In this document: positions 1-64,000 of the stretch, one piece after another | Layout of the letters: every line of letters begins with the position of its first letter | How positions within the stretch are numbered: the stretch's first letter is position 1 | Origin: Okeania sp. SIO1I7 | GTDB taxonomy: Bacteria > Cyanobacteriota > Cyanobacteriia > Cyanobacteriales > Microcoleaceae | DNA: 64,000 nucleotides | Direction: 5' to 3' | Assembly (NCBI GenBank): GCA_010672585.1 | Contig: JAAHGF010000001.1 | Location: 496,001 to 560,000 of the forward strand | Notes under the pieces: generated by a model | What the model was told of the DNA's origin: nothing | Seen by the model: only the letters and a program-made list of their open reading frames with translations | Database searches by the model: none | Position numbers and translations under genes: made by a program

Positions 1-215
1 GAAATTAATTCCCCGTCTCCTGTCCGCCGGAATTTCACCGCACTAGCTAGAGGTCATGGCGACAAACCTTGTTCTTACTTGCTATTTCTAGTATACCAGA
101 CTTTTACGCCGCTTTATTACCCGCGCGTCGTTATTCAACCAGGGGATAAATCACCCTGGCTAACTTCCTCCCGCCATTTTTTATGTTTAGTCTCAAACTG
201 GTCTTAAACCTGGAA
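1..215. other. Intergenic edge, possible IS605-like left-end remnant
   Basis: No open gene is supported here. Read on the minus strand, the stretch around 141-156 can form a small hairpin (CCAGGG/CCCTGG), and the bases after it resemble the left ends of IS200/IS605 elements. I could not find a transposase reading frame attached to it, so this is a weak remnant call. Confidence 0.2.
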
Positions 216-977
216 TTATGCTTTATTCACTACACTTGATTTAAGATTGTTGAATGACCCAGAGTAGTTAACATTGAAACCATCAGGTAAAATCGCATCA
301 GCTAACTTAGCACGACTTAAATTAACCTCACTCAAATTAGTATCAAGTAAATTTACCCAACTTAAATCAGCACCATTAAAATTAGCTTTAGTCAAATTAG
401 CAGCAGACAAATTAGAACTGTTGAGATCGACTTTACTGAAATTAGCCTTAGTCAGATTTGCACTACTCAAGTCTGTAACAATTAAATATGAACCAGTTAA
501 ATCAGCTTTACTCAAATCTGCGCCTACTAAATTAGCACCAATCAAACTTACATATTTCATATTTGCATGAATCAGACAAGCATAGCTGAGACTAGCACTA
601 AAAAGAAAAGCACCATCTAGATTCGCTTGAGAAAGGTTAGCGCAAAACAAAAAAGCACGATTTGCATCAATTTTTGAGAGATTAGCACAACTTAAGTTAG
701 CATTACTCAGATTAGCTTCACATAGTTTAGCATTTGTTAAGTTAGCTTCACTTAAATTTGCCCCTACTAAATTTGTACCACTCAAATTAGCATTACTAAG
801 ATTCACTCCACTGAGGTTAACATTCGTCAAGTTAGCATCACTCAAATCAGAATTACTAAAATCAGCACCACTCAGATTAATACCACTAAGGTCAACTTCC
901 GGCAGCTCCATAGCAATAAAGTTTCTATTACCATTAGTATAATCTTCTAGTATTTGCTTGGCATCTCTTATGGGCAT
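216..977 (-). CDS. Pentapeptide repeat protein
   Basis: A 253-residue protein built almost entirely of A(N/D)LSx pentapeptides from about residue 25 to 235. These are expected to fold into a right-handed quadrilateral beta-helix. The N-terminus (MPIRDAKQILEDYTNGNR) is a short helical cap seen in many cyanobacterial members, and a start at 977 fits it. There is no signal peptide or membrane segment, so it is probably cytosolic. Cyanobacteria carry dozens of such proteins, most of unknown function; a few families elsewhere mimic DNA and inhibit gyrase, but nothing here points to that. The gene stands alone and diverges from the broken binding-protein gene at 1098. The family call is certain; the function is unknown. 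Confidence 0.9.
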   Translation of the reverse strand: MPIRDAKQILEDYTNGNRNFIAMELPEVDLSGINLSGADFSNSDLSDANLTNVNLSGVNLSNANLSGTNLVGANLSEANLTNAKLCEANLSNANLSCANLSKIDANRAFLFCANLSQANLDGAFLFSASLSYACLIHANMKYVSLIGANLVGADLSKADLTGSYLIVTDLSSANLTKANFSKVDLNSSNLSAANLTKANFNGADLSWVNLLDTNLSEVNLSRAKLADAILPDGFNVNYSGSFNNLKSSVVNKA

Positions 978-1097
978 CTACGCTAAATAGTTTAGGTTTA
1001 TTCTAAATACTATTATCTCAAAATACTAATCAGTTATAATGAAGTTTAATTTTTTATTAAACAAAGAAAAGCGATCGCTATATATTCAAGAGGAAAA

Positions 1098-2027
1098 ATG
1101 ATTGATGGTCAACTAAAAATTGTTTCTCTAATTCCTAGTGCCACAGAAATTGTTGCAACATTGGGATTAATGGATGCTATGGTTGGTAGAAGTCACGAAT
1201 GTGACTATCCTTCAGAAGTTAAAAATTTGCCTGTTTGTACTCAGCCTAAATTTAATCCTGATGGAAGTAGTCGTGAAATTCATAATTGAGCTACGGAGTT
1301 ATTACAATCTGCTTTGAGTGTCTATCGTGTAGAAACAGAAACTCTAGAGAAATTAGAACCTACTCATATTATTACTCAAGCTCAATGTGATGTTTGTGCC
1401 GTTAGTTTAGCAGAAGTAGAAGTTGCAGTGGCAAGTTTAATTAAAAGTCATCCTCAAATTATTTCTTTACAGCCTAATTTATTGGCAGAAGTTTGGGCAG
1501 ATATGGAACAAGTAGCAATGAGTTTAGGAGTGGATGGAAATGAAGTAATTTCTCAGTTAAAATATAGGGTTAAAGCTTGTGCGGAAAAAACTCAACATTT
1601 ACCAGTTAATGATATTCCGAAAGTAGTTTGTATTGAGTGGAGCGATCCGCTAATGGCAGCAGGAAATTGGATACCAGAATTAGTTAAGTTGGCTGGGGGA
1701 AATTCATTATTTGGAGTAGTGGGAAAACATTCTCCATGGTTAAAATGGGAAGAGTTATTAATTGCTAATCCAGATATTATAATTTTCATGCCTTGTGGTT
1801 TTGATTTAGAACGTACTCGCCAAGATACTATGGAGTTAATTAATCGTCCAGAATGGCAAGATTTACTTGTAGTTAAATCGGGCAAAGTTTACATTACGGA
1901 TGGTAATTCTTATTTTAATCGTCCAGGGCCGAGATTAGTCGATTCTTTAGAAATTTTAGCGGAAATTTTACATCCTGAATTATTTAATTTTGGTTATGAA
2001 GGAATAGGTTGGGTGAAGTTATCTTAA
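1098..2027 (+). pseudogene. Cobalamin/Fe-siderophore-type ABC binding protein with in-frame TGA
   Basis: The two open parts, 1098-1289 and 1290-2027, are in the same reading frame and are separated only by TGA at 1287-1289. Together they give a BtuF/FepB-like (TroA superfamily) binding protein of about 309 residues. It starts with the typical KIVSLIPSATEIV and continues past the stop with ATELLQSALSVYRVETETLE, the next stretch expected in this family. Relatives usually have Arg near the stop position, so CGA to TGA is the simplest explanation (recalled from the family, not computed). There is no signal peptide, which is usual for the cyanobacterial subgroup. No permease or ATPase gene lies nearby. 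The rest of the frame is undamaged, so this is either a very recent pseudogene, a sequencing error or a read-through case. The 3' part alone would have only a TTG start at 1314. Confidence 0.75.
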
Positions 2028-2595
2028 AGTATAATATCAAATCCGCTATTATTCGGTATAAAATCTTTTGAAGGTAGGAGTCATAATTCAGAACTCAGAA
2101 CTAAGATATCAGAACTCAGGAAGGAAATACAGTTATAAAGATTTAGTAATAGTGAAGATGGAGAATGTTTTTATAGCTAATTAAACGAATTTGATATAGC
2201 AATCATAAATCATTTGTAAAAAATCTAAGTATATATAATAAAGTCTGAAACTTTGTTCCCTATTTCCCTCTCATATCAGATCCGGTTGAACACTTATTAT
2301 ATAGTTGGGGGGAGTAGGGGAGTAGGGAAGATTAAAGTATAGTTATAAACATATACTATATAACCAGATTCTATATCAATATCCATTATTCTATTTAGGC
2401 TTAACTATTTAACTTCTAGCAATTCTCATAAGGAGTAAAGTACAAAATTATAGATTTTACCGAACAGTTCATTTTTCAATAAGAAATAGGGAGTCAAAAT
2501 CCAACTATAATTTATGCTTCCTGATCAACCCTATATCTCTATACTTAGCCTAATTAGTTTGATGCCTTAATTCTACAATATTCAGATGGTGTGTC
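2028..2595. other. Intergenic region with one R3 repeat
   Basis: This 568-base gap has no supported gene. It contains one R3-type inverted-repeat element (2273-2378) and AT-rich sequence on both sides. Confidence 0.7.
2273..2378. repeat. R3-family inverted-repeat element (MITE-like)
   Basis: The left end reads ATATCAGATCCGGTTGAACA and the right end AACCAGATTCTATAT, an imperfect terminal inverted repeat. The interior holds a GGGAGTAGGGG-type filler. The same ends recur near 16.3, 23.1, 44.5, 45.1 and 61.6 kb. It has no coding capacity. Confidence 0.6.
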
Positions 2596-3672
2596 ATGTA
2601 CAAACAAGAAGTACAACAAAGAAGTAAACCTCAAACAATTTCAGACATTGAATTAATCAATACCTGGTTACAACAAATTCCTCCTATCAATCAATCATCT
2701 CATTTATATATAGTTCAAATGTTCCTGAAATTTGTCAAAAAGCCACTAAAAAAAGTCAATCAAGTAGATGTTTTAGCCTTTGCAAATGTTCAGGGTATTC
2801 GCTCTAATAATCGAGAATCTTATCAAAATAAACGATTAGAAACTATTAATTCTCTGCTAAAATTTGGTCAGCAAATTGGAAGACTTCCTAATACTCAAAA
2901 AAAGATATTGTCGCCTACTATTAAAAACTTCAACAAATCAGCCCCCCCTAAGTACAAAACAGAAAATTATCCTACTACTAGGAAAATACAAAAAAAACCC
3001 TTAAACTGGTCTAAACTGTTAAACATTCAGCTAGCTTCTAGCTTATTAATTATTTTCGCCTTATTGATGGCAATCTTAAAACTATTTCGAGAAGTGGGTG
3101 GGGGCGTAAATGCTGCAGATGAAAATTGGCCAGAAACAGTAGTGATTATGCCTGAGATTGAGCCAACTCAGAATTGGGCCTATCCAATAAATGTACCCAG
3201 AATACGAGCTTTTCTCGATACAATCGCTGTAACAGAAGGCACTACAGGTCCTCAAGGTTATTATCGTCAATACACAAACGACCATTTCTCTAGCTTTGAA
3301 GACCACCCTAGAGAGATGAAATGTGGCATTGATAGGAATAACGAAAAACTTTGTTCTGATGCAGCAGGTAGATATCAGTTTCTGAGTACATCTTGGGACC
3401 TCTATGCTCCTATGGTAGGTGCTAAGAACTTTGGCCCTACTTATCAAGACCGTGTAGCGATAGAATTGATTCGAGAAAAAGATGCTCTGGAGGACATTGA
3501 ACAAGGGAGAATTGAAGAAGCTTTTAGAAAGTTATATATGGTTTGGCCCTCATTTGGAGAAACACCTACAGAAGTTGAGCGGCTCATGCCTAAACTTGTA
3601 GGAACTTATAATAATAACTTGGCTCGGTATCAACCTCCCGAGATATCTTCAGAACAAGAATCTCAAATGTAG
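2596..3672 (+). CDS. Membrane-anchored lysozyme-like protein with integrase-type N-terminal domain
   Basis: 358 residues in three parts. Residues about 16-100 are helical and resemble the SAM-like N-terminal (core-binding) domain of tyrosine recombinases (ELINTWLQQ, YIVQMFLKFV, RLETINSLLKFGQQIGRL). After a basic linker, one transmembrane helix spans about 145-163 (SLLIIFALLMAILKLF). Residues about 200-345 are a lambda-lysozyme/GH104-like muramidase domain, with AVTEGT (Glu214 the likely catalytic acid) and SDAAGRYQFLSTSWD, a typical family block. The protein is probably anchored in the plasma membrane with the muramidase domain outside, for peptidoglycan remodelling. No recombinase catalytic Arg/Tyr domain is present, so the N-terminal part may only bind DNA or a partner. 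There are no phage genes nearby. Confidence 0.75.
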   Translation: MYKQEVQQRSKPQTISDIELINTWLQQIPPINQSSHLYIVQMFLKFVKKPLKKVNQVDVLAFANVQGIRSNNRESYQNKRLETINSLLKFGQQIGRLPNTQKKILSPTIKNFNKSAPPKYKTENYPTTRKIQKKPLNWSKLLNIQLASSLLIIFALLMAILKLFREVGGGVNAADENWPETVVIMPEIEPTQNWAYPINVPRIRAFLDTIAVTEGTTGPQGYYRQYTNDHFSSFEDHPREMKCGIDRNNEKLCSDAAGRYQFLSTSWDLYAPMVGAKNFGPTYQDRVAIELIREKDALEDIEQGRIEEAFRKLYMVWPSFGETPTEVERLMPKLVGTYNNNLARYQPPEISSEQESQM

Positions 3673-3677
3673 TTTTC

Positions 3678-4026
3678 ATTAATGGATAATGGATAATGGA
3701 TAATTACCTCGGGTTTTAACCGTTACGGAATTGAATATCAGGAAATATTATTTCTTCTCTGGGTCGATTGGATATGGCGCAGGATATCTCGCCATCCCAC
3801 CCTACGGGAAGCTGCGCTAACGACCGCTGTCTGGGTCGATTGGATATGGCGCAGGATATCTCGCCATCCCACCCTACGGGAAGCTGCGCTAACGACCGCT
3901 GTCTGGGTCGATTGGATATGGCGAGGGGACCTCGCCATCCCTCGACCGCTTTTTTCCCTTTGAAAGGGGAGGCTAATAAAGCTTAATTATTTAATTAACA
4001 ATTATTAATTATTAATTATTCGGTAA
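3678..4026 (+). repeat. R1-family element enlarged by 72 bp tandem units
   Basis: The ends match the R1 family: ATTACCTCGGGTTTTAACCG near 3702 and the AATTATTAATTATTCGGTAA end at 4026. The centre is expanded: the unit beginning GGGTCGATTGGATATGGCG starts at 3761, 3833 and 3905, exactly 72 bp apart. The third copy diverges after about 20 bases. The unit also contains a CCTACGGGAAGCTGCGC stretch resembling the R4 hairpin core. Confidence 0.8.
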
Positions 4027-4399
4027 GTATTTGTTTGAAGGAGATAAGGAATTGGAAAATTTGCGCTTTTTCTCTTTCAAACCTACCACCTACCACCTAG
4101 AATAACCAATGTAGCAATATTGTTTGAAAATGTTATAACAGGCTTATTTATTTAAGTAAAATGTGTTTGACAAAGATTAATTTTTCGTTTTTAACTCTCA
4201 AAATATTTAGGGATACTTAGGGTTTTTACCATACATCTGCATGGGAGATGTGTGGCTATGATTGTGCTTTAATGGGAATTGCCAAACTATTAACTGAAAA
4301 GCATTTTCTATTTGGCAAAATTTAGGTTTCATCGCTTGATTCACCAACGCCCTAAAATCTTATCATTGGGATAGGTTCATTAATTATTCTGATGTTTAC

Positions 4400-4456
4400 T
4401 ACTCCCCCACTCCCCCACTCTCCCACTCCCCCACTTCCCTACTCCCCCACTCCCCA
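4400..4456. repeat. Simple array of CTCCCCCA-type units
   Basis: About seven imperfect 7-8 bp units (ACTCCCCC) ending some 30 bases upstream of the GUN4-domain gene start, within its likely leader. Such short tandem repeats are common between cyanobacterial genes. The number of units could vary. Confidence 0.7.
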
Positions 4457-4486
4457 ATAAAATGTAGAAAAGTTTTTGAGAAAGAA

Positions 4487-5404
4487 ATGGTACTATGTCC
4501 TGTTTGTGGCACAGAATATATTGACACATTCCCAGAATTTTGTTCTGTCTGTAGTTGGGATTTAACATCAGACACTACCTTCTTTAATACAGCAGAAATA
4601 TACCAGCGAAAAGAAGAAGCAAAATTGAACTGGGCTAGACAAATGTGGAAAATTGTACAAGAGCAGAAAAATCAAAATAGTGATAATAACACCATAAGTT
4701 TACCTTTTGCAGAGGTAGATGAGGTAAATCACAATCAAAATTTCAATGGGGACCTCAAAAGACAACTAGATAAACTACAAGCTCAGTTAAATCAGGCAGC
4801 AATGGAACGCTTTCAGCTTCATTCTCAGCTAGAGTGGGTACTTTATCGCCTCGAACAACTTAACCCAGAAATATTGACAGATAGTCTATATCGTATTGAA
4901 GAACATCTAAATGCTATGGCAACTCCAGAAGCACCAATGTCAGAAGTAGGGATAGACTATAACCCACTGATAAATCTTTTAGCTGCAGGAAAATGGCGAA
5001 AAGCAGACGAACTTACCTGGGAGTTGCTATTGCGAATCAACCTCCGGGAAGATGAAGGTTGGCTACAGTTAGTAGATATTGAAAATTTTCCCTGCACAGA
5101 CCTTCTTACTATTGACTGGCTTTGGGAATATTACAGTAACGGGTTATTTGGCTTAAACGTACAACAACGTATATGGGAAAGTGTAAGTGGACAATATGGA
5201 GATTTTTGCGACCGCGTCGGATGGCGAGATGGAGAAAGTTGGAAGTATTATGATGAACTTAGCTTTAACCTACAAGCTCCAGAAGGTCACTTACCTGTAA
5301 TTATATGGCGACGACGTGCTTGTTATGGAGTCGGTAAAATGATGGCTCCTGAAACATTTTTGGCTTTGATATCTCGACTAGCAATTTGTGGTGGTAGTAG
5401 ATAA
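4487..5404 (+). CDS. Zinc-ribbon, coiled-coil, GUN4-domain protein
   Basis: 305 residues. The N-terminus has two CxxC pairs (CPVCGTEY and CSVCSWD, residues about 4-24), a rubredoxin/zinc-ribbon-like knuckle. Residues about 90-145 are Gln/Leu-rich and probably a coiled coil. Residues about 160-300 are a GUN4 domain (NLLAAGKWRKADELTWELLL, GWLQLVDIENFPCTDLLTID, LWEYYSNGLFG, DRVGWRD, NLQAPEGHLPV). GUN4 domains bind porphyrins; true Gun4 activates Mg-chelatase, but multidomain versions like this are of uncertain role. It does not look like the canonical Gun4, which lacks the zinc ribbon. A decayed GUN4/WD40 gene lies 3 kb downstream, so GUN4-type sensors may have multiplied here. Confidence 0.85.
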   Translation: MVLCPVCGTEYIDTFPEFCSVCSWDLTSDTTFFNTAEIYQRKEEAKLNWARQMWKIVQEQKNQNSDNNTISLPFAEVDEVNHNQNFNGDLKRQLDKLQAQLNQAAMERFQLHSQLEWVLYRLEQLNPEILTDSLYRIEEHLNAMATPEAPMSEVGIDYNPLINLLAAGKWRKADELTWELLLRINLREDEGWLQLVDIENFPCTDLLTIDWLWEYYSNGLFGLNVQQRIWESVSGQYGDFCDRVGWRDGESWKYYDELSFNLQAPEGHLPVIIWRRRACYGVGKMMAPETFLALISRLAICGGSR

Positions 5405-5813
5405 TTTAGTAAATCCTCATTTTAATTAATCATCACAAAAAACCTTGATGCCAAATTAAAATGAAACTCCATAAAATAAGATTTTACTCCTCGGAATGTC
5501 CCAGTCCAAAAGTTTTATCTGGGTTTGGACTTTAACGAAACAGCCTCAATGGGATTTCGGTTGCGGGAAGGAAACTATATTGCAGTACAAGTTCCCGATG
5601 AAACGATAATTCAGTGGGATGGTAGATGGATTGGTAGTCCTGTATATGTAGTGATATGTTAATATTAGGCATCAAAGCCGATAGACGGTAAATATTAAAT
5701 TTTATTATCGGGATGTGAGATGGCTGGAGGCATGATAGTAATCTATAAAAATAAGCTTTAGCTAAAAATAAAGTTTCTCAAGATAGATTTTAGAGAATAA
5801 AGTAAATATTTTT
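5405..5813. other. Intergenic region with possible gene remnant
   Basis: A 409-base gap. One frame is open from about 5482 to 5662 and reads well as protein (YLGLDFNETASMGFRLREGN, then QWDGRWIGSPVYVVIC and a stop), but it has no start codon except an internal ATG near 5549. It could be the tail of a lost gene. I do not recognise the family. Confidence 0.35.
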
Positions 5814-7841
5814 ATGGAAGAAGTTCAGAAAATTGAATGTATTAATGATACATGGTTTGTTATGTCATTCCAGGCTGCCTGGAACTCAAGGATGTCTGAA
5901 TCTACAGGTAATTACCCCATATTGCAGTCACGGACTATTGACCTAGCTGCTACAACTTTTCCAGAAGGAATAGAGGTTTGGCCTGTCGTTTCTGCTGTTC
6001 TGGGTCAAACGCAGGCATCTGATGACCGTCTCACATTTAAGCTCAACGATAAGACGGCAGTTTACAAAGTGAGAGGCACAATAACTGACTATTCAGTAGA
6101 CTTTGTGGAAGTGAAGGATGGATCAAGCGAGACACTGCCGGGTTTTCCATCTCATATTCCAATCAATCGTGTTCCTTATAAAAACTGGTCTGGAAGCATT
6201 GATATACCTCTCGTCTGGACGTGCGCTCCCCGTACAGCAGACGATGTAGTTGAAATCTGTAATTGGGCAAAGAATAACGGATACAAAGTTCGTCCCCGGG
6301 GCATTATGCATAATTGGTCTCCGCTTTCAATATCGGCAGAGCCTACCCCAACATCGAATGTACTCTTCATTGATACAACCAAGGCTCTCAATACAATGGA
6401 GATGCTCCTGTCATCGGATGGGCTGCCTAATCGTGTTAAGGTGGGAGCGGGTGCTACAATGGATGAGCTGCTCAAGTTCCTAGAAAGGCAGCCTGATGGC
6501 CAAGGAAGTGCTCAAGGCTTCAGCTTTCCCCATACTCCAGCCCCAGAACATCTCACCGTAGGAGGTGTACTTGCTATCAATGGTCACGGTAGTGGGGTGC
6601 GTACACCTCCAAATGATGACTTCCCTTGCAGCTATGGATCAATGAGTAACCATATTCTGGAAATTAGAGCAGTGGTTACCAATCCAGACGGGGCGAACCC
6701 AGAGGAATACACGCTATATACTTTCAAACGCGGTGAAAAGGATACTACTGCACTCTTAACTCAATTAGGCAGATCAATGATCGTTGAAGTTACCTTACAG
6801 GTAATTGATAATTACAATATGCGTTGTCAGAGCTTTATGGATATTTCTGCCTCAGATATGTTTGCACGTCCTGGTGAAGGCTCCCCTACCCAAAAGACTA
6901 TTGCCTATTTTTTAGAACAGAGCGGCCGCATAGAAGCAATCTGGTATCCTTTCACTGAATTCCCATGGCTTAAGGTATGGACTGTGGAGCCAAATCAGCC
7001 ATCTGGCTCTCGTGCCGTTGATGAACCAAATAACTACCCATTCTCAGACAATCTAGAAACCGAAATCACTGAGTTAATTAAGGCCATTCTGGGTGGACTT
7101 CCACCTTTGACACCGATTTTTGGGACTATTATGGAGAAGGCCAGTAAAAATGGTCTAAAGGGTCAAAATCTTTTGGGAAAAAACATTTACCCAGAATCAG
7201 AAGATATTTGGGGCCCATCAAAAAACACGTTGTTCTACGTAAAGGATACAACGCTACGAGTGACTGCTAATGGTTATGCTATATTGATGCAAAAAGCAAA
7301 TGTGCAGAATGCGATAGCTGACTTTACAGATAAGTTTCGAGAGATGCTGTATCGTTATCAGAATGAGGAAAAGTACCCGATCAATTCGCCTGTGGAGATT
7401 CGCGCCACCAGTCTCGACAAGCCTGACGAGGTTCCAGGAGCGATATCCTATGGACGGCCAGTAATTTCCTCAATAGCTAGCAATCAATTAACTGATCAAA
7501 AAGGTTGGGATGTAGCACTTTGGATAGATGTACTTACACTACCTGGAACACCTCACTCCAATGAGTTTTTCAGCGAGCTAGAAAAATGGTTTCTGGAGCA
7601 TTTCACAGGCGATCAATGGCTAGTAGTACCTGAGTGGTCAAAAGGTTGGGCTTATACAAAAGATTTTGGGCCTTGGACTGATCCGGCGTTTTTCGAGTAT
7701 ATCCGTCAAAATTTCACTACTGATCGGGAAGATGACGATAATTGGCAATATGAGGTCAATACCTTGGCAAAGTACGACAAATTTAATCTATTTTTTAGCC
7801 CACTTCTAGAGAACTTATTTGTCGATTCCACTAAAGAATAG
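5814..7841 (+). CDS. FAD-linked oxidoreductase, type II cholesterol-oxidase-like
   Basis: 675 residues. Residues about 130-340 form a PCMH/VAO-type FAD-binding domain (CAPRTADDVVEICNWAKNNG, RPRGIMHNWSP, VGAGATMDELLKFL, LTVGGVLAINGHGSG). His166 in GIMHNWSP aligns by eye with the histidine that carries covalent FAD in Brevibacterium-type cholesterol oxidase. The remaining C-terminal part (WIDVLTLPGTPHSNEFFSEL, DPAFFEYIRQNF) fits the substrate-binding domain of that family. The first 110 residues are an added beta-rich domain I do not recognise. No signal peptide is visible, so the enzyme would be cytosolic unless exported in another way. The true substrate in a cyanobacterium is unlikely to be cholesterol; another sterol, hopanoid or alcohol is possible. 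Base composition is less AT-rich than the neighbours, consistent with transfer. Confidence 0.75.
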   Translation: MEEVQKIECINDTWFVMSFQAAWNSRMSESTGNYPILQSRTIDLAATTFPEGIEVWPVVSAVLGQTQASDDRLTFKLNDKTAVYKVRGTITDYSVDFVEVKDGSSETLPGFPSHIPINRVPYKNWSGSIDIPLVWTCAPRTADDVVEICNWAKNNGYKVRPRGIMHNWSPLSISAEPTPTSNVLFIDTTKALNTMEMLLSSDGLPNRVKVGAGATMDELLKFLERQPDGQGSAQGFSFPHTPAPEHLTVGGVLAINGHGSGVRTPPNDDFPCSYGSMSNHILEIRAVVTNPDGANPEEYTLYTFKRGEKDTTALLTQLGRSMIVEVTLQVIDNYNMRCQSFMDISASDMFARPGEGSPTQKTIAYFLEQSGRIEAIWYPFTEFPWLKVWTVEPNQPSGSRAVDEPNNYPFSDNLETEITELIKAILGGLPPLTPIFGTIMEKASKNGLKGQNLLGKNIYPESEDIWGPSKNTLFYVKDTTLRVTANGYAILMQKANVQNAIADFTDKFREMLYRYQNEEKYPINSPVEIRATSLDKPDEVPGAISYGRPVISSIASNQLTDQKGWDVALWIDVLTLPGTPHSNEFFSELEKWFLEHFTGDQWLVVPEWSKGWAYTKDFGPWTDPAFFEYIRQNFTTDREDDDNWQYEVNTLAKYDKFNLFFSPLLENLFVDSTKE

Positions 7842-8118
7842 AAAAAGGAGATTTCTGCTTGATTAATTGAGCATTTAGCGATCGCAATAAGGAGAAAGCA
7901 CTTTGCCAAATGTGATCGCTGATTAGGAAGAAATTGATTAGGAAAGTAAGTTGCCTGATTTTGAGTAAAATATAGTAAGTGTGGTATTTGTGTGGTAAGG
8001 GGGTAGGGGAGTAGGGGTAAGGAGTAAGGTTTGAGTTCCTATTGCTTTACTTGTCCTGTATATAATATAAGCATTATAGGCTATGAGATTATTGTAAGAT
8101 GCGATATAGCTGCCGTAC

Positions 8119-9676
8119 TTGCTGCGCGATCGCGCTCTACCAACACTTAATACATTACCCAATGCTCATACATCTTCAGTCAATGCTATATTGGTTCGTC
8201 CAGAAAATCAAGAATTAATTACTGCTAGTTCTGATAAAACTATAAAAATCTGGAATTGGAAAACAAGAAAACTCAAATATACATTGGACGCAGGTCAGAC
8301 TCCAGTATTATCAATAGCAATTAGTCAGGATGGCTCTATTTTAATTAGTGGTAGTGAAGGGGATACAGCCAAATTCTGGGACTTAGAAATCAGAGAACTG
8401 ATTTACTTTTTGGGTGGCGTTCATTACAGTAGAATTAATGCTGTTGCCATTAGTCCAAACGCTCAGATTGGCGTGACAGGTAGTAAAGGTGGAAATGTGA
8501 AGATTTGGCGTAAAGATGAACGAGTGAAAAATTTTTAGTTCAGAAAGAAACATTGTAGTGCATTAACTCAAGAATCTCTTGTTGAACTGAGAAAAAAGCC
8601 AAATAAGTTAGGTCTAAAAAGTGAAGATGTTCAAAATACTGAGCAGTTAGTAATCAAGCAATTTTATCAAATAAATCTGGATAAGTATCAAAAATAATTC
8701 CAACAGAAAATTAAGCAAGAAGGTTATCCTTTAAGTGAAACAACTCATTATAAACTACAACAAAGGTAAAGATTATTAGGTTTTAGCTATGAGGATGTAG
8801 ATGCTGCTGAGAAATTAATTATCAAGCCCTTTTACGACGAGAATATGCGCAAATATCGGGAATAATTTATAGATTTAATGAATGAAAAAGTTAGTGCATT
8901 AACTCAAGAATCTCTTGCTGAATTGAGAAAAAAGCCAAATAAGTTAGGTCTAAAAAGTGAAGATGTACAAAATACTGAGCAGTCAGTAATCAAGCAATTT
9001 TATCAAACAAATCTGGACAAGTATCAAAAAGAATTCCAACAGAAAATAAAGCAAGAAGGTTATCCCCTAAACAATGAAACTATTATTTGACTGAAACAAA
9101 GGCAAGAATTGCTAGGAATTAAAATATTAGGTTTTAACCGTGAGGATATAGAAATTGTTCAAAGGATAATTAAAAATCACAGAGACAAAAACAAAGTTGT
9201 TGATTATTTATCCAGCGTTATATTTACATAAAATTATCAAAAGCTAAGGGATTTGTTGGCTTCAAACAGATGGAAATAAGCGAACGAAAAAACTAAAAAT
9301 ATTTTGTTTGACTTGATAAAAAATACTCTTCAAAGTCAAGAAGAAAGACATACAAAAAAAATCACTGAATAGCAGATAAAAATGATTGATATACTGCAAA
9401 TACAGATAATTAATATACTGTGGGATTTGTATAGTAAGGGCAGATTTAGTTTTCATAAACAATAAAGATATTTTTGTTGCAGAAGACAAAAACTTTAAAG
9501 CTTTTAGCGAGCGTATAGGCTGGAAAAATAAAGCATTTTTTCTTGTTGATTTTTTGAGTTGGAAGTCAGATGATGATATAACTTTTAATATTGAAGCTCC
9601 TGAAGGGCATTTACATTTTTGGAAACCTTACATTAGCAATCCTGAAGAGTTTTTTATCAAGTTGATTAATGTATAG
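8119..9676 (+). pseudogene. Decayed WD40 / helical-repeat / GUN4 protein
   Basis: A broken gene. 8119-8538 keeps three WD40 blades (SSVNAILVRP, ASSDKTIKIWNWKT, SGSEGDTAKFWDLE, TGSKGGNVKIWRKD). Next come two copies, 336 bp apart (8557 and 8893), of a helical module (LTQESL, ELRKKPNKLGLKSEDVQNTE, KYQKEFQQKIKQEGYPL) like those in cyanobacterial GUN4 or kinase proteins. 9243-9676 is a GUN4 domain: LRDLLASNRWK-stop-ANEKT, ILWDLYSKGRFSF, then after a frame change FSERIGWKNKAF and FNIEAPEGHLHFW. Several stops are TAA where GAA or CAA is expected (KYQK-stop-FQQ; KYRE-stop-FID). The 70-residue open piece at 8878-9090 is one surviving module, not a gene. Confidence 0.8.
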
Positions 9677-10034
9677 CAACTAGAGTAATAAAGTAATTGA
9701 TTCTATATTTGCTACTTTCATTTAACCTTTGATAAATCTCTAAATAATCAATATTCTGGGAATAATAGTTTAGATTTTGAAAATGGCAGTTCCTAATACT
9801 TTAAGTGATATTATAACCCACATTCAACACTTCAACTTGTCATATGAAAATTAGTATAAAATCCGTAGCTTGCTTAGGTATTTATACTATATAAATTATC
9901 TTCATTTACCTTGATCAGGAGTCAAATTCTCAGTTAAATATTCAACATAAATACTTACTGAATTGTTGACTCCTATTGACCACTATAATTCTCTTCCTAC
10001 TTCTTACTTTTGACTTTTGACTTATGTTTTTATA
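9677..10034. other. Intergenic region, nothing recognised
   Basis: A 358-base AT-rich gap between the decayed GUN4 gene and the 3' end of the thioredoxin reductase gene. Short direct repeats of TTTTGACT lie near 10010. I see no gene, clear terminator or RNA. Confidence 0.5.
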
Positions 10035-11399
10035 CTAGGTTTTGTCTTGCGAAATGTAGGCTTGAATAACCTGCCGATATTCACTCTTACGCTTCACACC
10101 TTTCAACTGTTCAACCAAATCCTTATTCTTAAAAAACTGAATCGTTGGTGTAGACATTACCCCTGCATTCTGAGCAATTTCGGGATCTTGCTCAATATCA
10201 ATCTCTACATAATGAATTTTTCCCTCAAACTCTTGTAGGACCTTCTCCAAAATAGGCTTCAAAGTATGACATGGAGCACAGGTAGGGGCAGAATACTTAA
10301 CTATAATTAGGCGATCGCTCTCGTGGTAGAGTTTCCGCAAAGCATAACCCCCCAGATGGTGAGTAGCATTCTGGTCAAAACTCTCAACAGTATCAACAAC
10401 TATCTCCTTATCCGATTTCTGAGTTGCATTTTCCTGAGCAAACTCCTGTACCAAACCTCTTTCTGACAACCATCTCTCTACCAACATTGCCCCCATACAA
10501 CCACTACCAGCAGCAGTTATTGCCTGACGAAACTCACTATCTTGGACATCACCCACAGCATAGACACCTTCAACGCTAGTTTTAACCATATCTCGAGTAA
10601 CCACATAACCCTTCTCATCTAACTCCAACTGTCCTTGAAAAATTTGAGTATTTGGGGTATGACCAATAGCATAAAACAAACCACTCACTGGTAAGTCCTG
10701 CTGTGTACCAGTTTGATTATTTCTGAGTTTCACACCTTCAAACACACCATTACCATATACATCTATAACTTCAGTTTGCCAATGAACAGTAATTTTCGGA
10801 TTTTCTAACACTCTCTGCTGCATCGTCTTACTTGCCTGCATTCGGTCTCGACGTACCAATAAATGAATATGAGAACCATACTTAGTTAAATAAAGAGACT
10901 CCTCCGCTGCAGTATCCCCACCACCAATAACTGCTAATTCCACTCCTTTAAAAGCTGGGTTAGCTCCATCGCAGACAGCACAAGCAGAAATACCACTATT
11001 CCAAAATTTTTCTTCACTAGGTAGTTTGAGTTTTTTGGCAGTCGCCCCAGTAGCAATGATGATGCTATAAGTTTTAATTTCTCGTTCCTCTGACTTAATA
11101 GTAAATGGGTACTGAGTTAAGTCTACAAAGGTAACATCTTCGGTGTATAGTTCTGTCCCCCAGCGAACTGCTTGATTTTTCATCCGTTCCATTAATTCCG
11201 GTCCGGTAATTCCTTCGGGAAAGCCGGGAAAGTTCTCTACTTCAGTCGTTGTCATTAATTGACCGCCTGGTACACCTCCTATTTGATAACCTTCAAAGAC
11301 TACTGGTTTGAGGTTCGCACGTCCTGCATAGATAGCGGCAGTATAGCCTGCTGGTCCTGAACCTATAACTACTAAGTTTTCTATTTTTTGTTTTGTCAT
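10035..11399 (-). CDS. ntrC: NADPH-thioredoxin reductase with fused thioredoxin domain (NTRC)
   Basis: 454 residues. Residues 1-310 are a thioredoxin reductase: FAD-binding [15 protein letters not shown], redox pair CAVC at 140/143, NADPH-binding GGGDTAAEE, and the C-terminal FAD motif YAVGDVQD. Residues about 345-454 are a thioredoxin domain with active site CAPC at 374/377. This is the NTRC architecture of chloroplasts and some cyanobacteria, a single-polypeptide NADPH-driven reductant for 2-Cys peroxiredoxins and, in plants, tetrapyrrole-synthesis enzymes. It is the full expected length with both CxxC pairs intact. It is transcribed alone; a decayed tnpB end lies about 180 bases upstream. 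The symbol should not be confused with the nitrogen regulator of the same name. Confidence 0.93.
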
Positions 11400-12277
11400 A
11401 ATGTCTAGACTTGGTGTTGACTGCTCCCCTTCCTCGGCGTTGCGCTTTATGAGGGGGATTCTTAAGTAATCCAGAATTGAACTCTTAAAGGCGTAGTCAA
11501 AGCACCACTACTAACTCCTTTAAGACATAATCCTAAAGTTGCCAATACTTTTCTTGACATACTCCCGATGCTGTTCTACAAGACAGCAGGGGATTCTTCA
11601 GCCAGAGAAACCCTGACCGCAGTTTTAACAGAGGTGATGTCCTCCCCCTGTGTTAAAATTTTGGCTGCATCATTGCAATCAGCATTAATCAAGCTGCCAT
11701 TGGCACAACTATACAATCCTCGTTTGACTCGCTTTCCTTATGGTTTCCAGCTTTTCTTACAGAATGCTGCGCAAACAGGTTTAGCACCGAATGTCGGCAA
11801 GAAATTATCATCTAATATCTGCTGATCAAGTTATACCAAATTCACGCAATGGTATTTACATCTTAATATAAGTTTTCTGCATTTACGTTGAATTTTGCCG
11901 ACCTATTGTTGTTTATATTATTAAAAAAAATATTTCTGAGGAGATAATTTTAAAATTGTAATGTTAAGTACATTATGAATAAAAGTAAAGTTGGCTAGTT
12001 ATTGACATTATTCTCAATTATTTGACGAATTTACTGAATTTGCAGTCTATGATATGATTTTTATAGTCACAGGATTGGTGTAATTAATTTGCAAAAAAAC
12101 TCTGGAAACTATATTTAAATCGTATTATGTTAAGTAATTTTAATTTTAATTTGTTGGAGAAAAAAACAATTTTTCTAGAGATAGCTTAACAATAAAGGCC
12201 GAAAATTTGACAAAAAACTAGATTTGTGTATGGTCATTTTGGTGATTGGTAGGAATTTTACTGAAACAGAAAAAATT
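11400..12277. other. Intergenic region with tnpB fragment
   Basis: The gap between the divergent NTRC and methyltransferase genes. Apart from the tnpB end listed separately it holds AT-rich sequence. The part from about 11830 to 12277 is very AT-rich and probably contains the methyltransferase promoter, which I cannot place exactly. Confidence 0.5.
11554..11760 (-). pseudogene. 3' fragment of tnpB with IS605-type right end
   Basis: Read on the minus strand it gives RGLYSCANGSLINADCNDAA, a recognisable end of a TnpB of the IS200/IS605 group, then EESPAVL and a stop at 11576-11578. The stop lies inside the right-end hairpin (CCCGATGCTGT/ACAGCAGGGG), followed by GAGTATGTCAAG. This stop-in-hairpin arrangement is the same as in the intact element at 27 kb. 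The upstream half of the gene is missing, and an R4-like core (GTTTGCGCAGCATTCTG) lies just beyond the break, near 11765-11785. Confidence 0.75.
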
Positions 12278-12943
12278 ATGGACAGAATATTAGAACCAGA
12301 AGTGATGGACACTTGGGAAGAAGCAGAAGAATATGACTCAATGGACTTTTTGGAAGTCAATCAAGCCTTTGCAGAAAGTTCTATAGAAATCGGCCCAAAA
12401 AAAGGATTAGTTCTTGATGTCGGTACTGGTACTGCCAGAATACCTATATTAATATGTCAGCAACAACCAGAATGGCAAATAATTGGTATTGATTTATCAA
12501 AAAATATGCTGACTATTGGAGAGAGAAATATTGAAAAAGCACAATTACAATCGCAGATCAAATTAGAATTAGTAGATGCCAAAAAATTACCCTATTCAGA
12601 ACATAGTTTTGAGATGGTAATTTCTAACAGTATTGTTCACCATTTATCAGAGCCATTACTCTTATTTCAAGAAGTTAAAAGAGTTTTACAGCCTAGAGGT
12701 GGAATATTTATACGAGACTTACTTCGTCCAGAAACTCCAGAATTAAAAGAGGAACTTGTAGACAAATACGCTAGAGATTGTAATCAACATCAACAGAAAT
12801 TATTTAGAGATTCTTTGCAAGCTGCTCTGACTATTGTTGAAGTAGAGAAAATAGTTAAAGATGCTGGTATTAAAGAAGTAAAAATATATCAATCATCAGA
12901 TAGGCATTGGACTGTAGAAAGAAAATGGTCAAAAATAGAATAG
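12278..12943 (+). CDS. Class I SAM-dependent methyltransferase
   Basis: About 221 residues from the chosen ATG at 12278 (MDRILEPEVMDTWEEAEEYD). An upstream in-frame ATG at 12224 would add 18 residues that do not resemble the family. Motif I is LVLDVGTGTARIPI, followed by an acidic residue in IIGIDLS and by DAKKLPYSEHSFEMVISNSI, the UbiE/Methyltransf_11 pattern. IVHHLSEPLLLFQEVKRVLQ is the usual post-motif helix. Cytosolic and soluble. The substrate is unknown; relatives with the EPEVMDxxEEA start are widespread in cyanobacteria without an assigned role. Monocistronic, with a long AT-rich leader. Confidence 0.85.
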   Translation: MDRILEPEVMDTWEEAEEYDSMDFLEVNQAFAESSIEIGPKKGLVLDVGTGTARIPILICQQQPEWQIIGIDLSKNMLTIGERNIEKAQLQSQIKLELVDAKKLPYSEHSFEMVISNSIVHHLSEPLLLFQEVKRVLQPRGGIFIRDLLRPETPELKEELVDKYARDCNQHQQKLFRDSLQAALTIVEVEKIVKDAGIKEVKIYQSSDRHWTVERKWSKIE

Positions 12944-13132
12944 ACATCTTCACCAAAAGAGGGAACAGGGAATAAGGAACGGGGAACCCACCCCTCGCCC
13001 CTCCCCCTCCCAGGAGGGGAATAATTTATAATTTATGGATAATAATTGATTTAATTTTTGTTTTTTGGAGATGTCTAATAGTCTTGAATAGTAACAAGTT
13101 CATACCAAGCTTAGTTACATCTTAAATCGATG

Positions 13133-13215
13133 TGTTCTGCCGTAAGCATTTCCTGCGGACTGCTGCGCAAACAGCCGTCAGCTATTAGCTAGCCTCCTAG
13201 GTCGGAACTGCGCAA
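13133..13215. repeat. R4 hairpin repeat
   Basis: Contains the R4 core (GCATTTCCTGCGGA, CTGCGCAAACAGC) followed by CAGCTATTAGCTAGCCTCCT. Same family as at 24.8, 29.0, 41.2, 42.1-42.3, 44.1-44.4 and 45.2 kb. Confidence 0.7.
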
Positions 13216-13585
13216 TTCAGCTATTAATTTTGGGGAAGGTAAAAATAATTGAGAAATTGAAACAGAATAAAAGTTACTGTTAAAGTTCCCCTCCTCAACC
13301 TAATAAGTAATGAATAATTAGGGTTTGCTGATAGCTGACTGCTAATAGCTGAATGCTTACGTTCTGCCTTAAGCACAAAATTTTATCGAGCGGAGATATT
13401 TTCAAAAATTAATGATTAATAATTACCTATTTGTTTGAAAATGATTTTTTTTCTTAATTTATTCAAATAAGAAGAGGCTTTAAACTTTAATTATTAGGCA
13501 AAAGCTAGTTTGGGTTTAGATAACTTCTTAATTCCTATATCTAATAACCTTGAATTTAGTACTCTAAAATCACTCAAAACATTAA

Positions 13586-13699
13586 CTATAACAGGGAACA
13601 GGAAACAGGGCACAGGAAACAGGAAACAGTGGCAAAAGCTTTTCTCTGTCTCAGGTTCATCATCAGTCTATGTCCTAACCAACTCGTTCCTTGCTATAT
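13586..13699. repeat. R5-family inverted-repeat element
   Basis: Begins CTATAACAGGGAACAGG and ends CTCGTTCCTTGCTATA, an imperfect terminal inverted repeat. The interior AAAAGCTTTTCTCTGTCTCA and TTCATCATCA is shared with copies at 38.1 and 48.6 kb. Confidence 0.65.
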
Positions 13700-14051
13700 A
13701 AATAGATGTTTTTATAAGTTAAAAAATTATTGAAAAATTGTGTCTTTGATTCGTTGGATTTCTGACGAATAATCTTGAGATATCTATTAGCTAGATTTAG
13801 TCAAAAAGACATCACTTCTATTAAAGGATATGATTTGATTATTGAGGCATTATCTTTAGCTGGACTTTAGGAAATTGGCATCAGAAAGCAAAACCACAGT
13901 ATGTAGTAGATTTTTTGGAAAAATATTTAAGATACATGATTTTCATTAAAAATTTTTTATCATAACACTATACAGAATTGAAAAGTGGTCATAAGCTGTT
14001 AATAGAAGGTTAAAAAAATCAAAAGGAAGGAATTAGGGCAGAAGTTGGAAA

Positions 14052-14331
14052 TATTTAGATTGCGGAGTTGTGATTGACCGCGATGTGTTTGCATTTGCGC
14101 AGCATCCCGTAGGGAAGCATGACCTAGGAAACGCGGCGATCAATATAAAAAATAGGGCGGTAGGGCATTCCGTCCTTAAAGCTCGTGGATACCGACGGAA
14201 TACCGGGGCTGCGAAACGAGAAGCCCACACAATGCGCGCCAGCTTAGTGTGGGAGTATGTCACTCAGGGATTTAACCCTTGCTCTCTAAAGATTGTGCTT
14301 ATGGAAGAAGCTACGGGCGGTCAACAGAATT
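14052..14331 (+). pseudogene. tnpB 3' fragment interrupted by an R4-like insertion
   Basis: The frame reads CGVVIDRD, then 13 foreign codons, then LGNAAINIKNRAVGHSVLKA. The flanks are the last half of a TnpB zinc ribbon and RuvC-III motif (DRDxNAAINI). The 39 bp insert (14085-14123) carries GCGCAGCATCCCGTAGGGAA, an R4-type hairpin core, in frame. The right-end hairpin follows (CCCACAC at 14224-14230, GTGTGGG at 14247-14253) and then AGTATGTCAC. The 5' two thirds of the gene are gone. A related end lies at 37.6 kb. Confidence 0.75.
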
Positions 14332-14394
14332 AGTCAACCTTTTTCCCTTTTCCCTATTCCTTCAAGTTTATTTTTTCCACAGGAGCAATAGATT

Positions 14395-15798
14395 ATGACC
14401 ACAACTACAAGGTTTAATTCTTATCTGATGGGCAATTTTGCCCCAGTGAGCGAAGAAATTACTGTTGACAACTTAGAAATCAAAGGCGAACTTCCTAGAG
14501 ATTTGTCAGGAATGTATGTTCGTAATGGCCCTAATCCTCAATTTACCCCTCTAGGTAAATATGACTGGATGGATGGTGATGGAATGCTGCATGGAGTGAG
14601 AATTAGTGGTGGTAAGGCAGAATATAAAAATCGTTATGTGCGGACAGGAGGTTTTGAAGTTGAACGAGACTTGGGTTATGCAGTCTGGAGTGGAAGATTA
14701 GAACCGCCTCAAGTTTGTAATCCTTACGGGCCGTATAAGAATGTCTCTAATAGTAGTGTTAGTTATCACAATGGCAAATTATTAACTTTTTGGGAAGCAG
14801 GGTTGCCTTACGCAGTTGAAGTTCCTAGTTTAGAAACAATTGGTCCATATTTGTGCGATGGTTACTTGGATTCTACTTTCACTTCTCATCCGAAAGTCGA
14901 TCCTATGACTGGAGAATTAATATTTTTTGGTTACGCTCTTGATGCGCCCCCTTATTTAAAGTATGGGGTGATTTCTAGTCATGGTGAGTTGCTACAAATA
15001 GTACCTATTAATATACCTGTGCCCAGTGGGCCACATGACTTTGCCATTACAAAAAATTATACAGTTTTGATAGATTTACCATTGAGATTCCGTCCAGAAC
15101 GAGTGGAGAAAGGTTTACCTGGTTGGATTTTTGAGAAGGGAGTGCCGAGTCGGTTTGGTATTTTGCCTCGGTATGGAAATAATGAAGATATTCAATGGTT
15201 TGAAGCTCATCCTTGCTATATCAATCATATTTTGAATGCTTATGAAGATGGGGATGAGGTAATACTGTATGGTTGTCGGATGAGTTCTACTCATTCCTAT
15301 GCTAGTAATTTTAGAGATAGAGACCCTGATGAGAATATTCCTCGAATGTATGGTTGGGCATTTAATCTCAAAACTGGTGCTGTGAGAGAGGGAATGTTAG
15401 ATAAAAGACCATCGGAGTTTCCTTCTATTAATCATCGTTTTGTCGGACGAGAGATGCGTTATGGTTACACTTCTAGGATGGCTTCACTACAACCCTTGTT
15501 TGATGGGATTATTAAGTATGATTTTTATACTGGTAGGTCAATAACCCATGATTTTCAGGAACAACGTTATGGGGGTGCTGTAACATTTGCACCGAGAATA
15601 GGTGCTATTGATGAGGATGATGGTTGGTTACTAACATTTGTGTATGATGAGAAAGATAAATGTTCTGAGTTATTGGTAATAGATGCTCAGAATATGAGAG
15701 AAGATCCTGTGGCACGAGTTATTTTACCTCAGAGAGTTCCTTATGGTTTTCATGGCACTTGGATATCTGAGATGCAATTGATAAATAGGGCTTGTTGA
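14395..15798 (+). CDS. Carotenoid oxygenase (RPE65/CCD family)
   Basis: 467 residues with the family start (VDNLEIKGELPRDLSGMYVR, NGPNPQF) and four conserved metal-binding histidine contexts: TSHPKVDPMTG, SGPHDFAITKN, HPCYINHILNAYE and YGFHGTWI. These bind the catalytic Fe(II). Such enzymes cleave double bonds of carotenoids or apocarotenals, giving retinal-like products; which substrate cannot be told from sequence. It is a soluble seven-bladed propeller that may touch membranes. An ATG after AGGAGCAATAG gives a good ribosome site. The last residues (INRAC) lie in an R2 repeat end (AATAGGGCTTGTTGAAAAAG), so the original C-terminus may have been slightly altered by the repeat. Confidence 0.9.
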   Translation: MTTTTRFNSYLMGNFAPVSEEITVDNLEIKGELPRDLSGMYVRNGPNPQFTPLGKYDWMDGDGMLHGVRISGGKAEYKNRYVRTGGFEVERDLGYAVWSGRLEPPQVCNPYGPYKNVSNSSVSYHNGKLLTFWEAGLPYAVEVPSLETIGPYLCDGYLDSTFTSHPKVDPMTGELIFFGYALDAPPYLKYGVISSHGELLQIVPINIPVPSGPHDFAITKNYTVLIDLPLRFRPERVEKGLPGWIFEKGVPSRFGILPRYGNNEDIQWFEAHPCYINHILNAYEDGDEVILYGCRMSSTHSYASNFRDRDPDENIPRMYGWAFNLKTGAVREGMLDKRPSEFPSINHRFVGREMRYGYTSRMASLQPLFDGIIKYDFYTGRSITHDFQEQRYGGAVTFAPRIGAIDEDDGWLLTFVYDEKDKCSELLVIDAQNMREDPVARVILPQRVPYGFHGTWISEMQLINRAC

Positions 15799-16085
15799 AA
15801 AAGTTTTTTTAAGGAGTGGAGGAGTGGCTCACACGGATTATGGCACGGATACACGGATACGGAAGGGAGTGGGGGGAGTCTTACAAAGGGAAGTTTTTAA
15901 GATTTGACAGGGAGACGCGGTGACACGGGGACGCGGAGATTGGATAATTGAGTAATTAATTCAATCTACTCGCTCTATTCATTAGAGAAAACTCCCGTCC
16001 ATCTATCTGTGCGTCTCCCTCTCTCCACGTCTTCGTGTCTCCCCCTCCCCGCGTCCTCTCCACTCAATAATTCTCCGTTTTTCCC

Positions 16086-16120
16086 AACTCCTGACTCCTG
16101 ACTCCTGACTTCTGACTTCT
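16086..16120. repeat. Heptanucleotide repeat (CTCCTGA)n
   Basis: Five imperfect copies of ACTCCTG, the reverse complement of the GGAGTCA heptad also found at 20.24 and 44.05 kb. Short tandem heptads of this kind are typical of filamentous cyanobacteria. Confidence 0.8.
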
Positions 16121-16123
16121 AAT

Positions 16124-16567
16124 TAGGGCTTACTGATTAAATATCAAAGCATTGACTGATATTGGTTTTAGGCTTTTTATGTCTTTAAAAAGTATGAGCT
16201 TTTCGGTAGCTTAGGTTAAAAAAGTGAGGATTTTCACCGAAGCAAAAGCCGAAAAATCACTCTGACAAAACTTATATCATGTTCGGTTGAATACTTATAA
16301 ATAACTGTTGTGAGAAGTCAGTCCTCAGTCCTCAGTCCTCAGGAGGGAAGAAAGGAGGAATACATAGAAAATATTGGAGAAAAGCATTGATAATTTCAGT
16401 ATTTCTTTGGTACTGTCGCTACCCGGAGTCCTTAAATTTTATTATAACTGACCCGTCCGAACATGATATTAGCTCCTAACTCCTCGCTCATTCCCATTTT
16501 TTCTGTCTCCTTTCTCCTATCTCCTGTTTCCTACCCCAGCAAAAAGACTTTCCATACGCAAACCCTA
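16124..16567 (-). repeat. R2-family inverted-repeat element with nested R3
   Basis: The ends are TAGGGCTTACTGATTAAATA at 16124 and GCAAACCCTAA at 16567, matching the R2 inverted repeat TAGGGYTTGCTGA. An R3 element with its own inverted ends sits inside (16274-16470). The outer right end abuts the stop codon of the duplicated thioredoxin-fold gene fragment. Confidence 0.65.
16274..16470. repeat. R3-family element nested in R2
   Basis: Ends TATATCATGTTCGGTTGAAT and TCCGAACATGATATT form a clear inverted repeat. The interior has CAGTCCTCAGTCCTCAG heptads. It lies wholly within the R2 element, so it inserted later. Confidence 0.7.
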
Positions 16568-16568
16568 A

Positions 16569-17385
16569 TTATTTAGTCCAACGATTTTGAGTTTGTTCTA
16601 GATGTTCTAATAATTCTTGTTTATTCAAAGAAGGTTTTTTACATATCAAACCTTGACAAACTAACCCTACGGAATTTTTGGGTAAATCTGCTTCAACTTT
16701 ATAAATAGTAGTAGGAAAATACTGAGTAATCAAACTAGAAATTTCTGCTTCAGATGTTCTGACTAAGGTTTGATTTCTATACCAGTCAAGAGCAATGAAT
16801 AAACTCGGACAAGCTTGAGGAGATTGTTTCATTATGCTGCTAAAAGCTGTTAAAGCTGACTCAGCTCGGTCGAGATAATATAATTCTTCGATTAGCAAAG
16901 ATAGACGTACTAAATTGGCAACTGCTATGTCATTTGCTGCGGGAGTTGCATTATCAATATAGTTCCGTTCTTGTAATATTAATTCTCCACTAACATCGCT
17001 CGGTGAATTGTAATAACCTGATGCTTCTAAACTCCATAAAAATTTATCAAATTCATCTATGTCATTTGCTGCGGGAGTTGCATTGTCTATATAGTTCTGT
17101 TCTCGTAATATTAATTCTCCACTAACGTCGCTCGGTGAATTGTAATAACCTGATGCTTCTAAACTCCATAAAAATTTATTAAATTCATCTTGTAATTTTA
17201 CTGCTAACGTTGCTCGGTGAATTGTAATAACCTGATGCTTCTAAACTCCATAAAAATTTATTAAATTCATCTTGTAATTTTACTGCTGTTTCTAGCCAAA
17301 AATTAGTATTTGATGAAGTAATAGAAGCTTGTTGTAAGTCTAGCAAAGCTTTTATAAATAAAGCATAGTCTTCCACTTTAGAAAA
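16569..17385 (-). pseudogene. Partial, internally stuttered duplicate of the adjacent SPATA20/YyaL-like gene
   Basis: Nearly identical to the last 600 bp of the gene at 17554-19617, including its stop codon. The 109-residue piece at 16569-16898 differs by only a few residues from the parent C-terminus. From about 16930 to 17290 one block (reading [14 protein letters not shown] and [17 protein letters not shown]-like sequence on the minus strand) occurs three times in shortened, overlapping form with frame shifts. From about 17380 the sequence leaves the parent and becomes a low-complexity AGAAGGCAGAAGG stretch. This is an aborted tandem duplication followed by slippage; it has no start codon. 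Confidence 0.85.
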
Positions 17386-17553
17386 AGTAAGGCAGAAGGT
17401 AGAAGGCAGAAGGAAAGAAAAGGTTAGAAGGGAGAAAGTTTTTTGATTGCGCTTTCCATTCAATGCAGGCATAAAATGCTGGAATATCCCCTGATAATTC
17501 CTACTTTCTTCCTACTGACTCCCAACTCCTGACTCCTGAGGGCTGACTCCTAA

Positions 17554-19617
17554 TTATTTAGTCCAACGATTTTGACTTTGTTTTAGATGTTCTAATAATT
17601 CTTGTTTATTCAAAGAAGGTTTTTTACATATCAAACCTTGACAAACTAACCCTACGGAATTTTTGGGTAAATCTGCTTCAACTTTATAAATAGTAGTAGG
17701 AAAATACTGAGTAATTAAGCTAGAAATTTCTGCTTCAGATGTTCTAACTAAAGTTTGATTTCTATACCAGTCAAGAGCAACAAATAAACTTGGACAAGCT
17801 TGAGGAGATTGTTTCATTATGCTGCTAAAAGCTGTTAAGGCTGACTCAGCTCGGTCGAGATAATATAATTCTTCGGTTAGCAAAGATAGACGTACTAAAT
17901 TAGCAACTGCTATGCCATTTGCTGCGGGAGTTGCATTATCAATGTAATTACGTTCTCGTAATATTAATTCTCCACTAACATCGCTTGGTGAATTGTAATA
18001 ACCTGATGCTTCTAAACTCCATAAAGATTTATCAAATTCATCTTGTAATTTTACTGCTGTTTCTAGCCAAAAATTAGTATTTGATGAAGTAATAGAAGCC
18101 TGTTGTAAGTCTAGCAAAGCTTTAATAAACAAAGCATAGTCTTCTGACTGTGCCATTACTGTAGGTTTACCTTCATAATTTAATCGATGAAAACGTTCGT
18201 CAACCCACTGATTTTTGATGATGAAATTAGCAGCATTAACGGCTAATTCTAGATATTCTGAATTGTTAAATACTGTAGCTGCTCGTGCCAATCCAGAAAT
18301 CATTAAACTATTCCAAGCAACAATCATTTTAGTGTCTGTTACTGCTGGAATTTTACCAGGCCAATTATTATTTTTTGCTTCTTGATTATTGGTTGCTGGT
18401 GGGAAAGTTTTTACAGAAAAAGGTTTGGCTCCATACCGTAATTCAAACAGTTTAGATAAGGAATTTTCTAAAGTTTCATCTAACTCTCCTGCTTGCTTTC
18501 TTTGCAAGACAATTTTTCCCTCGAAATTGCCAGTAGATGTTATGAAAAATTGTTCTGATAGTTCAGATAATTCTTCTGAGGTTAATAAATTTTCTAATTC
18601 TTGATAATTCCAAATATAGAAAGCACCTTCTTCTGGTTCGACTTCATCTGGAGTGGTGAAACTATCAGCATCTTGAGCAGCATAAAAAAAACCATCTGGT
18701 GCAGTCATTTCTCGTTTTAGCCAATTTATTGTGCCAATAATTCCTCGTTTAAAAGCTGGTTCTTGATGTCCTGCACTCCATAAATTAGCCAAATATTCAA
18801 CAACTTGACCGTTATCGTAGAGCATTTTTTCAAAGTGGGGAACTGTCCAAGTTGCGTCTACTGTATAACGATGAAAACCTCCGGCAACATGGTCATAAAT
18901 TCCTCCTAATGACAGATTTAATCCTCGTTGTAAACAAATTTGATTACCATCATATTGAGATTCAAAATTAAATCTTGTTCCTTGTAATGCTGCTTGTCCA
19001 TAAGGTATCATGGGAAAGCTTTGTTGAGAGTAGCGATCGCTAATAATTGCGGTACTAACTTCTAAACCTTTTTGCAGTATTTCTTCGCTTAAATCTTCTG
19101 CTTCTGGTAATAAAACTGATTTTCTTAATCCCTCCAACATTTCGGATTTTAAATCGTTAAGTTTATTTTTTTCTATGTCATAAAATCCTCTAATTTTTTG
19201 TAAAACTTCTAAAAATCCTGGTCGTCCATAACGAGGTTCAATAGGGAAATAAGTTCCACCAACAAAAGGTGTTAAATCATCAGGAGTTAAAAATATATTT
19301 AACGGCCAACCACCCTGTCCAGTTAACATTTGTAATGCCTGCATATAGATACTATCCACATCAGGTCGTTCTTCTCGATCTACTTTTATTGGTAAAAATT
19401 TTTCATTCAAATATTGGGCGATTTTTTCATCAGAAAAAGCTTCCCCTTCCATAACGGTACACCAGTGACAACTTGAATAACCAATTGATAGAAAAATTGG
19501 CTTATCTTCTCGCCGTGCAGTTTCTAAAGCTTCTTCACTCCACGGCCACCAATCTACAGGATTTTCTGCGTGTTTGCGGAGATAAAGACTTTGAGATTTA
19601 GCTAAACGATTGGTCAT
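17554..19617 (-). CDS. Thioredoxin-domain protein, SPATA20/YyaL family
   Basis: 687 residues, full length for the family. Residues about 1-165 are a thioredoxin-like (DUF255) domain with [26 protein letters not shown] (Cys50 and Cys53) and [18 protein letters not shown]. The rest is an alpha/alpha-barrel-like region with [33 protein letters not shown] and AAQDADSF. Relatives occur from bacteria to mammals; they are often called N-acylglucosamine 2-epimerase-like, but no activity is firmly known. Cytosolic, with no signal peptide. The start ATG at 19617 is followed by the family N-terminus ([20 protein letters not shown]). A broken copy of the 3' third lies immediately downstream. Confidence 0.88.
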
Positions 19618-19976
19618 TTTTTCTTACTCCCTAGTTATTGTTAATATTGTCAGTTATTCTGGTACTTTGAAAAGTAGATGATTAACATTTCCGCAGATTA
19701 TAACGTATTTATGATTTTTGGGGCTTGATTTGGATAAAGTATTATGATTAAATTTCAATATTCATTCTTTATTTACTAAACAAAATGCTTTGAATTAATT
19801 GATATTTAATTCTTTTTTATTGTCGCTTGAAAAGGTGGATGAAAAAGAATTGATTCACATTTTTTCTTTTATTGAATAATTAATTATGAATGATCAATTG
19901 TCACTTATACCTAAAAGGAAGAGGATTATTATAATCAAATAAATTGTTGATTTTTTTGTTTTAAAAATAATATAAA

Positions 19977-20122
19977 TTACCGAATAATTAATCATTAATC
20001 ATTATTAATTAAATAATTAGGGTTAAAAGCCTCCTCTTTCAAGGGGAAAATAAAGAAATAATATTTCCTTATGTTCAATCAAGAACGGTTTTAACCAGAG
20101 GTAATTATCCATTATCCATTAA
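19977..20122 (-). repeat. R1-family element
   Basis: Starts TTACCGAATAATTAATCATT, contains AAAAGCCTCCTCTTTCAAGG and ACGGTTTTAACCAGAGGTAA, and ends at TTATCCATTAATG. It is the reverse orientation of the copy at 3.7 kb without the 72 bp expansion. Confidence 0.7.
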
Positions 20123-20242
20123 TGAAACATCTTCTGGGTAGACAAATGCTTGTTTGCGTAGCATTCCGCAGGAAAAGTTAGTTTAGGCAAGGGAATTATA
20201 TCAATTTGATAAATGTTTGCTACAAATACCTAGGATATTTTT

Positions 20243-20273
<31 letters not shown>

Positions 20274-20428
20274 AATGAATAGCTTTAATAAAATTTTTTA
20301 GGTCTGAATTTATCTTTTTAGTCCAATATATATCTCCTATAAAGTATTTTAATTGCCCCTATTATTCGTAACATTCTTTTTTCAAATTGGTATTACGTCA
20401 AAGCACTAAAAATGGCTATAACCCTTGT

Positions 20429-20595
20429 TCATTAATTAATAATTGATAATGGATAATTGATAATTGATAATTACCTCGGGTTTTAACCGTTACGGAATTG
20501 AATAAAAGGAAATATCCTAGCACTTTTTTTCCCCGAACAAGGGGAGGCTTCAAGGCGCGAATTATTTAATTATTAATTATTAATTATTAGGTAAT
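20429..20595 (+). repeat. R1-family element
   Basis: Contains ATTACCTCGGGTTTTAACCG and TTACGGAATTGAATAAAAGG, then CCCCGAACAAGGGGAGG and the AATTATTAATTATTAGGTAA end. The outer ATTACCT and AGGTAAT form short inverted ends. Confidence 0.75.
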
Positions 20596-20783
20596 TTGAG
20601 TGATCAGTTATCCGTTGTAATCAAGGAACTATACCCTTTTGACGTAAAAGCCTCTTTCTATCTATATTTTAGCGTATTTTTTGCTGCTGTTTTGTCTAAG
20701 TCCTGATAAGATAAATCAAATCTTAACTATATATTAGTAATCGTAATTTATCTTTCTATTTACTCTCAAAAATTATCAATATT

Positions 20784-20940
20784 TCATTAATTGATAATTG
20801 ATAATGGATAATTGATAATTACCTCTGGTTCAAACCGCTACGGAATTGAATATAAGGAGATATTATTTCTTTATTTTCCCCTTAAAAGGGGAGGCTTTAA
20901 ACCTGAATTATTTAATGATTAATAATTAATAATTCGGTAA
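20784..20940 (+). repeat. R1-family element
   Basis: Same layout as the copy 350 bp upstream: ATTACCTCTGGTTCAAACCG, then TTATTTTCCCCTTAAAAGGG, then AATAATTAATAATTCGGTAA. Confidence 0.75.
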
Positions 20941-21073
20941 TGCCAATGACCAAAAGCAATGCGATACTTGTGAAACACTTCAATTATTAAGTAAATGATG
21001 CAATAAAAATCATTTTTGTAATTATTATTAGCTAGTTAGCATTAATTATTATAATTTTAACTTCTCCCTGTAA

Positions 21074-21093
21074 GGACGTTGTATGCAACGTCC
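21074..21093. repeat. Perfect 8 bp inverted repeat
   Basis: GGACGTTG and CAACGTCC separated by TATG. It may be a terminator-like or dispersed hairpin; there is no T-run after it, so a terminator is unlikely. Confidence 0.55.
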
Positions 21094-21388
21094 CTACCTA
21101 CTTATCCTTCTGGAAGTCTACCCTTTTAAGGAGATAAAAAAAGAGGGTGCATCTCATATTTACAAAAATACTTTTTTCCTATATATTCTCTGTTGTCTTT
21201 CGGAGCTGTTGCCTGTTGCCTAAAAGCGATAAATTTTTGGCTTTATTCAGAATTGAGATGCACCTAAACAAAGATAATTTCGTATTTTCTTGCCTCCTTA
21301 TTGCAGAGGTACTGTTAACGCAGTTCCTCCGACAGGAGGCTAACTGATAACTGAAATGACTTCCAATTTTTTCCTTCCTCAATAATTT

Positions 21389-22960
21389 ATGAATTACTCA
21401 AGAAGAAACTTCCATAAAATTGCTATCCAATTTTCTTTAGGAGTGGGAATAGCTCCAATTTTATCAAAATATCTAAATCTCAACTTGTCAGAAAATTTAT
21501 TAGAGAATAAAGTCAAAGAATTTTTTGCTTATCTCGACCCAGAAATTGATTTATTAATTCCTACATATTTGGGAAACGATCAAAGAAGATTTTATGGTCG
21601 TGGTACACCAGATAATTTTAAAATTTTAGATAAATTTAAATTAGGAACAGGTGTAACTTATGTAGGTAAAACTAGAAAAGTTTGGAGTGGTGCTGGATGG
21701 ACGGGACAACCAACTGTTACTAAAGACCGTGGAAAAACTTATTTAGTTATTGGCGGTTATGACTATATTTTACGCAAAATAGATGCTGCTAATAATCAGG
21801 AAGTTTGGCAATATAAATTTGATGATGTGATTAAAGGTTCGAGTACGATTTATATTGATGAAACTGCCAATGAAGAAAATCGTATTGTGATTTTACAAGG
21901 CAGTAGAACTGGGAGACCAAAAAAAGGAATTGCTCCTAGTTTTCGTGCTATTTCTTTTAGGACAGGGAAAGAAATTTGGCAACTAGATATTAGAAAAACT
22001 CGTAGTTATAGTCGCGATAATGATAGCTCTGCTTTGCCATTAGAAAATAATTTAATTTTCAATGCTGGAGAAAATGCTATTGGTTATTTTATTAATAGTT
22101 CTGTCAGTAAAGCTAAAATAAAATCTTCTATTCTGCAGCCAGAAGTATTATCAGAAATCAAACTTTATGTAGATAGCGATGTTAAAAGACAAGGGGGAAA
22201 TATTGTCTCTGAATCATCTCCCGCTAGATTGGGTAATAGAATTTTTTTAGCAGCAGGTTCCGGACATATTTATGGTATTGATATAGAGAGTAAAAAGATA
22301 GTTTGGGATTTTTATACAGGTTCAGATTTAGATGGTACTGTTGCTATTTCTAAAAGTGGTAAATTATTTTGTGCGATTGAAAAACAATTTATTCCTGGAA
22401 ATGGTGGGGTGGTGAAATTAAACCCTAATCAAAAAAATCAGGAAAGTGTAGAATGGTTTTTGCCTACAGGTAATATTAAATTTAATAGTTGGTTAGGAGG
22501 TATTATTGGGTCGGTAGCTTTGAATGATGAATATAATAATTATGGTGAATTTCCGGCTTTATTTGCTACTAATGCTATTGATGGATATCTATATATTGGT
22601 TCCCAAGATTTAACTACAGGAAATCAAGTTAAAGGACCTTTGAAAAAGTTTAGTTATGATACTCCTCTAATCCTGTTTAAGCAGAAAATTGGTCCCTCAA
22701 TTTCAACGCCAATTTTTACTGATGGAAATAAACTGGTAACTGCTGGATATAATGGGGTTTATATATTTAATTTGAATTGGGAATTTGCTAAACCTGACGA
22801 GCAAAATGTTTTACCTAACGCTCAAGGAGAATTTTTCCGCTTAATAGTAGAAGAAGCTGGCAAATTTACGGGTAAAGTGTCTTTTGAATCTACCCCTATT
22901 GTATGGGATGGAATTATTAGAATTTGTGGTCGGGATGGTTGGTTATATAGTTTTGGTTAA
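21389..22960 (+). CDS. Exported PQQ-like beta-propeller protein
   Basis: 523 residues. The N-terminus MNYSRRNFHKIAIQFSLGVG has twin arginines and a hydrophobic stretch, a possible Tat signal, so the protein is probably periplasmic or cell-wall located. Propeller blades are seen as repeated strand motifs with W/Y-x-F and G-x-I: YDYILRKIDAANNQEVWQYK, FRAISFRTGKEIWQLDIRK, SGHIYGIDIESKKIVWDFYT, NGVYIFNLNW and GWLYSFG at the C-terminus. These resemble PQQ/YWTD repeats but without an assigned catalytic site, so this may be a structural or binding protein. It stands alone, with a long repeat-filled region upstream. ATG at 21389 is the first start in frame after the stop. Confidence 0.75.
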   Translation: MNYSRRNFHKIAIQFSLGVGIAPILSKYLNLNLSENLLENKVKEFFAYLDPEIDLLIPTYLGNDQRRFYGRGTPDNFKILDKFKLGTGVTYVGKTRKVWSGAGWTGQPTVTKDRGKTYLVIGGYDYILRKIDAANNQEVWQYKFDDVIKGSSTIYIDETANEENRIVILQGSRTGRPKKGIAPSFRAISFRTGKEIWQLDIRKTRSYSRDNDSSALPLENNLIFNAGENAIGYFINSSVSKAKIKSSILQPEVLSEIKLYVDSDVKRQGGNIVSESSPARLGNRIFLAAGSGHIYGIDIESKKIVWDFYTGSDLDGTVAISKSGKLFCAIEKQFIPGNGGVVKLNPNQKNQESVEWFLPTGNIKFNSWLGGIIGSVALNDEYNNYGEFPALFATNAIDGYLYIGSQDLTTGNQVKGPLKKFSYDTPLILFKQKIGPSISTPIFTDGNKLVTAGYNGVYIFNLNWEFAKPDEQNVLPNAQGEFFRLIVEEAGKFTGKVSFESTPIVWDGIIRICGRDGWLYSFG

Positions 22961-23060
22961 AATTTAGGAATATAGAAAAAGCGAGAGAGAAACAGAGTGA
23001 ATTTATACTGACCGAAAAATACTGCCATATTTATCACATCATTTTATCTGATGTATATTA

Positions 23061-23196
23061 TATTATGTCCAGTTAATTACTTATAAATAAAATGACGGAG
23101 GAGTCAGGATTCAGGAGTCAGGAGGGAAGAAATAAGCAAGAAATAAGACGAGGAAAAGGAGAAAGTTTTTTGATCACTAATTATCCGAACATGATC
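23061..23196. repeat. R3-family element
   Basis: Ends TATTATGTCCAGTTAATTAC and TTATCCGAACATGATC are imperfect inverted repeats. The interior contains GGAGTCAGGA heptads. It lies between two converging genes. Confidence 0.65.
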
Positions 23197-24723
23197 TTAC
23201 TTACCCAATCTTAAATAGTAATAAAAATTTCGGTCTTGGTATTGCAATATATAACGATTATCTAATAGGTTGACATTATTATAAACTTGTAAATTTTCTT
23301 GAAAAATTGGGTCAGAATCTTTTAGTTCTATCAATTCTATTTTTACTTTTTTTTCTACTTCCCGTAATTCATTTAATGTTTGGGGTAATTGCCAAATTAC
23401 TTGAGTTGGATAATTAGCGATCGCTAGATAAAAATTTTTTTCTGATATTACTACTTGTGGTTGAATTTGCAATTTTGAAATAACTTTTTGCACCCGGGAA
23501 CTATAAGTATATAAACGTTCAGACTGTCGTCGTTGGAGATTTTTTAGTTTGTGAAATGTGACAAAATTTGAATAACTTAAACACACCAAAATTCCTAATC
23601 CTATAGCAAGTATCTTTTTAGTTGGTAATTGTGAAGTTAATAACCATAAACTTGCCACTGATAATATTGTCATTAATGGAGAAAAAACTGCCAACCCTCG
23701 AATCCCCATATCAATATATTGATAAAGTAAAAAAACTGCTAATAAAGCTGGCAGAAAACTAATTAGGCTCAAAATACATAAATTTCTATAAACTGTAAAA
23801 TATGTCAATTTATGTCGTTCAATTGTAGGAGTAAATACAGCTAAAGAAATACCCCATAGCAACAACATTGATAGAGTAATTGTTGAATAGACTGGAAACT
23901 GTTTAAAATTAATGATGAGACTGCAATTGAATAAAAAATTTTCGCCCATCATTCTGAACATATTCGTCAAACTAGATTGGGATAAAATTCTTGTTGCTGC
24001 ATAAGGATAAATTTCTTGGTTTTGGGAAAGGGGAATTAAAATAGTGATTGATAATAATGTCAAACAAAATAATAGACTCAATAAAGTTTGTTTGTAATAT
24101 TGATTTTTATTTATCCATAAAACAGCAATACTAGCAGGAAGTAAGGTTAAAAGAAAAGGTTTGATTAGATATGCTAAAGCTATTACTAAACTCAAAAATA
24201 TACCTTTTAACCAACCCTCTTTTTGTAAAAATAATAGAACTACAGCCACCATAACTACAGCAGCAGCAGATATTTCAGTCATTACCGAATGAGTCAAAAC
24301 TAGAGTGTAAGGATAAATCAAATAAATCAAAGCAGCACCAAAACCAACCCATTGATTAAATATATTTTTGCCAACTATAAAGATGAGAAACATAGTTATC
24401 ATCAGTAGCAAATAATTTACAAAAAACGGCGTTCTTTCATTAATACCACCAATCAAAAAACCAACAGCTAAAATTAAAGGATAACCAGGCAAATGAGTAT
24501 CCTTAGTAGGATAGCCTTTTTCGATAATACTACTAGCTAAATAATGATGACTATTAAAATCAAAATTACGCACAATATTTTGAGCCACAGTATAGTAAAG
24601 TGTTTCATCATTCCAGCGAATTTGTAAAGAAACTGGTCTCGTCAAATAAAGAGCGATCGCCGTCATCATCAAAAGCAATAAATAAGGAAAAATATTCGTC
24701 AATAAGTTTTTACCAGTATTCAT
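23197..24723 (-). CDS. GT39/ArnT-like integral membrane glycosyltransferase
   Basis: 508 residues with about eleven predicted membrane helices. Residues 1-30 hold the first helix (FPYLLLLMMTAIALYLTRPV), followed by the loop RWNDETLYYTVAQNIVRNF with the acidic DE pair expected of GT-C enzymes of the PMT/ArnT group. HLPGYPLILAVGF and FVNYLLLMITMFLI follow in the family order. Such enzymes move a sugar from a lipid-phosphate donor to a protein or lipid on the outer face of the plasma membrane. The soluble C-terminus (about 400-508) would face the periplasm. It is monocistronic, and the partner sugar pathway is not visible here. Confidence 0.8.
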   Translation of the reverse strand: MNTGKNLLTNIFPYLLLLMMTAIALYLTRPVSLQIRWNDETLYYTVAQNIVRNFDFNSHHYLASSIIEKGYPTKDTHLPGYPLILAVGFLIGGINERTPFFVNYLLLMITMFLIFIVGKNIFNQWVGFGAALIYLIYPYTLVLTHSVMTEISAAAVVMVAVVLLFLQKEGWLKGIFLSLVIALAYLIKPFLLTLLPASIAVLWINKNQYYKQTLLSLLFCLTLLSITILIPLSQNQEIYPYAATRILSQSSLTNMFRMMGENFLFNCSLIINFKQFPVYSTITLSMLLLWGISLAVFTPTIERHKLTYFTVYRNLCILSLISFLPALLAVFLLYQYIDMGIRGLAVFSPLMTILSVASLWLLTSQLPTKKILAIGLGILVCLSYSNFVTFHKLKNLQRRQSERLYTYSSRVQKVISKLQIQPQVVISEKNFYLAIANYPTQVIWQLPQTLNELREVEKKVKIELIELKDSDPIFQENLQVYNNVNLLDNRYILQYQDRNFYYYLRLGK

Positions 24724-24787
24724 TTTTGAATAAATTAATCAAGAAAAAAAAATATCTAAAATTTACAATTTTTGGCTGTATATTCCT

Positions 24788-24862
24788 AAGCATTTCCTGC
24801 GGAATGCTGGGCAAACAGCTATTAACATTCAGCATTTACTACTGAATGCTACGCAAACAGTT
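24788..24862. repeat. R4 hairpin repeat, two cores
   Basis: Two successive copies of the core (GCATTTCCTGCGGAATGCTG, then GAATGCTACGCAAACAG). Confidence 0.7.
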
Positions 24863-25281
24863 TTTGAAAGTAATAGCTTACTAAGGTTAGCTAGTGACAA
24901 AAAAATAGGGTCTCAACGCTACCCTTTCAAGGGCATGAAAAAAGTAACTTTCAGTCTTTCAAGCCTCTAGCTTTAGCCAGATATACTAATAACTGAAATG
25001 ACCTTTTTCTTTCCTGCGGAATGCTGCATAAACATAATTTTGAACTCTCCTTATTCTAAAGATAATAAGTTAATAACTGATAAGTGAATACTTATGTATG
25101 TACCTCAGTAATTTTAGAAAATCTATATTTTAAAATAAGTAGATAAATTTTAAATTATAAAAATCATCTTTTTGCAGTACAATAATTAATATGTATAGCA
25201 AAAAAGCAAAAATCCGAACAGCAAAAAACCAGCAAAATTAATCTAAAAAATGCTTTTTTATTAGCTGAAACATTCACTATT

Positions 25282-25552
25282 TAGGGTTTGCTGAAAAAGT
25301 CTGATTGTGATGATAGGGAACACCGGATCTGGGAACAGCGGTGCGACCCCGCGACGACGATAGTCGCAAGGGAACGCGCACCAAGAGAGGGAACAGTTTA
25401 GACTATCTGCTAGGGCCAAATTTTTTGATACTCAGGGGAAAAGTATTAGCATTTTGAGGCAAAAACAGCCAAAAACCTTACACTTTTTAAAGGCCAAAAA
25501 AGGCTGAAAGCAATATCAGTCAATGCGCGTGATATTTAATCAGCAAGCGCTA
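25282..25552 (+). repeat. R2-family inverted-repeat element
   Basis: Begins TAGGGTTTGCTGAAAAAGTC and ends GATATTTAATCAGCAAGCGC. The end inverted repeat is TAGGGYTTGCTGA. The interior AAAGGCCAAAAAAGGCTGAA is shared in looser form with the 48.6 kb copy. Confidence 0.7.
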
Positions 25553-25762
25553 TTTATTGCTATACAAACGTAAGCATTCAGCTAATAGTTGACGGCTATC
25601 AGCAATAAGACTCTGTGCTTAAAAAAGGGGTTTAAATGAATATAGACTTTGGAGCTGACTTTTGTGGTAATATTTTTTGTTTCTCAATTAAGAAAGCTTT
25701 GATCGCTAACTAAAAGCAATAGCTGATGGCTAAATGCTTACATACAAACTTAAAATTATATC

Positions 25763-25930
25763 ATGGGAAAGGCTAAATCTAAATCTGACTTACCAAGTAA
25801 AATATGTCCCGTATGTAATCGCCCTTTTACCTGGCGAAAAAAATGGGCTGGGTGTTGGGATGAAGTCAAATATTGTTCTGAAAGATGTCGGCGACGTAAG
25901 TCAAAAATTGACAAACAAATTGAGATATAG
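25763..25930 (+). CDS. DUF2256 zinc-finger-like small protein
   Basis: A 55-residue protein, MGKAKSKSDLPSKICPVC followed by RPFTWRKKW, CWDEVKYCSERCRRR and a short basic tail. The CPVC and CSERC pairs would bind one zinc. This is the DUF2256 pattern, found as small proteins in many bacteria and cyanobacteria, often near photolyase/cryptochrome genes; the function is unknown. The start ATG at 25763 fits the family start (MGKAKSKSDLP). It lies 45 bases upstream of the isoaspartyl peptidase gene on the same strand, so the two may be co-transcribed. A longer frame overlapping it (25734-25991) is a shadow. Confidence 0.88.
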   Translation: MGKAKSKSDLPSKICPVCNRPFTWRKKWAGCWDEVKYCSERCRRRKSKIDKQIEI

Positions 25931-25975
25931 CCTCATACCTAAATTTAATGATTCTGTAGTTAATCACAATAAAAA

Positions 25976-26899
25976 ATGCAACCAAAACTAATTATTCACG
26001 GCGGTGCAGGTAGTTCCCTTGAGGAAAAAGGAGGATTAGAAACAGTTCGTAAATCTCTCCATAGAATAGTAGATGAATTACATAACTTGCTTCTGAGCGA
26101 TGCAAAGGCCATTGATGTAGTTGTCCGTGGTTGTCAACTATTAGAAGATGACCCCATATTTAATGCTGGGACCGGTTCAGTCCTACAATCTGATGGCCAG
26201 ATTCGGATGAGTGCTTCCTTGATGGATGGTTTAAATAATCGGTTTAGTGGGGCGATCAATGTGTCCCGGATTAAAAACCCCATTGAATTGGCCAAAGCAC
26301 TGCAAACATCACCCGATCGCGTACTATCAGACAATGGAGCTGCTGAATTTGTGCGGGAACTACAAATGCCTGTTTACAACCCCCTGACAGATAAACGATT
26401 AAACGAATGGCTAGAAGACCGCAAACAAGGCTTTAGTAGAAAGATGGCAAATGTCGTGGCAGAATCTCCAGGTACTGGCACTATCGGAGTGGTAGTCTTA
26501 GATAAAGAAGGGAGATTAGCTGCGGGAACTTCTACTGGTGGAAAAGGTTTTGAAAAGATTGGTCGTGTAAGTGACTCGGCCATGCCTGCCGGAAATTATG
26601 CCACTGGTAGTGCTGGAGTTAGTTGTACCGGTATTGGAGAAGATATTATTGATGAATGTTTGGCCGCCAAAATTGTGATTCGGGTAACAGATGGTTTTTC
26701 GCTCAAAGCAGCTTTTGAACGTTCATTTGCTGAAGCTCACGAACATCGGAGGGACTTAGGAGCGATCAGTATTGATGCTAACGGCATAATTGCTTGGGGA
26801 AAAACTTGTGATGTCATTTTGGCTGCTTTTCACGATGGGCAAAAAATTGGTGATAGTTTAGAAGCGGCAGAAGGGACATTAATTTTTACTGCTGAATAA
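25976..26899 (+). CDS. iaaA: Isoaspartyl peptidase / L-asparaginase (Ntn hydrolase)
   Basis: 307 residues of the plant-type asparaginase family. The N-terminal IIHGGAG, the FNAGTGSVL and MSASLMDG blocks and the autocleavage site GTGTIGVVVLD are all present. Cleavage before Thr169 would free the catalytic threonine of the beta subunit. RVSDSAMPAGNYAT and the STGG substrate loop follow. The enzyme removes isoaspartyl residues from dipeptides and hydrolyses asparagine; in cyanobacteria it may also act on cyanophycin dipeptides (beta-Asp-Arg). Cytosolic. The spacing to DUF2256 suggests a two-gene unit. Confidence 0.92.
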   Translation: MQPKLIIHGGAGSSLEEKGGLETVRKSLHRIVDELHNLLLSDAKAIDVVVRGCQLLEDDPIFNAGTGSVLQSDGQIRMSASLMDGLNNRFSGAINVSRIKNPIELAKALQTSPDRVLSDNGAAEFVRELQMPVYNPLTDKRLNEWLEDRKQGFSRKMANVVAESPGTGTIGVVVLDKEGRLAAGTSTGGKGFEKIGRVSDSAMPAGNYATGSAGVSCTGIGEDIIDECLAAKIVIRVTDGFSLKAAFERSFAEAHEHRRDLGAISIDANGIIAWGKTCDVILAAFHDGQKIGDSLEAAEGTLIFTAE

Positions 26900-26964
26900 T
26901 TCATAATAGGGGGGCAATTTCCCCCAACTATCAACTAGAGTGGTGTTTTTATCTAAATGTTGGC

Positions 26965-28300
26965 AGAAGACCCGCGCTCTCCCGTAGGGGAGCGCCGGGA
27001 TGAATGCCAATCAATGTTGCGGTTTCACACAGAGTATGTTAAAATGTAAACATAAGAATAAGCAAGCAGTAAATGGTTGAGAAAGCTTACAAGTTTAGAT
27101 TCTATCCTACTCCAGAACAGGAAAACCTGTTGCGCAGAACATTGGGTTGTGTGCGCCTAATCTACAATAAGGCTTTAGCTGCGAGAACTCAAGCTTGGTA
27201 TGAAAACAAAGAGCGAGTAAGCTACAAACAAACTTCAGCTATGCTTACTTTATGGAAAAAACAGGAAGATTTAGATTTCCTTACTGAAGTAAGCAGTGTA
27301 CCATTACAGCAAGGCTTGAGACATCTACAAACAGCTTTCACTAACTTTTTTAGTGGACGTACTAAATATCCTAATTTTAAGAAAAAACGTAATGGTGGTA
27401 GTGCTGAGTTTACGAAGTCTGCATTTAAGTGGAAAGATGGTCAAGTTTATCTAGCAAAATGCGCAGCACCATTACCCATTAGGTGGAGTAGGCAACTACC
27501 ACCAGGTTGTGTACCTAGCACAATTACAGTTAAGCTTGATCCTAGCAGCAGATGGTCAATATCTTTGAGAGTTAATGATACTAGAAATTTCAAACTAAAG
27601 CCAACTAACAAACAAGTAGGTATTGACTTAGGTATAACCAGTCTTTTAACTACCAGTAATGGAGAAAAAGTAGCCAACCCTAAGAATCATTACAAATTAC
27701 ACAAGAAACTGAGGTTAGCTCAGAAGTCTCTAAAGAGAAAAACTAAGGGGTCTAATAACTATCAAAAAGCTAGGCTGATTTTAGCTAGGATACACGCAAA
27801 AATTAAAGATTCAAGGCTTGACTATACTCATCAGCTAACAACTCAACTAATTAGAGAAAATCAAACTATTGTAGTTGAAGATTTAGCGGTAAAAAATATG
27901 GTCAAGAATCACAAACTAGCAAGAGCAATTAGTGATGCCAACTGGGGAGAATTAGTCAGGCAATTAGAGTATAAGGCTGATTGGTATGGCCGAGAGTTAA
28001 TCAAAATTGATAGATATTTCCCTAGTTCCAAGCGTTGTTCTAATTGCGGTCATGTAGTGGATAAATTACCTCTAAGTATCAGAGAGTGGGATTGTCCAGA
28101 GTGTGGTAGCCACCATGACCGGGACATTAATGCAAGTATCAATATATTGGCTGCGGGACTCGCAGTGTCAGTCTGTGGAGCGACTGTAAGACCATCTGAG
28201 AGTAAATCTCCGAAGGCGGGTGCATTGAAACAGAAAGTCTCTAACAGTGATGCTAGGGAATCCCGCGCTGTCTCGTAGAGCAGCGTCGGGAGGATGTCAA
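26965..28300 (+). mobile_element. IS200/IS605-group element carrying only tnpB
   Basis: The left-end hairpin is at 26971-26999 (CCCGCGCTC ... GAGCGCCGGG) followed by ATGAATGCC. The right-end hairpin is at 28262-28290 (CCCGCGCTG ... CAGCGTCGGG) followed by AGGATGTCAA. A single intact tnpB lies between and its stop codon is inside the right hairpin. There is no tnpA (Y1 transposase), so movement would need one in trans. The exact outer borders cannot be fixed without an empty site. Confidence 0.8.
27073..28278 (+). CDS. tnpB: TnpB, RNA-guided nuclease of IS200/IS605 group
   Basis: 401 residues, apparently intact. An N-terminal helix-turn-helix (KAYKFRFYPTPEQENLLRRT) is followed by the RuvC-like core: Asp185 in VGIDLGITSLL, Glu269 in TIVVEDLAVKNM and Asp351 in DRDINASINI. 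The zinc ribbon has Cys322, 325, 341 and 344 (CSNCG and CPECG). All three catalytic acids and four zinc ligands are present, so it should be active. TnpB proteins use an RNA from the element's 3' end (overlapping the gene's end and right end) to guide cleavage next to a short motif. The tail after about residue 365 (SPKAGALKQKVSNSDARESR) is variable and overlaps that RNA. Confidence 0.92.
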   Translation: MVEKAYKFRFYPTPEQENLLRRTLGCVRLIYNKALAARTQAWYENKERVSYKQTSAMLTLWKKQEDLDFLTEVSSVPLQQGLRHLQTAFTNFFSGRTKYPNFKKKRNGGSAEFTKSAFKWKDGQVYLAKCAAPLPIRWSRQLPPGCVPSTITVKLDPSSRWSISLRVNDTRNFKLKPTNKQVGIDLGITSLLTTSNGEKVANPKNHYKLHKKLRLAQKSLKRKTKGSNNYQKARLILARIHAKIKDSRLDYTHQLTTQLIRENQTIVVEDLAVKNMVKNHKLARAISDANWGELVRQLEYKADWYGRELIKIDRYFPSSKRCSNCGHVVDKLPLSIREWDCPECGSHHDRDINASINILAAGLAVSVCGATVRPSESKSPKAGALKQKVSNSDARESRAVS

Positions 28301-29224
28301 ACAAATAGTGTTAGCAGAATAAAAGTAATATCAAGTCTATTCAATTAGTGATTAAAATTAGGTTGCTAAAGATAATGCTCCCCAATCTGACTCTTAAGCA
28401 ATTATTTATTCAGTATTTAATCAGATTTTGTCGGCAGCCTAAGATAATGCTGCCCATCCTGACTTTTAAGTAATTATTTATTCAGTATTTAACTAGAAAT
28501 GATATGACATTTAGCTAAACTTGATATAACAAAATAAATAAGTATATTAGCCTTGTTTAAACTGATTGAGTAACTTTATATAAATTAGCATTTAGTTATC
28601 AGCTTTGTTTGTTGATCTTTGAGAAAAAGTAAAGAAAAAATCATCCATTCTATGCTTGCTGGAGAAAAATTCATGGTGTATATTATGAATTTCTATATCA
28701 TTTACTCTGAAAATTAGTCTTGAAAAACTAAATAGGAACACAATAAATTTTAATATCTGTAAATAATAAAATAATATTTGTAAATAACCAAATGATGTGA
28801 ATATCATAATCACCCATTTGGAGGAAGCATTCGAGTTGCTGTCTGTCTTAAAATTAATATTTATAGATAATTAAGAAGAGGCTAGTACTCTACTTTCTAA
28901 TCTATTTCTAATACATTTGGCGTAGTATATAACCAGAGAAACACCTAGTTAAAAAAATCGTCTATATATAATATAGACAAGGTTAACTAGCTATCAGCTT
29001 TTCCGTTCCGGAATGCTGCGCAAACAGCATTTAGCTGGAGCGCTAAAAAAAATCAAGGGTTTAAGTCCCCCACTATATTTGAAAAAATTAGTGGTGCGCT
29101 TTTTATGGGGTTTTAATCTCCCATTATACACCCTAAAAATGCTGACTGCCGAAGTGCTGATAGCTTACTGCTACTTCAACAAATCAACATCTATCTACCA
29201 TCTATTTTTAAGGGAACATTTCCA
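28279..29224. other. Intergenic region with 72 bp direct repeat and R4
   Basis: After the tnpB right end, a roughly 55 bp block (AAGATAATGCT ... TTATTTATTCAGTATTTAA) occurs at 28369 and 28441, 72 bp apart. R4 cores lie near 29005-29032. The rest is AT-rich with no supported gene. Confidence 0.65.
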
Positions 29225-30853
29225 ATGTCTACCATCAACATCTATCAATCCTTATCTACCAAAAAATCTATCGAATTCTTTGGTTTTTCGACCGAACCCA
29301 AAACAGAGGAACAAATAGTCTTTATAGACTCTCATGTCGAGGATTATCAGGGTTTAGCTACAGAAGTTTTGTCAGGGATAAAAGTAGTTATTCTTCACCC
29401 CAATGATAATGGTATTCAGCAGATTACCAAAGTTATCAAGAAATATTCTCAAATATCATCCATACATATAGTTTCTCACGGTGCGCCAGGTTGTTTACAG
29501 TTGGGTAATAGCCAATTAAATATTGATAGTATTAATCATAGTTATGCCGAAGAATTAGAAACTTGGTCGGTGACTAATATATTACTCTATGGTTGTAATG
29601 TCGCTGCTTCCGATGCAGGTACAGAATTTTTGGAAAAGCTGCATCAGCTAACAGGTGCAAATATTGCAGCTTCTGCTAGACCAACAGGTAGTGCTGCTTT
29701 AGGTGGTGACTGGGAGTTGGAAGTTACTACAGGTGAGATTGAGGTTGGTCTGGCATTTAGCGATCGGGTTGAACATCAGTGGGAGCATATTCTAGCTGAA
29801 TTTGAGCAACAGCCATATTTTTATCAGGTTATTTCTGGTCAGTTAAGAATATACAATCCTCTCACAGGTGACTATGAAGAACTAGGAGTCCCTGTAGCTC
29901 CTGTATATAATGCCACTGGGTATAATATACAAGATAACTTTCTTTATGGAATTCAAATTACAGATAATGATGTTAATGGGGGGACAGCAGGAGATGTTAT
30001 TAGGATTAATTCTGATGGCACAATTGAGAATTTAGGTTTTACTGTAACTGGAACTCAAAAATTAAATTCAGGGGATGTAGACGATCAAGGTAATCTCTGG
30101 GTACGAACAGGTGATACACAACTTAAAAAAATTAATCTGACTACTGGCGCTCAAGAAGAGATTAATCTTACTGGAGATAGCTTAGAGGGTGTTGTAGACA
30201 TAGTATACAACAGAAGAGATGTTGATGACAACGAATTCTTCTACGGAACAGATGGCGATGGCAGTCTATATACAATCAATTTACAAGATAACAGTATTAC
30301 TCGTACAGCAGTATTGAATTTGCCTGGTGGAGAGGAGTTTGGTGCTGCATGGATAGATCGTGATGGCGAACTATATGTTAGCCGTAACAACGTAGGAGAA
30401 TTTTATCGTGTTGATGGTTATGAGACAGATTCTCCCACAGCGACTTTCGTTTCTAATGCTGAAGAGACAAGCAATAACGATGGAATGTCAGACCCAAGAC
30501 AACCATCGCCGTTTGAAGTTCCGTTTATTAATCCTGATAACGATCCTGGTACTCCTGCTTTCACTAATGAAGAAACCTTTACTGAAGGCGATCCTGGTGT
30601 TGGTATAGTTGATGATAGTGTAGAAATCCGAGATTTTGACGGGACAACAGTAGATGGTGGAAATATTCAAAGCGCAACTATTACCCTGACTCCTGAGACT
30701 ATTCAAGCTGATGATACGTTGTTCTTAGCTTCAGCTTTACCTGTTGGTATAACTGCTAGAGACCAGAATGGGAATATCATTGATGTTAGTGATGGTAGTG
30801 CTAGTACTATTACCGCTATTACCTTGACAGCAGATGATAGCTTTACGGTTTAA
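29225..30853 (+). CDS. DUF4347-domain surface protein, truncated
   Basis: 542 residues. Residues about 30-195 are a DUF4347 domain (VFIDSHVEDYQGLA, IHIVSHGAPGCLQLG, NILLYGCNVAASDAG, ASARPTGSAALGGDWELE), normally the N-terminus of very large adhesin or calcium-binding proteins. Residues about 200-430 contain propeller-like strands (SLYTINLQDNSI, EFYRVDGYETD). The last part starts a cadherin-like or Ig-like repeat domain and stops abruptly at TLTADDSFTV. The next bases belong to a transposase remnant on the other strand, so the gene has almost certainly lost its 3' part. There is no classic signal peptide; these proteins usually leave by type I export using a C-terminal signal that is now gone. 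Confidence 0.75.
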   Translation: MSTINIYQSLSTKKSIEFFGFSTEPKTEEQIVFIDSHVEDYQGLATEVLSGIKVVILHPNDNGIQQITKVIKKYSQISSIHIVSHGAPGCLQLGNSQLNIDSINHSYAEELETWSVTNILLYGCNVAASDAGTEFLEKLHQLTGANIAASARPTGSAALGGDWELEVTTGEIEVGLAFSDRVEHQWEHILAEFEQQPYFYQVISGQLRIYNPLTGDYEELGVPVAPVYNATGYNIQDNFLYGIQITDNDVNGGTAGDVIRINSDGTIENLGFTVTGTQKLNSGDVDDQGNLWVRTGDTQLKKINLTTGAQEEINLTGDSLEGVVDIVYNRRDVDDNEFFYGTDGDGSLYTINLQDNSITRTAVLNLPGGEEFGAAWIDRDGELYVSRNNVGEFYRVDGYETDSPTATFVSNAEETSNNDGMSDPRQPSPFEVPFINPDNDPGTPAFTNEETFTEGDPGVGIVDDSVEIRDFDGTTVDGGNIQSATITLTPETIQADDTLFLASALPVGITARDQNGNIIDVSDGSASTITAITLTADDSFTV

Positions 30854-31060
30854 TCCTGTTAATGCTCTGAGTAACCTATCTTGTTTTAAGGCTCGTTCAA
30901 TATTTAGCATTCTTCTGGCCAATTTCTGCTTGAACCATTTTACCTTATTTCCCAACAACTCTAATAGCTTTTTTAACTATTCATACTTAATACCTAATAA
31001 ACACTGTGTTTCTTGAGGATTATTCTGAATATTTTCAAGTAAACTGGTCATATTTTCTGA
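30840..31060 (-). pseudogene. Transposase N-terminal remnant
   Basis: On the minus strand an ATG near 31053 begins MTSLLENIQNNPQETQCLLG, IKYE, a stop, then LKKLLELLG; a further frame gives KVKWFKQKLARRMLNIERAL. The start is typical of IS5-like (Tnp_4 helix-turn-helix) transposases of cyanobacteria, as I recall them. Only the first part is left, with an in-frame TAG, and its broken end meets the truncated DUF4347 gene. Confidence 0.5.
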
Positions 31061-31294
31061 CCTAAAATCACATTTTATATTATTTGATCACAATTAATTT
31101 ATTTTTCAGAGATGTCTAATAAATGGTATCAAAGCTATTTATTCTGACTGTACGTTGTCAATCCGACGGCTCCCCTACCTGACTCCTGACTCCTAAGAAA
31201 TAACCTAGTTATTTGTAGCAAATATTTATCAAATTGGTATAATAGCCCTTTGTACTCTGACAATTTGGATTTAATCTCTCATCCTACCTGAGAA
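30854..31294. other. Intergenic region with transposase remnant
   Basis: Apart from the remnant above, it holds CCTGACTCCTGACTCC heptads (about 31180-31197) and AT-rich sequence. No intact gene. Confidence 0.6.
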
Positions 31295-32275
31295 TTACTT
31301 CTGCAAAATCCTTATTACATCTGGGCCTAAAGGAATAATTCCACCAGGGTTAAGAGGAAAAAGATTACCATAATAATCTCGTTTAACTGCTTCTAAATTA
31401 CAAGTATCTGCTATTCCAGGAAGTTGATATAAATTTCGTAGATAAGCACTTAAATATTGATAGTCCTGAATTCGCCGCAAGTTACACTTAAATAGACCAT
31501 AATAAACAACATCAAACCGGAATAATGTAGTAAACAAACGTACATCTGTTAATGTTACTGTCTCACCACAAAGATACTTACTGGTCGAAAGTGTATTATC
31601 AATTTCATCTAAAGTAGTAAATAGTTCCTGACAAGCTTTTTCATAAGCTTCCTGAGTTTGGGCAAATCCACAACGATAAACTCCATTATTAACTGTGTGG
31701 TAAATTTTGTCATTCCACTCGTCTATTTTGGTTTTTAATTGTTCTGGATAAAGGTCAAGATGAGGATTTTTGGCAAACTGATTAAATTCAGCATTGAGCA
31801 TCACAATAATATCTGCACTCTCATTATTCACAATAGTTTTTGTCTGCTCATCCCATAGCACAGGTACAGTGGCGCGTCCATTATAACCAGGCTTTGCTAA
31901 ATTATATAATTCCGGTAGACTAAAACATCCTTCTTGTTCCTCTTCCAATACCCAAATACCTCGATCGCCTGCTGGAGAAGCAATAGTTACTGGAATAGCA
32001 TCTTCCAAACCTTTGAGCGATCGAACAACTAGAGTTCGATGTGCCCAGGGACAACCTAGTCCGACAAATAGACGATAACGTTTAGTAGCTGGTTGATATT
32101 TGTTTTCTGCTTGTATCCCTACTGTTTCTCTAAATAGACTAGCAGGACGAATGTATTCTCCTGAATTATTGCGTGGGGCAAGTTTTGACATCATTATTTG
32201 CCAGAGACTTGTCCAAACCCATTTTCCTAATTTTATTGTCAGAGAAGGTGGAAGTGATTTGCGTTTGTTAACCAT
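31295..32275 (-). CDS. Glutathionyl-hydroquinone reductase (omega/xi-class GST)
   Basis: 326 residues, matching the ECM4/YqjG family in length and order. The thioredoxin-fold site GLGCPWAHRTLV places the catalytic Cys at 75. VPVLWDEQTKTIVNNESADI is the glutathione-binding region, and the all-alpha C-terminal domain follows (YRCGFAQTQEAYEKACQELF, YLCGETVTLTDVRLFTTLFR). The enzyme reduces glutathionyl-hydroquinones to hydroquinones and free glutathione in the cytosol. It stands alone between repeat-containing gaps. The start at 32275 has about 35 extra N-terminal residues, which is normal in the family. Confidence 0.9.
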   Translation of the reverse strand: MVNKRKSLPPSLTIKLGKWVWTSLWQIMMSKLAPRNNSGEYIRPASLFRETVGIQAENKYQPATKRYRLFVGLGCPWAHRTLVVRSLKGLEDAIPVTIASPAGDRGIWVLEEEQEGCFSLPELYNLAKPGYNGRATVPVLWDEQTKTIVNNESADIIVMLNAEFNQFAKNPHLDLYPEQLKTKIDEWNDKIYHTVNNGVYRCGFAQTQEAYEKACQELFTTLDEIDNTLSTSKYLCGETVTLTDVRLFTTLFRFDVVYYGLFKCNLRRIQDYQYLSAYLRNLYQLPGIADTCNLEAVKRDYYGNLFPLNPGGIIPLGPDVIRILQK

Positions 32276-32676
32276 TTGTTTTTTTTGAATTTAATAACTC
32301 AATAGCGATCGCAAGGAACGAGTTGTTGAAAACATACACTGATGATGAATCTAATTATTTTTGGCACAATTTTATTTACTTTTCCTATGTTGCCCATACC
32401 TTACTATCATAAGTATTAACTTAAAAAAATTGAGAGTTTGGAAACCCTAGTTTTTCAAAATTTGTAACTACTAAATATCCATTAATATTTTTCAGCATTC
32501 TTTACTTTGGCTTACAAAAATAAAATAAGGTGTGGCTACATTTTAATGGTCGTGCATTGTAATTATTTTTGTTACCAGACACGATAGTGGGAGCATCTTG
32601 CTCCCATAAAGGGCTATTTTTTGTCTACATACACCATTACTATGCAGAACTACCTAAAATAAAACTATAAATATTA

Positions 32677-32786
32677 ATTACCGAATAATTAAGGTTTAAA
32701 ACCTCTCCTTTAAAGGAGAAACAAGAAAAAATTTTCCTTTGAGTCGATCCTCTTCTTTTTGATTAATTATTAATTATTAATTGTTG
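32677..32786 (-). repeat. R1b repeat element
   Basis: Starts TTACCGAATAATTAAGGTTT and contains CCTCTCCTTTAAAGGAG, AAATTTTCCTTTGAGTCGAT and the TTAATTATTAATTGTTGAAA end. It shares its ends with R1 but has a different centre, like the copies at 52.5 and 61.0 kb. Confidence 0.65.
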
Positions 32787-32790
32787 AAAA

Positions 32791-32817
32791 AAACCCCCTA
32801 CCAAAGGCAGGAGGTTT
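32791..32817 (-). terminator. Rho-independent terminator of psaA-psaB
   Basis: On the minus strand AAACCTCCTGCC pairs with GGTAGGGGGTTT (10 of 12 pairs) around a TTT loop and is followed by TTTT. It lies about 45 bases after the psaB stop. Confidence 0.75.
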
Positions 32818-32863
32818 AATTTAATTAACCTACTAAACTAAGTTTGCTGCTAATCTCAAGAAA

Positions 32864-35092
32864 TTAACCAAACTTACCAGCAGTAGAGGCTATTAGGAAG
32901 GCAGCGTAGGTGAGGACAAAGCCTACTGTGAAGTGAGCTAAACCTACCACACGAGCTTGAACGATAGAAAGAGCAACAGGCTTATCTTTCCAGCGAACCA
33001 GGTTAGCTAGAGGAGTACGCTCATGTGCCCAAACTATAGTTTCAATTAGCTCTTGCCAGTAACCACGCCAAGAGATGAGGAACATGAAACCAGTTGCCCA
33101 AACTAGGTGTCCGAAGAGGAACATCCAAGCCCAAACAGATAGGTTATTAGTTCCATAAGGGTTATAACCGTTAATTAACTGAGAAGAGTTCAACCACAGA
33201 TAATCACGGAACCAACCCATTAGATAAGTAGAAGATTCGTTGAACTGAGCAACGTTACCTTGCCAAACAGCTAGATGTTTCCAGTGCCAGTAGAACGTCA
33301 GCCACGCAATGGTGTTTAACATCCAGAACATAGATAGGTAGAAGGAGTCCCAAGCAGAGATATCGCAAGTACCACCACGACCAGGGCCATCGCAAGGGAA
33401 TGCGTAACCGAAGTCTTTCTTGTCTGGCATTAATTTAGAACCACGAGCATCCAAAGCACCTTTAACTAAAATCAAAGTGGTGGTATGCAAACCTAGAGCG
33501 ATCGCATGGTGTACCAAGAAATCGCCAGGACCGATGGTTAAGAATAAAGAGTTAGTACCGCTGTTAATAGCATCTAACCAGCCTGGTAGCCATACGTTAC
33601 CAGCATTCGGCCAAGCTGTAGCAGCAATACTATCAGGGTTTGACAACAGCACATCCATGCCGTATAAAGCTTTCCCGGAAGCAGCTTGAACAAACTGAGC
33701 AAATACAGGCTCAATCAAGATTTGCTTTTCAGGAGTACCAAAAGCAACCACTACATCATTGTGGACATAAAGACCTAGAGTGTGGAAACCTAAGAATAGA
33801 GAGACCCAGCTCAAGTGAGAGATGATTGCCTCTTTGTGCTGTAATACACGATCCAGCACGTTGCCTTTGTTTTGCTCGGAATCATAATCCCGTACTAGGA
33901 AAATAGCACCGTGAGCAAATGCACCTACCATGATGAAACCAGCAATATACTGGTGGTGGGTGTAAAGTGCTGCCATTGTTGTATAATCCCTGGCAATAAA
34001 AGCATAAGGAGGCAAAGCATACATATGCTGTGCTACCAAGGAAGTGATTACACCTAGAGAAGCTAGAGCTAAAGCTAACTGGAAGTGTAGAGAGTTGTTG
34101 AGAGTTTCATACAACCCTTGGTGAGGTAGGTTGAACTGACCTTCACTATTACCACCGACTAAACCAGCTTTGGAGTCAAGCATTTCTTTGATGCTGTGAC
34201 CAATACCAAAGTTAGTCCGGTACATATGACCAGCTACGATAAAGATTACTGCGATCGCCAAGTGGTGATGAGCCATATCAGTCAACCACAGGGACTCAGT
34301 TTGAGGATGGAAACCACCCAAGAAAGTCAGAATTGCAGTTCCCGCACCTTCTGAAGTACCAAACACATGGCTGGCAGTATCAGGGTTTTGAGCGTAAACG
34401 CCCCAATTTCCTGTAAAGAAAGGAGCTAAACCTGCGGGGTGAGGCATAGTTGTCAGGAAGTTATCCCAACCAACGTGCTGTCCGCGAGATTCTGGAATTG
34501 CAACGTGAACCAAGTGACCAGTCCAAGCTAAGGAACTAACACCAAATAGACCTGCTAAGTGGTGATTGAGGCGAGATTCAGCATTTTTGAACCAAGCGAG
34601 ACTAGGACGGAACTTGGGCTGGAGGTGTAACCAACCAGCGAACAGCATGATGGATGCCAAGATCAGGAGGAATATAGAACCCTGATATAGGTCTCCATTT
34701 GTTCTCATGCCGATGGTGTACCACCAGTGGTAAACACCAGAGTATGCGATATCTACTGGGTTAGAGGCACCTGCTTGAGTGAAAGCATCTACTGCAGGTT
34801 GACCGAATTGAGGGTCCCAAATCGCATGGGCGATTGGACGTATATTCAGAGGATCTTTAATCCACTGTTCAAAGTTTCCTTGCCAGGCAACGTGGAATAA
34901 GCTACCGGATGTCCAGAGGAAAATGATTGCTAGATGGCCGAAGTGGGAGGCAAAAATCTTTTGGTAAAGATTTTCCTCAGTCATACCATCATGGGTCTCA
35001 AAGTCGTGAGCTGTAGCTATCCCGTACCAGATCCGACGGGTGGTTGGATCTTGTGCCAGGTCTTGGCTAAATTTTGGGAATTTTGTGGCCAT
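32864..35092 (-). CDS. psaB: Photosystem I P700 apoprotein A2
   Basis: 742 residues, full length. PsaB is the second core subunit of photosystem I in the thylakoid membrane, with eleven membrane helices. It binds P700, A0, phylloquinone, many chlorophylls and, with PsaA, the FX [4Fe-4S] cluster. The FX loop [12 protein letters not shown] supplies two of the four cysteine ligands, and many His residues in helices (for example [31 protein letters not shown]) ligate chlorophyll. The start [20 protein letters not shown] is typical. It lies 108 bases downstream of psaA in the usual operon and is followed by a hairpin terminator. Confidence 0.99.
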
Positions 35093-35200
35093 AAATATTT
35101 GATCTAAATGTCTCGCGTGTATCTGAGAATCGTTTAGATTGAATTGGGGATTGAGGATCGTTCAATCCCCAAGCAAGAATCTTAAAACGCTATTGCATTC

Positions 35201-37462
35201 TTATCCTACTGAAATTATTCGAGCCAGGAAGAATGCCCAGGTTGTGACAATTCCGCCCAGGAGATAGTGAGCTACCCCCACTGCCCGACCTTGAATGATG
35301 CTTAGAGCGCGTGGCTGAATTGCTGGAGCAACCTTTAACTTATTATGAGCCCAAACTATAGACTCGATCAACTCTTGCCAGTAGCCACGACCACTGAACA
35401 GGAACATTAAGCTAAATGCCCAAACAAAGTGTGCAGCTAAGAACATCAAACCGTAGGCAGACAGAGCTGAACCGTAGGATGTAATTACATTTGAAGCTTG
35501 TGCCCAAAGGAAGTCACGCAACCAACCGTTAATGGTAATTGCACTTTGTGCAAAGTTACCGTAAGTGATATGAGATACTGTACCGTCTGGGTCTACTGTT
35601 CCCCAAATATCTGACTGCATTTTCCAGCTAAAGTGGAAAATTACAATTGATAGGGAATTATACATCCAGAACAGACCTAAGAACACATGGTCCCAACCGG
35701 AAACTTGGCAAGTACCACCACGACCAGGGCCATCGCAAGGGAACCGGAAGCCTAGTTCACTCTTATCTGGAATTAGACGAGAGTTACGCGCATACAGTAC
35801 ACCTTTGAGAAGAATCAGAGCTGTAACGTGGATAGTAAAAGCATGGATATGGTGAACCATAAAGTCCGCCGTACCCAATGTCATTGGCATCATTGCTACT
35901 TTGCCACCTACTGCTACTAAGTCGCCGCCGAAGACTGGACTAACGGATGCTAAAGCGTTAGGAGCAGTATTACCAGGAGCCAAAGTATGGAGATTTTGTA
36001 CCCACTGAGCAAAGATTGGCTGTAGTTGAATACCAGTATCAGAGAACATATCCTGGGGACGACCGAACGCCCGCAGAGTATCGTTGTGAACGTATAATCC
36101 GAAGCTGTGGAAGCCTAAGAAAATACAAACCCAGTTTAAGTGGGAAATAATAGCATCCCGGTGACGAATGACCCGATCCAACACGTTATTAACATTCTTT
36201 GCTGGTTCGTAATCCCGCACCATAAAGATAGCAGCATGAGCTCCTGCTCCAACAATCAAGAATCCGCCAATCCACATATGGTGTGTGAATAGGGATAACT
36301 GAGTTGGGTAGTCAGTCGCTATATAAGGATAAGGTGGCATTGCATACATATGATGCGCCACAATGATGCTTAGAGAACCCATCATTGCCAAGTTAATGGC
36401 TAACTGAGCGTGCCAGGAGGTTGTCAAGATTTCATAGAGACCCTTATGACCTTCACCACCAATTAGTAGTGGGTCTTTATGAGCTTCTAAGATTTCTTTC
36501 ATGCTGTGACCAATGCCCCAGTTAGTGCGGTACATATGGCCAGCTACAATGAATAATACTGCTAATGCCAAGTGATGGTGAGCTGTGTCAGATAACCACA
36601 AGCCACCTGTCACAGGGTTTAAACCACCTTTGAAGGTTAAGAAGTCAGCGTACTCGCCCCAATTTAATGTGAAGAATGGAGTTAGACCTTTAGCAAAGCT
36701 AGGGTATAACTCTGCCATCAAGCTTTTATTAAATAGAAACTCATGAGGCAGAGGAATATCCTTTGGTGCTACGCCAGAATCTAACAACTTATTAATTGGT
36801 AGAGAAACGTGAATCTGGTGGCCAGCCCAAGACAAGCAACCTAGACCCAGTAAGCCTGCCAAGTGGTGGTTCATCATTGATTCCACATTCTGGAACCATT
36901 CCAACTTAGGAGCGCGCTTATGATAATGGAACCAACCAGCAAACAGCATCAAGGCAGCCATTACTAAGGCTCCGATCGCTGTGCAATATAGTTGGAACTC
37001 ATTAGTTATGCCGGAAGCACGCCACAACTGGAATAGGCCAGAGGTGATTTGAATCCCCTGGAAACCACCGCCAACATCAGCATTTAAAATTTCTTGGCCG
37101 AAAATTGGCCATACTACTTGAGCACTTGGCTTAATCCCGATGGGATCTGTTAACCAAGCCTCATAGTTGGAAAATTTAGCGCCATGAAAATATGCGCCAC
37201 TCAACCAGATAAATATTACGGCCAGATGGCCAAAGTGTGCGCTAAAGATTTTGCGCGATACATCTTCTAAATCGCTGGTATGACTATCAAAGTCATGAGC
37301 GTCAGCGTGTAGGTTCCAAATCCAAGTTGTTGTTTTTGGCCCTTTGGCTAAAGTTCGATCGAAGTGACCTGGTTTGCCCCACTTTTCAAATGAAGTAGCT
37401 ACCGGGTCTTTATCTACGCTTACTTTTACCTTTGCCTCGCGCTCTGGAGGACTTATGGTCAT
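35201..37462 (-). CDS. psaA: Photosystem I P700 apoprotein A1
   Basis: 753 residues, full length. It is the partner of PsaB in the photosystem I core heterodimer and carries the other half of FX ([18 protein letters not shown]), P700 and antenna chlorophyll sites. The N-terminus ([20 protein letters not shown]) and C-terminal [10 protein letters not shown] match cyanobacterial PsaA. A GAGGGGAG ribosome-binding sequence stands just upstream of the ATG. The upstream region has an HLR1-like site for the light-acclimation regulator RpaB. Confidence 0.99.
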
Positions 37463-37513
37463 GAAGACTCTCCCCTCTGAAAGAAACTTAACTGAACTAT
37501 TGATGTTGTCAAA

Positions 37514-37531
37514 ATTGATAACATTTGTAAC
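37514..37531 (-). promoter_or_regulatory. HLR1-like RpaB site upstream of psaA
   Basis: On the minus strand the bases read GTTACAAATGTTATCAAT. The known HLR1 motif is two (G/T)TTACA(A/T)(A/T) octamers two bases apart. The first octamer is perfect and the second matches at 6 of 8 positions. It starts about 52 bases upstream of the psaA ATG. RpaB controls photosystem I genes through such sites in model cyanobacteria; binding here is an inference. Confidence 0.45.
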
Positions 37532-37633
37532 GAATTATCAATCTCTTTTGCAAATTTACAGGTTTTAGCTGTCTTTTGCAGGAATGCAACACCGCACTCT
37601 TTAGATTATGCCACAAAGTATATAAGACTTTGG

Positions 37634-37745
37634 GTGACATACTCCCACACTATACCAAATGGTTAGTGTGGGCTTCTCGCTTCCCAGTCCTGCTATTGCA
37701 TCGGACTCCACGAGCTTTAAGGACGGGATGCCCCACCGCCCTTTT
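37634..37745 (-). pseudogene. tnpB 3' fragment with right-end hairpin
   Basis: On the minus strand the frame reads KRAVGHPVLKARGVRCNS, then TGKREAHTNHLV and a stop at 37650-37652. This is the same TnpB tail as the 14 kb fragment. The hairpin arms are CCCACAC (37644-37650) and GTGTGGG (37666-37672), followed by AGTATGTCACC. The zinc-ribbon part is missing. Confidence 0.7.
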
Positions 37746-38017
37746 TGCAGAGCTAAAAACTACGCGCCTAGCTCCGCGATCAGGTTTTACGTTTACCGCC
37801 GATTCATCTGACACCAAATTGAAAATTTCGCGCGCAGGCTTCTCGACGGTTTAGCTAAATTCTTTCAAATACATAGATTCGATTTTATCGATTTGAATGT
37901 AAATGAAAGTTCTTTAGGAGATTATAAGCTTGCTTAACGAGTATAAGTTGTTTCTTTACAATTATTAAAATTTCTTTAGAACAACTTAATCAGCTATTGT
38001 TGCTTATCTCACGGTAA

Positions 38018-38262
38018 GAAAAAAAAGTCAAGACCGATCGCGAGAAAATTTACAATTCTCAAAGTTAACTTATAGCAGGGAACAGGGAACAGTGACAAAA
38101 GCTTTTCTCTGTCTCAGTTTCATCATCAATCTCTGTCAAACACCAATTCTTTCCTTGCTATATTTTTAACATAACTTAATTAAGTATTTTTGCTCAATTT
38201 TCTAGCATATAGAAAAAGTCAAGACTTATGACCGGAAAGTTTACAATTCTCAAAGTTAACTA
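38018..38262. repeat. Direct repeat flanking an R5 element
   Basis: AAGTCAAGAC and TTTACAATTCTCAAAGTTAA occur at 38018-38067 and again at 38213-38262. Between them lie the R5 element and about 50 AT-rich bases. It may be a duplicated segment rather than a simple target-site duplication, because it is too long for that. Confidence 0.65.
38071..38163. repeat. R5-family element
   Basis: Begins TATAGCAGGGAACAGGGAAC and ends TTTCCTTGCTATA. The interior AAAAGCTTTTCTCTGTCTCA matches the 13.6 kb copy. Confidence 0.7.
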
Positions 38263-38514
38263 TTCTTTGAAAACTTTAAATTTGACTAGACAACTAGACT
38301 ATAAGGACTTTTTTACATTTTGAAAAGCTCTAATATTGTTCGCCATACTCTAGATTAATTAATACCAATTTCATCAAAAAACAAAAAACTAAAAAAAGTA
38401 GTTAATCCCCATCAATAGCAAAAATATTGATTTTAATGAGAAAATCATCATAAACAACAAAAAACTGAGAAAACAAATATCAATGTTAACTCTCAATTTA
38501 TAGGAGTATAGTCC

Positions 38515-40899
38515 GTGCTTAATATAAACTTGCCAAGAATATACGGCAGTCTGATTTTGGTTTTACAGAAAATATCCTCAAGAAAGTACATCAGTATAAT
38601 GCATCGCCGACAGATGCACTTATTAGGACACGAGAAGAGGGAACAGGAAACAAAGGTAAGAATTTTAGACTCTTTATCTATTTTTCGATTTTTGACAAAT
38701 CATCTAAAGTGGCTATATCAAAGAAAATTATTAACACTTATAATAGTGGTAGTTTTAACTTCCGGTTTGGTCAGTTGTAGCGATCGCTTCTCTGAGCTAC
38801 CTCAACTTAGCGCAGAAAAAGCTGTAACGACTTCTAGCTCTAAAATATTTGAAGTTTCGCCACCAGAAATAATTCAACAACTGCGTCAAGCGATCGACAT
38901 CTACAAACCACAAGTTACAATACAAAGTCCTCAACCAGAGCAAATATTTGAAGACAATACTATTACAGTGCAACTCCAGGTGAAAGACCTACCTATATTT
39001 AAGTCAGAATTAGATTTAGGACTTTATGTAGAGGTAATTTTAGACAACAAACCTTATAAAAAAATCTATGACCTAAATCAACCCCTGATTTTATCAGACT
39101 TAGAACCTGGTACTCATACTCTCAAAGTTTTTGCTTGTCGTCCGTGGGATGAAAGTTTTAAGAATGAAGGTGCTTATGCTCAAACAACTTTTCACATTTT
39201 CACTAAAACCACGAATAATAATCCTGCTCCAAGTTTACCACTATTAACTTACAATAGTCCCTTGGGTGAATATGGTGCGGAACCCATCTTGCTTGACTAT
39301 TATCTTACCAATGCACCGTCGCACTTAGTAGCACAAGAAGATCCTGAAGATGAAATAGTTGATTGGCGTATTCGTGTTACGGTTAATGGAACCAGTTTTA
39401 TTACCGATCAATGGCAGTCAATATATTTACAAGGGTTTCATCCAGGAAAAAATTGGATCGAGTTAGAATATATTGATGATGAGGGTAATGCTCTCAATGA
39501 GATTTATAATAGCACTATTGGTTTGATTAGTTACGAACCAGGTGGACAAGATACTCTCAGCAAAATCATCGCCGGGGAAATTTCACTGAAGGAAGTATAT
39601 AGTATAGTTGACCCAGAATACATTTATGAGGAAACCCAACTAGAAGTAACTCCAGAGTTAGAAATAGAGGATATTCCTGCTACTGAGTTAGAAGAAGTTG
39701 AACCAATAGAGGATGTTACTACTGAAGTAGAAGAAATTGAAGTAGAGGAAACTTTAATTGCACCAGAAATAGAGGATATTCCTGCTACTAAGTTAGAAGA
39801 AATTGAAGCAGAGGAAACATTAATTACACCAGAAGTAGAGGATATTCCTACTACTGAGTCAGAAGAAATTGAAGCAGAGGAAACATTAATTACACCAGAA
39901 GTAGAGGATATTCCTACTACTGAGTCAGAAGAAATTGAAGTAGAGGAAACATTAATTACACCAGAAGTAGAGGATATTCCTACTACTGAACTAGAAATAG
40001 AGGAAACTTTTACTGAAGAATCAACCTCAAAAATAGAAACTACCGAAGCAAAGGAACTACCAACAACAAAAGAAAAAATAGGTGGATTTGTGAATCGTTT
40101 TAGAGATAGATTTAAAGGTCTTATAAATAAGGTTACCGAAAAACAGAAATCAGAAACTCTAGACACAATAGAAAAACCAAATGTAGAAGAAAATTTCAAT
40201 CCATCAGAAAAATCTGAAGTTGAAGATTCACTTCAGGAAAATGAGCTTCCCAGTCTACCAGAAATAGTAGAGGAAGTACCAACAACAGAACTATTAGAAA
40301 AACTGCCTCCGCAAGAAACTTCTACTTTGACACCAAATGTAGAAGAAAGTAATGAATCAGTAGAAAATCCTTCTACTTCTATACCTAAAGTTATAGAAGA
40401 TTTTCAACAAGATACTATTCCAGATTCAGAACAAATTACCTCAGAAAAACCTGAAACTGACAGTGATGACTCTACTATTATATCTACACCTGAAGTTGTA
40501 GAAGATTTTCAACAAGATACTATTCTAGAATCAGAACAAATTACCTCAGAAAAATCTGAAGTAGTTGTAGAACCTATTCCCACTGAAAATGATGATTCTA
40601 CTATTTATATACCTGAAGTTGTAGAAGATTTTCAGCAAGATACTATTCTAGAATCAGAACAAATTACCTCAGAAAAATCTGAAGTAGTTGTAGAACCTAT
40701 TCCCACTGAAAATGATGATTCTACTATTTATATACCTGAAGTTGTAGAAGATTTTCAGCAAGATACTATTCTAGAATCAGAACAAATTACCTCAGAAAAA
40801 TCTGAAGTAGTTGTAGAACCTATTCCCACTGAAAATGATGATTCTACTATTTATATACCTGAAGTTGTAGAAGATTTTCAGCAAGATACTACTCCATAA
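38515..40899 (+). CDS. Putative lipoprotein with Glu-rich tandem repeats
   Basis: Up to 794 residues. A hydrophobic helix (LLTLIIVVVLTSGLVSC) ends in a lipobox with Cys88, so the mature part is probably a lipid-anchored periplasmic protein. The start is doubtful: from the GTG at 38515 there are 70 residues before the helix, and a TTG at 38692 would give a more normal signal peptide. Residues about 110-340 form a compact domain I do not recognise (QVTIQSPQPEQIFEDNTITV, DWRIRVTVNGTSF). From about 375 the protein is very acidic: 22-residue units (EVEDIPTTESEEIEAEETLI), then 41-residue units whose DNA copies at 40491, 40614, 40737 and 40860 are exactly 123 bp apart. The reading frame past the stop at 40897 still encodes related sequence. 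Confidence 0.7.
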   Translation: MLNINLPRIYGSLILVLQKISSRKYISIMHRRQMHLLGHEKREQETKVRILDSLSIFRFLTNHLKWLYQRKLLTLIIVVVLTSGLVSCSDRFSELPQLSAEKAVTTSSSKIFEVSPPEIIQQLRQAIDIYKPQVTIQSPQPEQIFEDNTITVQLQVKDLPIFKSELDLGLYVEVILDNKPYKKIYDLNQPLILSDLEPGTHTLKVFACRPWDESFKNEGAYAQTTFHIFTKTTNNNPAPSLPLLTYNSPLGEYGAEPILLDYYLTNAPSHLVAQEDPEDEIVDWRIRVTVNGTSFITDQWQSIYLQGFHPGKNWIELEYIDDEGNALNEIYNSTIGLISYEPGGQDTLSKIIAGEISLKEVYSIVDPEYIYEETQLEVTPELEIEDIPATELEEVEPIEDVTTEVEEIEVEETLIAPEIEDIPATKLEEIEAEETLITPEVEDIPTTESEEIEAEETLITPEVEDIPTTESEEIEVEETLITPEVEDIPTTELEIEETFTEESTSKIETTEAKELPTTKEKIGGFVNRFRDRFKGLINKVTEKQKSETLDTIEKPNVEENFNPSEKSEVEDSLQENELPSLPEIVEEVPTTELLEKLPPQETSTLTPNVEESNESVENPSTSIPKVIEDFQQDTIPDSEQITSEKPETDSDDSTIISTPEVVEDFQQDTILESEQITSEKSEVVVEPIPTENDDSTIYIPEVVEDFQQDTILESEQITSEKSEVVVEPIPTENDDSTIYIPEVVEDFQQDTILESEQITSEKSEVVVEPIPTENDDSTIYIPEVVEDFQQDTTP

Positions 40900-41211
40900 T
40901 CAGAACAAATTATGGAGCAAAAACCTGAAGTAGTTGTGGAGTTTATCTCACCTGAAAGTGATGATTCTATACAATAAATTACTGAAGAAATTGAATCTGA
41001 AAATTCTCTTTATTCTCCAGAAGAGATAACAGAATAAATTTCTATTTACAGTAATTTAAAGGCAAATAAATCACTTATAGAGATGTTATATAAAACGCCT
41101 CTATAAGTGACAAATATCCAGTATTAATAAGCCTTAATAACATATTCCAAGACAAAATTAATAGCTGATAGCTGACAGCTGTTTGCGCAGCATTCCGTAG
41201 GAAATGCTTAC
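40900..41211. other. Former 3' end of the repeat lipoprotein, then R4
   Basis: In frame with the preceding gene, 40900-41037 reads SEQIMEQKPEVVVEFISPES, DDSIQ, a TAA, then ITEEIESENSLYSPEEITE and TAA. The earlier gene therefore probably ran to 41037 and was cut by TAA at 40897. An R4 core lies at 41164-41210. Confidence 0.65.
41164..41210. repeat. R4 hairpin repeat
   Basis: CTGATAGCTGACAGCTGTTT then GCGCAGCATTCCGTAGGAAA, the standard R4 core and its CAGCT-rich flank. It ends at the stop codon side of the next gene. Confidence 0.75.
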
Positions 41212-41850
41212 TTAATAACTGTTATAATAAATAACTGCAGCTTTTGATTTACGCTTTTCCCAGTTAGCAATTTCCAGCAAAGGACGTTCGGTGAATTCTG
41301 TGACATAACCTATACATAAATAGGCGATTAATTCATTTTCTGGAGGAGCATTGAGAATAATTTTCACCTCTTTTTCATCTAAAATACTTACCCAACCCAC
41401 ACCTATATTTTCAGCTCTAGCCATCAACCACAAGTTTTGAATTGCCAGACAAACACTGTACGGTCCAACTTTATCCGTACTCGTTTGACCCATAACAGGA
41501 TTAGGTGAGGGTTTATAGAACACAGCAATATTAACAGGAGTTATGGTAATTCCTTCCAATTGAAGCTGATTATAGAAAGGTTTATTTTTGAATATCTCTT
41601 TGGCTTTTTCATTTTCTTTTTCAAAAGATGTTTTGATTTGAGTTTTAATTGATGGGTCACGAATAATTACAAATTCCCATGGCTGAGAAAAACCTACTGA
41701 AGGAGCATTCAAAGCAGCGAATAGCAAGCGTTCGATTGTTGTATCAGGAATTTCTTGACTAATGAAATTTTCCCCAAATTCTGTTCGGCGATGAATAATA
41801 ATATCTTTCAAGATTTGACGTTCTTTTTCTGTAAACAATTTACCTTTCAT
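41212..41850 (-). CDS. bluB: BluB-like 5,6-dimethylbenzimidazole synthase
   Basis: 212 residues from the ATG at 41850 (MKGKLFTEKERQ); a start at 41865 would add five residues. It is a nitroreductase-fold flavoprotein with the BluB block APSVGFSQPWEFVIIRD (the M/S-QPW motif), GPYSVCLAIQNLWLMARAE and NIGVGWVSILDEKEV. BluB uses reduced FMN and oxygen to break FMN into 5,6-dimethylbenzimidazole, the lower base of vitamin B12. Most cyanobacteria are reported to make pseudocobalamin with adenine and to lack BluB, so either this strain can make true B12 or this is a diverged nitroreductase. No other cob genes are close by. Confidence 0.75.
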   Translation of the reverse strand: MKGKLFTEKERQILKDIIIHRRTEFGENFISQEIPDTTIERLLFAALNAPSVGFSQPWEFVIIRDPSIKTQIKTSFEKENEKAKEIFKNKPFYNQLQLEGITITPVNIAVFYKPSPNPVMGQTSTDKVGPYSVCLAIQNLWLMARAENIGVGWVSILDEKEVKIILNAPPENELIAYLCIGYVTEFTERPLLEIANWEKRKSKAAVIYYNSY

Positions 41851-42339
41851 ACAATTTACCTCCAAGAATTATGCGGTCTTTCCTATGTGAAAATCAATTA
41901 CTTACTTCTTCTGAAATAGATAATCAAAAGTTTATCTAAATTTAATCATTGCTTCGGTAGCTTAGGAAACGCTATAATCTTTTTATAGCAATTCTAAATG
42001 ATTTGTAAAAAATCTAAAAATATATAGAAACTCTAAAATTCTTATCCTTGTTAGCTAGTTCCAAAAGATTTTATATTGCAAAAAATATAACTGCTATATA
42101 CTTTTAAAAAGCATTTACTGAAAGAATGCTCCGCAAACAGCTATCGGCGTTTAGCAGTCAGCTTTTGAGAAGGGATACGTTACCCTTCCTAAAATTGACT
42201 TCATAAAAAGTAGGAGATTTAAACCCAAGCTTTTCGCTGAAAGCTGACCGCTGAACTGCTGTTTGCGCAGCATTCTGCCAGGAAACGCTTTTTAAGCATA
42301 CCTTGAAAAAATTTATAAAATCTGAGAAATATTTTATTT
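41851..42339. other. Intergenic region with two R4 repeats
   Basis: R4 cores lie at about 42112-42150 and 42240-42295. The second ends 45 bases before the RibBA start codon, in its leader. No gene. Confidence 0.65.
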
Positions 42340-44100
<1,761 letters not shown>

Positions 44101-44138
44101 AGAAGAAGGAAAAGAAGAAAGTTTTTTGATCGCTAATT

Positions 44139-44202
44139 ATACGTAAGCATTTCCTACGGAATGCTGCGCAAACAGCCGTCAGCCATCAGCTATTGCTTTT
44201 AG
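44139..44202. repeat. R4 hairpin repeat
   Basis: AAGCATTTCCTACGGAATGC then TGCGCAAACAGCCGTCAG and CAGCTATTGC. Confidence 0.75.
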
Positions 44203-44335
44203 TTTACTATAAAAGCCTTATTAATTGTCTCACTACAAAAGTTGGCTCCCTTGCCCTTAAAGTCTATTTTAATTTAAACACTTTCCTATATCAGAGAGTA
44301 TTGTTGCTGTTAACGTAGTTCCTCCGGAGGAGGCT

Positions 44336-44383
44336 AGCTGACAGCTAATAGCTGTTTGTGCAGCATTCCGCAGGAAATGCTTA
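44336..44383. repeat. R4 hairpin repeat
   Basis: Reverse orientation: AGCTGTTTGTGCAGCATTCC then GCAGGAAATGCTTAC. With the copy at 44139 it makes a 200 bp spaced inverted pair. Confidence 0.75.
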
Positions 44384-44456
44384 CAACGTTTTTATACCCA
44401 TTTTTATGATTCTATTGTTTACGAATAGAGAAATTAGTATCCGTATTTTTACTTTC

Positions 44457-44606
44457 ATATCATGTCCGGTAGCATCGGTATTGTATAGAGAAGGTAAGGA
44501 AGAAGGAAGAAGGAAGAAGGAAGAAGCTTTAAGAGAAGGAAAAACCTTATATGGCGCTAAATATTTCCCCAATTTTATACACAAACGATACCAACGGACA
44601 TGATAT
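44457..44606. repeat. R3-family element
   Basis: Ends ATATCATGTCCGGTAGCATC and ACGGACATGATAT form an inverted repeat. The interior holds GAAGAAGGAAGAAGG. Confidence 0.7.
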
Positions 44607-44652
44607 CATTAGTTTTTCTGACTCTACTGAGATATAGCAACAGTAGTTAATT

Positions 44653-44858
44653 CATTAATGGATAATTGATAATGGATAATTGATAATTACCTCTGGTTAA
44701 AACCGTTACGGAATTGAATATAAGGAAATATTATTTCTTCTCTTGGTTGATTGGATATGGTTAGGAAACCTATCTATCCCTCAACCGCTTTTTTCCCCTT
44801 AAAAGGGAAGGCTTTAAACCAGAATTATTTAATTATTAATTAGTTAATTATTAGGTAA
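44653..44858 (+). repeat. R1-family element
   Basis: ATTACCTCTGGTTAAAACCG near 44685, GGTTGATTGGATATGG (a single unit related to the 72 bp unit at 3.8 kb), CCCCTTAAAAGGGAAGG and the AGGTAA end. Confidence 0.75.
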
Positions 44859-45037
44859 AATAATAAATAAATAAGCTCAAGAATTAAAGTATACTTCACG
44901 CTTTCTGGGAAGAGCTATATTGCCCTATTCGCAATAAAAGAACAAAGTTTTTAGGTAAGCATTAAGCTATTAGCAGTCAGCTATCAGCAATAAGTAATAA
45001 GTAATAAGTAATAAATAATAAGTTCTAAGGTTTAGTC

Positions 45038-45162
45038 ATATAGAATCCGGTTATATAGTATATGTTGATAATTCTATAATTACTTAAATATTTAATCTCC
45101 CCCCACTCCCCTTACTCCCCTACTTCCAACTATACAATAACTATTCAACCGGATTCTATATC
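45038..45162. repeat. R3-family element
   Basis: Begins ATATAGAATCCGGTTATATA and ends AACCGGATTCTATAT, near-perfect inverted ends. Confidence 0.8.
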
Positions 45163-45231
45163 AGGGGACTTTACCAGTAATTTTTATTCTTTCCTCAATT
45201 TCAAAGGTTGCTTTTATCTTCCTCAAAATTA

Positions 45232-45312
45232 ATAGCTGAAGTCCGCAGTTCCGACCTAGGAGGCTAGCTAATAGCTGACGGCTGTTTGCGCAGTATTCCG
45301 TAGGAAATGCTT
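45232..45312. repeat. R4 hairpin repeat with long flank
   Basis: GACCTAGGAGGCTAGCTAAT, AGCTGACGGCTGTTTGCGCA, GTATTCCGTAGGAAATGC; the reverse complement of the 13.1 kb copy. Confidence 0.75.
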
Positions 45313-45550
45313 ACATTTTTAGATATATCTAGATTTACCTTTTCAAATCAAATCTAGTTAATACTAAAATTCAACAAATCAAGTTTTGTTATGTCTAGTT
45401 GAATACCCACAAATCAGGCTTATGAGGTAACAGGAAACACCTAAACTAGGGGAAATTCGAGAGACTGTATCTGGAGAGAGAAGAACATTTTTCCGGTTGT
45501 GTGAGTGCCTATTTTAATGAGGCTTGATATTTAGATATCAATTTTGCCAG

Positions 45551-46206
45551 CTCATTTCCCAGTAAGTGAAACATTATTTTTGAGAAAAACCCCCAAAATG
45601 ACTATTGCGACATACGCAATAAAAGAATAGAAGCCATAATATACCTAGACTTGAAAAATAAAATTACACCACCTTAACACTAAATTCCCAAAATAAAGTT
45701 ACATATCAATCTTTCCAGCTCATTTGGGAGTAAGTGAAACATTATTTTTTAGAAAAAACCCCAAAATGACTATTGCGACATACGCAATAAAAGAACAGAA
45801 GCCATAATATACCAAGACTTGAAAAATAAAATTACACCACCTTAACACTAAATTCCCAAAATAAAGTTACATATCAATCTTTCCAGCTCATTTCCGACCA
45901 AGTAAAACATTATTTTTTAGAAAAACCCCCAAAATGACTATTGCGACATACGCAATAAAAGAATAGAAGCCATAATATACCAAGACTTGAAAAATAAAAT
46001 TACACCACCTTAACACTAAATTCCCAAAATAAAGTTACATATCAATCTTTCCAGCTCATTTGGGAGTAAGTAAAACATTATTTTTTAGAAAAACCCCCAA
46101 AATGACTATTGCGACATACGCAATAAAAGAACAGAAGCGATAATATACCAAGACTTGAAAAATAAAATTAAACCGCCTTAACACTAAATTCCCAAAATAA
46201 AGTTAC
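45551..46206 (+). repeat. Four tandem 168 bp units upstream of phoX
   Basis: The landmark ACTATTGCGACATACGCAAT starts at 45601, 45769, 45937 and 46105, exactly 168 bp apart, and the copies are nearly identical. Each unit has an ATTGCG/CGCAAT hairpin, a CCCCCAAAATGAC stretch and CACCTTAACACTAAATTCCC. The array ends about 135 bases before the phoX ATG. A shorter relative (ATTGCCCTATTCGCAATAAA) lies near 44918. CTTAACAC resembles half of a cyanobacterial Pho box, but the second half is not clear. Confidence 0.9.
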
Positions 46207-46342
46207 AAATACTATCCATTTAATACTATTGAAAAAAAGTCTACTACAAAAAAGAAAAGAATACATACTATGCCTAATTATCCCTTTCCAAAAAGTATCA
46301 ATCGACGCTATATTAAAAATCGTCAAACTTATTACTTTTTCT

Positions 46343-48553
46343 ATGAACCTTAAACGTAGAGAATTCCTTATATTTCTTGGAGCTACTGCAGGAACAATAA
46401 CCCTTGGTTCCTGTCAAAAACAATCATCTACTCCAGCAATTGAAAAATCTCCAATTAATGGAACTTCTACCAACAATATTAATTTCCAACCAGTTAAAGG
46501 TCCAATGCCTTTAAAAACAAATAATCAAGAATTAAAAATAGAAAATTATACTAATTACGAAGTAGTAGATGATTTAATAATTCCAGAAGGTTTTACTTAC
46601 GATGTTATTGGGTCATGGGGTGACAAAATAGGTGATTCACGTTTTGGCTACAATAACGACTATCTTTCCTACATTGAAACGGGTAAAAATGAAGGATTAT
46701 TAACCATAAACTTTGAATATATTAGTCCTTTGCCTTGGGTAACAACTTATCAAACAGTTATTGGTAAATCTATGCCTTTTGCAGAATTAGCAACAGCATT
46801 TAGACAGGCAGGAAAATCAGGAATTAGTTCAGAAGAATTACTTGAAAAATCCCTGAAACAAAAGATTATCGCAATAGCTAAAGAAGCAATGATTGATATG
46901 GGAATAGGTGTAATTTCCATACGTCGCGAACCCGATGGAAAATGGGTAAGAACAAATTCAAAATTTGACCGTAGAATAACAGGTATTTCAGGATTAGAAG
47001 ACGGGCGTTATTTAAAATCAACAGGACCAGCAGTAGCAGTTTTTAATAAAGGGAAAGGCAAAGGTTATAACGATCAATTAGGCGATCGCATCATTGGTAG
47101 TTTTGCTAACTGTGCAGGTGGGACTACACCTTGGGGAACAGTATTTAGCGCCGAAGAAAATTTTCAAAATTATGTGATAGAACCAGTCTATTCTGATGGT
47201 ACTTCTGTTGACCCGGTCAGAGAAAAATCTCTCTTTATTGGTGAAAGAGGAGTCGCAGGTCTGGGAAGTGCATTTGGTTTAGCTGGTAATAAGTATGGTT
47301 GGATGGTAGAAGTAGACCCAGCTAACCCTGACGACTATGGTACAAAACATACTTGGTTAGGTCGTTATCGCCACGAAGCAGTAGGTATTAGGGTAGAAAC
47401 TGATAAACCATTAGCATTTTATTCCGGATGCGATCGCCGTAGTGGTCATCTATATAAATTTGTGAGTAAAGGTACAGTAAAAGACCCCACTGATAAAGCT
47501 AACTCTCAACTTTTGAAAGATGGGATGTTGTACGGGGCTAAATTTAATCCTGATGGTACAGGTAGTTGGATTTCCCTGCAACCTGATACTCCTGTGAATC
47601 CAGATTTACCAGAAGTCCACGTTAACAATATGATTAATCTACCCCAAAGACCTGATGGTGGTAGCTTCAAAGCGATAACTGCTCAAGAAGTAGAAAGGTT
47701 CAAGCAGAAATATAAAACTCTGGGGGACTTGTATGAAGGTAATGCGGACGAGAAACAAGGAGCTATTCTCATTGATGCTCATCTAGCTGCTAATGCTGCT
47801 GGCGTTACTTGTACAGCACGTCCCGAAGATACTCAGGTAGATAAAAATGGTAACTTATTTATTGCCTTTACCTCCGGGTCTCCCAGTAAATCTGATGGTA
47901 GTCCAGACAAACGTATATTTAAAGGTCAGGATGATGAAGCTTACGAATTTGGTTGGATTATGCGTTTGAGTGAGGATGATAATCAACCAGATGCTATGAC
48001 ATTTAGTTGGCAAATGTTTGCTACTGGGGGCGAACCTATGGAGGGTGGACTGGGATTTTCTAATCCTGACAATTTAGAATTTGATGAACAAGGTAATCTG
48101 TGGATGGTGACAGATATTAGTACCAGTAAGCATAATAAAATAGTGCCAATGAATCGAATGGGTAAGGATGGTAAATCTGTAGACCAGTCTACTCTTTGTG
48201 GTTTATTTGGTAATAATTCTATCTGGTATCTTCCCACTTCTGGTTCTAATGCTGGAGAAGCTTATTTGTTTGGAATAGCGCCAACAGAAAGTGAAACTTG
48301 TGGGCCTTTCTTTACCAAAGACCAGAAAACCTTGTTTCTAGCTATTCAACATCCAGGGGAATATAACGGCATTCGCCAGAATATGGCTTCAGAAACTCGT
48401 CAGTTGGCAATGAAAACGACAGATGGTTCAGATTTTGTCCAGACTCGTACTGTGCCTATGGGGTCTAACTGGCCAACTAAACAAGTTAACGATTCTCCGA
48501 AACCTTCAGTTGTAGCTATTCGTCGATTGGATTCAACACCAATTACTTCATAG
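46343..48553 (+). CDS. phoX: Alkaline phosphatase PhoX (DUF839), Tat-exported
   Basis: About 736 residues from the ATG at 46343. The start NLKRREFLIFLGATAGTITL followed by GSC is a twin-arginine signal with a lipobox-like cysteine, so a TTG start at 46229 (38 extra residues) is unlikely. The PhoX/DUF839 core is clear: EGFTYDVIGSWGDKIGD, NCAGGTTPWGTVFSAEEN, WMVEVDPANPDDYGTKHTWL, GRYRHEAVGIRVETDKPLAF, YSGCDRRSGHLYKFVS. The enzyme releases phosphate from organic esters in the periplasm using Fe and Ca ions. It is the main alternative to PhoA in marine bacteria and is induced by phosphate starvation. Its TAG stop forms part of an R5 repeat end. Confidence 0.93.
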   Translation: MNLKRREFLIFLGATAGTITLGSCQKQSSTPAIEKSPINGTSTNNINFQPVKGPMPLKTNNQELKIENYTNYEVVDDLIIPEGFTYDVIGSWGDKIGDSRFGYNNDYLSYIETGKNEGLLTINFEYISPLPWVTTYQTVIGKSMPFAELATAFRQAGKSGISSEELLEKSLKQKIIAIAKEAMIDMGIGVISIRREPDGKWVRTNSKFDRRITGISGLEDGRYLKSTGPAVAVFNKGKGKGYNDQLGDRIIGSFANCAGGTTPWGTVFSAEENFQNYVIEPVYSDGTSVDPVREKSLFIGERGVAGLGSAFGLAGNKYGWMVEVDPANPDDYGTKHTWLGRYRHEAVGIRVETDKPLAFYSGCDRRSGHLYKFVSKGTVKDPTDKANSQLLKDGMLYGAKFNPDGTGSWISLQPDTPVNPDLPEVHVNNMINLPQRPDGGSFKAITAQEVERFKQKYKTLGDLYEGNADEKQGAILIDAHLAANAAGVTCTARPEDTQVDKNGNLFIAFTSGSPSKSDGSPDKRIFKGQDDEAYEFGWIMRLSEDDNQPDAMTFSWQMFATGGEPMEGGLGFSNPDNLEFDEQGNLWMVTDISTSKHNKIVPMNRMGKDGKSVDQSTLCGLFGNNSIWYLPTSGSNAGEAYLFGIAPTESETCGPFFTKDQKTLFLAIQHPGEYNGIRQNMASETRQLAMKTTDGSDFVQTRTVPMGSNWPTKQVNDSPKPSVVAIRRLDSTPITS

Positions 48554-48633
48554 CAGGGAACAGTGGTAAAAACATTTCCCTGTCTGAGATTCATCATCAC
48601 TCTATGTCCGCGTCCTACCTGTCTATTGCTATA
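48550..48633. repeat. R5-family element abutting the phoX stop
   Basis: Begins ATAGCAGGGAACAGTGG at the phoX stop codon and ends CTGTCTATTGCTATA. The next R2 element starts two bases later. Confidence 0.65.
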
Positions 48634-48635
48634 AA

Positions 48636-48914
48636 TAGGGTTTGCTGAAAAAGTCTGTCTTATGGGTGAGGGTAGGAGACAACCCACCCCTCACCCCTCC
48701 CCCTCCCCTCCTGGGAGGGGGAGACAGGAGAAAAGGGTCGGGAGCGAGGAGGTAGGAGCGGGCGTTTTGTAAGAATGATTTTTCTGCCCAACTATGCGCC
48801 TAAAATACGCTCCTTTTTGAGCGTGAAGAGCTGAAAACCAGGCACTGCAATTCGACCCCAAAAAGGCTAAAACCTTTATCTGTAAATATTTTTAGATTTA
48901 ATCAGCAAGCCCTA
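48636..48914 (+). repeat. R2-family inverted-repeat element
   Basis: Starts TAGGGTTTGCTGAAAAAGTC and ends TTTAATCAGCAAGCCCTA. The interior has CACCCCTCACCCCTCCCC and GGGAGGGGGAGACAGGAG and is closely related, in opposite orientation, to the 61.1-61.4 kb copy. Confidence 0.75.
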
Positions 48915-49157
48915 AATAGAAATTGAGAAACTGAAAAAGGATAAATGGTTATAAGTTGGTCGTTAAATCGAATGATTTTTTAATTTGACATTATTATTTT
49001 AATTTCAGATTTGACTATCAGTTTGTCTTACTATCCTTTCTTTGCTTAGTTTTTGGCTTGTTTTCTGAAAAAAATAATCTGAAAATTAGGTTGCAAATTA
49101 TCAAATTAGGTGTAAAATTTGCGACGAGACCGTAATTTTTAACTAAAAAACACAGGA

Positions 49158-49401
49158 GCATGAAAGCCATCGTCCTTTAAGCGATGGATGAAAGGCGAGG
49201 AGTCGGATTTTAATCCGAATTTTATCTTACAAAAGTAAGCAGAAAGCTAAGTTTGGACTTAAGCAGACTGTGTAGGACTTTGACTTGTCCCCAAAGAGTA
49301 TATCTTTGGTCAGCTAAGAAGAGACGGATCAACACAGATAAATCCGTGTTGCGTAGTATCTACTTAGAATCCCCTCGGCAACAGTTGTGGGGAGTAGTCA
49401 A
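49158..49401 (+). ncRNA. Structured unit 1: IS605-like ends with omega-RNA-like core
   Basis: The left hairpin CCATCG (49167-49172) / CGATGG (49182-49187) is followed by ATGAAAGGCGA, like the left end of the tnpB element at 27 kb. The right hairpin (CCCC 49371, GGGG 49389) is preceded by GAAT and followed by AGTAGTCAA. Stems in between: TCGGAT/ATCCGA (49203, 49213), CCAAAGA/TCTTTGG (49291, 49303) and CAACAC/GTGTTG (49330, 49346). Unit 2 keeps the same stems with different bases. It has no ORF. A stand-alone guide RNA or a non-autonomous IS605-type element are the two main readings. Confidence 0.55.
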
Positions 49402-49557
49402 AAATCAAGCAAAAATATAATTTCTAAGGTGGCATCTTAAGCTCATCTCTTGTAAACAAACTGTATATACAGACAAAATAACTAAACTGTGATATAGAGA
49501 AAAGAATAATGGTTGAGCTTTTCGTAAAGAAATACTTACCAAATTAACACGGGAGCA

Positions 49558-49828
49558 TGAAAGCCATCGTCTTTGAAGCGATGGATGAAATGCGACTCAA
49601 TGGATTTTAATCCATCCTATCTTTTTCTTTCTTGGGAAAAGCCGTACACTTCTTCAAGAAGTAAGCACGACACTTAATTTTGATTTAAGTCGAGTGTCTA
49701 GGGGTGTTTTGACTCGTCCCCAGAAGTTAAAATTCTGGTCAGCTAAAAAGACACTACCCAATGCGGTTTTAACCCATTGCGCAGTATCCTTTTAGAATTC
49801 CCGTCGATTTATCGCGGGGAGAAGTCAA
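49558..49828 (+). ncRNA. Structured unit 2: paralogue of unit 1
   Basis: The left hairpin CCATCG/CGATGG (49564, 49579) again follows GGAGCATGAAAG. Stems: ATGGAT/ATCCAT (49600, 49610), GACACT/AGTGTC (49669, 49693), CCAGAA/TTCTGG (49720, 49733) and CAATG/CATTG (49759, 49775). The right hairpin CCCG/CGGG (49800, 49815) is followed by AGAAGTCAA. GACTCGTCCCC and GGTCAGCTAAAAAG are shared with unit 1. There is no ORF. Different bases in matching stems argue that the RNA fold is conserved. Confidence 0.55.
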
Positions 49829-49909
49829 CACTCGTGAAAGCTAACAAAAAAAAGTAAACTCACAGCTAGATTTCGGTCTATGCCGAGGAGTTTAGGAGTC
49901 TGTTGACAG

Positions 49910-50035
49910 GCTTTAAGCAAATGTGGATTTATGAGGGGCTGCGTGCGGAATTTACTTCCGCACTTTAAACGTCCCGTCCCATTTGCGGTGGACTAACCAC
50001 AGAATCCAGGGTGTTTCAACCCCTGGAGATGTCAA
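49910..50035 (+). ncRNA. Structured unit 3: possible third omega-RNA-like end
   Basis: A long-range stem GCAAATG (49917-49923) / CATTTGC (49980-49986) encloses a perfect TGCGGAA/TTCCGCA hairpin (49944, 49956). It is followed by GGTGGACTAACCACAGAATC and a right-end hairpin CCAGGG/CCCCTGG (50006, 50020) with AGATGTCAA. It has the same right-end grammar as units 1 and 2, but the left hairpin is not clear. Confidence 0.4.
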
Positions 50036-50198
50036 TAATCTCTAATATAATCAAACGACTTTTGCAGTTGGCCATTTAAAACTTAAGATCGAAAAAAAAT
50101 ATTAAGACTTATTCAAACCTTTGTTTTTTCGTAAAACAAAAACAAATATAACGCCCTAGTCTTGATATATCAAAACAAAAGTAGAGATTCAGTACAAA

Positions 50199-50302
50199 AA
50201 GGCGGTGAGTCTCATCGTCTCTGTCTGCGGAGGGTTAAGTGGTTGCACTCCCTGTGAAACAGAAAGCCCTATCCGTGAGGTTGGGAAGCGTACATCATAA
50301 TC
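50199..50302 (+). ncRNA. Structured unit 4: possible tnpB 3'-end remnant in the porin leader
   Basis: Contains GGTTGCACTCCCTGTGAAAC and CAGAAAGCCCTATCCG, with CTGT/ACAG and weak GCCCTA/TTGGG pairing, then GAAGCGTACATC. This resembles 3' ends of some cyanobacterial tnpB elements as I recall them. It lies just before the porin gene, so it could instead be part of that gene's 5' leader. Confidence 0.3.
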
Positions 50303-50350
50303 TTTGATTTGATGTAGGAGAATGTCACATTGGTGTGAGGGTTAGTAAAT

Positions 50351-52087
50351 ATGACAAGACTTATCTGGAAAACTCTAAAGCACAGTCCAAGTGTTTTTAG
50401 CGCAACATTGTTATTAATGGCAGGTTCGGCGATCGCTGCGGAACCTCCTTTACAAACTTTAGGAAGTGGCGAAAATTCTGCAAATCAGAACTTAGCCCAA
50501 AATACGATAGAAAACCCATCTTCCTTTGAAATAGCTCAAATAGATATTCGCTCAATGCCCATGGATGACCCTTCACTGGCACCAGTGGGAGTATCAGACT
50601 TGGAAGATGGAGAGTCACTCGATCAGGTAACATCTGTAACTCAGTTATCAGATGTACAACCTACAGACTGGGCATTCCAAGCACTACAATCTTTGGTAGA
50701 GCGTTATGGTTGTATCGCAGGTTATCCTGATGGGACTTATAAGGGAAATCGAGCGATGACCCGTCATGAGTTTGCAGCAGGTTTGAATTCTTGTTTAGAC
50801 CGAATTACAGAATTAATTGCGGCCGCAACTTCTGACCTAGTAACTAGAGAAGATTTAGCAGTTTTACAAAGACTGCAAGAGGAATTTGCAGCAGAATTAG
50901 CTGCTTTGCGAGGACGAGTAGATGCTCTAGAAGCTAGAACCGCAGAACTAGAAAATAATCAGTTCTCCACTACTACCAAACTTAACGGAGAGGTTTTGTT
51001 TTGGTTGAGCGATACCTGGGGAGAACAAGCTGAGGGACGCGGAAGATCCGGGAGTGATGAGGACGAAACTCAGACAACCTTTGGTTATCGGGTTCGTTTG
51101 AACTTTGATACCAGTTTTACAGGAGAGGACCGCTTAAGAACTCGTCTACAAGCTAATAACATTCCTAACTATAGCGGTGGAGATTTGACCAATAGTTTAA
51201 TGACTCGTTTAGCTACAGATAGCAGTCCGGATGATACTGTTTCTATTGGCAAGTTGGCCTATCGTTTTCCTGTACTGAATGGTAGAGGTGAAATAGAACT
51301 AGCTGCTACAGGCTACGGTATTGATGACTTTATCGGAGTTATCACACCTCTAGAAAGTAGTGGTGCTGGTGCTATTTCCAGATTTGGACGATTCAACCCT
51401 ATTTATTATCGTGCTCCTTCTGATGCTGGTGTTAAGTTTGCCTACGCTTTCAATGATGCAATTCAGGTAACTGTGGGTTATGCTGCACCAGATAAGGAAG
51501 ATCCTCGAGAAGGTAGAGGTGCTTTTAATGGTTCATTTAGTGGATTTGGCCAGTTTACAATTGAACCAAATGACAAACTTGCTTTTCAAGTCGGTTATTT
51601 GCGCGGCTATCATACGAAAAACGATGTTAACTTGACCGGAAGTACAGGTAGTTTTCTAGCCAGAGATCCTTTTGATGGTAGAGCAACTACCACAGATACT
51701 ATTAACTTTGAGGCTCAATGGAGAGTTACTGATGGCTTTCAGATAGGTGGTTGGGGCGGTACTTTATTTGCCCGTCCTGAAGATGATGATGATACTGATG
51801 ATATCACTATTATCACTGGTGCTTTGACTTTAGCTTTCCCAGACCTACTAAAAGAAGGTAGTCTAGGAGGTATTATTGTTGGTGTGCCACCAATTGTTAC
51901 TGATGGTGGTGATAATGATGATTTGAAAGATGATGATACTTCTATACATATTGAAGCTTTTTATCGCTTCCAAATGAACGACAATATCGCTATTACTCCC
52001 GGTGTATTTGTGATTACAAATCCTAACCACATTGAGGATAATGACACTCTTTGGGTCGGTACATTAAGAACTCAATTCAGATTCTAA
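50351..52087 (+). CDS. SLH-domain OprB-type porin (copy 1)
   Basis: 578 residues. A signal peptide covers about residues 1-29 (SATLLLMAGSAIAAE). Residues about 95-150 are an SLH domain (LSDVQPTDWAFQALQSLVER, GCIAGYPDGTYKGNRAMTRH) that binds the peptidoglycan layer. A coiled coil follows (ELAALRGRVDALEARTAELE), then an OprB-like beta-barrel ending in Phe (LRTQFRF). Such proteins are the main cyanobacterial outer-membrane channels, passing small solutes and inorganic ions including iron. About 80% of the sequence matches copy 2 by eye. A GAGGG sequence upstream of the ATG gives a ribosome site. Structured DNA units lie in the upstream region. Confidence 0.92.
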   Translation: MTRLIWKTLKHSPSVFSATLLLMAGSAIAAEPPLQTLGSGENSANQNLAQNTIENPSSFEIAQIDIRSMPMDDPSLAPVGVSDLEDGESLDQVTSVTQLSDVQPTDWAFQALQSLVERYGCIAGYPDGTYKGNRAMTRHEFAAGLNSCLDRITELIAAATSDLVTREDLAVLQRLQEEFAAELAALRGRVDALEARTAELENNQFSTTTKLNGEVLFWLSDTWGEQAEGRGRSGSDEDETQTTFGYRVRLNFDTSFTGEDRLRTRLQANNIPNYSGGDLTNSLMTRLATDSSPDDTVSIGKLAYRFPVLNGRGEIELAATGYGIDDFIGVITPLESSGAGAISRFGRFNPIYYRAPSDAGVKFAYAFNDAIQVTVGYAAPDKEDPREGRGAFNGSFSGFGQFTIEPNDKLAFQVGYLRGYHTKNDVNLTGSTGSFLARDPFDGRATTTDTINFEAQWRVTDGFQIGGWGGTLFARPEDDDDTDDITIITGALTLAFPDLLKEGSLGGIIVGVPPIVTDGGDNDDLKDDDTSIHIEAFYRFQMNDNIAITPGVFVITNPNHIEDNDTLWVGTLRTQFRF

Positions 52088-52208
52088 AACTTTGAATTAA
52101 CCAGAAGAAATATATTAGTTAATCAGATTGGATTATTTCGACAACTTTGGTAATTCAGTAAATGATAGAAAGACTGATTAGCTAGTCAGTTTCTAGAATA
52201 GTTTTATA

Positions 52209-52265
52209 CCCCTTAGCTACCCTTTAAAAGTTCTGATGATCAAGCTGAGGGGTTTACTTTTTTCA
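52209..52265 (+). terminator. Rho-independent-like terminator after porin copy 1
   Basis: CCCCTTAGCT (52209-52218) pairs with AGCTGAGGGG (52243-52252) with one G-T pair and a 24-base loop, followed by TTTACTTTTTT. Confidence 0.65.
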
Positions 52266-52513
52266 GCTCAATGTATAGCAATTCCCCAAATAGAGTGAGG
52301 TATAAAATTCTAGGCAACAGCTCATCTGGCAATAGATAAGAAAGATAAAAGTACTTCACTAGCCTGAGAAATGCTATGTATAAATTAATTGAAAATTTTA
52401 ATATCTTACTCTTTATCTAATTACACTAATGCGACCGGACTTGATATTACTTAATGCCCTTTAAATTTCATTTCTCAAAAGCTATAAATTTTTATACCAT
52501 TTTGAAAAAAGAA

Positions 52514-52645
52514 TATTACCGAAAAATTTTGGTTTAAAGCCTCCCCTTTTAAGGGGATAATGAAGAAAAATTTTCCTTTGAATCAATCCTCTTCTTTTCA
52601 AGGAGAGGTAATAATTAATAATTAATAATTAATAATTAATTGTTG
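52514..52645 (-). repeat. R1b repeat element
   Basis: Starts ATTACCGAAAAATTTTGGTT, contains CCTCCCCTTTTAAGGGG, ATTTTCCTTTGAATCAATCC and AATTAATAATTAATTGTTGA. Confidence 0.65.
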
Positions 52646-53294
52646 AAAAAACTTACTAAAACAATACCTTCTACCAAATTTTAGTCTATTTGACTAAAAA
52701 CAGAGGTATAAAGAACAAAAAATGCTGAAATTCTATTTCTCTTGACTACTAGCAACAATCTAAGTTTTGATGGTAAAGATTTATAGCTTCTGGTATTAGC
52801 TAGTCATAATCTTGGGACAATAGGCAGAAAAATAAAATAAATCAAATATTATATTCAAGATAGTTGCACTATTGTGTAAGAAGTGCTAGTCTTCATGGTA
52901 AAAAAAGATAACTATGTCTGCTGTATCTAATTATTCAGAAATATTTTGAGTCTACTGATAACCCTAGTGAAGTTTAGACATATTTACCTAGTATCTAAAT
53001 TGTTGTTACACTCAAGGGCGACGCTTAACTTGTCTTTTTTCAGGATAAGTTTTGTGTAAAAACTACTAGAAATAATTTTATGGAGAAAAAGATTCTATTT
53101 GTTTATGCCATATTTTAGAGCATTTAAGCCCTTAATTCTCTAGTGCGGGATAATTTTAGATATCTATCTCCAGATTAAACTTAGCTAACACTAAGACTTC
53201 TGTTAACAAAATCAATTGGAACAATCAATAGTTAAATCTACTCTAAGCAGTAGGGTTGTTCATAGCTTATGAAAAGGTGTGAGGAGAGATCGAA

Positions 53295-55058
53295 ATGACA
53301 AAAATTATCCTGAATGTTCTAAAACAGACTTCTGGTGTGTTCAGTATCGCCACTTTACTAATAGCTAATTCTGCTTTAGCAAATCAGGTTTCTGTAGAAC
53401 AACTGGCTAACGCTCAAGATGTTAATACAAATACAACTAACTATCCAACTACTTCATCTGAACTACCAACAGAATCACAAGGTAATACCTCCTCAGAAGA
53501 AGTACAAATACCAGGAGATACTAGGCTACAAAATCTCAAAGATCCTTCCCTCAAGATTCCTGGAGCAGAGTTAGAACAAGTAGACCCCATGGGACAAGTA
53601 ACATCTGTGACTCAATTATCAGATGTCCAACCCACTGATTGGGCTTTCCAAGCTTTGCAATCTCTGGTAGAACGTTATGGTTGTATTGCTGGTTATCCAG
53701 ATGGTACTTACAAAGGTAATCGGGCGATGACCCGTTATGAGTTTGCGGCAGGTCTAAATGCTTGTTTGGACCGAATTACAGAATTGGTCGCAGCAGCAAC
53801 AGCAGATTTAGTGACTCGTGATGATTTGGCAGTATTACAGAGACTGCAAGAAGAGTTTGCCACAGAATTAGCAGAGTTGCGTGGTCGTGTTGATGCTCTG
53901 GAAGCGAGAACTGAGGAACTCGAGGCCAATCAATTCTCAACAACTACTAAACTGGGTGGTGAAACTTTATTCTGGTTGAGTGATACCTTTGGAGAAAAAG
54001 CTGGGGGACGTGGACTACCACGGAGTGACGAGGATCGAACAGAGGCGACTCTTTCTTATCGGGTTCGTTTAATTTTTGATACCAGTTTTACAGGTAAAGA
54101 TCGCTTGAGAACTCGTTTACAAGCTCGTAACGTTCCTAACTATAGCGATCGAGATTTGACAAATAGTTTGATGACTCGTCTATCTACAGATGACGATCTA
54201 GATGATGATGTAACCCTCAATAAACTGGCCTATCGTTTTCCTTTACTCAACAATAAGGCACAAATAGAGATAGCTGCGAATGGCTATGGTATTGATGACT
54301 TTGTGGCACCTATTAATCCTTTTCAAAGTAGTGGTTCTGGTTCTGTTTCTAGGTTTGGACGATTCACCCCTACTTACTATCGTGCTCCTTCTGATGCGGG
54401 TATGAAATTTGCCTATGCTTTCAGTGATGCAATTAAGGCGACTATAGGTTATGCTGTACCAGATTCGGAAGACCCTCAAGAAGGCAGAGGTCTTTTTAAT
54501 GGTGGGTTTAGTGGATTTGGCCAGTTTACGATTGAGCCAAACGATAAAATAGCTTTTCAAATAGGTTATTTGCGTGCCTATCATACAAAAGGAGATTTGA
54601 ACTTAACCGGAAGTACTGGTAGTTTTCTGGCCAGAGACCCTTTTGACGATCAAGCAAGTACAGCAGACAATATCAACTTTGAAGCTCAGTGGAAAGTTAA
54701 TGATTGGTTTCAGATAGGTGGTTGGTTCGGCACCTCATTTGCTCGTCCTGAAGATGATAGTGATGATGATGATATCACAATACTTACAGGTGCTTTGACC
54801 TTAGCTTTTCCAGATTTATTCAGGGAAGGTAGTTTAGGAGGTATAATTGTTGGTGTGCCACCAATTATTACTGATGGTGGTGATGATGATGATTTAAAAG
54901 ACCCCGATACATCAATACACATTGAAGTATTCTATCGTTTCCAAATGACTGATAATATTGCCATTACTCCTGGTTTGTTTGTGATTACTAATCCTAATCA
55001 CATTGAGGATAATGAAACTCTCTGGGTAGGAAGTATCAGGACTCAATTTAGGTTCTAG
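53295..55058 (+). CDS. SLH-domain OprB-type porin (copy 2)
   Basis: 587 residues, a close paralogue of the gene at 50351. The signal peptide (FSIATLLIANSALANQ) and the following acidic linker differ most. The SLH domain, coiled coil and barrel are nearly the same, including VERYGCIAGYPDGTYKGNRA and the C-terminal IRTQFRF. The barrel loops (for example DDDLDDDVTLNK versus SSPDDTVSIGK) differ, which may alter pore or surface properties. A GAGGAGAG ribosome site precedes the ATG. The upstream gap lacks the structured units found before copy 1, so the two genes are probably regulated differently. Confidence 0.92.
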   Translation: MTKIILNVLKQTSGVFSIATLLIANSALANQVSVEQLANAQDVNTNTTNYPTTSSELPTESQGNTSSEEVQIPGDTRLQNLKDPSLKIPGAELEQVDPMGQVTSVTQLSDVQPTDWAFQALQSLVERYGCIAGYPDGTYKGNRAMTRYEFAAGLNACLDRITELVAAATADLVTRDDLAVLQRLQEEFATELAELRGRVDALEARTEELEANQFSTTTKLGGETLFWLSDTFGEKAGGRGLPRSDEDRTEATLSYRVRLIFDTSFTGKDRLRTRLQARNVPNYSDRDLTNSLMTRLSTDDDLDDDVTLNKLAYRFPLLNNKAQIEIAANGYGIDDFVAPINPFQSSGSGSVSRFGRFTPTYYRAPSDAGMKFAYAFSDAIKATIGYAVPDSEDPQEGRGLFNGGFSGFGQFTIEPNDKIAFQIGYLRAYHTKGDLNLTGSTGSFLARDPFDDQASTADNINFEAQWKVNDWFQIGGWFGTSFARPEDDSDDDDITILTGALTLAFPDLFREGSLGGIIVGVPPIITDGGDDDDLKDPDTSIHIEVFYRFQMTDNIAITPGLFVITNPNHIEDNETLWVGSIRTQFRF

Positions 55059-55352
55059 AATATTAGCTCAAGGAAAGTAGAGTAGGGTAAATAAGAAATT
55101 ATCTTTTTTTCCTACTTTTGCTTTTTGTCTTAGTTCAGCCTATAGAGTAAAATTTGGCATTGCATATTTGCGGGATGTGGGAAGTCTGGGGAGTATGGAG
55201 AGCGTTACATAGAGTGCCCATTGAAATTCTTGGAGCGAGAATAAACAGGAACGATAAAGATAGGTTATTTTCTGCAAAGATTCATATCATGTCCGGATAA
55301 TTAGTGATAAAAAACTTTCTCCCTCCTGACTCCTGACTCCTAAGACAAAATA

Positions 55353-57425
55353 TTATGGCATTCGCCAGACCTTAATAGTTTGATCTATACTTCCACTAAC
55401 TAAGGTTTTACCATCAGGAGTAATAGCAAGAGAAGTTATTTTTTCAGAATGACCAATCAATGTTTGTAATTTCTCCTCTGTAATTAGATCCCAAATAGTA
55501 ATATTTTCACCACCAGCTACTATTTTTTGGTTATCAGGACTAAAAACAATAGATTTGACTGCACCTATATTTGGTTTAATTACACTTTCTTTTTCCCCTG
55601 TCTCTAAATTCCATAGTCTTATAGTTCCATCTTCACTACCACTAGCTAAAATTTGATTGTCTGGGCTGACGACGACTGTATTCACTGCCTTAGTATGTCC
55701 CTCTAGAGTTTGTCTGCGAATACCTGTACTAATGTTCCACAGTCTAATAGTTCCGTCATTACTACCACTAACTAAAATCCTCCCATCTCGGCTAAAAGCT
55801 AAAGTATTTACTTCATATTTTTTATCTGGTATTCGAGTAAGCATTCGACTGCTTGTTTGAATATTCCAAAACTTCATTAATCGATCGCTGCCAACACTTG
55901 CTAATGTCTGTCCATCAGGACTAATTGCCACTGCATTTACTTGGCCTTGATGGCCAAAAATTGTACTTATTAACTTACCTACTCCTAGATCCCAAAATTT
56001 GATAGTTTGATCGGCACTACCACTTACCAATATTTGACCACTAGGACTAATCGCTAGAGTAGTTACTTGAGCTGTATGAGCATCTACAATATTATTTTTT
56101 AATTCCCCAGTCTTGAGGTTCCAAATTTTAATTGTATTAGAGCTGCCTGTAGCCAGATTTTGACCATCTGGTGTCAGAGCGGTCGCATTTATTTGTCCTA
56201 AATAACCATTTAAGTTATTTTGCAAAAACCTACTACTATTCAACCCTCGTAACAATAGAATTGGATTTGCAGGAAACATTCCGTAGCGCCAAAAGCCATA
56301 AAATTGAGAGGTTGCTACTGCCAATAGCAACATTGTTAATCCTATTATCAGATTATTTTTTAGCTTAATTTTTGACTTATTACGGGATATTTGTGTATCT
56401 TTTATTTTCGTCCTAACTTGATGTTTAGTTTGAGTTTTTCCTGTTGGTATTTTAGTATTTTCTCTGCCTAGTTGAATTTGGTTAGAAGGGGAATAAATTC
56501 GAGAATTTTCTCTGCCAGAACTATCTTCTGTATCAATTTCTGCTAGACACTGCAAAATCATAGTTGGAGTTTGAGGTCTATTTCCTGGGAAAGGAGCCAT
56601 CAAGTAATCAATTATATCTGCCAGCTTCTTTGATATGTGGGGAGCATATTTTCGCCATTGCAATTTTCCCGAACGAGGATTTTCTGGAAAAGCTGTTGGA
56701 GGTTTACCTGTTAATAAGTAGACAAAAGTCCGCCCTAGAGCAAAAAAATCTGATTGAGGAACAGCTTTGCCATTTGTTTGCTCTGGGGCAGTATATCCTG
56801 GTGAAACAATACCTGTAACATTTTGCCCCTGCCCTACTTTGACCAAGTAAGTTTCAGATACCTCTCTGACAGTACCAAAATCTATCAACACCAATTGGCC
56901 ATTTGGCCTACGCATGATGTTGTGGGGCTTAATATCTCTATGGAAATAATTTTGCTGATGAACTCTTTCTAATATTTCTGATAATTGTGTCAGCCAATCT
57001 ACTGCTTGAGTTTGATTTATTGGCCTATGGCGACGACTTTTCATCCAATCCTGTAAATTTGCACCACCAATAAATTCCATTACGAGGCAGTGTATAGGTT
57101 CGTCACTATTTTCTGGGAAAAATGTAAAATAACCATCTTCTTCTATCTTCGGAATCCCAGGGTTTCGTAAACTGATTAGTACTTGTGCTTCCTGCTGAAA
57201 CAGAGATATAGCTTTTGGATGACTTTTCAGTAATACTTTTAGAACTTTTTCTACACCTTGATCGTCTACTAAATAAGTTTTCCCAAAACCGCCCCCCCCA
57301 AGGGGCTTGATGACGCGATACCGATTTTGCAGCAACAATTCTGAGCCACATTGACAACAAGTGCGTCTACCAGCATTTAATGGGTCAGAGGGATTAGGGC
57401 AGTTGGGATTAAGGCAGTAACTCAC
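55353..57425 (-). CDS. Serine/threonine kinase with WD40 propeller
   Basis: 690 residues. A zinc-knuckle N-terminus (CLNPNCPNP, CCQCGSELL) precedes the kinase domain at about 35-300: glycine loop LGGGGFGKTYLV, HRDIKPHNI catalytic loop, DFGTVRE and SPGYTAPEQTNGKAVPQSD. A transmembrane helix lies near 355-375 (NLIIGLTMLLLAVAT). Seven WD40 blades follow (about 405-690; for example SGSADQTIKFWDL, SGSNDGTIRLWNI, SGSEDGTIRLWNL, SGSIDQTIKVWRM). The propeller probably faces the periplasm and senses a ligand or partner while the kinase is cytoplasmic. The architecture is common in filamentous cyanobacteria; the signal is unknown. The decayed WD40 gene at 8.1 kb is of a similar general type. Confidence 0.93.
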   Translation of the reverse strand: MSYCLNPNCPNPSDPLNAGRRTCCQCGSELLLQNRYRVIKPLGGGGFGKTYLVDDQGVEKVLKVLLKSHPKAISLFQQEAQVLISLRNPGIPKIEEDGYFTFFPENSDEPIHCLVMEFIGGANLQDWMKSRRHRPINQTQAVDWLTQLSEILERVHQQNYFHRDIKPHNIMRRPNGQLVLIDFGTVREVSETYLVKVGQGQNVTGIVSPGYTAPEQTNGKAVPQSDFFALGRTFVYLLTGKPPTAFPENPRSGKLQWRKYAPHISKKLADIIDYLMAPFPGNRPQTPTMILQCLAEIDTEDSSGRENSRIYSPSNQIQLGRENTKIPTGKTQTKHQVRTKIKDTQISRNKSKIKLKNNLIIGLTMLLLAVATSQFYGFWRYGMFPANPILLLRGLNSSRFLQNNLNGYLGQINATALTPDGQNLATGSSNTIKIWNLKTGELKNNIVDAHTAQVTTLAISPSGQILVSGSADQTIKFWDLGVGKLISTIFGHQGQVNAVAISPDGQTLASVGSDRLMKFWNIQTSSRMLTRIPDKKYEVNTLAFSRDGRILVSGSNDGTIRLWNISTGIRRQTLEGHTKAVNTVVVSPDNQILASGSEDGTIRLWNLETGEKESVIKPNIGAVKSIVFSPDNQKIVAGGENITIWDLITEEKLQTLIGHSEKITSLAITPDGKTLVSGSIDQTIKVWRMP

Positions 57426-57588
57426 AGAAGCCAGATACCCAGATTTGTATAGCTTTGCTTTAATACACTATAGCTCGAAGTTGTCTTCTTTAAAACTTTT
57501 GGCAAAATATTGTTCATTATTTGCTGATTTTTTGACTTGAATATCTTTAAAATATCTATATAAAATAAATAATCAAAATAATCAATTT

Positions 57589-57969
57589 TTATAGTTTTAA
57601 GTTCCAACCAGCCACTGCCATACAGCCCCATCCAATAATCAAGGTAACTCCACCTATGGGCGTAATAGCTCCTAACGATTTAATTTCTGTCAGACTTAGA
57701 GCATATAAACTTCCAGAAAAAATTGCTATGCCAATAATAAAAGCATAGCCAGCAGCCAACATTAATCCTTGAGGTAACTCTTCAATAGTTAATAAAAAAG
57801 CCACCATTAACAGAGCTAAGGAGTGGTACATTTGTAAACGAGCACCTGTCTGAAAAATATCTAGAGAGTATTGACTAAGCTTTTCTTTCAAAGCATGAGT
57901 AGCAAAAGAATCACCGACTACAGACAAACCTCCTAGAATAGATGCTATTACTAAAAAAACTCTAGTCAT
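57589..57969 (-). CDS. DUF423 membrane protein
   Basis: 126 residues with four predicted membrane helices. The family signature is seen in GDSFATHALKEKLSQYSLDI, FQTGARLQMYHSLALL and ITPIGGVTLIIGWGCMAV. These small inner-membrane proteins (YgdD-like) are widespread and of unknown role. It lies upstream of the kinase on the same strand with a 163-base gap, so co-transcription is possible but not certain. Confidence 0.88.
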   Translation of the reverse strand: MTRVFLVIASILGGLSVVGDSFATHALKEKLSQYSLDIFQTGARLQMYHSLALLMVAFLLTIEELPQGLMLAAGYAFIIGIAIFSGSLYALSLTEIKSLGAITPIGGVTLIIGWGCMAVAGWNLKL

Positions 57970-58374
57970 TAATTTTTTACCCCTGTGTCATTTTAACGAA
58001 GTCAGAATTCAGAAGTCAGAAGTTGTTTTTGTAACGGGGATTTGAGTAAGCCTCCAAAAGCATTTCGCCTTAAAATGCGGGGTGGCGCGACCCAATTATT
58101 TTGATAAAATTAACCCTAATTTTTATCTATTTTTATCTTCACTACTTTTATCAAAATATTGATAATATTCCTACTATAGTTGTTATTTAATATTAAGTAG
58201 TTAAGCATTGAAGCTATATAACTTAATAACTTATTTGTCACAGCCAATGGAGAATATAAAACCTAAATGGGTCTTATCTTAATCCAAGTTTTACTTACAA
58301 ATTTAATTATATTATATTGATTTTTAGCCGCTTTAGGACTCAATTTCAATATTCTTTAACAATTCTTGAATTTA
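57970..58374. other. Intergenic region, nothing recognised
   Basis: A 405-base gap with a few GAAGTCAG heptads near 57999-58020 and AT-rich sequence. No gene or RNA is supported. Confidence 0.55.
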
Positions 58375-59061
58375 CTAACGAGTAGCTTCCAATAAACTAG
58401 AATAGTAGAAGCGAGTGCTATTCATTGCTTGTCTTTGGATAGAAAAACCATTACTTTCTATAATTTTGATAATATCAGCTTCACGATGCTGATAAGCACG
58501 AGTAGTTTTACTTGGTCCAGGAAATAACTCACCTACTTTTTTCAATAAACTTAAAGCTAAAGTTTTTGGCGCAAAGCTAATAATTAGTCTAGATTCTGCT
58601 AAAGAAATCAAATGATTAATCATATCTGCAACTTTTTCTTGAGGATAATGTATTAGCACATCCAAACAGATAACTGTATGATATTTACCACTTAAAGCTT
58701 CTAAATCTTGAGCAACAAAATTAACATTACCCATACTAATCAAACTAGACTTAGCACGCTGATATGCTTCGGCAATCATCTTTTCTGATATATCACTACC
58801 ATAGATAACAGCTCCAGCTTTAGCCAAGGGAATACTCAAACTACCAACTCCACAACCTGCATCGCAAATTGATAAACCGGATAAATTACCATCCTCTTGT
58901 AGCCAACTGAGAACATTATCAACGGTTTGTTGATGTCCCTTTCTAATATCTAATTGTACTTTATTGACTTGGCCCTCTCCATAAATTTTTTGCCACCGCT
59001 CAAAACCAGTGGAATTAAAATATTCCCGAACAATTATTTTGTCGTCTGTCGTGCTTTTCAT
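58375..59061 (-). CDS. chlM: Magnesium-protoporphyrin IX methyltransferase
   Basis: 228 residues from MKSTTDDKIIVREYFNSTGF; an ATG two codons upstream is also possible. The ChlM/BchM pattern is clear: REYFNSTGFERWQKIYGEG, VNKVQLDIRKGHQQTVDNVL, the SAM motif ICDAGCGVGSLSIPLA, and VICLDVLIHYPQEKVADMIN. It methylates Mg-protoporphyrin IX with S-adenosylmethionine, the step after Mg-chelatase in chlorophyll synthesis, probably at the thylakoid membrane. It stands alone. GUN4-type proteins earlier in the window belong to a related theme but are not linked to it. Confidence 0.94.
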   Translation of the reverse strand: MKSTTDDKIIVREYFNSTGFERWQKIYGEGQVNKVQLDIRKGHQQTVDNVLSWLQEDGNLSGLSICDAGCGVGSLSIPLAKAGAVIYGSDISEKMIAEAYQRAKSSLISMGNVNFVAQDLEALSGKYHTVICLDVLIHYPQEKVADMINHLISLAESRLIISFAPKTLALSLLKKVGELFPGPSKTTRAYQHREADIIKIIESNGFSIQRQAMNSTRFYYSSLLEATR

Positions 59062-59067
59062 GTCCAC

Positions 59068-59649
59068 CTAATGCTAAAGTACTTGTCAAGTGACATACTC
59101 CCACACTGTTGATCAAGAATCATATGTGGGTTTCTCAGCGACTTCTCTATGAGAACATTGACTGAGCTACCAAGGGATGTCCCACCTCTGTAATTGATTT
59201 AAAATCCGCTTAATTGTACTTCTTTATCTTAATGGTGGCAACGAATCTTTGAGCAAGACTTGAGCTGCTTTCTTGATATTAATTGCAGCATTTAAGTCAC
59301 GTCCAATTGATAGATTACATTGAGGACAAAAGTTTCTCAACCATCCTAGTCCAAACAAAATAGTCAAGGCAATTTCTAGTTTCTCAAACATACTTTTCCA
59401 GAATTATCTTTTCTTTTGCGGGTTGAATACCCCACCGTCTCAACGATGCTGAAAATTGTTTGGGATTTGTAGACACGGAGTGGCTGATCGTTGACTATTC
59501 ATAATTAATTTTCCCTTGTGCCTTCTGCCTTGTGCCTTCTTCAAGAAGAATTGGCAAAAGTCAGAAAAAACTAGACATCATAAATTGAGAGGATAGTTTA
59601 CACTCAACTCAATTATTATCACCTATCTCAGGGGCAAAAAATTGTCACG
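59068..59649. other. Intergenic region with tnpB fragment
   Basis: A 582-base gap that holds the right end and tail of a tnpB (59090-59400) and repeat-like CCTTCTGCCTTGTGCCTTCT heptads near 59520-59540. The channel gene promoter is not visible. Confidence 0.6.
59090..59400 (-). pseudogene. tnpB 3' fragment with right-end hairpin
   Basis: On the minus strand the frame reads GLGWLRNFCPQCNLSIGRDL, NAAINIKKAAQVLLKDSLPP, LR and a stop near 59229-59231. FCPQC and GRDLNAAINI are the zinc-ribbon and RuvC-III remnants. The right-end hairpin CCCACA/TGTGGG (about 59101-59130) is followed on the minus strand by AGTATGTCACTTG. It lies 30 bases upstream of chlM. Confidence 0.8.
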
Positions 59650-60753
59650 ATGAATTTTTTTTCTACAAATATCTTCAAGCAAATCACTAGCAAAGTCCAA
59701 TTACTAACTTTACTCTCTATTACCCTAATATCTTTGTTCCCACTATCAGCTAGAGCGACTAAATTACGAGTAGGAGTTGCAGGTTCTCCCCCCTTTGTAA
59801 TTAAGGATAGAGATGTTCAGGGTATAAGTATAGACATTTGGCAAGAACTAGCTTCCTTAGAAGGACTAGAATACCAACTTATTCCACAAGATAGTGTAAA
59901 GGATAGTGTTGATAGTATGACAAGAGGAGAACTTGATGTTGTTATTGGGCCAATTAGTATCACTTCTGATCGCCTGGAAAAAGTGGCTTTCACTCAACCT
60001 TACTTTCTGGCCAATATTGGTTTATTAATTAGTGGAGAAAGACCTAAGCTTTGGAGCAGACTTCAACCTTTTTTTGGCCTTGCTTTTATGTCTTCGGTAG
60101 GTCTATTAGTTGTTCTCCTATTCACAGTGGGTAATCTTCTGTGGTTAGCAGAAAGACGGCGCAATACTGAACAATTTCCAAAGGACTATTGGAATGGCAT
60201 TGGTAATGGTATGTGGTTTGCTTTGGTAACTCTGACCACGGTTGGATATGGCGATCGCGCTCCGATTACTAAAACGGGACGTATAATTGCTGGAGTATGG
60301 ATGATGATAACTATGGTGACAGTTTCTTCTCTCACTGCGGGTATTGCTACAAGTTTAACTCTTTCTCTATCTGATCAAACAGCTTTACAATTTACTGCTC
60401 CTGAAGATATTACAAATTCTAGAATTGCTGTAGTTAGAGGTTCTACTGGAGAGAAATGGGCACAAAGATATGGTGCTCGTATTAGTCAGACTAGGACTTT
60501 GGTAGAAGCGATTGATTTGGTGAAGTTAAATGAAGTGGATGGTGTTGTTTTTGATGCTCCTGCTCTTAAATACTATTTACATACTAATCCTAATGAAAAC
60601 TTGAAATTATCTCCTGTTACTTTTGCTAGTGAAAGTTATGGTTTTATGATATTTCCTGATAGTTCTTTCTTAGAAGATTTTAATATTAGGATTTTAGAAA
60701 TGCGGGAAAGTGGCAAAATCAGGGAAATAGAGTCTCAATGGTTATCTTATTGA
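59650..60753 (+). CDS. GluR0-like ligand-gated potassium channel subunit
   Basis: 367 residues in the order of the prokaryotic glutamate receptor GluR0. A signal peptide covers about 1-36. The first half of a periplasmic binding domain (LRVGVAGSPPFVIKDRDVQG, DVVIGPISITSDRLEKVAFT) is at 38-128. Membrane helix 1 is at about 140-164, and the pore loop at about 185-202 has the K-channel filter TTVGYGD. Membrane helix 2 is at about 206-232, and the second half of the binding domain (RIAVVRGSTGEKWAQRYGAR, DGVVFDAPALKYYL) runs to the end. Amino-acid binding outside the plasma membrane would open a K+ pore. The likely ligand is glutamate or another amino acid. It stands alone. Confidence 0.88.
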   Translation: MNFFSTNIFKQITSKVQLLTLLSITLISLFPLSARATKLRVGVAGSPPFVIKDRDVQGISIDIWQELASLEGLEYQLIPQDSVKDSVDSMTRGELDVVIGPISITSDRLEKVAFTQPYFLANIGLLISGERPKLWSRLQPFFGLAFMSSVGLLVVLLFTVGNLLWLAERRRNTEQFPKDYWNGIGNGMWFALVTLTTVGYGDRAPITKTGRIIAGVWMMITMVTVSSLTAGIATSLTLSLSDQTALQFTAPEDITNSRIAVVRGSTGEKWAQRYGARISQTRTLVEAIDLVKLNEVDGVVFDAPALKYYLHTNPNENLKLSPVTFASESYGFMIFPDSSFLEDFNIRILEMRESGKIREIESQWLSY

Positions 60754-60755
60754 TA

Positions 60756-60820
60756 AGAAGGAAGAAGGAAGAAGGAAGAAGGAAGAAGGAAGAAGGAAGA
60801 AGGAAGAAGGAAGAAGGAAA
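60756..60820 (+). repeat. Polypurine heptad array (GGAAGAA)n
   Basis: About nine uninterrupted copies of the 7-mer GGAAGAA directly after the channel stop codon. The purine-only strand could form triplex or H-DNA and would be prone to slippage. Confidence 0.9.
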
Positions 60821-61000
60821 AATATTGCGTTGTCTGAGTTTTAAGCTGTTTATCTGTCCTAACGTTTCCTTCGACTGTTATATTTTTACCTTGATATAGT
60901 AGAAACTATTTTAGTAATAGTATTTTGGCTAAAAAGCCTAAATATTTTGATATAGCAGGGAACAGGGAACAGTGGGAAAATAATTTCTCTATTTTACTGA

Positions 61001-61140
61001 TAAATTGTGGTCTAAAGCATCCCTTTTTATAGAGGAAACAAGAAAAAATTTTCATGCTCTGCGTCAATCCTCTCCTTGAAAAGAAGAGGTAATTGTTAAT
61101 TATTAATTATTAATTATTAATTATTAATTATTAATTATTG
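61001..61140 (-). repeat. R1b repeat element
   Basis: TGTGGTCTAAAGCATCCC, AAATTTTCATGCTCTGCGTC and a TTAATTATTAATTATTAATT tail, like the copies at 32.7 and 52.5 kb. Confidence 0.6.
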
Positions 61141-61433
61141 CTCTGCTGATTAAATCTAAAAGTCTTTATAGATAAGGGTAAGTACCTTTTTAAGTATCAA
61201 AAAGTGCGAGGTTTTAAGTGGTAATGGTTCAAAAACTGAGGATTTTGGTCAAGATAAGGGCAGAACAATCTTGGGACAAAACGCCCGCTCCTACCTACTC
61301 TAAATTCCCCGCTCCTCCTGTCTCCCCCTCCCCTCCTGGGAGGGGTTAGGGGTGGGTTGGGAGGGGGAGGGGCGAGGGGTGGGTTGTCTCCTGTATCCTA
61401 CCCTCACCCATAAGATTTTTTCAGCAAACCCTA
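61137..61433 (-). repeat. R2-family inverted-repeat element
   Basis: Starts CTCTGCTGATTAAATCTAAA and ends TTTTCAGCAAACCCTA. The GGGAGGGG-rich interior is the reverse complement of the 48.6 kb copy. Confidence 0.7.
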
Positions 61434-61525
61434 ATTATTGAAGTTTTATCATCAACATAAGTCCTAACAAACTCGTTACTTGCTATAGTTAAAAACGAAA
61501 AATTAAGCTTTTAAAACGCATTTCA

Positions 61526-61632
61526 CATAGAATCCGATTATAGAGTATATGTTTATAATTATATCCACACTTTAAGCCTTAAATCTCCCCATATCCTCAC
61601 ACTTATATAACTGTTTAACCGGATTTGATATG
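61526..61632. repeat. R3-family element supplying a start codon
   Basis: Begins CATAGAATCCGATTATAGAG and ends TTTAACCGGATTTGATATG. The final ATG is the likely start codon of the next gene. Confidence 0.75.
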
Positions 61633-62889
61633 ACTAAAAATGATGTAGCATGGGAAAAGTTATTTGAAAAATATCAAATCTTAGAAGAGGTAAATAAAAA
61701 CGGCTTCTTCAAAATAGAAGCATCTCAAATTAATCAGGAACGAGAAAGCAGACTCATGGCAAAATTTGACCATGTTGTTAACTTACCAGAAATATTTAAA
61801 GATAATTTTTTATCTATTTTACCAATTTCTCGTTCTCAATATATTATCGGTCACTTTAATATACACTTACCAGTCAAATATCACTCCAAACTTGAAAGTA
61901 TTCCTTGGCAGTTTCCCAGAGAAATAGAAACGATAGATTACACTAATTTATATTCTGAAAGTTCGGCATTACTTTGTGCATTTAACATCGGTATTATTGA
62001 TGATTTAGTTGGCTCAAAAACTAAATTTACTGTTTCTGGCAGAATGTCTACTGGAACTTTTGACTTTTCTATTAAAAATTCTATTAATAATCAGCCATAC
62101 TCAATTAATGTGGCTAACTCTCAATGTGAAATAGATGCAGGTTTTGAAACTGATGATTGTTTGATTTTAATCGAAGCTAAAAACTATAAGGTGGAGGATT
62201 TTTTAATTAGACAACTCTATTATCCATATAGATTGTGGTCAAAAAAAATCGGTAAGAGAATTGTACCAGTATTAATGACTTACTCTAATGACATTTTCAG
62301 TTTTTTTATTTATGAATTTGTAGATATATCAGACTATAACTCTATCTCCTTGGTAGAAAATAAAAATTATGTAATTGCTGCCGATAAAATACAAAGAAGC
62401 GACATAGATTTGCTACTAACTCAGATCAAAATAATTCCTGAACCGCCAAAAATTCCATTTCCACAAGCAAATAAATTTGAAAGATTAATAGACTTAATTT
62501 CACTACTATTAGAAAATGATTTAACTTCAGATGAGATTACAGAAAATTACCAATTTGATGAGAGACAAACTTATTACTATGCAAGTGCAGGAAAATATTT
62601 AGAGCTAATAACAAAACAGGGAAAAAATTTTACATTAACCAACCAAGCAAAAGATATTTTTTGTCAAAGATATAAACTTAAATATTTAAAGCTAATTGAA
62701 AAAATATTGGAACACGAAGTCTTTAATCAAGCCTTTAAACTATCCTTAGAAATTGCAAATATTCCCTCAAAAAAACAAATTATCCAACTTTTGTCTGAAA
62801 GTAATCTAAAAGTAGCAGATACAACGAGAGAAAGACGAGCTTCTACTGTCAAAAACTGGATATATTGGATATGGTCACAAATTGACTAA
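61630..62889 (+). CDS. PD-(D/E)XK restriction-endonuclease-like protein with winged helix
   Basis: 419 residues. The core has Glu110 in YSESSALLCAF and the pair Asp169 ... Glu182-x-Lys184 (QCEIDAGFETDDCLILIEAK), a PD-(D/E)XK nuclease active site. NYKVEDFLIRQLYYPYRLW follows, as in type II restriction enzymes. Residues about 290-345 (SDEITENYQFDERQTYYYAS, then AGKYLELI) look like a winged-helix DNA-binding domain. No methyltransferase gene lies within the window next to it, so it may be an orphan or depend on a distant methylase. It begins at the edge of an R3 repeat, and no good ribosome site is seen. Residues run to the end without damage, so it is probably functional. Confidence 0.7.
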   Translation: MTKNDVAWEKLFEKYQILEEVNKNGFFKIEASQINQERESRLMAKFDHVVNLPEIFKDNFLSILPISRSQYIIGHFNIHLPVKYHSKLESIPWQFPREIETIDYTNLYSESSALLCAFNIGIIDDLVGSKTKFTVSGRMSTGTFDFSIKNSINNQPYSINVANSQCEIDAGFETDDCLILIEAKNYKVEDFLIRQLYYPYRLWSKKIGKRIVPVLMTYSNDIFSFFIYEFVDISDYNSISLVENKNYVIAADKIQRSDIDLLLTQIKIIPEPPKIPFPQANKFERLIDLISLLLENDLTSDEITENYQFDERQTYYYASAGKYLELITKQGKNFTLTNQAKDIFCQRYKLKYLKLIEKILEHEVFNQAFKLSLEIANIPSKKQIIQLLSESNLKVADTTRERRASTVKNWIYWIWSQID

Positions 62890-62910
62890 TTAGATATTAA
62901 ACTAATATTG

Positions 62911-63011
62911 TATACAGCAAGGAATCAGTTGTTTAGGGCATAGATTTATGACAAATCTTAGACAGAGAAATTATTTTCCCACTATTGCCAGATGAGCTGT
63001 TCCCTGCTATT
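62911..63011 (-). repeat. R5-family element
   Basis: TATACAGCAAGGAATCAG at the left and GCTGTTCCCTGCTAT at the right form an inverted repeat. It fills most of the gap before the Ycf33-like gene. Confidence 0.65.
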
Positions 63012-63042
63012 GAGTTAAATTTTTATCAAACAAACAAAAACG

Positions 63043-63246
63043 ATGCAAGATTTCTTCAACAATGTCTCTCGCTATCCACGATACTTGATTACCATTACCC
63101 TCGGAATATTCTTTTTTCTATTCGATCAACTTAAGCCACTATTAAATAAACCTGTTACGGCGATCGCTCTGATTGGTCTAATCATTGGGACATTTGTTTT
63201 TCTAGTCTTAACTCTACAAGCTATGTTAGGTATTAATCCAACTTAA
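63043..63246 (+). CDS. ycf33: DUF751 / Ycf33-like membrane protein
   Basis: 67 residues with two hydrophobic helices (YLITITLGIFFFLFDQL and AIALIGLIIGTFVFLVLTLQ) and the family start MQDFFNNVSRYPRYLI. The DUF751/Ycf33 family is found in cyanobacteria and plastids of red algae; no function is known. It is the full usual length. It probably sits in the thylakoid or plasma membrane. Confidence 0.88.
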   Translation: MQDFFNNVSRYPRYLITITLGIFFFLFDQLKPLLNKPVTAIALIGLIIGTFVFLVLTLQAMLGINPT

Positions 63247-63510
63247 GAAATACTAAAATCCTGGTATTTCTTACACTTCTATACTACTAATTTGCTAAAA
63301 CTGTAATATTTTTTATCACACTTACTAGGGGAAAAAGGTAAATAGACCCCCTGCAAAATTAACAGTCAAATAAATTCCCATGCACAAATCCTCAATTTAT
63401 CTTGCTTTTGACTTTTAACTTCTGACTTATTTACCAGAATAACTCTAGTGAGTGGTCAGCCTCATGGTTTGCACGATAGATTGGAATATGGAGTGAGTGG
63501 GTAAATTCAG

Positions 63511-63888
63511 ATGACTTCTTTTGAGGACATTTATCAATTTTTTCAAAGTCCCCCTCCGGTCTATCTAAACAAAGAATTAGCAGTGTGCTATATCCTATCT
63601 GTGTTGTTACAAAGAGACTCTTACGGAACTGAGCTTATTGGCCAATTAGAAAGGGACTACCCTATTTATCGACTTTCTGACACAGTGTTATACGGCGCTC
63701 TGAAATTTCTTGAGGATCAAGGCACAATTATTGGCTATTGGAAAAAAGTAGAAGGAAGAGGGCGTCCACGGAGAATGTATCAAGTTATCCCTCAATGGCG
63801 TTCTCAAGCTACAGATTTAGCGCAACTATGGTACGAATATACTAATAATCGTCATATTCGGCCTCAAATTCAACCATCAACCCTGTAA
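63511..63888 (+). CDS. PadR-like transcriptional regulator
   Basis: 125 residues. The PadR winged-helix pattern is seen: ELAVCYILSVLLQRDSYGTE, LIGQLERDYPIYRLSDTVLY and GALKFLEDQGTIIGYWKKVE, followed by GRGRPRRMYQV, the beta-wing typical of PadR. The C-terminal dimerisation helix is short. The inducer and target are unknown; family members often repress a neighbouring gene, but no neighbour is visible in the last 110 bases. A similar protein is common in cyanobacteria. Confidence 0.85.
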   Translation: MTSFEDIYQFFQSPPPVYLNKELAVCYILSVLLQRDSYGTELIGQLERDYPIYRLSDTVLYGALKFLEDQGTIIGYWKKVEGRGRPRRMYQVIPQWRSQATDLAQLWYEYTNNRHIRPQIQPSTL

Positions 63889-64000
63889 ATAGATTAGGCA
63901 GGTGAGGACAATTTTTATGCTTATTTTGGCCAATATTCCCATTGAGAATATTTTTGTGCCAATTTTTTAGCTATAAAATCTAAATAGAAGTATAAACCCT

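Follow-up and report, generated by a model that had tools for sequence, protein, structure and literature searches.

Units 1 and 2, two short elements upstream of a porin gene in Okeania sp. SIO1I7, are very probably non-autonomous, core-deleted derivatives (PATE/MITE type) of IS200/IS605 elements that encode a divergent TnpB, and they keep both ends and the whole omega-RNA of such an element. As PATE/MITE-type derivatives carrying the complete omega-RNA of their parent they are ordinary in kind and well documented here. The window, by which we mean the whole stretch of 64,000 nucleotides analyzed, was compared at this locus between the own genome (G000) and four sister Okeania genomes (G040, G041, G042 and G043). 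A first-pass annotation had described units 1 and 2 as related, with a set of matching stems; the named stems are present, the units align in three blocks at 71-81% identity, and the empty sites refined the borders to 49143-49401 (unit 1) and 49540-49828 (unit 2). The features of the locus are as follows:

46229-48553: PhoX gene, the neighbour on one side of units 1 and 2.
49139-49142, + strand: TAM-like target motif left of unit 1, TTAA in G000, TTAT in G043, TTAC in G040, G041 and the G042 empty site.
49143-49401, + strand: unit 1, entire mobile element of 259 bp as judged by the G042 empty site, left end LE1 joined to a tnpB 3' end plus right end.
49167-49187, + strand: left-end hairpin CCATCG...CGATGG of unit 1, from the sequence.
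49203-49218, + strand: terminator-like stem-loop in the unit 1 left end, preceding the RNA (one found in the region, 0.9 expected in shuffles).
49232-49401, + strand: omega-RNA/reRNA scaffold of unit 1 (covariance model R1, 170.1 bits; overlap with tnpB in L003).
49280-49285, + strand: 5' strand of the unit 1 pseudoknot, UUGACU, pairing with AGUCAA at 49396-49401.
49366-49401, + strand: right-end hairpin and terminus of unit 1, AGAATC...AGTCAA.
49402-49417, + strand: putative 16-nt guide position of the unit 1 RNA, placed by analogy with ISDra2 as described in passages of PMC8612924.
49536-49539, + strand: target motif TTAC of unit 2.
49540-49828, + strand: unit 2, entire mobile element of 289 bp as judged by the G041 empty site, an internal deletion of an L219-type tnpB element.
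49658-49828, + strand: omega-RNA/reRNA scaffold of unit 2 (covariance model R1, 161.1 bits).
49829-50035, + strand: unit 3, a 207-bp repeated element with a more diverged third RNA of the class (model match 49851-50035, 49 bits).
50188-50330, + strand: unit 4, a 143-nt repeat, at the locus in all five genomes.
50351-52087: SLH/OprB porin gene, the neighbour on the other side, with units 1-4 directly upstream.

Judging from the empty sites in the sister genomes, units 1 and 2 are mobile elements. The locus alignment showed unit 1 filled in G000, G040, G041 and G043 and empty in G042; there TTTTTAC abuts AAATCAAGCAAAAAT, the stretch found 3' of unit 1. Unit 2 was present at the locus in G000 only among the five genomes, and at its empty site in G041 TACTTAC runs directly into CACTCGTGAAAGC. 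Both empty sites show insertion 3' of TTAC without target duplication. Among the 86 copies of the RNA described below, TTAC was found left of 56 of the 60 left ends that could be scored by script, the other four having TTAA (unit 1), TAAC, TCAT and ATAA; two of the 26 copies that were not scorable, unit 2 and L219, have TTAC by inspection. Three more full-length copies of unit 2 were found in G043, at 93-95% identity. The Y1 transposase has ten matches in the own genome, one of which adjoins a related tnpB on C28, and we propose that Y1 TnpA supplied in trans would move the units, the RNA being carried along within the right end.

Unit 3 has many copies in the genus (73-97% identity among the matches listed). 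Three of them (L156, L157 and L159) extend further left, and the left tip of unit 3 is therefore missing at this locus; in G040, G042 and G043 its place is taken by about 50 nt of different DNA. A unit 2 guide matching every unit 3 copy after TTAC was considered and rejected, as the pattern had no genome match at up to one mismatch and the three copies above start further left. The motif was not found in the viral contigs searched. The unit 4 repeat occurs at many places across the five Okeania genomes and holds GAAACAGAAAG, as does the 3' end of the tnpB at 27 kb (80% over 35 nt, E 0.25). The right ends of units 3 and 4 had been thought to resemble those of units 1 and 2, which is true of unit 3 but not of unit 4, where we found neither an AGAATC...TCAA right end nor an R1 match at E up to 1e-8.

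The parentage of the units was evident from comparison with related elements that still carry tnpB. With unit 1 as query we found 38 places in the own genome, several of them pairs 1.4-1.7 kb apart, with a match to approximately the left 96-100 nt of unit 1 at one place and to its right 175 nt at the other. The paired matches of L003, L005 and L006 enclose a stop-to-stop frame of 439-470 codons, which NCBIfam identified as guided_TnpB (153-170 bits, cut-off 100). Since the matches to the left end and to the RNA and right end flank a tnpB, unit 1 is a left end to which the tnpB 3' end and the right end have been joined; comparison with L003 and L205 for the core deletion gave the same composition, LE1 plus tnpB 3' end. 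In L003 the RNA block starts within tnpB, 45 codons short of the stop, and extends to the right end of the element; by origin, the unit 1 scaffold upstream of the right-end hairpin is the final 45 codons of tnpB with the stop codon. For unit 2 the counterpart is L219, a tnpB element of G042: 98 nt align at 96% and another 199 nt at 93%, and the 1,239 nt of L219 that separate these two segments are absent from unit 2. A junction exactly at the RNA border was rejected for unit 2, because, set against L219, unit 2 retains a further 28 nt of tnpB. Over the RNA the tnpB-bearing copies compared are mostly 86-90% identical to unit 1 (L219 and L026 less), thus a direct parent copy of unit 1 was not found among them.

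The tnpB-bearing copies in the own genome have the order LE-tnpB-RNA-RE, and in the parent the RNA scaffold overlaps the 45 C-terminal codons of tnpB together with the stop codon. Like PATE/MITE elements, units 1 and 2 have IS605-type subterminal hairpins at both ends and lack coding capacity, they show motif-directed insertion without duplication, and they arose by core deletion. The earlier statement that no protein is encoded is correct in function, although unit 1 still reads as a TnpB C-terminus (residues 424-464, 83% identical). The first-pass annotation had also named, as the outcome that would speak against stand-alone guide units, tnpB 3' ends from which the coding part has been deleted. 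This is literally what the units are; yet they keep a complete covarying RNA with its pseudoknot, and the core deletion therefore does not exclude a guide function. If transcribed, the unit RNA could load into TnpB made by intact copies, a step that is not needed to explain the units.

Two further observations concern the architecture of the tnpB-bearing relatives. L003, L005 and L006 have two left-end hairpin regions in tandem, LE1 followed by LE2 with a promoter region, whereas the other tnpB elements have LE2 only. In L004, L010, L012, L014, L020 and L026 a palindrome of about 50 nt, GCGATGCAG...GACTGCATCAAGA, is inserted close to the 3' end of tnpB, at one and the same position.

The RNA blocks of units 1 and 2 each fold better than 200 of 200 dinucleotide shuffles (z -3.0 and -3.6, respectively), and the consensus structure comprises 44 nested pairs and a pseudoknot of six pairs. 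Covariation was counted in two alignments. The own-genome alignment contains 26 of the 27 copies that later scored above 110 bits (the copy at C1:466299, split by an insertion, was left out, and 43 weaker matches were unused); here both sides had changed in 25 of the 50 pairs, compared to 7.0 +/- 2.0 in shuffled and 6-9 in slid controls. Among 32 diverged copies the corresponding count was 36 of 50, against 25.5 +/- 2.2 shuffled and 13-21 slid, a count that leans towards the nested structure because this alignment was fitted to it. The covariation of stems first noticed between units 1 and 2 thus exceeds both kinds of control in both alignments, and the IS605-type ends, the mobility and the omega-RNA-like right part suspected at that stage were likewise borne out.

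In the pseudoknot, UUGACN in the loop of the GGGGCA/UGUCCCC helix pairs with NGUCAA at the very end of the element. The N pair is U-A in 20, C-G in 5 and A-U in 2 of the 29 sequences with letters at these positions, and all six pairs are intact in 24 of the 32 sequences. The RNA thus overlaps the 3' end of tnpB, terminates at the right end and has a conserved structure with a 3'-end pseudoknot, as is the case for TnpB omega-RNA (reRNA). Outside the family, eight of the nine best loci have the RNA directly 3' of a TnpB that is 60-75% identical to the Okeania TnpB (L339 is the one without TnpB, and in L345 the TnpB is cut by a contig end). At E up to 0.001 the RNA model had at least 70 matches in the own genome, a few of them antisense or weak; this is a lower bound, as 150 of 1957 candidates were scored, and a window match at 11417 is not among the 70. 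Counting the own genome in both, and with few candidates scored per genome, at least 58 of 61 genomes of the family and at least 83 of 148 of the order have matches. A comparison with HEARO RNA had been suggested, and no Rfam family, HEARO included, reached its gathering score in the window. HgcC (20 bits, cut-off 50) and gyrA, which came up in 49000-50400 at E up to 5, are far below gathering and were taken as chance.

Some copies of the RNA are rearranged. At 11417-11820 on the minus strand, directly upstream of a thioredoxin reductase-like gene (10035-11399), the window holds a decayed tnpB 3' end. Its RNA belongs to the same class (47.8 bits), and the sequence is broken up by a different IS605-type element whose right end lies at 11554-11597. 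Exchanged modules recur inside the RNA in L005, L009, L010, L012, L014, L015, L020, L025 and L026: CACCGCGGAAATT stands in place of CACTTTGACTT, with loss of the pseudoknot strand, GCGCTCGAA in place of GCTAAGAA, and GACGCTATGCC in place of GACTTAAGCC. These modules alter the length of the RNA and thereby the frame of tnpB, as if swapped between copies. In addition, hairpin loops are found in both orientations among the copies, GATAAATCC / GGATTTATC and AACTTTAGTT / AACTAAAGTT (locus alignment columns ~287-305; B1 copies), as if inverted within the palindrome.

The likely partner of units 1 and 2, as far as its sequence allows us to say, is a divergent TnpB family that lacks the CxxC pair, has its RuvC-II glutamate relocated and is encoded at other places in the genome. 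In this cognate TnpB the RuvC-I aspartate is kept (GIDHG in the closest members, GIDPG in six of the relatives compared), as is the RuvC-III aspartate. The usual RuvC-II glutamate is absent and a glutamate is found before SYTS instead, which fits the "alternative E" of PMC10711439 in the passages that describe it. The zinc-finger CxxC pair is lacking in all 13 aligned members with the alternative glutamate. A structure model of the cognate TnpB (mean pLDDT 76, pTM 0.51) resembled Cas12f, TnpB and Fanzor2 chains in Foldseek with query TM-scores of about 0.4-0.5, and a PDB sequence search gave no match at E up to 0.01. According to passages of PMC10278001, one TnpB of a clade with rearranged RuvC-II is active; together with the kept D/E(alt)/D residues and the structural likeness of the model this suggests that the cognate enzyme may be an active nuclease. 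It does not conform to a pro-Fanzor TnpB, which has DPG, the alternative glutamate, a CxxC zinc finger and an IS607 partner: the alternative glutamate is present and DPG is found in some members, but the closest have DHG, the CxxC pair is missing and a Y1 TnpA lies beside one related tnpB. The TnpBs of L128, L129, L063, L066, L067 and L219 combine GIDPG and the alternative glutamate with no CxxC pair (L066 adjoins a Y1 tnpA); a search pattern that requires CxxC, like that given in the consulted part of PMC10711439, would miss them.

To see how the RNA is distributed with and without tnpB we examined 86 copies, some of which are orthologues of each other: 26 from the own genome and 60 of 112 matches in G041 (34), G042 (16) and G040 (10). 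The 60 came from listed hits, of which six were left out (five near a contig start and one at G040:C210), as was G043. At least 380 of the 425 TnpB core residues were present in 27 copies, 100-379 in nine, fewer in another nine (among which L210, L223 and L226 are truncated at a contig end) and none in 41. The 41 tnpB-less copies comprise 13 of type B1, 10 of type B2 and 18 others, among them unit 1 with its G040 and G041 orthologues, and unit 2. With orthologues merged, the 23 copies of B1 and B2 represent about 19 sites.

Could such tnpB-less units be working stand-alone guide-RNA genes? The TnpB of their relatives would then bind the RNA and cut the empty site (TTAC plus guide), repair would recopy the unit, and the units would live as parasites of TnpA and TnpB. 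We regard this as possible, but on balance lean against it. As the 86 copies were picked by their RNA, its presence there proves nothing; however, a search of the own genome for the left end, independent of the RNA, gave 22 places at 20 loci with LE2, and the RNA was kept at 19 of these loci (absent at L322), including 11 of the 12 without full-length tnpB. A promoter-like sequence, TAGACA-(16-19)-TANNNT, precedes the RNA in 16 of the 23 B1 and B2 copies, 23 nt before it in 9 of 13 B1 and 9 nt before it in 7 of 10 B2, and is present in 7 of the 18 other tnpB-less copies. The RNA has the same 5' border in unit 1, B1, B2 and the L042/L046 type (four junction types, of which B1 and B2 are perhaps not independent), while unit 2 and L015 keep about 28 nt more of tnpB. 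Furthermore, the 3' flank of unit 1 matches the sequence that follows TTAC in the G042 empty site, the first 15 nt of the putative guide being identical to it.

Against this stand several findings. Units 1 and 2 have no TAGACA-(16-19)-TANNNT before the RNA, and in unit 1 the RNA is preceded by the terminator-like hairpin. A promoter consensus scan gave two sites in L009, one per strand, against 0.3 expected, but around the units only six against 3.5 expected, which is near chance, and one of them (49091-49118) lies upstream of and outside unit 1. The RNA is also roughly the last tenth of the element, so that random break points would mostly spare it anyway.

Sequence change within the RNA gave a divided answer. 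Substitutions are rarer in stems than outside (4.1% vs 10.3% in B1, 5.0% vs 8.4% in B2), and affected pairs are still paired in 18 of 41 cases in B1 and 16 of 34 in B2, values reached by 0 of 2000 simulations, although inherited changes are counted repeatedly here. When each distinct pair state was counted once and the right-end hairpin left out, B1 had 5 of 20 (3.1 expected), B2 9 of 19 (6.4) and both together 11 of 34 (7.6), which is not significant. All 41 tnpB-less copies gave 30 of 75 against 23.9 expected (reached by 241 of 3000 simulations), whereas the tnpB-bearing copies were above chance with 29 of 62 against 20.5 (39 of 3000). All pairs of the pseudoknot are kept in 8 of the 22 B1 and B2 copies that could be scored, compared to 20 of the 27 with tnpB (Fisher p 0.011, without correction for relatedness), in 14 of 18 other tnpB-less copies, in 2 of 7 scorable partial and in 5 of 9 short-remnant copies; a stricter motif count gave 8 of 23 for B1 and B2, 14 of 18 for the other tnpB-less copies and 22 of 27 for the tnpB-bearing. 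Selection on the RNA after loss of tnpB was consequently rejected as a claim, the sequence-counting test being positive, the distinct-state test not significant and the pseudoknot count contrary. It is the random break points and the distinct-state and pseudoknot counts, weighed against retention, promoters and borders, that set our low estimate for guiding in trans.

We hold as still somewhat more doubtful a broader proposal, in which the multi-copy Okeania miniature transposons would be guide-RNA genes consisting of a promoter, omega-RNA and ends, fused at the RNA 5' border more than once, moved by TnpA and retained by the TnpB of other copies, with its relocated glutamate and missing zinc finger. 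One nuclease would then serve dozens of units with different guides.

A regulatory role is very unlikely by comparison. The position of units 1-4 directly upstream of the porin gene would suit a tnpB-less unit that regulates this gene, perhaps together with a TnpB-like protein of the nuclease-dead TldR kind. Nevertheless, the start of the porin gene is found in five of five genomes, whereas G042 lacks unit 1 and four of the five lack unit 2, and the cognate TnpBs keep D, E(alt) and D. The ordinary TnpB at 27 kb, the partner first put forward and an open frame in the same window, can practically be dismissed as the protein that the units guide, since it is of a different type, about 20% identical to the cognate TnpB, and its gene has no R1 match at the 3' end at E up to 1e-8.

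Taken together, units 1 and 2, as core-deleted derivatives, are identified and their partner is corrected. The family provides a natural test set for TnpB-type omega-RNA in trans, with the RNA present with and without tnpB, many guides, TTAC and empty sites in sister genomes. Should the units prove to guide in trans, transposons too small for a protein gene would rely on an RNA-guided nuclease to secure their own retention. For IscB, stand-alone omega-RNA loci without a nuclease gene exist; the units differ from these in having a TnpB-type RNA at the 3' side of the gene and no HEARO match in Rfam. Among the papers listed by searches of the open-licence PMC library we recognised no account of tnpB-less omega-RNA MITEs.

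The closest described elements are the PATEs of Haloquadratum, especially HqIRS71, which according to passages of PMC3119063 share with the units IS605-type ends, the lack of terminal inverted repeats and of target duplication, and in some cases an origin by core deletion. The units differ in being cyanobacterial and in that the retained part is a complete covarying omega-RNA with a pseudoknot; in those passages of the 2011 paper the retained part is not treated as RNA. The cognate TnpB shares with alternative-E TnpB and Fanzor, as portrayed in parts of PMC10711439 and, for the RII-r clades, PMC10278001, a glutamate about six residues before the former first zinc-finger cysteine and, in several members, GIDPG; the Okeania type differs by the missing CxxC pair (13 members) and by one related tnpB lying beside a Y1 tnpA instead of an IS607 recombinase. 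With the reRNA/omega-RNA of ISDra2 TnpB, as presented in sections of PMC8612924 and PMC10097598, the unit RNA has in common its formation from the tnpB 3' end and right end, a guide from the flank (putative here), a target motif and a 3'-end pseudoknot, for which ISDra2 uses the 3' end of the scaffold (the cited section of PMC10097598). The units are set apart from ISDra2 by a scaffold of about 170 nt, TTAC in place of TTGAT, a pseudoknot partner in the GGGGCA/UGUCCCC loop and the deletion of tnpB.
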